Origin: Chitinophaga pinensis
GTDB taxonomy: Bacteria; Bacteroidota; Bacteroidia; Chitinophagales; UBA10324
Assembly (NCBI GenBank): GCA_945903305.1
Contig: CAMDOA010000027.1
Span: forward strand, 1-33,362
Length of the DNA: 33,362 bases
Reading direction: 5' to 3'
Part shown: one piece after another, positions 1 to 33,362 of the stretch
How positions within the stretch are numbered: the first letter of the stretch is position 1
Layout of the letters: every line of letters starts with the position of its first letter
Program-made: the position numbers and the translations under genes
The notes under the pieces: model-generated
Told to the model about the DNA's origin: nothing
What the model saw: the letters and a program-made list of their open reading frames with translations, nothing else
Databases searched by the model: none

Positions 1-170
1 GATTGAAATATTTTTCAATACCATTTTCCTATAAAGAATAGTTTTATCCAACATCAAAAACCTGAAGAGGTTTATCAAGAATAATTCCGTGACATTATTT
101 ATTTCTATTTAATGTTTGCATAAGAGAAATTATTTACTGACTTTTGTGCCCCTTAAAGAAAAACCAAATC

Positions 171-413
171 ATGGCGCGTGTTTGTCAAGTTACAGGAAAG
201 AAAGCATTGTCGGGACATAAAGTTTCGCATTCCAACATAAAAACCAACCGTAGATTCGAACCGAATCTGCAAAAAAAGCGCTTCTTCATACCTGAAGAAG
301 GCAAGTGGATTACAATGAGAATCACTACTTCAGCTGTTCGTACAATTACAAAGAACGGAATTTCTTCAGTGTTGAAAGAGATGAGAGCGAAACAAAAGGC
401 AAGTATTCAATAA
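171..413 (+). CDS. rpmB: 50S ribosomal protein L28
   Basis: Structural protein of the large ribosomal subunit, 80 aa. It opens with the L28 signature [20 protein letters not shown], followed by the basic stretch [17 protein letters not shown] and a C-terminal segment ([14 protein letters not shown]) typical of the family. I chose the ATG at 171 because family members begin exactly with MA(R/K)xC; the reading frame stays open upstream to 144, but that part is unlike L28. It is followed by rpmG after 29 bp and the DUF4295 gene after that, all on the same strand and probably one transcript. Length and sequence are ordinary. Confidence 0.97.
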
Positions 414-442
414 ATTACAATCAGCAATAAAATTGCTCTACA

Positions 443-625
443 ATGGCAAAGAAAGAAGTACGAGTTCAGGTGATTTTAGAATGTACCGAGCACAAAACCA
501 GTGGTCAGTCTGGCACATCGCGCTACATTACCACTAAGAATAAAAAAACAACTCCTGAAAGACTGGAGCTGAAAAAATTTAACGCAACTTTAAAGCGTTA
601 CACTGTTCATAAAGAAATTAAATAA
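443..625 (+). CDS. rpmG: 50S ribosomal protein L33
   Basis: Large-subunit ribosomal protein, 60 aa. Core L33 features are visible: [13 protein letters not shown], the [19 protein letters not shown] block, and the ending RYTVHKEIK. The two CxxC zinc ribbons of the 'C+' type are absent: only one Cys remains, in ECTEH, and the second pair is replaced by FNATLK. This is therefore the zinc-independent 'C-' form known from many bacteria. It sits 29 bp after rpmB and 9 bp before the DUF4295 gene, the standard Bacteroidota order. Confidence 0.97.
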
Positions 626-634
626 TAAATAGTC

Positions 635-820
635 ATGGCAAAAGACGCAGGTAAAACCTCCAAGAATGCGAAGACCCAGAAAGATGCTGCACAATCTGCT
701 GCTTCAAAAGCGTATGTGCGCGTAATTGTTTCTGAACGATCCGAAAAAACAGGCGCTTATGTGTACAAAGAAAGAATGGTGCACAAAGACAAAGTGAAAG
801 AATACTTAGCTGGTAAGTAA
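635..820 (+). CDS. DUF4295 family small basic protein
   Basis: A 61-aa, Lys-rich protein of the DUF4295 family, which in Bacteroidota is found directly after rpmG and before ftsY. Its N-terminal third is a low-complexity Lys/Ala/Thr stretch (residues 1-25); the C-terminal part (AYVRVIVSERSEKTGAYVYK, then ERMVHKDKVKEYL) is the conserved portion. The fixed place among ribosomal protein genes and the basic composition suggest a ribosome-associated role, but that is inference. It starts 9 bp after the rpmG stop and ends shortly before a strong hairpin terminator, so it closes the ribosomal transcript. Confidence 0.9.
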   Translation: MAKDAGKTSKNAKTQKDAAQSAASKAYVRVIVSERSEKTGAYVYKERMVHKDKVKEYLAGK

Positions 821-846
821 GCTGAAGAAGTTTTAATATTCACAAG

Positions 847-879
847 GCTTCTCTTTCTTCGGATGGAGAAGCTTTTTTT
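847..879 (+). terminator. Rho-independent terminator after the rpmB-rpmG-DUF4295 operon
   Basis: Inverted repeat GCTTCTC (847-853) / GAGAAGC (866-872) with a 12-nt loop, followed directly by seven T (873-879). It lies between the DUF4295 stop and the ftsY start codon, leaving only 12 nt before the ftsY ATG. It should therefore limit read-through of the highly expressed ribosomal transcript into ftsY. Confidence 0.8.
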
Positions 880-891
880 GTTTAACTGAAC

Positions 892-1848
892 ATGGGATTG
901 TTTTCATTTTTTACAAAGGAAAAAAAGCAGGACCTCAGCGATGGTTTACAGAAAACCCGTGAGAACTTTTTTACAAAAATTACAAAAGCAGTTGCAGGCA
1001 AATCAAAAGTTGATGATGAAACGCTTGATGATATTGAAGAAGCCCTTGTTGCTTCAGATATTGGTGTTGCAACTACAGTAAAAATTATTGACCGCCTTGA
1101 AGCGCGTGTTGCTAAAGACAAATACCTCGGCGCTGATGCTTTGAACAATATGCTGAAAGAAGAAATCAGAAATATTCTTTCAGAGAATAATACTAAAGAC
1201 CTGAACAGTTTCATTGAAGGCATTACCCAAAAACCATATGTGATTATGGTGGTGGGTGTAAATGGGGTAGGCAAAACAACTACAATCGGAAAACTCGCTC
1301 ACCAGTTTAAGCAAGCCGGCAAAACTGTTTTGCTTGGAGCTGCAGATACTTTTCGTGCTGCTGCAATTGAACAATTAGGAATTTGGGCCGATAGAGTTCA
1401 GGTGCCGATTGTAAAGCAGGTTCAAGGTTCAGATCCTGCAGCAGTAGCGTTTGATACGGTACAATCTGGTGCAGCAAGTAATACTGATATAATAATTATT
1501 GATACTGCAGGTCGCCTGCACAACAAGGTAAACCTGATGAATGAGCTCACTAAAATTAAGCGTGTGATGCAAAAAGTTATTCCAGATGCACCTCATGAAG
1601 TATTGTTGGTATTGGATGCATCAACAGGTCAGAATGCAATTGAGCAAGCTAAACAATTTATGGCCGCCACTGATGTAACAGCCATTGTATTGACCAAATT
1701 AGATGGCACCGCAAAGGGAGGAGTGGTGATTGGTATTGCAGATCAATTTAAAATTCCTGTAAAATATATTGGTGTGGGAGAGAAGATGGATCAATTGCAG
1801 GTCTTCAACAAAGAAGAGTTTGTTGATTCACTTTTCAAGAACAACTAA
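892..1848 (+). CDS. ftsY: Signal recognition particle receptor FtsY
   Basis: SRP-type GTPase that docks the SRP-ribosome complex at the inner membrane for co-translational insertion, 318 aa. The N domain spans roughly residues 20-105. The G domain has P-loop GVNGVGKT at 122-129, the DTFRAAAIEQL motif at 152-162, DTAGR at 204-208, TKLDGTAKGG at 268-277, and closes with GVGEKMDQLQVF. The N-terminal acidic A domain of E. coli FtsY is missing and replaced by a short Phe/Lys-rich start (MGLFSFFTKEKK), the usual short form outside Proteobacteria, which may help membrane attachment. The ATG follows a terminator by 12 nt, so the source of its transcript is unclear: read-through, or a promoter inside the upstream gene. 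Confidence 0.97.
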   Translation: MGLFSFFTKEKKQDLSDGLQKTRENFFTKITKAVAGKSKVDDETLDDIEEALVASDIGVATTVKIIDRLEARVAKDKYLGADALNNMLKEEIRNILSENNTKDLNSFIEGITQKPYVIMVVGVNGVGKTTTIGKLAHQFKQAGKTVLLGAADTFRAAAIEQLGIWADRVQVPIVKQVQGSDPAAVAFDTVQSGAASNTDIIIIDTAGRLHNKVNLMNELTKIKRVMQKVIPDAPHEVLLVLDASTGQNAIEQAKQFMAATDVTAIVLTKLDGTAKGGVVIGIADQFKIPVKYIGVGEKMDQLQVFNKEEFVDSLFKNN

Positions 1849-1888
1849 AAAGATTTTTTTCGGCCATTTATTTTGGAGTTTCATTTAT

Positions 1889-2892
1889 TTATTCTCTCTC
1901 GATTAATTCTGAAATATAATTTGCATAATACGGAGCTTGACTCAAACCTTTAGTTCCAAGACCATTCAGCATAAACATATTTTTATATTGCTGATGCTGT
2001 TTGGCAATTACTTCTCGATTTTTTGTAGTTGGCCTGATAGCAGTTTGATGATTAATGATTTCATATTCATCAGATAAAATATTGTTGACTTTATTTTTTA
2101 TTTCATTTCTTTCCGATTCAGTTACCTGTTCGTCATCATTATTCCATAAATAAGTTGAACCTGCTTTAATGGATTTTTTATTGGTTGGAATCAGAAAGCA
2201 ACCATTTCTTTTAAGAATATTTTTATTCCCATTGTTGTCATGTTTTAATGTAAGCACATCACCTTTACAAGGAATAATGTTTTCATTTTCAAAGAAAGGG
2301 TTTTTGTTTTTTTGATATCCTTCACAGAAAATAATATTTAATGCTTCGAAATTCTGATAACAAAAAACATCCTTTTTTATTTCAAGTTCATCATATTTAA
2401 AATCATCAATTGAAAAAGAATTGTTCGCAATTAAATAATCCCTGTACGCATCCAACATCAATTCACAATTAATCCATCCGGAATTTTTTATTTCCGTTGC
2501 CCCATACTCGTCTTTAATATTTTCAATTTGAGTAGAATTCAATTCAATTTGTTCTCTGAATTTTTCATACTTTATTCGGTCAAGTGTTTCTGCATTTTCA
2601 TTTTCCGAATGAAAGAGATGGACAATATTTTCTTCATGCAAAAATTCAACTTTCAATAATTTTTCCATCTGCCTGAATGTGCCAATGGAAAAATTTTGTA
2701 TCTCAAACATTGTAGCATCTAAGGTTTTTCTTTTCCCACTGATGGATGAAAACATGCCTGCTGCAATTCTGCTGGCGGTGTTTTTTTTTCTGAATCAATC
2801 ACCATCACTGAGAAACCTTTTTGTTGCAATAGAAATGCAACCAAAGTTCCAGCAATGCCCTGACCAATAATGAGACTGTTAATTTTTAGAAT
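1889..2892 (-). pseudogene. FAD-dependent oxidoreductase (DAO family), frameshifted
   Basis: Two minus-strand reading frames together make one D-amino-acid-oxidase-type flavoprotein of about 335 aa. The N-terminal piece has the Rossmann dinucleotide motif (IIGQGIAGTLVAFLL) ending in the expected acidic residue (VIDSE). The frame then shifts at a run of nine A (nine T at 2781-2789 on the plus strand). Adding one base restores the family's second motif, ASRIAAGMFSSISGKRKTL, which continues into the long downstream frame ending in NGLGTKGLSQAPYYA, the usual C-terminal FAD-binding motif. No ATG, GTG or TTG lies where family members start, about seven residues before IIGQG; the 5' end given is the nearest ATT and is arbitrary. 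The substrate cannot be told. It could be a pseudogene, a sequencing error in the homopolymer, or a slippage-dependent gene. Confidence 0.72.
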
Positions 2893-3144
2893 AAGAATTA
2901 ATTTAAAGAAGGCAATGAAAAAAATGATTAAAATACCGGAATTATAACAGGATAAAACGAAACAATAGAAAGAAATAAGAACATTAATCAAAACTTACAA
3001 CGGATTCCAAACGGCCGACTACTTAAGCTTTCGCTGATCAATAAATTTTATAACCACTGAAATACTGAAATCCTTTTCATCATATATTATCATTTTAAAA
3101 TACTGAATTTCTGTCTGAATATCTGCACTGCAATTCTACTTCAT

Positions 3145-3180
3145 ACAAAAGCCATCTTGCTATTGGCAGATGGCTTTTGT
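3145..3180 (-). terminator. Hairpin terminator of the secreted thioredoxin-fold gene
   Basis: Near-perfect inverted repeat: ACAAAAGCCATC (3145-3156) and GATGGCTTTTGT (3169-3180), extended inward by TGC/GCA. It lies 35 bp downstream of the stop of the minus-strand gene at 3216-4037, with a T-rich distal arm on that strand. The hairpin is symmetrical, so it could also work on plus-strand transcripts. Confidence 0.7.
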
Positions 3181-3215
3181 TTATAAAAATTCTCAGGAAA
3201 TAATTTCAATGAAAA

Positions 3216-4037
3216 TTACTGTTTAATAAATTTTTTATTTACTGTTTGAGTATCATTCATTTTTATTTCAGCAAAATAAATTCCTGAAACAATTCCTGAA
3301 ATATCAAAAATGTCATGAGATACATTTTTCAACGATGATTTTTCAAGTATGATTTTTCCAAGGTTATCTATAATACGAATTGAACTGATCATGTTGTTGC
3401 CACAGTTAATATTCAATTCATTTAAAGCAGGAACAGGACTGATGAAAACAAATGCATCCTCAACAATATTGTTATTTATTGAAGTTCCGACACAAGCTTT
3501 TGGCTCAAGACCATGTGATTGAAAGTAGGGAGTAAAATCAGCAGCTGAAGATATAGGCCAAATATCCTGCTCAACAATCGAATGATCTGGAGCAATTAAT
3601 ATCATGGTGGGGAAAGCCCCAATGCCATAAGTACTGGAAAATGTTTGAGGACCGCCCGATGCACTACCTTGTGCCCCGCTAAATGCTTGCGGATATCCAC
3701 CTGTTGCATTCATATAAGTGCTTTCCCAATTATGCATAACGGCATTGTTATCATCCCGGTTAATTGAAATAAAATGTACTTCGGCATTTGGTCCGTTACA
3801 ACCATAAGTATTAAATGCCTCCCACAATTTCGGTGCACAAATTTGACATGGACCGCAGGCAGTGAACATAAAATCAATTAAAACATAAGAACCTGAGTTT
3901 AATTTGCTGAATAAATTAAATGAATTACCGTCAATGTCAGTGGCAGTAAAATCAACAGCAGTAGTCAGTGTTGTTTGTGCGAATGTTAACTGCGAAAAAA
4001 GTATTGAAGCAAACAAGAGTGAAAAAAATTTTTTCAT
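3216..4037 (-). CDS. Secreted thioredoxin-fold protein with T9SS sorting domain
   Basis: A 273-aa exported protein. Residues 1-21 form a Sec signal peptide (KKFFSLLFASILFSQLTFAQ). Residues 27-170 look like a TlpA/AhpC-TSA-type thioredoxin fold: DFTATDIDGNSFNL, then a beta strand into FTACGPCQICAPKL with a CGPC redox pair at Cys61/Cys64, and later IGAFPTMILIAPD with the cis-Pro typical of the fold. From about residue 195 a T9SS type A sorting domain follows (FISPVPALNELNI ... GIYFAEIKMNDTQTVNKKFIK). Such domains are removed on export through the type IX system and the protein is anchored or released at the surface. Predicted role: extracellular disulfide exchange or peroxide handling; the substrate is unknown. 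The gene has its own terminator downstream. Confidence 0.88.
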   Translation of the reverse strand: MKKFFSLLFASILFSQLTFAQTTLTTAVDFTATDIDGNSFNLFSKLNSGSYVLIDFMFTACGPCQICAPKLWEAFNTYGCNGPNAEVHFISINRDDNNAVMHNWESTYMNATGGYPQAFSGAQGSASGGPQTFSSTYGIGAFPTMILIAPDHSIVEQDIWPISSAADFTPYFQSHGLEPKACVGTSINNNIVEDAFVFISPVPALNELNINCGNNMISSIRIIDNLGKIILEKSSLKNVSHDIFDISGIVSGIYFAEIKMNDTQTVNKKFIKQ

Positions 4038-4305
4038 TGTTTAAATTTGTTTTTAAGTATTGATTATTTATTAGAATGTTTTTTAAAAGGCTTTTGCGAG
4101 TTTAAAGCAATTTATTGAGTTAAGCAAACAAGTAAGCATTCAATTCATTAAAGAGAAGCTATTATATGACCAACAATTATTTTTTTATATCGCTGTATGA
4201 AAAAGTGGTGTCAGGGCATTCATAGGATTTTTTCATTTGAACTTTGCAAATTTATTCATAGGTTTAAAAAGCTCTGCTATAAATAGTATTTCTTTGCCGA
4301 CCGAA

Positions 4306-5619
4306 ATGAAAACCAAAACCCTACGCAAACCGAAAGTCCATGTTGTAACACTCGGCTGTTCGAAAAACACAGTTGACTCCGAAGTATTGATGGGGCAGTT
4401 GCGCGCAAACCATCATGAAGTAGTGCATGATTCGGATGACGAAAACAGTTCTATTGTTATCATTAACACCTGCGGTTTTATTGACAACGCGAAGCAGGAA
4501 AGCATTAACACGATACTGGAATACAGCGACCACAAGCGCGCGGGTCGCATTGATAAACTGATAGTGACCGGGTGCCTGAGCCAGCGCTACCGCGACGAAC
4601 TGCAGCACGAAATGAAGGAGGTGGACTCGTGGTTCGGCACATCGGAGATGCCCCGCCTGCTGAAGACCCTGAAAGCCGACTACAAGCACGAGTTGGTGGG
4701 CGAACGGCTGCTGACCACACCATCGCACTATGCATACCTGAAAATTTCGGAGGGATGTAACAGAACCTGCTCGTTTTGTGCGATACCATTGATGCGCGGC
4801 AAGCACATTTCGAAACCGATGGAGGAAATTGAGGCGGAGATAAAACAATTAGTGAAGCAGGGTGTGAAAGAATTTTTATTGATAGCGCAGGAACTCACTT
4901 ACTATGGTCTGGATTTGTACAAGGAGCGGAAACTGCCGGAACTGTTACACCGCATTGCCGACATTGATGGCGTGGAATGGATTCGTTTGCATTATGCATA
5001 TCCGAATAAATTTCCGGTTGAGATACTGGATGTGGTGCGCGAGCGGTCGAACATTTGCAATTACTTAGATATTCCGTTTCAGCACATCAGCGACCCGGTG
5101 TTGAAAGCCATGAAGCGCCAAACCGACAAAGCGGAAATCACTGCATTGATAAATACGATTCGCGAAAAGGTTCCGGGCATTGCGCTGCGAACAACGATGC
5201 TGGTTGGTTTTCCGGGTGAGCGAAAGGAACACTTTGATGAACTGGTGGAGTTTGTCAAGGAGGTGAAATTTGACCGCCTCGGTGTGTTTACTTACTCGCA
5301 CGAGGAGGGCACGAGTGGTTATGATTTGAAAGATGATGTAACAGTCGCCACCAAGAAGAAGCGCGCTCAGCAGTTGATGGATGTGCAGCAGGAAATTTCG
5401 CGCACTAAGAATGAAGAAAAGATTGGTCGCACTTTCAGAGTGTTGTTTGACCGCAAGGAGGGCGAGTACTTCATCGGGCGCACTGAGCACGACTCTCCTG
5501 AAATTGATAACGAGGTGTTGGTGAAGGAACCAGACACTTACCTGCGCGTGGGAGATTTTGCCAATATTAAAATTACCGGCGCCGAAGAGTTTGATTTGTA
5601 TGGTGAAAAGGTTGATTAA
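4306..5619 (+). CDS. rimO: Ribosomal protein S12 methylthiotransferase RimO
   Basis: Radical SAM enzyme that adds a methylthio group to an Asp of ribosomal protein S12, 437 aa. The N-terminal MTTase domain carries three cluster cysteines: Cys18 in VTLGCSKNTVDSEVLMGQL, Cys56 in INTCGF, Cys90 in VTGCLSQRY. The radical SAM motif CNRTCSFC (Cys151/155/158) follows, then conserved IRLHYAYP and ALRTTMLVGFPGE segments, and a C-terminal TRAM domain (about 375-437). VTLGCSKNTVDSE is the RimO rather than MiaB version. I start at ATG 4306; the frame is open to a TTG at 4237, but those residues are not conserved. bshC begins 10 bp after the stop, suggesting co-transcription. Codons in 4500-4730 are far more GC-rich than the surroundings. 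Confidence 0.96.
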   Translation: MKTKTLRKPKVHVVTLGCSKNTVDSEVLMGQLRANHHEVVHDSDDENSSIVIINTCGFIDNAKQESINTILEYSDHKRAGRIDKLIVTGCLSQRYRDELQHEMKEVDSWFGTSEMPRLLKTLKADYKHELVGERLLTTPSHYAYLKISEGCNRTCSFCAIPLMRGKHISKPMEEIEAEIKQLVKQGVKEFLLIAQELTYYGLDLYKERKLPELLHRIADIDGVEWIRLHYAYPNKFPVEILDVVRERSNICNYLDIPFQHISDPVLKAMKRQTDKAEITALINTIREKVPGIALRTTMLVGFPGERKEHFDELVEFVKEVKFDRLGVFTYSHEEGTSGYDLKDDVTVATKKKRAQQLMDVQQEISRTKNEEKIGRTFRVLFDRKEGEYFIGRTEHDSPEIDNEVLVKEPDTYLRVGDFANIKITGAEEFDLYGEKVD

Positions 5620-5629
5620 ATAAAAAGGT

Positions 5630-7240
5630 ATGAGCAGCACACCGCAATACACTGTTACACCGCTCGATTATTCCGCAACAGGGTATTTTACAAAACTGAT
5701 TACCGACTACCTGAAAGGTGATGCATGGCTGAAACAGTTTTATGCGCACGAACCAACAATGCTGTCGGTGGAAGAAGCCATTCGCACCAAGCGAAAACAG
5801 AAACTTTACCGAACAGAATTAGCAGATGCATTGCTGAAACAGTATGATGGTTTGTTGAAGGAAGGGGATGCTGCGCAAAAAAATATTCTGGCGTTGAAAA
5901 AAGAAAATGCGTTCACAGTAGTAACCGCACATCAGCCTAATTTATTTCTCGGTCCGTTGTATTTGATTTATAAAATCACTTCGGCTATTAAGATGGCGGA
6001 AATGCTGAACGAAAAATATCCGTCGGAAAAATTTATTCCGGTGTACTGGATGGGAAGCGAGGACCATGATGTGGATGAGCTGAATCATATTTCGTTGTTC
6101 GGGAAGAAAATAGAATGGAACCTGAAGCAAAAGGGAAGCTTCGGGAATTATAACACCGAAAGTTTAGGCGGTTTAATAGATGGACTGAAAGAAGTTGCCG
6201 GCAACTCGCCCTATACCGATGAGTTGATTCAACTATTAAAGTCAGCATACCTCGAAAGCAAAACAATAACCGAAGCCACACGAAAACTGTTACACCATTT
6301 CTTCGGCAAGCAGGGTTTAGTGATTGTGGATGGAGATGATAGTGCGTTGAAGAAAATATTTCAACTCATAATGCAGGATGAATTGCTGAACAGCACTTCA
6401 GAGAAATTAGTGAACGCGACCATTGTTAAACTGGAAGAGAAATATCCTGTGCAGGTGAAGCCAAGAAATATCAACCTGTTTTATCTGAAAGAAAATCTTC
6501 GGGAACGAATTGTAAAAGAAGGAGCGGAGTACAAAGTGTTGAACACCGAAATCACTTTCAGTCAGAAAGCAATACTGAGTGAATTGGAAAATCATCCGGA
6601 ATATTTCAGCCCGAATGTGGTGTTGCGACCATTGTACCAGGAAATGATTTTACCAAACATTGCATTCATCGGTGGTGGCGCAGAGGTTTCGTACTTTATG
6701 GAATTCAAAAATTCATTTGAGCATTATAAAATCGCCTTCCCGATTTTGTTTTTACGCAACTGCGCATTGGTGATTGATAAATCATCAGCCGCACGAATGA
6801 ATAAATTCGGTCTCACCGAAACATCTTTGTTCACCGATATAGAAGAGCTGATTAAATCATTCACACTGCAACAAGCAGGAGATTCTTTAGAAATGGATGA
6901 GGAGCGCCGCGAACTGGAAAAATTATTTCAGAAATTGAAATCAAAAACTTCCGCCCTGGATAAAACTTTAGAGAATCAGATTGCAGCAGAACAAACGCGC
7001 GTGTTAAAATTTATTCAGTCGCTCGAAGAAAGACTTTTAAAAACCGAAAAGAAAAAACACGAAGACAGCATTCAGCAAATACGCAAGCTGAAAGAAAAAT
7101 TATTCCCCGACAATTCACTACAGGAGCGTCACGAAAGTTTCATTGCCTTTTATCTTTCTCACGGAGTGGAGTTCTTTACTATCATTTACGAGGCATTTAA
7201 TCCTTTTGAAAAGAAGTTTACTGTTATCAGTATTCAATAG
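5630..7240 (+). CDS. bshC: Bacillithiol biosynthesis cysteine-adding enzyme BshC
   Basis: Putative cysteine ligase for the last step of bacillithiol synthesis, 536 aa, full length for the family. Recognisable parts are the N-terminal LDYSATGYFTKLITDYL segment, the core TAHQPNLFLGPLYLIYKI with PVYWMGSEDHDVDELNH (nucleotidyltransferase-like HxP and EDHD motifs, about residues 102-150), LVIVDGDDSALKK, LRPLYQEMILPNIAFIGGGA, and a C-terminal coiled coil (about 420-500, rich in Lys/Glu heptads) ending with SHGVEFFTIIYEAFNPFE. Bacillithiol replaces glutathione as low-molecular-weight thiol in many Bacteroidota and Firmicutes. It is in tandem with rimO, 10 bp apart, and just upstream of a separately promoted redox cluster. 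Confidence 0.95.
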   Translation: MSSTPQYTVTPLDYSATGYFTKLITDYLKGDAWLKQFYAHEPTMLSVEEAIRTKRKQKLYRTELADALLKQYDGLLKEGDAAQKNILALKKENAFTVVTAHQPNLFLGPLYLIYKITSAIKMAEMLNEKYPSEKFIPVYWMGSEDHDVDELNHISLFGKKIEWNLKQKGSFGNYNTESLGGLIDGLKEVAGNSPYTDELIQLLKSAYLESKTITEATRKLLHHFFGKQGLVIVDGDDSALKKIFQLIMQDELLNSTSEKLVNATIVKLEEKYPVQVKPRNINLFYLKENLRERIVKEGAEYKVLNTEITFSQKAILSELENHPEYFSPNVVLRPLYQEMILPNIAFIGGGAEVSYFMEFKNSFEHYKIAFPILFLRNCALVIDKSSAARMNKFGLTETSLFTDIEELIKSFTLQQAGDSLEMDEERRELEKLFQKLKSKTSALDKTLENQIAAEQTRVLKFIQSLEERLLKTEKKKHEDSIQQIRKLKEKLFPDNSLQERHESFIAFYLSHGVEFFTIIYEAFNPFEKKFTVISIQ

Positions 7241-7312
7241 ACTGATTCACCAATCTTGATTTTATTAGTAATAAAGGTGTATTGAAATTGGTATTTGGAA
7301 AATAATTATTAA

Positions 7313-7345
7313 TATATGTTGCTACATTAAATGTAAGTACATATA
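7313..7345. promoter_or_regulatory. Palindromic operator at the marR promoter
   Basis: A 33-bp interrupted palindrome centred on 7329: TATATGT, 3 nt, TACATT, A, AATGTA, 3 nt, ACATATA; 13 of 16 positions pair between the arms. It fills the space between the promoter elements and ends inside the -7 box. Position and symmetry fit a site for a dimeric repressor, most simply the adjacent MarR protein acting on its own operon. Binding itself is inference. Confidence 0.65.
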
Positions 7346-7349
7346 TTTG
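7319..7349 (+). promoter_or_regulatory. Bacteroidota-type promoter of the marR operon
   Basis: A TATATTTG box at 7342-7349 exactly matches the Bacteroidota -7 consensus TAnnTTTG; a TTG at 7319-7321 stands 20 nt upstream, the expected place of the -33 element. The start codon at 7354 is only 4 nt after the -7 box, so transcription would begin at or next to the A of the ATG, giving a leaderless or almost leaderless mRNA. Confidence 0.6.
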
Positions 7350-7353
7350 CCAT

Positions 7354-7803
7354 ATGAAAATTGAAGAAGCCATCAAGCAGAAGAAATTCAAAAATGAATT
7401 TCATAAAATGGCCGTGAATATTATTTACACTTCCAATTGGTTAAATGCTAATCATAGCAGAGTATTTAAAAGACACGATCTTACTGTTCAGCAATTCAAC
7501 ATCTTGCGCATTCTGAGAGGGCAACATCCAAAACCTGCTACAGTCAATTTGCTCATTGACCGCATGATTGATAAGATGAGTAACGCATCGCGTATCGTAG
7601 ATAAATTAATTATGAAAGGATTGGTTGAGCGAACAGTTTGCCCGGAAGACCGCAGAGCAGTGAATGTTTTAATCACTGCCAAAGGATTAAAACTCCTCAG
7701 CAAACTCGATGAAGAAATGGAGGAGATGGAAGCGAGCATGAAAACACTCACTCAAAAGGAAGCAAAACAATTAAACGAACTGCTTGATAAACTGAGAGGT
7801 TGA
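7354..7803 (+). CDS. MarR family transcriptional regulator
   Basis: A 149-aa winged-helix regulator. The helical N terminus (KFKNEFHKMAVNIIYTSNWLN) precedes the DNA-binding part: LTVQQFNILRILRGQHPKPA (about 43-65), the recognition region MIDKMSNASRIVDKLIMKGL (about 71-91), and the wing VERTVCPEDRRAVNVLITAKG with the Asp-Arg-Arg signature of the family. A C-terminal dimerisation helix follows. Cys97 in the wing (RTVCPEDRR) could be a redox sensor, but that is speculation. Regulators of this type often control a neighbouring operon; here three genes follow on the same strand (35, 15 and 33 bp gaps) and a palindrome covers the promoter, so autoregulated control of the Fe-S/YceI genes is likely. 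The ligand is unknown. Confidence 0.92.
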   Translation: MKIEEAIKQKKFKNEFHKMAVNIIYTSNWLNANHSRVFKRHDLTVQQFNILRILRGQHPKPATVNLLIDRMIDKMSNASRIVDKLIMKGLVERTVCPEDRRAVNVLITAKGLKLLSKLDEEMEEMEASMKTLTQKEAKQLNELLDKLRG

Positions 7804-7838
7804 TTTTTCTAATTTAGAAGTTAAAAGCGAATAGTGAT

Positions 7839-8045
7839 ATGAAAGTGGAATATACAAATGGAGAAATTACTGTTGTGTGGCAACCAAAAATTTGTCATCA
7901 CTCAGGTAATTGTGTAAGAAACTTAAATCCGGTATTTGATACAGGAAGAGTTCCTTGGGTGGATATGAATGCTGCATCAACAGATGAAATAATTTCTGTT
8001 GTGAACAAATGCCCTTCAGGAGCGTTATCAATAAAACAAAACTAA
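7839..8045 (+). CDS. Divergent 4Fe-4S mono-cluster protein (YjdI-like)
   Basis: A 68-aa protein of the Fer4_19/YjdI type. It has the family pattern WQPKICHHSGNCVRNLNPVFD, then RVPWVDMNAASTDEIISVV, then NKCPSGALSI. Cysteines are at positions 19, 25 and 58, so any cluster would need a fourth ligand, perhaps one of the two His after Cys19. Likely a small cytoplasmic electron-transfer or Fe-S protein. It is directly followed, 15 bp later, by a CDGSH protein, a pairing seen elsewhere and sometimes fused into one polypeptide. Part of the MarR-led operon. Confidence 0.88.
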   Translation: MKVEYTNGEITVVWQPKICHHSGNCVRNLNPVFDTGRVPWVDMNAASTDEIISVVNKCPSGALSIKQN

Positions 8046-8060
8046 AAAACAATAGATAAG

Positions 8061-8264
8061 ATGGAAAACAATTCAATTACAGAAATTCAAAAGATTGTTC
8101 TTGCAGAAAACGGACCTTATCTTTTGGAAGGGAAGTTTGTTTTTGTAAATCATGAAGGAGTTGAAACGGTTAAAGAGGGAAAAGTTGCTCTTTGCCGCTG
8201 TGGTCATTCAACCAACAAACCTTTTTGCGATGGAACTCACCGTCGCACTGAATGGAAAGCTTAA
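8061..8264 (+). CDS. CDGSH-type iron-sulfur domain protein
   Basis: A 67-aa protein with one CDGSH (mitoNEET-like) motif: CRCGHSTNKPFCDGTH, with three Cys (45, 47, 56) and one His (60) that bind a redox-active, pH-labile 2Fe-2S cluster in the family. The N-terminal half (about 10-40) is a short beta-rich segment (GPYLLEGKFVFVNHEGVE). Likely cytoplasmic electron or cluster transfer. It sits between the YjdI-like gene and the YceI gene in the same transcript, so a shared redox or stress function is plausible. Confidence 0.92.
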   Translation: MENNSITEIQKIVLAENGPYLLEGKFVFVNHEGVETVKEGKVALCRCGHSTNKPFCDGTHRRTEWKA

Positions 8265-8297
8265 AAAATCACTAACAATCAAACATAAATTAAATCA

Positions 8298-8948
8298 ATG
8301 AAGAAAGTTTTAGCTTTAGTAGTAGTCGCCCTTCTTTTTGGAAGCGCAATTGTAATTGGTTCTTACAATAAGAACAAAATCTTAATTCCTACAAAGGAAA
8401 TCAGTTGGAACAAGCTTCCAACAGAAGCAACAAATTGGATTTGTGATGCCTCACATTCAAATGTAAAATTTACTATCACGCATTTAGGGATTGCGGAAGT
8501 AGAAGGAAAATTTAAAGTATTTGATGGAAAAATGTCACATTCGAAAGCTGATATGACTGATGCTCAAATTGAATTTTCAGTTGAAGTAGCTTCTATTAAT
8601 ACTGATTCTGAAATGAGAGATGGACACTTAAAGAGTGATGACTTTTTTAATGCTGAGAAATTTCCAAAAATGACTTTTAAAAGTTCTTCAATGACTTTAG
8701 TTTCTGGTAAGAACTACAAGCTCACAGGCAATCTCACAATACGCGATGTAACCAAAGCTGTGACTTTTGATTTGACTTATGGTGGAACAATGCCCGATGG
8801 GTACGGTAACACAAAGGCAGCCTTTGTTGCAACTACTAAAATTAATCGGTTCGATTATAACCTGAAATGGAATTCTTTAACCGAAGGAATATCAGTTGTA
8901 AGTTCTGATGTTGCAATCAAGTGCAATATTGAATTGAAGAAAAGTTAA
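8298..8948 (+). CDS. YceI family lipid-binding protein
   Basis: A 216-aa exported protein. Residues 1-23 are a hydrophobic signal/anchor (VLALVVVALLFGSAIVIGSY). From residue 45 the YceI lipocalin-like barrel follows: WICDASHSNVKFTITHLGI, VEGKFKVFDGKM, SINTDSEMRDGHLKSDDFF, FPKMTFKSSSM, and YKLTGNLTIRDVTKAV, all family hallmarks. Members bind long isoprenoid lipids such as quinone or polyprenyl precursors in the periplasm. It is the last gene of the MarR-led operon, and a strong hairpin terminator starts 17 bp after the stop. The association of a MarR regulator with YceI in Bacteroidota is common to my knowledge; the joint function is not certain. Confidence 0.94.
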   Translation: MKKVLALVVVALLFGSAIVIGSYNKNKILIPTKEISWNKLPTEATNWICDASHSNVKFTITHLGIAEVEGKFKVFDGKMSHSKADMTDAQIEFSVEVASINTDSEMRDGHLKSDDFFNAEKFPKMTFKSSSMTLVSGKNYKLTGNLTIRDVTKAVTFDLTYGGTMPDGYGNTKAAFVATTKINRFDYNLKWNSLTEGISVVSSDVAIKCNIELKKS

Positions 8949-8965
8949 TATTTCTCTTAGAAATA

Positions 8966-9001
8966 AAAAAAGTCGCAATGAGTTTTCAATGCGACTTTTT
9001 T
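8966..9001. terminator. Bidirectional terminator between yceI and lepB
   Basis: A 12-bp perfect stem: AAAAAAGTCGCA (8966-8977) and TGCGACTTTTTT (8990-9001) with a 12-nt loop. It ends in a T run on both strands, as expected between convergent genes: it can end the plus-strand MarR operon and the minus-strand lepB transcript. Confidence 0.85.
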
Positions 9002-9025
9002 ATTTCTTTAAATTGATATTATTTA

Positions 9026-10120
9026 TTAGCCCCCATTTATACCATTAAATATTCTTCCCCAGCGAATCTTGCTGAAAAAGCTTCCGTCTTTATCCCAACT
9101 CATCCAGATGAACCATGCTTTACCTACAATGTGATCTTCGGGAACAAAACCCCAAAACCGTGAGTCGGCGCTGTTGTGACGGTTGTCGCCCATCATCCAG
9201 TAGTAATTCATTGCGAAAGTATAAGTGGATGATTCCTTGCCATCAATCACAAATTTATTGCCGCGCATTTCCAGTTTATGTCCTTCATATACAGTAATCA
9301 CTCGGGTATAAAGAGCAATGTTTTCAGGTGTTAATGTCACGGTTACTCCTTCTTTTGGCAGTACAACAGGGCCATAATTATCTAAGTTGTAAGCAAAGTT
9401 TTTCGGATCGCCGGGGAATAAAGTTTCAGGATTAAATCCTTGTTGTAAAATCAAGGGTTCCACTTTTTTAACATTAGGTAATTTCTTAAGGGCTTCAACT
9501 CCTTCATCGGTCAAATGAAAATTATAAGTGCCTGTAGCATTGGTTGGGCCACCTTCATCAATATGCAATTCGTTTAAAACTTTTTCATTAATAGCGCTTC
9601 CATCAGTATAAACTAAGTAATCTTCCTGGCGATACGGTGGTTTCCAGTTCTTTTTTCCATTGATAAAAACTTCTGTATTGATTACTTGCAATGTATCTCC
9701 GGGAATAGCAATACACCGCTTGATGTAATTCTCTCGTTTATCAACCGGTCTAAAATCTTCCATCGGATAATTGAATACCACTACATCATTATTTTTTATA
9801 CTGCTGAATCCCGGCAAGCGATAATAACCGAGTTTTATCCATTCGAGATACGATTTACCTCCGAACAATGGCATGGTGTTGTGCGCAAACGGAAAACTCA
9901 ATACAGTCATTGGTGTGCGTGCACCATAATGCATTTTACTCACGAATAAAAAATCACCAACCAATAATGATTTTTCCATGGATGGCGTTGGAATGGTGTA
10001 TGCTTCAATAGCGAATGTGCGGATGATGGTGGCTGCAATAACAGCAAACACCAGTGCTTCCACCCATTCTCTTGATTTTGATTTTCTTGTAGTACTCTTT
10101 CTCCAGAATTTCCAATTCAT
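9026..10120 (-). CDS. lepB: Signal peptidase I
   Basis: Membrane serine protease that removes Sec signal peptides, 364 aa. One membrane segment lies near residues 21-38 (EALVFAVIAATIIRTFAIEA). Catalytic Ser47 is in TIPTPSMEKSLLVGDFLFV, and Lys134 in YIKRCIAIPGDTL. Box E, GDNRHNSADSRFWGFVP, is near the C terminus. The insertion between the Lys box and box E (about 150-300) is longer than in E. coli, typical of Bacteroidota LepB. It forms the end of a minus-strand block parA-parB-DUF5683-dapB-lepB, a conserved order in this phylum. The 148-bp gap before it, after dapB, leaves room for its own promoter, though I see no good match to the consensus. Confidence 0.96.
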   Translation of the reverse strand: MNWKFWRKSTTRKSKSREWVEALVFAVIAATIIRTFAIEAYTIPTPSMEKSLLVGDFLFVSKMHYGARTPMTVLSFPFAHNTMPLFGGKSYLEWIKLGYYRLPGFSSIKNNDVVVFNYPMEDFRPVDKRENYIKRCIAIPGDTLQVINTEVFINGKKNWKPPYRQEDYLVYTDGSAINEKVLNELHIDEGGPTNATGTYNFHLTDEGVEALKKLPNVKKVEPLILQQGFNPETLFPGDPKNFAYNLDNYGPVVLPKEGVTVTLTPENIALYTRVITVYEGHKLEMRGNKFVIDGKESSTYTFAMNYYWMMGDNRHNSADSRFWGFVPEDHIVGKAWFIWMSWDKDGSFFSKIRWGRIFNGINGG

Positions 10121-10268
10121 GTTTTAATTTTTACTATTTAAATGGTTATTTACAACGGACGATATAATGCTGATTTGTCTTTTTTATTGTGTGCGAAAGT
10201 AAAATTATATCAGCAACACGGATTTCTATTTTCTGATTTCCCCAATTAGTGAGTTATTGTCTGTGTTA

Positions 10269-11021
10269 TCATTCAGCATTCACCAACATTTCTTTCACCA
10301 CATCTCGGAATGAATAAAATCCTTTTTTGTTCAACGCCCACTCAGCTGCAACAATGGAACCTTCAGCAAAACCTTTGCGGTCAAATGCTTCGTGTGCAAT
10401 TTGAATAGAGTCAATTTCAGAATAGTAAGTCACTACATGTTCGCCAATTGCATCACCTGTTCGGTTTGAAATAATGGCAAGCTTGGTGTCATCAGCATCC
10501 TCATCAGTCAACTCGGTTGAGTTGGTCCACTCCTTCATCCAATTTCTGTTTTCAAGAATATTATCAGCGAGCGTGATGGCTGTTCCGCTCGGCGAATCTT
10601 TTTTTTGTGTGTGATGTGTTTCTTCAATAAACACATGATATTTTTTTTGTGTCTTCATCAGCTTCGCTAAAAAATCATTCAGCATAAAAAACAAATTCAC
10701 GCCCGTACTGAAATTGGTTCCATAAATTATGCAACCATTTTGCTTCGAACATATTTTTTTCAGTTCATCCATGTGTTCGTACCAACCTGTTGTTCCGATA
10801 ATAAGTGGCTTGCCTGCTGATAAAACAATTTTCGCGTTTTCAATAACAGAAGACGGAATAGAGAAATCAATTACCGCATCACAATTGGCAAATTGATTTG
10901 GAGCTAACTCAATTCTATTTTTAGATGTGGCTACAAACACAATTTCATGTGTTCTGTTTTCTTTAATGATTGATTCAATCATCTTTCCCATTTTACCATA
11001 ACCAATCAAAGCAATTTTCAT
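10269..11021 (-). CDS. dapB: 4-hydroxy-tetrahydrodipicolinate reductase
   Basis: NAD(P)H-dependent reductase of the lysine/diaminopimelate pathway, 250 aa. The nucleotide-binding motif GYGKMGKM is at residues 7-14. Further family segments are DFSIPSSVIENA, GKPLIIGTTGW, YGTNFSTGVNLFF, the catalytic EETHHTQKKDSPSGTAITLA (His-His and Lys, SGT substrate loop), and HVVTYYSEIDSIQIAHEAFD near the C terminus. The product feeds tetrahydrodipicolinate to the acyltransferase DapD, which is also in this window (25249-26064) but in a separate unit. Member of the parA-to-lepB minus-strand block. Confidence 0.96.
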   Translation of the reverse strand: MKIALIGYGKMGKMIESIIKENRTHEIVFVATSKNRIELAPNQFANCDAVIDFSIPSSVIENAKIVLSAGKPLIIGTTGWYEHMDELKKICSKQNGCIIYGTNFSTGVNLFFMLNDFLAKLMKTQKKYHVFIEETHHTQKKDSPSGTAITLADNILENRNWMKEWTNSTELTDEDADDTKLAIISNRTGDAIGEHVVTYYSEIDSIQIAHEAFDRKGFAEGSIVAAEWALNKKGFYSFRDVVKEMLVNAE

Positions 11022-11049
11022 AAGGTGAAGAAAAGATTAGTGAAGAAAA

Positions 11050-11078
11050 AACTCAGCGCCTTTGCGTCTCTGCGGTAA
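11050..11078. repeat. Possible dispersed intergenic repeat fragment
   Basis: The intergenic stretch between dapB and the DUF5683 gene contains CTCAGCGCCTTTGCGTCTCT followed by GCGG. Phrases of this kind recur in non-coding DNA of many Bacteroidota and other genomes as far as I recall. Its composition differs from the AT-rich flanks. Only one copy is in this window, so the repeat status rests on recollection. Confidence 0.35.
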
Positions 11079-11087
11079 TTCATAAAT

Positions 11088-11711
11088 TCAGAATTTTAAT
11101 TGAAAAGTTAAACCTGAAACTGCTTTATAAGAACTCACATTAAAAATTGTTGGATGAATATTCAAACTCAAATCATCACTGATATTAAAATCATACAAAT
11201 GCGCATCAACCACTGCATCAATAATATTCAAACCATAAACCGCAACTCCAGCAACAATACTGTAATCCAAATACTTTCTGAAAATATCCTGAATATCCGC
11301 TTTGCGCGATTGGTCATAAAGCTCCGGATAAAAAGTTTCGCGCTTAATCGGATTCCACACAGTGAATGAAAGGATGTTATTCATCAGATTAGTATCAGCA
11401 GCTAAAATGTATGCGTCTTTAAAGTTTTTATAAATTGTGTAGTTGCGATAAACATAATATCCAACTGTTGCCGCCGATGCATAAACAATCGGCATTTTCC
11501 AGAATTTTTTATTGTAAGCCTGACCGGTTCCCGGTACAACTGCTGATAATATTCCGGCAAATCGTGGCGAGTGTTCCTTCGGAATTAAATGAAACGATTT
11601 TTTCGCACTCGTATCCCTCACACTTTTATTTGAAGTGGAATCTTTTTGTGCCAAACAAGTTGCACTGCTTAAAATAAATAGGATGAGAAAAGATTTTTTC
11701 AGAAAATTCAT
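11088..11711 (-). CDS. DUF5683 family exported protein
   Basis: A 207-aa protein with a Sec signal peptide (residues 1-21, ending CLAQ). The DUF5683 core begins SPRFAGILSAVVPGTGQAYN, followed by KKFWKMPIVYASAATVGYYV, a probable membrane segment, and continues to a second hydrophobic stretch (YSIVAGVAVYGLNIIDAVVDA). The family is found in Bacteroidota, typically between parB and dapB as here; no biochemical role is known to me. The pattern P-G-x-GQ-x-YN plus hydrophobic helices suggests an envelope protein. It starts 9 bp after the parB stop and so is very likely co-transcribed with parAB. Confidence 0.88.
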   Translation of the reverse strand: MNFLKKSFLILFILSSATCLAQKDSTSNKSVRDTSAKKSFHLIPKEHSPRFAGILSAVVPGTGQAYNKKFWKMPIVYASAATVGYYVYRNYTIYKNFKDAYILAADTNLMNNILSFTVWNPIKRETFYPELYDQSRKADIQDIFRKYLDYSIVAGVAVYGLNIIDAVVDAHLYDFNISDDLSLNIHPTIFNVSSYKAVSGLTFQLKF

Positions 11712-11720
11712 TCTGAATAA

Positions 11721-12623
11721 TTAACGCCCTTCAATGATTTCTGTTATGCGCTCCAGGTCTTCATCACTGAAATACGAAATACTGATTTCACCTTTTCCGC
11801 CACGCAGTCTTTTCAAACCCACACGGGTGCCCAAATGCGATTGCAGTTTTTCCTGAATGCGCTTGTATTCATATGGAAGTGCCGGTGATTTTGGCAATGC
11901 AGTTTTCTTTTTGTTCGGAGCCGCATTTTCACGAACCATTTGTTCCACCTGGCGAACACTCAATCCGTTTTTAACGGCTTCTTTAAAAATGTGCAACTGC
12001 ACCAATGGATTTTCAATGGTAATGAGTGCACGGGCATGCGCCATGCTGATTGATTTGTTTTTTATGGCTACTTGAATATCCGGAGGTAATTTCAGCAAAC
12101 GCAAATAATTCGTAACAGTTGTTCTGTCCTTACCAACACGCTCAGCTAATTCTTCCTGTTTTAAATCACACTCATCAATCAATCGTTTGTAATTAATTGC
12201 AACTTCAATGCTGTTTAAATCTTCGCGGTGCGTGTTTTCAATCAATGCCATCTCCAGCATTTCCTGATCGTTGGCAATGCGAACAAAAGCCGGAATTTCT
12301 TTTATGCCTGCCATGTGCGATGCCTTCAGGCGGCGCTCACCGGCAATCAACTGATATTTATTTCCTGAAATTTTCCGTACAGTAATCGGTTGAATCACAC
12401 CGTGAATACGAATACTATCAGCCAGCTCAGTTAATTTCTGCTGATCAAAATCAATACGCGGTTGAAACGGATTTACTTCAATGCCTTCCAATGGCAATAC
12501 AAAACTCTGCCCTTGCGGAATTGCCGATTTTTCTGTTTGGCTTTTTGGTGATTGAAGTGATAAATCAATGTCATCCAACAAGGCGCGAATGCCCTTTCCC
12601 AACGCTTCCTTGCCCTTACTCAT
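11721..12623 (-). CDS. parB: Chromosome partitioning protein ParB
   Basis: ParB/Spo0J-type CTP-dependent DNA clamp that loads at parS, 300 aa. The N-terminal domain has VNPFQPRIDFD (about 50-60), the CTP-binding GERR at 95-98 (IAGERRLKASHMAG), and ENTHREDLN at 129-137. The helix-turn-helix KQEELAERVGKDRTTVTNYL (about 155-174) binds parS. A C-terminal dimerisation part ends the protein (ISYFSDEDLERITEIIEG). I start at the ATG at 12623, which overlaps the parA stop by 8 nt; an alternative TTG lies 9 nt upstream. Overlap implies translational coupling with parA. Confidence 0.96.
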   Translation of the reverse strand: MSKGKEALGKGIRALLDDIDLSLQSPKSQTEKSAIPQGQSFVLPLEGIEVNPFQPRIDFDQQKLTELADSIRIHGVIQPITVRKISGNKYQLIAGERRLKASHMAGIKEIPAFVRIANDQEMLEMALIENTHREDLNSIEVAINYKRLIDECDLKQEELAERVGKDRTTVTNYLRLLKLPPDIQVAIKNKSISMAHARALITIENPLVQLHIFKEAVKNGLSVRQVEQMVRENAAPNKKKTALPKSPALPYEYKRIQEKLQSHLGTRVGLKRLRGGKGEISISYFSDEDLERITEIIEGR

Positions 12624-13431
12624 TTGGTTCAAGGTCTAATATTTTATCCTTTGTTTTAATTTTTGTCAAATCATTTTTTTGCAAAATCTCTCTCGCCAGG
12701 TTCAGATAATTTACTGCACCCTTGCTGTCAGCATCATACATCACTACTGATTTTCCAACGCTTGGTGCCTCACCTAATTTTGTATTGCGGTGAATGATGG
12801 TTTCAAAAACCAATTCCTGAAAATGCATTTGCACTTGCTCAACAATTTCGTTGCATAGGTTCAAACGCTGGTCATACATGGTTAATAATATTCCTTCAAT
12901 GCTCAGCACCGGATTCAATCGGTTCTGTACAATCTTTATAGTGTTCAATAATTTTCCTAATCCCTCCAATGCAAAAAATTCGCACTGCACAGGAATCAAA
13001 ACCGAATCAGCAGCACTTAAAGCATTCACTGTAATTAAACCCAGTGAAGGCGAACAATCAATGATGATGAAACGAAATTCTTTTCTGATTTCATCCAACA
13101 CGCCTTTCATAATTTTTTCGCGGTCGGGATGATTGATCAATTCAATTTCAGCGCCCACCAGATCCAAATGCGATGGCAGTATATATAAATTCGGCGTATC
13201 GGTTTCAATAATGCAATCTTTAATTTTTGCTTCACCAATTAAACATTCATAAATACTCTTCTTCACTTTTTTCGGGTCGGTTCCCAAGCCGGAAGTAGAG
13301 TTGGCCTGCGGGTCGGCATCAATCAGCAGGGTTTTGTATTCAAGCACCGCCAGGCTTGCAGCGAGATTAATTGCAGTAGTAGTTTTTCCTACTCCGCCTT
13401 TTTGATTTGCAATACAGATTACTTTTCTCAT
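12616..13431 (-). CDS. parA: Chromosome partitioning ATPase ParA
   Basis: Deviant Walker-type ATPase that drives segregation of ParB-parS complexes, 271 aa. The deviant P-loop KGGVGKTT is at residues 11-18, with Lys11 as signature lysine. Switch I is LLIDADPQANSTSGLG (about 35-50), and the Walker B segment FIIIDCSPSLGLITVNAL lies in the middle. There is no N-terminal HTH extension, so this is the chromosomal (Soj-like) form. It is first in the conserved parA-parB-DUF5683-dapB-lepB block and overlaps parB. A TAnnTTTG-type box stands about 43 bp upstream. Confidence 0.96.
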   Translation of the reverse strand: MRKVICIANQKGGVGKTTTAINLAASLAVLEYKTLLIDADPQANSTSGLGTDPKKVKKSIYECLIGEAKIKDCIIETDTPNLYILPSHLDLVGAEIELINHPDREKIMKGVLDEIRKEFRFIIIDCSPSLGLITVNALSAADSVLIPVQCEFFALEGLGKLLNTIKIVQNRLNPVLSIEGILLTMYDQRLNLCNEIVEQVQMHFQELVFETIIHRNTKLGEAPSVGKSVVMYDADSKGAVNYLNLAREILQKNDLTKIKTKDKILDLEPNE

Positions 13432-13473
13432 TCAGAAAAAATTGAAAATTTTATTTGTGTTTTCAATCTCGGT

Positions 13474-13481
13474 CAAAGATA
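13474..13481 (-). promoter_or_regulatory. Candidate -7 promoter element of parA
   Basis: On the minus strand TATCTTTG matches the Bacteroidota -7 consensus TAnnTTTG, 42 bp upstream of the parA start codon. The expected -33 TTTG is not clear at 19-21 nt upstream, so support is partial. Confidence 0.4.
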
Positions 13482-13700
13482 TGCGCAATGAACACCATGC
13501 ACCGGCGAACGAATTCTTTTTATTCACAAATTATACACAAAGCAAAAAATGCGATTGAAAAATATTTTGTCGCGTTGTTTTTTACTTTTTAAAATCAGTT
13601 GTTTTTACTGGCAATTTTTGTTGAAAAATATTTTTTTGAATCTGCTATTTAAATTTTAGAAAACTGATTATAACGCGAAGAGATTTGTCGTGAACAGAGA

Positions 13701-13735
13701 TTTGACAACTTTCTAAAAGTTGTCAAATTTTTTTT
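13701..13735 (+). terminator. Orphan Rho-independent-type hairpin
   Basis: A perfect 12-bp stem TTTGACAACTTT (13701-13712) / AAAGTTGTCAAA (13716-13727) with a 3-nt loop and eight T (13728-13735). No plus-strand gene precedes it, because parA is transcribed the other way. It therefore may end an unannotated small transcript starting in 13440-13700, or insulate the LRR gene downstream. Confidence 0.6.
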
Positions 13736-13823
13736 CACAATCAACAACAACATGGCCAACACTTTTTTAATTTTTCATCTTTCATTTATAATTTATTAAA
13801 CTACTTTTAAAACAAATATTTTT

Positions 13824-16478
13824 ATGAAAAGAATTTTTACAACCCTCCTACTTGTTTTTTCTTTATCGTTTTCCAGTAAATCACAATGGGTAGCCATTCC
13901 GGATGGGCAGTTCGTTGCTTAGCTGCAAACAAGCTATCCAACTTGTATGAATGGGAATTTGATGGATACCACTTGCAGTGGGATTGTGAATGAATTAAAT
14001 GTTACTTGCAGTAATCAAAATATTTCTGATTTAGCAGGGATTCATTATTTCGATTCAATAACTAATCTTGTTTGCTATGGTAATTTATTAACGACTTTGC
14101 CATCGTTGCCAAATTCATTGACTCAGCTTTATTGTACTTATAATTCATTAACGAGTTTGCCATCGCTGCCGAATTCATTAACTGACCTTTATTGTAATGA
14201 TAATTTATTAACAAGCTTGCCATCGCTGCCGAATTCATTAGTTCAACTTCGATGTTTTAATAATTCATTAACGAGTTTTCCATCGTTGCCGAATTCATTA
14301 ACTTATCTTTATTGTAATAATAAATCATTAACGACCTTGCCATCGTTGCCGAATTCATTGACTCAACTTTTATGTAATAATAATTCATTAACGATCTTGC
14401 CATCGCTTCCGAATTCATTAACCTTTCTCTCCTGTTATACTAATTCATTAACTAGCTTGCCATCCTTGCCGAATTCATTACATACTCTTATTTGCGGTAG
14501 TAATACATTAACGAGCTTACCATCCTTGCCAAGTTCATTGTATTCTTTTAATATAAATAATAATCCAGGAATTTTATGCATGCCTCCATTATTAAATTTT
14601 ACTGGACCGGCATCTTATTATAATATTTCAAATACAGGAATTACTTGTCTTCCAAATTTAATTCAGCACACAGGATACATAGCTGCAATTGATACAATGC
14701 CAATTTGTGATGTGTTTAACACAAATGGTTGTGATGTTTATTGGAATGTTAAAGGAAAGGTTGTTAAAGACGGAGACAGCAGTTGTGTTACAACAAATGA
14801 TAGCACTGGAATTCAAATGGTAAAAATGAATTTATATGATGGAGGTAGCAATTTGATTCAACAAGTAATTGCAAATTGGGGAGGAGAGTATTCATTCGAT
14901 ACTCAACTTGGTAATTATTCAACTTCTGTTGATACAGTAAATATTCCATACAATGTTTTATGTCCGACAAATAATAACATAGCAAGTAACCTCACTGCAA
15001 TTGATTCAATGGATTACAATGTTGATTTCAGATTGACTTGCAAACCGGGTTTTGATTTTGGAGTTTGGAATGTAATTCATCATCCAAATTTCTTTCCCGG
15101 AAATATTAATCAAGTTCATGTAATTGCAGGAGATATAACTCAAAGTATTTACAATGTCAGTTGCAGTTCAGGAATAAGCGGAGAAGTAAAAGTTGTTATC
15201 AATGGACTCGCAGATTATGTTTCACCAATATCCGGAGCATTGACACCATCAGTAAACGGAGATACATTGATTTATACCATTGCAGATTTCTCATTGGTTA
15301 ATTCAGCAACTGATTTTGCTTTTAATGTTATAACAGATACAACAGCACAAGGAGGAAATCAGATTTGTTTTGATGTAACAGTAACTCCAACAACAGGAGA
15401 TAATAATATTTCAAACAACACACTCACACATTGTTTTGCAGTCACAAATTCATTTGACCCGAATGAAAAGGAAGTAAGTCCGGTTGGGAGTTTGGAATTT
15501 CCTATTAATGATTGGCTTACTTACACCATTCATTTTCAAAACACAGGAACTGCGGCAGCACAACACATTCAACTGCTCGATACATTGGATGCAGATTTAG
15601 ATGCAAGCACTTTTCAGTTGCTTTCTTATTCTCATACACCAATGGTGCAGTTGTTTGGCAGCAAGGTTCATTTCAATTTTGTCAATATCAATTTAGTTGA
15701 TAGTACAACAGATGCAGAAGCAAGCAAGGGTTATGTGAGTTACAGAATAAAACCACAAGCCAATCTTCCGCTCGGCACCACAATAGAAAACACCGCAAGC
15801 ATTTATTTTGATTTCAACGCGCCTGTTGTAACTAATACCGTGAGCAATGTTATTTGCAATCCGATAATACCAACCAATATCAGTTACTCCATGTGTTCCG
15901 GTGCTTCTTATTTCTTCAATGGAGTTTACTTAACCTCAGCAGGAAATTACACAGCCATTTATAATTCAGTTATCGGCTGCGATTCGGTAGTTCAGCTTTT
16001 CCTTTTAGTCAACGGAGTAAACATGAGTGTGAATCAGTCAAACGATACACTCACCGCACTAACATCGGGCACAGTGCAGTGGTATGATTGCAACACACAA
16101 CAAATAATTCCCGGAGCAACACAAACTGTTTTTATTCCAACCACATCAGGCATGTATGCAGGCATAATTACCGAAGGAAATTGCAGCGATACAACTGCAT
16201 GCACACAAGTATTCACCTCAATAAACGAATTCACAATTAACAATTCACAATTCACCATTTCCCCCAATCCTACTGACGAAAACATAACCATTCAGCTTTC
16301 GCAATCCTGCAATAATTGCCAGATAGAAATCAGCAACACACTTGGGCAAATTCTTCATAAGCAATTAATAAATGATAAGGAAGAAAGTATAAATCTTTCT
16401 TTGCTGCATGCAGGAATTTATTTTGTTGCCATTCGCTCCGATAAATTCAGTGCGGTTAAAAAGTTGGTGAAACAATAA
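13824..16478 (+). pseudogene. Leucine-rich-repeat T9SS surface protein with in-frame stop
   Basis: The ATG at 13824 opens a frame with a signal peptide (MKRIFTTLLLVFSLSFSSKS) and the start of a typical Bacteroidota LRR protein (WVAIPDGQFVA), then meets TAG at codon 33 (13920-13922). The same frame continues without further stops for 851 codons. Related proteins to my knowledge read IPDxxFxxWLQ here, so TAG most likely replaces TGG (Trp). The rest holds eight 20-residue leucine-rich repeats (14097-14576), a linker, a beta-sandwich region (DUF11/DUF7619-like, with NSFDPNEKEVSP and TYTIHFQNTGT), and a C-terminal T9SS sorting domain (ISPNPTDENITIQLS ... GIYFVAIRSDKF). An internal start at 13947 would give a protein with no signal peptide. 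Intact it would be a surface adhesin or binding protein of 884 aa. Confidence 0.8.
14097..14576 (+). repeat. Eight tandem 60-bp repeats encoding leucine-rich repeats
   Basis: Eight in-register 60-bp units encode the 20-residue pattern LPSLPNSLxxLxCxxNxLTx. The first half of each unit (around TTGCCATCGTTGCCGAATTC) is nearly constant, while the xx positions and CxxN region vary, as expected when a binding face diversifies on a conserved scaffold. The last unit is degenerate (LPSLPSSLYSFNINNNPGIL). Confidence 0.9.
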
Positions 16479-16482
16479 TTAG

Positions 16483-16812
16483 TTATTCCAATTCCTCCAC
16501 CTGCTTTTTAAAATCATATTGCAAATCTTCGTGCATGCTCGAAATAAACTTGTTAATCTTTTTTAACTGTGCTTCATATAAATTCAACATCGCATTGCTT
16601 TCCTGATATTTAATTCCGGAACTGTTCAGTTTCGTGCAATAATAAATCAGCAACTCCACAGCAGTTTGTGGTATTCCCGAGTAGCGAATGTGCTTATTAA
16701 TGTTGCGCAATATTATTCGCAAGGTCTTTTTCGTAGTAACAGAGTTACACGAAGTGAACCCAGCGCACTGTAGATGCCGGGTCTCCGACTTGAGGGCCGG
16801 GATATATACCAC
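16483..16812 (-). CDS. Hypothetical protein, doubtful
   Basis: An open frame of 109 aa ending 5 bp from the convergent LRR gene. The C-terminal 70 residues (from about NINKHIRYSGIPQTAVELLI through AQLKKINKFISSMHEDLQYD to the acidic end KKQVEELE) are plausibly helical and coding-like. The first 30 residues, ALKSETRHLQCAGFTSCNSV, come from a GC-rich patch that looks like an inserted repeat, so the original start may have been displaced. I do not recognise a family. It could be the remnant of a longer gene. Confidence 0.3.
   Translation of the reverse strand: MVYIPALKSETRHLQCAGFTSCNSVTTKKTLRIILRNINKHIRYSGIPQTAVELLIYYCTKLNSSGIKYQESNAMLNLYEAQLKKINKFISSMHEDLQYDFKKQVEELE
16735..16810. repeat. GC-rich patch, candidate dispersed repeat
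   Basis: About 75 bp of roughly 60% GC (for example GTAGATGCCGGGTCTCCGAC and GAGGGCCGGG, with GAGTTACACGAAGTGAACCC before it) stands in AT-rich DNA. The wording resembles short mobile or dispersed elements that recur in Bacteroidota intergenic DNA, from memory. Single copy here, no target duplication identified. Confidence 0.35.
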
Positions 16813-17117
16813 CTAACTCCTTTGTATGAATACATGGAGAGAGAAACTGACACGAAATTTTTTATTGCAATTATTTTTCAATGAAGATTAATAAATTTCA
16901 GTGTATTAATATCCGGTTTATTTGTCGCTCCGTTGTCATTCGAAGTGAAACCCCTGGTAGAATATTTTTACAAATCTGCTTTTCATTTTCGCGCCACCGC
17001 ATCAATACTTTTTTTATCAACACCCAATCCACGACAAACTGATTTTTGTCCACAGAATAATTTTGTAATTATGGAAACGACAAGGAATGTTTTCTATTCT
17101 TGTGGCCCTTTAAAAAA
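16813..17117. other. Upstream region of dnaB with a candidate promoter
   Basis: A 305-bp gap with no convincing gene. TAATTTTG at 17058-17065 matches the Bacteroidota -7 consensus TAnnTTTG, 52 bp before the dnaB ATG; no matching -33 element is seen at the usual distance. TTGTCCACA at 17046-17054 is one mismatch from a DnaA box, a weak observation. The rest is AT-rich and featureless to me. Confidence 0.35.
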
Positions 17118-18659
17118 ATGACTGAGCCAAACGACGATATAAAAATTGAACGCCCGCGGGCTATAACCAAGAGACACACAGAAACCGATTTATCGGCTAT
17201 GCTGTATGGCCGCATACAGCCACAGGCGCGCGATTTGGAAGAAGCCGTGCTGGGTGCCATGATGCTGGAGAAAGATGCGGTTGCATTAGTCATTGATATT
17301 CTGAAGCCCGAAAGTTTTTATGTAGAGGCGCATCAATGTATTTACAAAGCAATTTTCAGTTTGTTCAACCGCTCGCAGCCGGTTGATATTTTAACAGTGA
17401 CGGAAGAGTTGCGCAAGCAAGGTGATATTGAAAAAGTGGGTGGCGCTTTTACAGTTGCAGAGTTAACCAATCGGGTGGGTAGTGCCGCCAATGTGGAATA
17501 TCATGCGCGGATCATCAGCCAGAAATTTATTCAGCGTGAATTAATTCGTATCAGTTCCATTATCATTCGCGATTCGTACGAAGACACCACGGATGTACTG
17601 GAGTTATTAGATAAAGCAGAGAAAAATATTTACGACATCACGGATAAAAATCTGCGTCGTAATTTCAGTTCCATATCAGAACTCATCACAAAAAATATTA
17701 AGCAGGTTCAAAGTCTGCGCGATAATAAACTCGACTTTAATGGTGTTCCATCCGGCTTTACTGAGTTGGATAGAATTACAGGCGGTTGGCAAAAAAGTGA
17801 TTTGATAATTGTGGCTGCCCGACCAGGAATGGGTAAAACAGCTTTCGTGCTTTCATTGGCGCGCAATGCAGCTGTTGATTTTAATAAACCTGTTGCGTTT
17901 TTCTCATTAGAGATGAGTGATTTACAATTGACTTCGCGATTAATTTCCGCCGAAACACTAATACCTTCTGATAAACTGCGAAAAGGAAATTTAGAGGAAT
18001 ATGAATGGACTCAATTGACTTCGAACATTGAAAAACTTTCGGCCGCGCCCATTTTTATTGATGATACTCCTGCCATCAATATTTTTGAATTGCGCGCAAA
18101 ATGCCGCCGTTTAAAAATGCAACACGATATTCAACTCATTGTAATAGATTATTTACAACTGATGAGTGGTGGCACCGGCGATAAATCGTTTAACCGTGAG
18201 CAGGAAATAAGTACCATTTCGCGTTCGTTAAAAAGTATTGCCAAAGAATTAAGTGTGCCGGTCATTGCACTTTCGCAATTAAGCCGAGCGGTGGAAACCC
18301 GTGGTGGCAGCAAGAAACCACAACTGAGTGACCTGCGCGAATCGGGAGCCATTGAGCAGGATGCTGATATGGTTATGTTTATCTGGCGACCGGAATATTA
18401 TAATATGACCGAAGATGAAGCCGGTCAGCAATACAATGGAATGGCAGAAATATTAGTACAAAAACATCGTAATGGCGCGCTCGGAACTGTGCAATTGAAA
18501 TTTATTGACCGGTTTGCCAAGTTCGAAGATTACAATGTATCACCTTTCTCATCAGGAGTTGCCCGCGAAGGGTTTACGCAAAATGAGCAAGGTTCTGTTC
18601 AGGTAATGCAATCGAAAAACTGGGATAATAAACAGGATGATGATGTGTCGCCGTTTTAA
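17118..18659 (+). CDS. dnaB: Replicative DNA helicase DnaB
   Basis: Hexameric 5'-3' replication fork helicase, 513 aa. The N-terminal DnaG-interacting domain (about 33-140) begins RIQPQARDLEEAVLGAMMLE, with LKPESFYVEAHQCIYKAIF. The RecA-like motor carries Walker A ARPGMGKT at 234-241, LEMSDLQLTSRLISAE, Walker B LIVIDYLQLMSGG, SQLSRAVETRGGSKKPQLSD (with the arginine finger region), and LRESGAIEQDADMVMFIWRP. No intein is present. I start at the ATG at 17118; an in-frame TTG at 17100 would add six residues. It stands alone, and a candidate -7 box is 52 bp upstream. Confidence 0.97.
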   Translation: MTEPNDDIKIERPRAITKRHTETDLSAMLYGRIQPQARDLEEAVLGAMMLEKDAVALVIDILKPESFYVEAHQCIYKAIFSLFNRSQPVDILTVTEELRKQGDIEKVGGAFTVAELTNRVGSAANVEYHARIISQKFIQRELIRISSIIIRDSYEDTTDVLELLDKAEKNIYDITDKNLRRNFSSISELITKNIKQVQSLRDNKLDFNGVPSGFTELDRITGGWQKSDLIIVAARPGMGKTAFVLSLARNAAVDFNKPVAFFSLEMSDLQLTSRLISAETLIPSDKLRKGNLEEYEWTQLTSNIEKLSAAPIFIDDTPAINIFELRAKCRRLKMQHDIQLIVIDYLQLMSGGTGDKSFNREQEISTISRSLKSIAKELSVPVIALSQLSRAVETRGGSKKPQLSDLRESGAIEQDADMVMFIWRPEYYNMTEDEAGQQYNGMAEILVQKHRNGALGTVQLKFIDRFAKFEDYNVSPFSSGVAREGFTQNEQGSVQVMQSKNWDNKQDDDVSPF

Positions 18660-18777
18660 TATTGGTTCAATCGAATTGATTAAATAGAATCAATATTCGT
18701 ATTACAAACTAAAGCCGGAGTAAATTTATTTTATCGAATTTATTTGCCAATTCAATCAGCTAAAAAATGTTAGCTGA

Positions 18778-19614
18778 CTATTTCACCAATGCATATTTTA
18801 TCACCTGCCTGTATTCATTTGATTGAGCAGAAATAAAGTACATGCCGGCGCTTAGGTTTGAAACATTAAATGAATATTGCTGTCCTTGATTGGTTTGACC
18901 TGAATAAATGGTTTGCATAAATTTTCCATCCACTGAATAAATACTGATATTCATTTTTTTCAAATCGGCTTTAAAACCAAGTTGTAAAATTGAATTACCA
19001 GAAGCAGGAGCAATAAATTGAATCAGATTATTTACAGAATGAACGGTTGGATCTACCGAAGCAACTACTGATGGCGACATAATCCAATTAGTAATAATTG
19101 GGTCCATCGGATTTACTGTTTGTAAATGATGAGCAACCCAATTGCCTGCTTCATCAATCAAAAATTTATTAAAATTCCATGCCACATGCGCGTTGGCAAC
19201 ACCATTTAAATCTTCCCGCTGCAGCCATTTATAAACCGGTGCCGTGTCGGCAGAGATGGTGGCAATTTTCGACATCATTAAAAAAGTAACGCCATAAATT
19301 GAAGTGCAAAATTCATTGATAGCTGAATCGCTGTTTGGATCCTGACCGTTAAAATCATTACAAGGAAATCCGATAATTTCGAAATTGTATTGCTGGTACT
19401 GTGCATACAAATTTTGCAAATCATCAAACTGCGGAGTGTAGCCACAGAAGCTTGCCGTATTTACAACCATTACTTTTTTACCATAATACTGCGAGAAATC
19501 TACCGTGCTTCCACAAATATTTTCGGCTGAGTAGTTATGAAATGTGATGGGGCTTTGAGCAAAACTGCAAAAGCTTAAAATACTTACTGCGAAGGTTGTA
19601 AAAAATTTTATCAT
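18778..19614 (-). CDS. Secreted glutathione peroxidase-like protein with T9SS domain
   Basis: A 278-aa exported protein. Signal peptide 1-19 (FFTTFAVSILSFCSFAQ). Residues 22-180 are a GPx domain: VMVVNTASFCGYTPQFDDL with peroxidatic Cys57 (Cys form, not selenocysteine), IIGFPCNDFNGQDPNSD with the family Gln at 91, and HVAWNFNKFLID with the active-site Trp-Asn. A second Cys (Cys85) in FPCN could be the resolving one. After a linker, residues from about 200 form a T9SS sorting domain (ISIYSVDGKFMQTIY ... AGMYFISAQSNEYRQVIKYA). Standard bacterial GPx are cytoplasmic or periplasmic and about 160-180 aa; this fusion predicts a surface or extracellular peroxidase. The electron donor is unknown. Confidence 0.9.
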   Translation of the reverse strand: MIKFFTTFAVSILSFCSFAQSPITFHNYSAENICGSTVDFSQYYGKKVMVVNTASFCGYTPQFDDLQNLYAQYQQYNFEIIGFPCNDFNGQDPNSDSAINEFCTSIYGVTFLMMSKIATISADTAPVYKWLQREDLNGVANAHVAWNFNKFLIDEAGNWVAHHLQTVNPMDPIITNWIMSPSVVASVDPTVHSVNNLIQFIAPASGNSILQLGFKADLKKMNISIYSVDGKFMQTIYSGQTNQGQQYSFNVSNLSAGMYFISAQSNEYRQVIKYALVK

Positions 19615-19696
19615 GAATTAGAATTATGAGGTGGTGAAATTAGTTAATTTCAATTGCGCCATAAGATTTTATATTCACCAGAAATATTTTAAAAGC

Positions 19697-20167
19697 GTGT
19701 TTCAAAAAATCAATTTGTTCTTTCTGTTATTATTTATTGCCGGGTTTTGTTCCTGCAGTCATTCAAAAAAAATGAAAGTTTCCACTGTTCAGCAAGCCGG
19801 GAAAGATGATTTAACAGTTGCATCGCCCGGAACTTGTATTGTAACAGCAACTGTGTTAGATATTTATCCGCCCGATTCAAGCTTGAAAGATTCGTGGTGT
19901 TTTAAATATTCATGCATGGCGCTGCTTCAAATTAATACAATAAAAAATTGCGGTGCCGGTGCAGCCGGCATGATCAATCTGGCAGAAAACACCGAAGTGT
20001 ATTTTACTTTCACCCTCGCTCCTACTGATTCGGTTGATGCAACTATTCCGGTTCATTTACCCGGATTAAAAACAGGCGATAAAATTCTGACTTCATTACA
20101 TATACATCCTGCAATGAATGACCGGATGAGTTATTCTGTTTATTCTTATAAATTAATAGTTGATTAG
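19697..20167 (+). CDS. Putative lipoprotein of unknown function
   Basis: An unrecognised 156-aa protein if started at GTG 19697; the frame is open upstream to GTG 19631, and no ATG is available before the mature part. The 19697 start gives a compact lipoprotein-like leader, FQKINLFFLLLFIAGFCSC, with Cys21 as probable lipidation site. The mature region has beta-strand-like segments (TCIVTATVLDIYPPDSSLKD, SCMALLQINTIKNCGAGAAG, VYFTFTLAPTD, HLPGLKTGDKILTSLHIHPA), which suggest a small beta-barrel or OB-like fold. It is divergent from the GPx gene and 45 bp upstream of the BNR-repeat gene on the same strand. Function unknown. Confidence 0.7.
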   Translation: MFQKINLFFLLLFIAGFCSCSHSKKMKVSTVQQAGKDDLTVASPGTCIVTATVLDIYPPDSSLKDSWCFKYSCMALLQINTIKNCGAGAAGMINLAENTEVYFTFTLAPTDSVDATIPVHLPGLKTGDKILTSLHIHPAMNDRMSYSVYSYKLIVD

Positions 20168-20212
20168 AAAATTGTTCTGATAAATTTGTTTTACTGAATT
20201 AAAAATTTCCGC

Positions 20213-22990
20213 ATGAAAATAATTTTTTTAAAAAGCCTGATAATTACTTCGGTTGTTGTTTTAGGGTATCATTTTAATGAATCGAAATTAACTTATAAAA
20301 AATTTTTGTCGGGTGATGGAATGGAATTGAACGAAAGCAAAAACGGCTATTTGAACTGGCAGCTTCAACGGCTGGCAGATCCGGCTACAGGAAAAATCCC
20401 AAAGAATATCCGGGCACTTGAACTGGAATTTTCTTCCACACTACCTAACGATAATAATTTAAGAAGTTCCACTTTCACCAATCGCGGTCCTTGGAATGTT
20501 GGTGGAAGATCAAGAGCATTTGCCATGGATATTAATGACACTTCGGTTTTAATTGCCGGTTCAGTATCGGGTGATATATGGCGATCAACTGATGGTGGAA
20601 ATTCATGGGCAATCGTATCGCCAGATGCTACTCCGTTAGGAATTACTTGCATTATTCAGGATAAACGACCGGGCCATAATCAAAACTGGTATGCCGGAAC
20701 CGGCGAAGGATATGGCGCAAGCGCATCGGGTGGTGGTGCTTATTACTTAGGCGATGGAGTAATGAAGTCAACCGATAATGGATTGACATGGACAAAATTA
20801 GCTTCCACTTCCACTGCTAACACAACCGGCTTTGATAAAGAGTTTGATTTAGCATGGGGAATAGCCAATGACAACAGTAATTTAATTGAAGATGAAATTT
20901 ATGCAGCTACTTATGGTTTAATATACCGGTCAGTAAATGGTGGAACAACATGGACAATTGTTTTAGGAAGTGCCACAGCTGCTGCTTCTTACTTTACTGA
21001 AGTACAGGTTACTTCCACTGGAGTTGTGTATGCCTGCATGAGTGATGATGGAATAAAAAAAGGAATATGGCGGTCAACTGATGGCCTTTCGTTCGCAAAT
21101 ATTTTGCCCGATAGTTTTCCAGTAAATTATAACCGCATTGTAATGGGCATAAATCCGCAGAATGAAAACGAAATATATTTTTTAGCAAACACACCCGGCG
21201 CCGGCACACCCGACACCAATTATCAGGGCGATGTGGAATGGAATTCATTCTGGAAATACAATTATGTATCAGGCGACGGCAGTGATACAGGTGGCGTATG
21301 GGAAAACAGATCGATGAATTTGCCAACCAATGGCGGCCCGTTTGATAAATTTATGTGTCAGGGTTCTTATGATATGGTGGTGGCTGTAAAGCCGGATGAT
21401 GCGAACACAGTATTTATTGGGGGCACCAATATTTATCGGTCAACCACGGCATTTGCCGATGCTGCTAATACCCGATTCATTGGCGGATACAAGGAAGGCG
21501 CCACATTACCACAAGTTAAAGGATATGAAAACCATCACCCCGATCAACATGTTTTATTTTTTCATCCGAATAACCCAAACATAATTTTCTCGGCTAACGA
21601 CGGTGGATTATTTAAATCTACTGATTGCATGGAAGATACAGTTCAATGGATAAGTTTTAATAATGGCTACCTGACTACCATGTTTTATACAGCTGCCATT
21701 GATAATGCTGCTGTCAACGATCCAATCATAATAGCCGGCGCGCAGGATAATGGAAGCTGGTTTACAAATACAATTACACCCACTGACCCATGGGTGCAAC
21801 CACGCGGGGGCGATGGTTCGTTTTGTGCCATTGCTGATAATAAAACCACTTTTTATTTCAGCATTCAAAACGGAAAAATGATGAAAGCGAAAATGAATAT
21901 TGCCAATGGCACAATTGATTCTTTTGCGCGTATTGATCCTGTTCCGAAACAAGATTATTTATTTATCAATCCTTATATTCTCGATCCGGTTGATAATAAT
22001 AAAATGTATCTGGCAGGCGGCACCCGATTGTACCGAAATAATAATTTAGGTGGAATTCCCTATGCCAGTAACTGGGATAGTATCAGTACCAATTGGATGT
22101 ATTTTCAGGATACTGTTATTGCTCCATCACAAATTTCGTCGGTGGCCTGTTCAACCATACCGGCACACACACTGTATTATGGCACCTCACAAAAAAGAAT
22201 TTATAAAGTCGCAAATGCAAACACTGGTTCCCCAACAAGAACTGATATAACTTCCACTGCTTCCACCGCCATTTTTCCGGCATCGGGATATATGAATTGC
22301 ATTGCAGTGGATCCGCACGACGCCAATAAATTGATTGTAGTTTTTTCAAATTATAGTGTTTACAGTTTATTCTATTCAAATGATGGAGGCAGCAGCTGGA
22401 AAAAAGGTGCCGGCAATTTAGAAGCATTCAGTTCAGGAGCTGGAAACGGACCATCGATGAGATGGGCAAGCATACTTCACTTAGCTGATGGAAATACTGC
22501 CTACTTACTTGCGACAAGTATTGGATTATTTGCAACCAATAAATTACAAAGCGATAGTACGGTTTGGGTAAAACAGGCAACTAATACCATTGGCAATTCT
22601 GTTTGCGAAATGATAGTAACCCGTGAATCGGATGGCCTGGTTGTTATAGCGACTCACTCACGCGGAATTTTTTCGGCAAACCTTACAAGCATTAATGATA
22701 TTGTGACCATTGAAAATATTAGTTCTTCATCAATATCAGCAATCATTTATCCGAACCCGACTATTGATTACAGTATTTTACAAATTGATTCCAAGCAAGA
22801 AACAAATGCAAGCATTGAATTATATGATTTGTTGGGAAGAAAAATCAAAACTGTATATGTTGGAATTCTGACATCCGGTGAAAATAAAATTGGACTGAAC
22901 TTTCAAACACTCCCATCAGGTTTGTATATGTGTAAAATTCATTCGCCCTATTTCAACAAAGCAATTCCGGTATCCGTGGTGCGCGAATAA
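20213..22990 (+). CDS. BNR/VPS10-type beta-propeller protein with T9SS domain
   Basis: A 925-aa exported protein. A hydrophobic segment (IIFLKSLIITSVVVLGY, residues 3-19) acts as signal. Asp-box motifs (S-x-D-x-G-x-x-W) recur: IWRSTDGGNSWAI, VMKSTDNGLTWTKL, IYRSVNGGTTWTIV, IWRSTDGLSF, LFYSNDGGSSWKKG, together with SANDGGLFKSTD and GAQDNGSW, the pattern of sortilin/VPS10-like propellers. The C-terminal 75 residues are a T9SS sorting domain (IIYPNPTIDYSILQID ... LPSGLYMCKI). Asp boxes occur in sialidases and other glycosidases but do not prove catalysis; I see no sialidase Arg triad. Best described as a surface-displayed propeller, perhaps glycan-binding or degrading. It may share a transcript with the lipoprotein gene 45 bp upstream. 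Confidence 0.88.
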   Translation: MKIIFLKSLIITSVVVLGYHFNESKLTYKKFLSGDGMELNESKNGYLNWQLQRLADPATGKIPKNIRALELEFSSTLPNDNNLRSSTFTNRGPWNVGGRSRAFAMDINDTSVLIAGSVSGDIWRSTDGGNSWAIVSPDATPLGITCIIQDKRPGHNQNWYAGTGEGYGASASGGGAYYLGDGVMKSTDNGLTWTKLASTSTANTTGFDKEFDLAWGIANDNSNLIEDEIYAATYGLIYRSVNGGTTWTIVLGSATAAASYFTEVQVTSTGVVYACMSDDGIKKGIWRSTDGLSFANILPDSFPVNYNRIVMGINPQNENEIYFLANTPGAGTPDTNYQGDVEWNSFWKYNYVSGDGSDTGGVWENRSMNLPTNGGPFDKFMCQGSYDMVVAVKPDDANTVFIGGTNIYRSTTAFADAANTRFIGGYKEGATLPQVKGYENHHPDQHVLFFHPNNPNIIFSANDGGLFKSTDCMEDTVQWISFNNGYLTTMFYTAAIDNAAVNDPIIIAGAQDNGSWFTNTITPTDPWVQPRGGDGSFCAIADNKTTFYFSIQNGKMMKAKMNIANGTIDSFARIDPVPKQDYLFINPYILDPVDNNKMYLAGGTRLYRNNNLGGIPYASNWDSISTNWMYFQDTVIAPSQISSVACSTIPAHTLYYGTSQKRIYKVANANTGSPTRTDITSTASTAIFPASGYMNCIAVDPHDANKLIVVFSNYSVYSLFYSNDGGSSWKKGAGNLEAFSSGAGNGPSMRWASILHLADGNTAYLLATSIGLFATNKLQSDSTVWVKQATNTIGNSVCEMIVTRESDGLVVIATHSRGIFSANLTSINDIVTIENISSSSISAIIYPNPTIDYSILQIDSKQETNASIELYDLLGRKIKTVYVGILTSGENKIGLNFQTLPSGLYMCKIHSPYFNKAIPVSVVRE

Positions 22991-23062
22991 CTTTTAATTG
23001 CATTTAAGTTCCAGATAATTTTTGTGTAGCTGACAGTTTCAAAAAACCTTGATAAACTGAAT

Positions 23063-23752
23063 TTATATTCTGTTAACTTTTTTTTGCAGAGGCTTGTCGG
23101 TATTAATTTTACTTTCATTTCCTTTTCTTGAATAGCCGATTGATAAAAATAATAATTGACTGGTATTCGGATACAAAGGAAAAAATCCATTATCAGAAAC
23201 CTGTACATTGGAAGGTCTTAAAAAATCATATAGGTAATATTTAGCGCTGACATAAATACTTTTTTTCTGATAGCGAAGAAATACAGACGCATTTAATAAA
23301 TCAGTATTATTCGAAAGAAATTCATGATGCTTTATTTTTTTATTGCCATTAAAAACTTTCTCTTTATAATCAATCATTAATTCGGCTGAGGCGCCAATAC
23401 TTAAAAAGTTTTTTTTCTCCAGGTTTCCAAACCGAAATCCGAGAGGCAGTGTTAAACAATAAGTCCGTTGTTTAATGGTAATCGATTCGGTTGGCTTGGT
23501 TATTATTCCGATATTCTGCAATCCTAACCCGGTAATTAATCCGGCACTTTTTGAAAAATCAATATTCAGTATTTCTTCAAAATTATACCAGGCTGAAAAC
23601 CGAACATTGCTTTTTATGAATTTATTGCTTGTATCGGTAACTAATCCGTAAGTAAAAATAAAATTGCTGCCATTGGTGAAGTAGGGTTTTTGAGCAATTG
23701 AAGTTTTAATAAATGCACTCAGAAAAACTAAAGACAGCAAACTGATTTTCAT
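23063..23752 (-). CDS. Outer-membrane beta-barrel-like protein
   Basis: A 229-aa protein starting at the ATG at 23752, which gives a clean signal peptide (MKISLLSLVFLSAFIKTSIAQ). The frame is open for 11 more codons upstream, but those spoil the signal. The mature part alternates short polar/hydrophobic strands such as NVRFSAWYNFEEILNIDF, SAGLITGLGLQNIGI, TYCLTLPLGFRFGNLEK, FLSIGASAELMIDYKE, ASVFLRYQKKSIYVSAKYYL and QLLFLSIGYSRK, as in small porin-like barrels of Bacteroidota. The basic tail after the last strand is unusual. No specific family or cargo recognised. It stands alone between divergent and convergent neighbours. Confidence 0.75.
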   Translation of the reverse strand: MKISLLSLVFLSAFIKTSIAQKPYFTNGSNFIFTYGLVTDTSNKFIKSNVRFSAWYNFEEILNIDFSKSAGLITGLGLQNIGIITKPTESITIKQRTYCLTLPLGFRFGNLEKKNFLSIGASAELMIDYKEKVFNGNKKIKHHEFLSNNTDLLNASVFLRYQKKSIYVSAKYYLYDFLRPSNVQVSDNGFFPLYPNTSQLLFLSIGYSRKGNESKINTDKPLQKKVNRI

Positions 23753-23894
23753 GCGACAATAATTTATGTTTAAAAAAAATTTCATTCCCCTTGTTCGTGT
23801 TTTAATAAAGGTTAATAATAAAAACAGAATTGTAATTTATTTATTGTTTTCAAAAAACATTTAATATTGACAGCTAAATAAAAAAATTTAAATC

Positions 23895-24212
23895 ATGCTT
23901 ATTACAACAACCAATAACATAGAAGGAAAAAAAATCACCCACTATCATGGCTTGGTAACCGGCGAAGCAATAATAGGTGCAAATATTTTTAAAGACTTTT
24001 TTGCCGGCATTCGGGATATTGTCGGTGGTCGGTCAGGGTCTTATGAAAGTGTTTTGCGGGAGGCAAAAGACAATGCCATTCAGGAAATGACACAACTTGC
24101 CGAACAGATGGGCGCCAATGCTATAATCGGAGTTGATCTCGATTACGAAACGGTTGGACAAGGTTCGATGCTGATGGTTTCGTCGAGCGGAACTGCTGTA
24201 ACGCTTGAATAA
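23895..24212 (+). CDS. YbjQ family (heavy-metal-binding domain) protein
   Basis: A 105-aa protein of the YbjQ/DUF74 family. Visible hallmarks are [20 protein letters not shown], then the Gly-rich [19 protein letters not shown], the helix [20 protein letters not shown] and [12 protein letters not shown], and the ending [10 protein letters not shown]. Family members form pentamers; a metal-binding role has been proposed but is not well established. It converges on the SirB1-type gene with only 15 bp between the stops; a 20-bp near-palindrome (24203-24222) spans its stop. Confidence 0.93.
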
Positions 24213-24227
24213 TTATTTAAGCAATAA

Positions 24228-25106
24228 TTAATTTATAACGATTAACAGTTTTTTTAATTCGGATACTTTATCGGGTTCATTTTGCAATTCGTAGCCTGTA
24301 ATTAAATAATTAATCAGCGATCGGATAACCTGCAGATTATTACAGGGAGCAAAATGGTCGGGTATCGGTTTTACTTCTAATTTATGCAGGTAATGAGTGA
24401 TGTCTTCGCGCGAAAAAATCATTCCTTTATTTAAAGGGTTGATATAAAAAATAATATCACTTTGTATTTCCTGCTCGCTTTGTTCAGGATGAATGGGATG
24501 ATTGTGATACGAAAGAATAAAATGTTGCGGGAGATCAACACCATACACCGGCATTTTTAAATGTGTTGCAACAACTAAATATAAAATGCCCAATGATATC
24601 GGGTTACCTCTTTTCGTTTCAAGCAGGTGATTTATGTAGCAATTTGCCGGGTTGGTGCCTTCACTTTCATTTCCTCTGAAACCATTGAGACTGTAAAAAA
24701 CATGATTAAAAACATTTACCTGCTCAAGTGGTGTGAGGTTGTAATTCATTTCCAACCAACAATCTTTTCTTAATTTTTCAACCTGGTTTTGAATTTTCAA
24801 AATATTAATATCCGCAAATAAATGTTTGGCTACCAAAATGGCTCCCTGCAATAAATCATCCGCATGGTTTTTCGCCCATTCTCTCAAATCGGCATGCAAA
24901 GTATCGGTATGAATAATATGAATAACCTCTTCAATTTTTTTATGTATGACGGGGTCAAACGATTTTCCCCAATACTGCTCTAACGACGGAATAATTTCGG
25001 GCCCGAGTGAAATCAATTTATTTACCACAATTTTATTTACTTCCTGATCCGGATCATCGAGCAAATGAACAAGCGCTTTTAATTCGTTATGGCTTTCATC
25101 ATTCAT
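24228..25106 (-). CDS. SirB1/transglutaminase-like family protein
   Basis: A 292-aa protein; I start at the ATG at 25106 (NDESHNELKALVHLLDDPDQ), because the 36 residues upstream are hydrophobic and not family-like. The N-terminal third (about 1-75) resembles HEAT-like helices (DDPDQEVNKIVVNKLISLGP). The transglutaminase-like core (Transglut_core2) follows: NPANCYINHLLETKRGNPIS, then LGILYLVVATHLKMPVYGVD and LPQHFILSYHN. Cys and His at the usual positions (the Cys of NCYINHLL and the His of LPQHF) are present. Members are cytoplasmic with unclear function; the 'SirB1' name is historical. Confidence 0.88.
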   Translation of the reverse strand: MNDESHNELKALVHLLDDPDQEVNKIVVNKLISLGPEIIPSLEQYWGKSFDPVIHKKIEEVIHIIHTDTLHADLREWAKNHADDLLQGAILVAKHLFADINILKIQNQVEKLRKDCWLEMNYNLTPLEQVNVFNHVFYSLNGFRGNESEGTNPANCYINHLLETKRGNPISLGILYLVVATHLKMPVYGVDLPQHFILSYHNHPIHPEQSEQEIQSDIIFYINPLNKGMIFSREDITHYLHKLEVKPIPDHFAPCNNLQVIRSLINYLITGYELQNEPDKVSELKKLLIVIN

Positions 25107-25248
25107 ATTCTGAATTATTAGTTGGTGAAATGTAATACCGGCAACAAATCCATGTAAAACTCCCAAACCATTTATACCAACAGCTAAAAATAATTGGTGT
25201 ATGAAAACAGACAATGGCCAATCAGGATTGATCGGCAGCTGTCATTAT

Positions 25249-26064
25249 TTATACGGCAATATCAAATTCGCGAAGTGTTTGATTAAGCGAAGTTTTTAAA
25301 TCGGTGCTCGCTTTTCTTTTTCCAATTATCAGTGCGCAACTTACATTATAATCTCCTGCAGGAAATTTTTTGGTAAATGAACCTGGAATTACCACCGAGT
25401 TTGATGGTACTCTTCCTTTATATTCAACAGGCGAATTTCCGCTCACATCAATAATCCGTGTGCTTTGTGTAAGTACCACATTGGCACCGAGCACTGCTCC
25501 TTCTTCTACCAATACTCCTTCCACCACAATACACCTTGAACCAATAAAGCAATTATCTTCAATAATAACCGGCGATGCCTGCACAGGTTCAAGCACTCCA
25601 CCGATACCCACGCCACCGCTTAAATGAACATGCTTACCAATTTGAGCGCAAGAACCAACGGTTGCCCATGTATCAACCATAGTTCCTTCATCAACATAAG
25701 CACCAATATTTACAAATGATGGCATTAGTATCACCCCCTTTGCCAGGAAGGCGCCATATCTGGCTATTGCATGCGGAACAGCGCGAACTCCTATTTCCTT
25801 ATAATTTTTTTTTAGTGGAATTTTATCATAAAACTCCATTGGTCCGGCTTCCATTGTAATCATATTTTTTATTGGGAAATACAACAACACCGCTTTCTTT
25901 AACCAATCATTAACTACCCATTTATCATCTTTTTTTTCGGCTATTCTCAACTCGCCCCTTTCCAAATGAGCAAGAACATTTTCAATAGCATCAATAGTTG
26001 TTTCAGTTTTTAACAACTCCCGGTTTTCCCACGCTTGCTCAATAATTTTTTTTATTTCGTTCAT
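25249..26064 (-). CDS. dapD: Tetrahydrodipicolinate N-succinyltransferase
   Basis: Acyltransferase of the succinylase branch of diaminopimelate/lysine synthesis, using succinyl-CoA, 271 aa. The N-terminal helical domain (IIEQAWENRELLK, ENVLAHLERGELRIAEK) precedes a left-handed beta helix of hexapeptide repeats: FVNIGAYVDEGTMVDTWATV, GSCAQIGKHVHLSGGVGIGG, CFIGSRCIVVEGVLVEEGAV and LGANVVLTQSTRI. The ending VSCALIIGKRKASTDLKTSL is standard. Works downstream of DapB (10269-11021). It lies 142 bp upstream of the SirB1-type gene on the same strand and diverges from the gamma-synthase gene. Confidence 0.96.
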   Translation of the reverse strand: MNEIKKIIEQAWENRELLKTETTIDAIENVLAHLERGELRIAEKKDDKWVVNDWLKKAVLLYFPIKNMITMEAGPMEFYDKIPLKKNYKEIGVRAVPHAIARYGAFLAKGVILMPSFVNIGAYVDEGTMVDTWATVGSCAQIGKHVHLSGGVGIGGVLEPVQASPVIIEDNCFIGSRCIVVEGVLVEEGAVLGANVVLTQSTRIIDVSGNSPVEYKGRVPSNSVVIPGSFTKKFPAGDYNVSCALIIGKRKASTDLKTSLNQTLREFDIAV

Positions 26065-26284
26065 GTTCCAATTTTTAATTCAACAAAGTAAACAATGATA
26101 AATAGTGATTTCAAATTTTGTGAACATCAATCAATTAAAAAACAAATCATTCAATTAATTTTTAATAGTCGAAAATTTTTCACTCCGAACTTTTAAAAAC
26201 TAAATAAATGATTTAGATAAATTATATCTCAGATAAAATCCTTACATCAAATTGCTTTCTTTTGCATTCGAAAAAAAAGCAAGT

Positions 26285-27430
26285 ATGAAATTCGGAACCA
26301 AAGTTTTACATGCAGGAATAGAACCCGACCCAACTACCGGAGCCATTATGACTCCAATATATCAAACCAGTACCTATGTGCAGGCAGCACCCGGTAATCA
26401 TAATGGATATGAGTATGCCCGCACGCAAAATCCAACACGCAATGCTTTGCAAAATAATCTGGCGGCATTGGAAAACGGAAAATTCGGTTTATGTTTCAGC
26501 AGCGGAATGGGCGCTACAGATGCCATTATAAAATTACTTTCTCCCGGTGATGAAGTAATCAGCACACATGATTTGTATGGTGGCACCTATCGCATTTTTA
26601 CAAAAGTGTTTGAGAAATATGGAATTAAATTTCATTTTGTTCCGATGAATGATGTGAGTGGAATTGAAAAATTAATTTCCACAAAAACAAAACTCATTTG
26701 GGTAGAAACTCCCACCAACCCGATGATGAATATTATTGACATTCGGGCGGTGGCACAAATTGCCGGAAGCAAAAACATTATGCTTTGCGTGGATAATACT
26801 TTCGCTTCGCCTTATCTGCAAAATCCGCTCGACCATGGTGCTGATTTGGTATTGCATTCAGTGACAAAATATTTAGGTGGTCACAGTGATGTGGTCATGG
26901 GCGCCATAGTAACCAACAATGAAAAAATAAATGAGGATTTAAAATTTATACAAAATGCATGTGGGGCTGTTCCCGGTCCGCAGGATTGTTTTCTGGTTTT
27001 GCGCGGAGTGAAAACTTTGCACCTGAGAATGGAACGACACTGCTCGAATGCAAAAAAGATTGTAGATTATTTAAGCAATCATCCGAAAATTGAAAAAATA
27101 TTTTATCCGGGATTAACATCTCATCCAAATCATGAAGTAGCAAAAAAACAAATGCGCGATTTTGGTGGCATGCTTTCTTTCACATTGAAAGGAAATAAAA
27201 TGGACGATGCGTTGAAAATTTTATCAGGAACCAAATTATTCTCTCTTGCCGAATCACTCGGAGGTGTTGAATCTCTTATTGGCCACCCTGCAACCATGAC
27301 TCATGCCTCTATTCCAAAAGAAGAAAGAGAAAAAAGCGGATTAGTTGATACCCTTATAAGATTAAGCGTTGGTGTTGAGGATGTGGAAGATTTGATTGCT
27401 GATTTAGAACAGGCATTGAACCTGATTTAA
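26285..27430 (+). CDS. Cystathionine gamma-synthase/lyase-type PLP enzyme
   Basis: PLP enzyme of the Cys/Met metabolism family, 381 aa, full length. ATG 26285 gives the family start KFGTKVLHAGIEPDPTTGA; an in-frame TTG at 26252 is possible but not conserved. Motifs: IMTPIYQTSTYVQ, YEYARTQNPTRNALQNNLAA, CFSSGMGATDAI, STHDLYGGTYR, ETPTNPMMNIIDI, CVDNTFASPYLQNPLDHGAD, and Lys195 in HSVTKYLGGHSDVVMG as PLP lysine. The C-terminal part has SLGGVESLIGHPATMTHAS and LIRLSVGVEDVEDLIADLEQ. Gamma-synthase (metB) and gamma-lyase (mccB) cannot be separated by eye. The family makes or cleaves cystathionine and so links Cys and Met metabolism. Confidence 0.93.
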   Translation: MKFGTKVLHAGIEPDPTTGAIMTPIYQTSTYVQAAPGNHNGYEYARTQNPTRNALQNNLAALENGKFGLCFSSGMGATDAIIKLLSPGDEVISTHDLYGGTYRIFTKVFEKYGIKFHFVPMNDVSGIEKLISTKTKLIWVETPTNPMMNIIDIRAVAQIAGSKNIMLCVDNTFASPYLQNPLDHGADLVLHSVTKYLGGHSDVVMGAIVTNNEKINEDLKFIQNACGAVPGPQDCFLVLRGVKTLHLRMERHCSNAKKIVDYLSNHPKIEKIFYPGLTSHPNHEVAKKQMRDFGGMLSFTLKGNKMDDALKILSGTKLFSLAESLGGVESLIGHPATMTHASIPKEEREKSGLVDTLIRLSVGVEDVEDLIADLEQALNLI

Positions 27431-27591
27431 CTTTTAGAACAGGGTTTCTTTTTATTGGTCATCATGTCACTAATGGTTGAATATTTTCATTGATAAGAAT
27501 CATTCGCACTCCCAAATAATTTCATTATTTTTCGGAATTAATCTTTTCAGTTCAAAATTTTTAATTCACGAATCTCTTCTAAAAAAATTTT

Positions 27592-30012
27592 ATGATTAAA
27601 AAAATTTTAATCGTCAGCGCATTCATTCAAATTTCAATCAGCTCTAATGCTCAGGAATGGATTGGCTATTCAGCCACAAATTATGCAGGCATTCATTCTG
27701 TCTTATTTAATCCGGCTGAAATTGTAAATGGTCGATATCAGTTCGACCTGAACCTTGCTGGAGTAAGTCTAGGTTTCGATAATAATTTTATCGGACTTAA
27801 ACATCCGGGATTTTTTCTAAGTAAAATTTTAAAAGATTCAATTGATTATACCAGCATCGAAAATAATTATGCAAGCGATGCGTGGGATAAGGGAAAAATT
27901 AAACGGGTTGCCCGCGTTACTGTTGCACAGGATGCATTAGGTCCTTCGATTTTAATTCCGATTAATCCAAACAATGCTTTCGCTATTTCAACCCGATTCC
28001 GCAATATGGCAAACATCGACGGAGGGAAACCGGAATTATCAAAGCAAGGAATTGAAGAAATACATTTTGACGAATTACTGAAACAAACTTTTGATGGAAG
28101 CGGATATAGTGTGGATGCCATGGGATGGAGTGAATTAAATTTTACTTATGCTGCTGTATTACCATTAATGCCCGATAAGAAAAATCATTTTTTTAAAATG
28201 GGGGTGACCTTAAAAACTTTGCAGGGTCGTTACTCCGCTTATAATTATGGAAGTGATATTACTTATCAATTTGAAAACTCCGACACGCTGACTTTAGTAA
28301 ATTCATCAGTAAAATATGGTCATTCTGAAAACTTAGAAGTAAAACCATTTACATTTTTAAATGCCGGTGTTCAAAGTTGGGGATTTGGTGGTGAGTTCGG
28401 ATTTGTATATGAATTCAGACCTGAGTTTGAAAAAATGCAAACAAGGGATATGAGTGGAAATTGGGTAGAACGAAAAGACCTGAACAAGTACAAATTGAAA
28501 GCTGGATTATCGCTTATGGATTTGGGCTCAATAAAATTTAAAAAAGATCCGGACAGTTACGACTTCACAGCTAATGTATATAAATGGAATCTGTATCCAC
28601 TTAGTGTAAATTCAATACAGGATTGGGACGACACTTTAAATAATCGCTGGCCAACCGTTGATCCTGGAAATAAAACTTCCTACACCATGAATTTACCAAT
28701 GACACTCAACTTGTTTATCGATTATTATTTCAAGCATAATTTATATTTCAATGTTGGAACATCGTGGAGCCCGGTGATGAAAAAGAATTTTGAAAAATTA
28801 CATGGTGTAACCGGAGTATGGATTACTCCACGATATGAAAACAAATGGTTTGGTGTAGGTATACCCATGTCGGTTGGTTCCATGAGTCATTTTGATGTAG
28901 GGTTGTTTGGATACATTGGCCCACTCTATTTTGGTTCACCTGAATTAATACGAAATTTAATTGGTGCTGATGTACGCGGTGTTAGAACCTATGCCGGAAT
29001 AAAAATTCCAATTCCTCAACCAAAAACTTTAGAAATAATTGATCGCGATGGTGATGGAACTCTTGACCCCGATGATCATTGCATTGATGTTCCGGGACCA
29101 ATAGATAATAAAGGTTGCCCTTACGGTGACATTGATAAAGATGGAGTTTTTGATAATGCCGATAAGTGCATTGATGTTGCAGGGCCTATTGAAAACAATG
29201 GTTGCCCTTATGGCGATAAAGATGGTGATGGTGTTTTAGACAATGCGGATAAATGCATTGATGTAGCAGGACCTATTGCAAATAATGGTTGCCCTTATGG
29301 CGATAAAGATGGTGATGGCGTACTTGACAATGCTGATAAATGTATTGATGTAGCCGGGCCAATTGAAAACAATGGTTGCCCATTTGGTGATAAAGATGGT
29401 GATGGTGTGTTGGATAATGAAGATAAGTGCATTGATGTTTCAGGGCCAAAAGAAAATAACGGGTGTCCTTTTGGCGATTTGGATAAAGATGGTGTGTTGG
29501 ATAAAGAAGATTCATGCATCAACGCTCCAGGACCGAAAGAAAATAATGGGTGTCCTTACTTAGATACTGATGGTGATGGTGTGATGGATAAAGATGATGC
29601 TTGTCCGAAAACTCCGGGCATTGCCGAAAATCGTGGTTGCCCGGCGCTAGAGGCTAAGGAGGCAGAAATAATTAAGCGCGCATTCGACAATCTGGAATTT
29701 GATACCGGAAAAGATATTATCCGCAGCAGTTCATTCCCATCATTAACCGAGTTAGCTGAATTGTTAAAAAACAAACCATCTTATGGCTTGCGCATTGCCG
29801 GTCATACTGATAATGTAGGCGATGATGCAAAAAACATGAAGCTTTCAAATGACCGATCAATGGCTGTGAAAAATTTTCTGGTAAGTAAAGGTGTCGTGGC
29901 CGATAGAATTGTGGTTGAATATTATGGCGAAACAAAACCAATTGCTGATAATAACACTCCTGAAGGAAGACAGAAAAACCGAAGAGTGGAAATGACAATT
30001 ATTTTTGAATAG
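27592..30012 (+). CDS. DUF5723/OmpA family outer-membrane protein with TSP3 repeats
   Basis: An 806-aa envelope protein. Signal peptide 1-20 (ends SSNAQ). Residues 21-480 form a beta-barrel-like region: EWIGYSATNYAGIHSVLFNP and FDLNLAGVSLGFDNNF are typical of DUF5723 proteins. Residues 484-686 are seven 29-residue thrombospondin type-3 repeats (DKDGDGVLDNADKCIDV pattern, Ca2+-binding, one disulfide per unit). From about 690 an OmpA peptidoglycan-binding domain follows: NLEFDTGKDIIRSSSF, IAGHTDNVGDDAKNMKLSND, KNFLVSKGV, and GRQKNRRVEMTI. Predicted to link the outer membrane to peptidoglycan through a Ca2+-stiffened linker. A strong terminator lies 25 bp past the stop, so it is a single-gene transcript. 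Confidence 0.92.
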   Translation: MIKKILIVSAFIQISISSNAQEWIGYSATNYAGIHSVLFNPAEIVNGRYQFDLNLAGVSLGFDNNFIGLKHPGFFLSKILKDSIDYTSIENNYASDAWDKGKIKRVARVTVAQDALGPSILIPINPNNAFAISTRFRNMANIDGGKPELSKQGIEEIHFDELLKQTFDGSGYSVDAMGWSELNFTYAAVLPLMPDKKNHFFKMGVTLKTLQGRYSAYNYGSDITYQFENSDTLTLVNSSVKYGHSENLEVKPFTFLNAGVQSWGFGGEFGFVYEFRPEFEKMQTRDMSGNWVERKDLNKYKLKAGLSLMDLGSIKFKKDPDSYDFTANVYKWNLYPLSVNSIQDWDDTLNNRWPTVDPGNKTSYTMNLPMTLNLFIDYYFKHNLYFNVGTSWSPVMKKNFEKLHGVTGVWITPRYENKWFGVGIPMSVGSMSHFDVGLFGYIGPLYFGSPELIRNLIGADVRGVRTYAGIKIPIPQPKTLEIIDRDGDGTLDPDDHCIDVPGPIDNKGCPYGDIDKDGVFDNADKCIDVAGPIENNGCPYGDKDGDGVLDNADKCIDVAGPIANNGCPYGDKDGDGVLDNADKCIDVAGPIENNGCPFGDKDGDGVLDNEDKCIDVSGPKENNGCPFGDLDKDGVLDKEDSCINAPGPKENNGCPYLDTDGDGVMDKDDACPKTPGIAENRGCPALEAKEAEIIKRAFDNLEFDTGKDIIRSSSFPSLTELAELLKNKPSYGLRIAGHTDNVGDDAKNMKLSNDRSMAVKNFLVSKGVVADRIVVEYYGETKPIADNNTPEGRQKNRRVEMTIIFE
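29041..29649 (+). repeat. Seven tandem 87-bp units encoding TSP type-3 repeats
   Basis: Seven consecutive 29-codon units, each of the form D-K-D-G-D-G-V-L-D followed by D-K-C-I-D-V-A-G-P and NNGCP. Units 2-4 are nearly identical in protein; the outer ones diverge. The acidic DxDxDG calcium loops are intact in most units, and each unit contains two Cys. Confidence 0.92.
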
Positions 30013-30036
30013 AAAATTAAATTGAGAATGTTTGTG

Positions 30037-30070
30037 AAAGCGACTGATTGAAAAATCAGTCGCTTTTTTT
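30037..30070 (+). terminator. Rho-independent terminator of the OmpA-family gene
   Basis: A 13-bp perfect stem AAAGCGACTGATT (30037-30049) / AATCAGTCGCTTT (30054-30066) with a GAAA tetraloop and a T run to 30070. Confidence 0.9.
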
Positions 30071-30187
30071 GTTGGTATAATCACTCAAATACTTTGCGTC
30101 GGCATTTTTCATAAAATAATTTTAATAACCACAAAAATCACACAACTATTTTCTCTGTTATAAATTGCGCCCATTCCTTTTATTGTT

Positions 30188-32560
30188 ATGCGAATCATTT
30201 TAATTTCCTTTTTTCTCATTTTAGTCTATACCGGAAATTCCTTTTCGCAAACACTCACACAAACCATTCGTGGAACAGTGATGGACAAGGACGGCAAGGC
30301 ACCGCTAACCGGCGCAACAATTATTGCCGTTGAAACAAATCCTGTTATCGGAAGCATAAGTGATGATATGGGGAAATTCAAATTAGTTAGTGTTCCGTTG
30401 GGACGATACACTATAAAAGCATCATATCTTGGTTACGAGCAGGTAGTGTTGAGCAACATTGTTTTAATATCGGGAAAAGAAATTGTATTGATTATTGAAA
30501 TGCAGGAGAAAATTATTCAGGGTCAAGAGATACTGGTTTTCTCCAATCGAAATCGCGATAAAACCAACAACGATTTAATCAGCATCAGCGGTCGAAATTT
30601 TCAACCCGAAGAAACCTGGCGATATGCAGGCACGCGAGCTGACCCGAGTCGAATGGCTGCAAATTATGCAGGAGTGGTGAGTGCGAATGATACACGCAAC
30701 GATATAATTGTTCGAGGCAATTCGCCAAGTGGTGTGTTGTGGAAATTAGAAGGAGTGGAAATTCCGAACCCCAATCACTTCAGCGGACAAGGTGCCACCG
30801 GCGGACCAATGAGCATGCTCAATAATAATTTACTGGCGAGTTCTGATTTTTTAACCGGAGCTTTTCCTGCGGAGTATGGAAACAAAACCGCAGCTGTTTT
30901 CGATTTGAAATTGCGCCGTGGAAACAATGAACATCACGAGTTTACCAGCATGTTCGGAATCAACGGTTTGGAGTTGGGTGCTGAAGGTCCTTTCAATAAA
31001 AATCATAAGGGCAGTTACTTAGTCAGTTATCGCTACTCAACATTTGCGCTTTTCAATTTGCTCGGCATCAGCTTTGGTGTTTCAGGCATTCCAACTTATC
31101 AGGATGCTACATTTTTACTGAACTTTCCTACTTCAAAAAGAAATATTATTTCAGTTTTCGGAATCGGAGGCATGAGTAAAATTTCGTTACTCGATAGCGA
31201 GCGCGACTCAACTGATTGGCAATTTGTTGCGAAGGGCGAAGACATTGTTTATGAAACTAAGATGGCCGCTGTCGGAATTTCTTACACTCACTTTTTTAAT
31301 ACTACTACTTACAGCAAACTCACACTTTCAAGCGGCGCAGCATTGCTGCATGTTATGGTTGATACTTTAGGAATTGACAATTCGAAAAGCCGAACCTATG
31401 ACAACAACTCAACCGATGGCAATGCAGCGGTTGAATATTTTATCTCGAAAAAAATTAGCGAAAAAAACCTGTTGAAAATAGGAGCAAATTATTCGCATCT
31501 GTTTTTTAATTATCACGAACAGAGTTACTGGCAAACAGAACAAAGCATGATTGACCTGATAAAAAATAATGGCAACACGGCAATGGTGCAGGCATACTCA
31601 CACTGGCAGCATCGTTTCAGCGATAAAATGGTATTGAACACCGGTATTCACTTTCAGGATTTTTTATTGAACGGAAGTTATGCAGTAGAACCGCGCATCG
31701 GTTTCAATTATAAAATGGGTGAGCACAATCAACTTTCTTTTGGATATGGAATGCACAGTCAAACAATGCCGCTCATGGTTTATTTTTTTGAGCGTTACGA
31801 TACTGCAACGCAGGTTTATACAACATCAAATCTGAATCTTGGTTTAATGAAATCGCAGCACCTTATTGCCGGTTATGATTTTAATTTCATAAAAAATTTC
31901 CGATTGAAAACTGAAATATATTATCAGTACCTGTATGATATACCGGTGAAGGGTAACGACAGCAGCAGTTACTCAGCAATAAATATGGGAGGCGATTATG
32001 GTTTCCCGAATGTTGATTCGCTGGTGAATAATGGAACCGGTTATAACTACGGCGCTGAGTTTACATTGGAAAAATTTTTCAGTAACCATTATTATTTTCT
32101 TATTACCACTTCTTTGTTCGAATCAAAATACGCAGGTAGTGATATGGTGTTGCGCGATACAAAATTCAACGGACACTATGTTCTAAATACATTGGTTGGT
32201 TACGAATTCAAGTATGGAAAAAATAAAAATCAGGCACTCTCACTTGATTTAAAATATACTCTTGCCGGTGGAAGAAGATACACTCCAATTGATTTAGCTG
32301 CATCACAATTTTTTAATGATGAAGTTTTAATTGATTCAAAAGCATGGAGCAAGCAGTTGCCCGATTACTGGCGCTTTGATGTTAAAATCGGATTTCGAAT
32401 GAATACAAAACAAGCCACTCACAGCATTATAGCAGTGTGCGAAAATGTTTTCGGAACAAAAAATATTTTACAACAGAGTTACAACACCGGAATAAAAAAT
32501 ATTCTGACTGAATATCAGTTGAGTGTTTTTCCGTATGGTGCTTATCGGGTCGAATTCTAA
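30188..32560 (+). CDS. TonB-dependent receptor with CarboxypepD_reg domain
   Basis: Outer-membrane active transporter, 790 aa. Signal peptide 1-20 (LILVYTGNSFSQ). Residues 27-107 are the carboxypeptidase-regulatory-like domain (IRGTVMDKDGKAPLTGATII, GRYTIKASYLGYEQVVL). The plug domain follows: DPSRMAANYAGVVSANDTRN, DIIVRGNSPSGVLWKLEGVE, IPNPNHFSGQGATGGPMSML and FPAEYGNKTAAVFDLKLRRG. The rest is a beta barrel ending in Phe (YGAYRVEF), the usual last residue of outer-membrane barrels. I see no SusD partner next to it and no obvious TonB box. The substrate cannot be told; the form resembles receptors outside polysaccharide loci. Confidence 0.92.
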   Translation: MRIILISFFLILVYTGNSFSQTLTQTIRGTVMDKDGKAPLTGATIIAVETNPVIGSISDDMGKFKLVSVPLGRYTIKASYLGYEQVVLSNIVLISGKEIVLIIEMQEKIIQGQEILVFSNRNRDKTNNDLISISGRNFQPEETWRYAGTRADPSRMAANYAGVVSANDTRNDIIVRGNSPSGVLWKLEGVEIPNPNHFSGQGATGGPMSMLNNNLLASSDFLTGAFPAEYGNKTAAVFDLKLRRGNNEHHEFTSMFGINGLELGAEGPFNKNHKGSYLVSYRYSTFALFNLLGISFGVSGIPTYQDATFLLNFPTSKRNIISVFGIGGMSKISLLDSERDSTDWQFVAKGEDIVYETKMAAVGISYTHFFNTTTYSKLTLSSGAALLHVMVDTLGIDNSKSRTYDNNSTDGNAAVEYFISKKISEKNLLKIGANYSHLFFNYHEQSYWQTEQSMIDLIKNNGNTAMVQAYSHWQHRFSDKMVLNTGIHFQDFLLNGSYAVEPRIGFNYKMGEHNQLSFGYGMHSQTMPLMVYFFERYDTATQVYTTSNLNLGLMKSQHLIAGYDFNFIKNFRLKTEIYYQYLYDIPVKGNDSSSYSAINMGGDYGFPNVDSLVNNGTGYNYGAEFTLEKFFSNHYYFLITTSLFESKYAGSDMVLRDTKFNGHYVLNTLVGYEFKYGKNKNQALSLDLKYTLAGGRRYTPIDLAASQFFNDEVLIDSKAWSKQLPDYWRFDVKIGFRMNTKQATHSIIAVCENVFGTKNILQQSYNTGIKNILTEYQLSVFPYGAYRVEF

Positions 32561-32597
32561 CAATAAAATTTGAGACTTATATTCTGGCTAAATTTTA

Positions 32598-33101
32598 TTA
32601 ATTTAGTATAATCCAGCTTCCGTCAGATTTAAATTTCAAATGAGCAACCTTTAAATCAGTCGTAAATATTTTTACTGTATTATCCCCGGCAAATTCACAA
32701 TGATCCTGTCCGTTAATAGTTGTAAATAATTTATAGTCCACTTCAAATTCTGCTTTCTTAAATATTTTAACTTCAAAAGTTTCAGGGGTTATTCTCGACC
32801 CAATCAATACTTCAGTTTTTCCATCTCCGTCAATATCTAATTCTGCTGACTGACCAAATATGCAATCGACACATGGATCAATCAAAGGTGTCGCTTTACC
32901 ATTTTTAATTAAATCGAAATTCATTCCTTCCTCCAAATTCTTCATCATCACCATCTCTCCAGTTTTAAATCTGGTTTGAGGAAGCGCAGAACTTCCTTTC
33001 TTTAGAATGGTAAAATTTTTTACTCCAGTAATTATTTGTTGTCCATAATTTGAATACGATATTGAAATTAGTAAAAAAAATAAAAATGATTTTTTTTTCA
33101 T
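32598..33101 (-). CDS. Small secreted protein of unknown function
   Basis: A 167-aa protein with a Lys-rich, hydrophobic signal peptide (MKKKSFLFFLLISISYSNYG). It has DPCVDCIFG with a CxxC pair, then ELDIDGDGKTEVLIGSRIT, which resembles an FG-GAP/VCBS-like calcium loop (DxDxDGxxE). The C-terminal part includes YKLFTTINGQDHCEFAGDNT and ends SDGSWIILN. No family recognised. It is the last protein gene before the rRNA operon end and is transcribed in the same direction as the rRNA, separated from it by the rRNA terminator. Confidence 0.7.
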   Translation of the reverse strand: MKKKSFLFFLLISISYSNYGQQIITGVKNFTILKKGSSALPQTRFKTGEMVMMKNLEEGMNFDLIKNGKATPLIDPCVDCIFGQSAELDIDGDGKTEVLIGSRITPETFEVKIFKKAEFEVDYKLFTTINGQDHCEFAGDNTVKIFTTDLKVAHLKFKSDGSWIILN

Positions 33102-33202
33102 GAATGAAATTTAAGTAAAGTTGTAAGAAAAAACTATGCCGCGATATTATTGAAAAAATTTTGAATTTGTTGCAGCAATATTATAATTGAAATGAACTCA
33201 AT

Positions 33203-33237
33203 AAAAAAACCCTGACCCAGCATGCTGAATCAGGGTT
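33203..33237 (-). terminator. Terminator of the rRNA operon
   Basis: On the minus strand a stem AACCCTGATTCAGCATGCTG pairs back to GGTCAGGGTT (arms 33208-33215 and 33230-33237, extended through two G-T pairs into the CAGCATGCTG palindrome), ending in seven T on that strand (A run 33203-33209). It lies just downstream of the 5S rRNA. Confidence 0.88.
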
Positions 33238-33242
33238 ATAAA

Positions 33243-33353
33243 TATGGCGACGACCTACTCTCCCACATTGTTGTGCAGTACCATCGGCGCAGCGGAGCTT
33301 AACTTCTCTGTTCGGTAAGGGAAGAGGTGAACCTCCGCGCTAAAGCCACCATA
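33243..33353 (-). rRNA. 5S ribosomal RNA
   Basis: The minus strand carries the 5S landmarks: 5' TATGGTGGCTTTAGCGCGG, the loop region CCGAACAGAGAAGTTAAGC, CGCCGATGGTACTGC, and 3' GTGGGAGAGTAGGTCGTCGC. The first bases (TATGGTGGC) pair with the last (GTCGCCATA) as helix I. About 111 nt, normal size. A terminator follows directly, so 5S is last in its operon; 23S and 16S should lie to the right of the window end, transcribed leftward. Confidence 0.95.
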
Positions 33354-33362
33354 AACTCTTAA

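Follow-up and report, generated by a model that had tools for sequence, protein, structure and literature searches.

A premature TAG behind the signal peptide of an LRR/DUF7619 T9SS protein gene: a probable recent null allele in a family with repeated single-stop breaks

The closest described counterparts of the gene studied here are T9SS type A cargo proteins with leucine-rich repeats (LRR) and DUF7619 (PF12799, PF24595, PF18962/TIGR04183). The window, by which we mean the whole stretch of DNA analysed, is contig C27 (33,362 bases) of the 3.12 Mb draft genome, in 138 contigs, of a Bacteroidota-type bacterium (G000; estimated completeness 99.22%, estimated contamination 2.62%). Its LRR gene shares the domain order and sorting tail of this cargo and can be compared directly with an intact paralogue on contig C5, a protein of 1059 amino acids with the same domain order behind a signal peptide recognized by eye. 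The window gene differs by a TAG after the signal peptide, which leaves the tail disconnected from the Sec signal.

A second familiar kind is the young pseudogene with a single lesion in a family of paralogous surface proteins. Such genes too have one nonsense codon, an intact remainder, and broken sister copies, and we found no essential difference between them and the window gene. The third comparison is with programmed readthrough or reassignment of amber codons, of which pyrrolysine, recoded phages, and TMV-type leaky UAG are examples. What they have in common is an in-frame TAG with a long frame under constraint behind it; the window gene differs in the release factor and tRNAs of its genome, in an unconserved stop, and in the use of TAG as a terminator. 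No published report of this case was found in the literature searched.

Reading frame, encoded protein, and genomic setting

The plus-strand frame runs from the ATG at 13824 to a TAA at 16476-16478, and its sole interruption is a TAG at codon 33, with 32 codons on the 5' side and 851 open codons on the 3' side. Translation confirms the claim of an initial sequence-only reading that a single TAG separates a signal peptide from an 851-codon LRR/T9SS protein, with the rest of the gene undamaged. Its description of the first part as "exon-like" is a misnomer. In the mechanical list of open reading frames, the gene appears as 843 amino acids from the ATG at 13947, and by eye this shorter product has no signal peptide. 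The features of the locus are collected in Table 1.

Table 1 Features of the interrupted gene and its surroundings (window coordinates)
Feature	Position	Strand	Evidence
Block unmatched in the DNA fetched next to parA or dnaB from five congeners	13569..16978		Nucleotide similarity
Inverted repeat, then T run; terminator-like by eye	13690..13738		Not listed by terminator scan
Codons 1-32: Sec-type signal peptide, then about 11 residues of the mature N-terminus	13824..13919	+	Translation, by eye; relatives align in frame from the leader onward
In-frame TAG, codon 33	13920..13922	+	Translation; no stop there in 46 aligned relatives
851 post-stop codons and terminal TAA; remainder of LRR/DUF7619/T9SS protein	13923..16478	+	Translation, domain search
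First in-frame ATG after the stop; a restart would give an 843-amino-acid protein without signal peptide	13947..13949	+	List of open reading frames; signal judged by eye
Leucine-rich repeat solenoid, approximate limits	13998..14612	+	LRR_4 PF12799; AlphaFold2 model; repeat match to solved YopM/IpaH-type LRRs
DUF7619 domain, PF24595	15456..15848	+	E 1.6e-44
Por_Secre_tail, T9SS type A C-terminal sorting domain	16257..16469	+	PF18962 E 5e-14; TIGR04183 E 1.7e-13

A Pfam profile search of the post-stop part identified LRR_4 repeats, DUF7619, and a T9SS sorting tail. Since this 851-codon frame contains three Pfam domains above their cut-offs, it is not a product of chance. The sorting tail exceeds the curated cut-offs of both PF18962 (52.8 bits vs 27) and TIGR04183 (50.3 vs 23), which agrees with the earlier statement that the downstream part has a T9SS signal and no Sec signal, the absence of the latter being judged by eye. 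An N-terminal Sec signal is not part of the same translated product; a leader is encoded, its signal again recognized by eye, and is separated from the rest by the TAG.

The AlphaFold2 model of the post-stop part was generated from a 19-sequence alignment and has a mean pLDDT of 74.9 and a pTM of 0.45. It contains a solenoid with a strand each 20 residues from post-stop residues 48 to 208, followed by beta domains and a beta-rich tail. The repeats are similar to those of YopM, SspH, and IpaH proteins in the PDB. Because this likeness is confined to about residues 55-214, and the NCBIfam SspH2 and SlrP models match far under their cut-offs, we read it as a shared repeat type. Prior to the lesion, the protein would likely have been a secreted or surface-attached binding protein.

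On the parA side, nucleotide similarity to five congeners runs out at 13548-13568; on the dnaB side it picks up again at 16979-17015. An orthologue at the same place was sought in these congeners via both parA and dnaB. In the flanks read (about 7-10 kb each; 1.1 kb for the parA side of G002), the LRR gene was not found, and nor was the other neighbour, so none of the fetched DNA showed the order parA/LRR/dnaB. The gene thus occupies either a block specific to its lineage or a joint left by rearrangement, which fits an accessory copy. A stop flagged in the dnaB of G004 was absent over residues 6-519. The inverted repeat of Table 1 lies approximately 85 bases upstream of the start codon and could end transcription before the gene. 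A repeat-borne hairpin was rejected here, with the 13701-13727 hairpin type occurring at two genomic places, this one included.

The paralogue family and its broken copies

The window gene is a member of a dispersed paralogue family that breaks often. We examined 52 loci and compared codon 33 across 46 aligned N-termini, which come from 44 of them; the other eight loci gave no alignment over the site. The residue is Trp in 25, Tyr in 11, Phe in six, Lys in two, Ile in one, and Ala in one, with no stop in any. The claim that relatives have Trp at this site is thus correct as to a sense, mostly aromatic codon, and Trp itself is simply the commonest state. Copies with a sense codon 33 occur in many genomes, and the absence of the disabling stop from all 46 aligned relatives is what would be expected of a young pseudogene. 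In 44 of the 46, the alignment over the site begins no later than residue 8 of the leader and in the same frame, indicating that relatives do not use the internal ATG as their start; orthologues that do so with their own signal peptide were not seen among them. One of these 44, L017, has a TAG of its own that cuts it at the leader end.

This genome has 62 matches to the family. Seven are loci that either have the N-terminal and LRR part or are highly identical across most of the remainder (C27, which is the window, C5, C42, C35, C2, C9, and C17), and the other matches are to middle or tail domains only. The C35 copy (G000:C35:12172, L044:1966) has a single TAG inside the LRR region and is otherwise open to the T9SS tail. 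The closest paralogue, at 79% identity over 592 amino acids, is the C17 copy (G000:C17:8909-10684, L041), which is without the N-terminal third, comprising the signal peptide and LRR; no remnant of this third was seen by eye upstream of C17 in three frames. Outside this genome, G004:C19 is broken by a TAA, G033:C8 by a TGA, and L017 by the TAG mentioned above.

Thirty-six family members, the window gene included, have both an N-terminus and a frame that closes in the fetched DNA. Four have exactly one internal stop, and the frame of the remaining 32 continues to the C-terminal tail, as judged by eye. Nine of 45 rows had been set aside from this list (one duplicate, seven running off, and one at a contig end); L037, with a frame ended by TGA near the contig end, was set aside. 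The fifth broken copy, G033:C8, is absent from the 36-member list and was found separately. The five broken copies have three TAG, one TAA, and one TGA, at five different sites. TAG is not significantly in excess (three or more of five, P 0.13, with an expected share of 27%), and we rejected a TAG-specific pattern in the family. Varying stop codons at varying places also argue against programmed readthrough.

Each of the five has one stop, and none has a frameshift. Neutral decay is expected to give frameshifts too, so this set may include consensus errors or polymorphism. Two more stop-flagged matches, among the matches listed, were left out of the five. G005:C8 has one TAA in a match that covers the C-terminal part only, and would add to the variety of stops. 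G043:C109 was flagged with two TGA and one TAA and realigned only from residue 378 on, without a stop, which suggests a more decayed or truncated copy. In G004:C19 (L145), DUF7619 is 88% identical to that of the window copy and the preceding region 45%, a mosaic suggestive of possible domain exchange among paralogues. Variation in LRR copy number has been described among Flavobacterium psychrophilum isolates in one report (PMC8400371).

We next consider the frame beyond the stop. Post-stop pairwise dN/dS is 0.06-0.30 in the comparison with C17 and 0.17-0.24 in that with G004:C4; for C5, where the C-terminal part is saturated, it is 0.13-0.31. The nine pairs together span 0.06 to 0.44, with saturation in some parts. 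These values reflect past purifying selection in the history of both copies and do not require current translation. For each 1% of neutral divergence, 0.87-1.25 nonsense changes are expected, and none was seen beyond the TAG. This absence places the loss of function within about 2.4-3.5% neutral divergence (95% level, indels ignored). With 851 open codons and dN/dS of 0.06-0.31, the gene shows no further decay, again as in a young pseudogene.

Decoding of TAG and a tRNA-like element beside tuf

RF1 is present in this genome (481 bits vs a cut-off of 423). No UAG-reading (CUA) tRNA, the suppressor that the sequence-only reading had proposed to look for, was found among 33 tRNA matches, a search in which 150 of 229 first-look candidates were scored and an aberrant tRNA could be missed. 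TAG is the terminator of four of 26 open reading frames in the window, six of the 32 listed having been dropped as overlapping antisense frames, and among 203 long, coding-like frames from the window and 400 kb of sampled genome it ends 30. Together, the presence of RF1, the failure to find a CUA tRNA among the matches scored, and genes ending in TAG led us to reject reassignment of this codon. No Rfam element matched within 13000-17200 at E values up to 1.

ARAGORN assigned an amino acid to 32 of the 33 tRNA matches. The remaining match is an odd tRNA-like element located outside the window, between tRNA-Thr(GGT) and tuf (G000:C69:9621-9697, L198:1509-1584; also L199-L203), and present at the same position in this genome and all five congeners. 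It may form a cloverleaf. The anticodon arm of this fold is a stem of 7 bp, with one mismatch in G003, that is capped by an invariant GAAA tetraloop, and the usual anticodon loop is thus missing. Three of the six sequences have the full four-stem structure as their minimum-energy fold, and G004 comes close to it. In the minimum-energy folds of G003 and G001, the acceptor stem is unformed and the GAAA hairpin is formed. Covariation is weak, with the observed score reached by 113 of 500 shuffles. A DNA search recovered the element in six of 30 genomes, all within the genus. A covariance model matched all 60 genomes searched, the examined matches outside the genus being mostly ordinary tRNAs; of 14 non-genus loci examined (10 beside tuf), one, from G010 of the same family, has this place occupied by a different tRNA-like element. 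The element is perhaps a tRNA mimic that acts as a processing signal or a regulator of tuf. No published report of a GAAA-loop tRNA-like element beside tuf was found in the literature searched.

Origin of the premature stop

The window gene is probably a real, recent nonsense (null) allele of a redundant accessory LRR/DUF7619 protein exported by Sec and T9SS. Its intact ancestor would have been one such exported protein from the dispersed, redundant paralogue family, and a single nonsense mutation at codon 33 would have created the null allele. Ribosomes would then release a 32-residue peptide made of the signal peptide and a short stub. The remainder would be untranslated or, if restarted internally, barred from the Sec pathway, leaving no secreted product. 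From the comparisons above, the protein appears to be lost, its location to have been the surface or the medium into which it was secreted, its loss to be tolerated through redundancy, and the assembled base to be real.

The main rival reading is less likely, at a chance we would put as small but appreciable: here the TAG would be an error of the draft assembly, arising from base calling, the consensus, or mixed strains, and the living population would have an intact gene. The assembly is fragmented into its 138 contigs, has the 2.62% estimated contamination, and is probably a metagenome bin, given that most of the named relatives are MAGs. The lesion is also a single codon in an otherwise intact gene, and five broken copies with in-frame stops and no frameshift would suit substitution-type errors or mixed strains. 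Against this, a 438-kb scan for internal stops (20 stretches amounting to 400 kb of the 3.12 Mb, together with the window and, as a control, the C35 copy) passed 42 stops, of which only one besides C35 was read by eye as intragenic, in a scan insensitive enough that the window TAG itself failed. That one stop sits in another accessory repeat protein gene. The locus concerned is a kelch-repeat gene at G000:C13:39591 (L185:19591), seemingly cut by one in-frame TAA. Two TAG-cut copies and one truncated copy in a seven-locus family look, qualitatively, like more than evenly spread errors would give, and the further broken family members favour a real lesion over a sequencing error. Of the three origins first proposed, a very recent lesion, a sequencing error, or readthrough, the first two remain, with the broken relatives favouring the former, and readthrough is unsupported.

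Readthrough of the TAG, by near-cognate misreading or a suppressor, to give a low or conditional amount of exported protein is very improbable. Purifying selection in the downstream frame, as seen in the pairwise comparison, would be consistent with it, but that signal is historical. In one E. coli study, reporters with premature stops were able to leak at some sites, and a T-rich sequence before the stop lowered leakage (PMC11126739); the bases preceding the window TAG, TTGCT, are T-rich. RF1 and the lack of a CUA tRNA among the matches scored also count against readthrough, as do a stop conserved in 0 of 46 relatives and a family broken by all three stops in different contexts and at different sites.

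We give similarly little credence to the idea that the family maintains a leaky reservoir of surface variants, in which a pool of copies one nonsense codon from working, and not frameshifted, might be re-activated as individual exported LRR proteins by rare readthrough or reversion. Finally, a true start downstream of the stop, with the upstream 32 codons unrelated, is hardly credible: the mechanical list does begin the gene at the ATG at 13947, but relatives align unbroken through the leader and stop site, and the shorter product has no signal peptide by eye.

As a probable recent null allele, the window gene is a clean example of very young loss in an expanding family of T9SS exported proteins, and a caution against calling such TAG codons recoded. 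The finding itself is ordinary, and its interest is in the repeated single-stop breaks across the family. If nonsense-only breaks held in read data, surface-protein turnover or switching in uncultured Bacteroidota would become testable.
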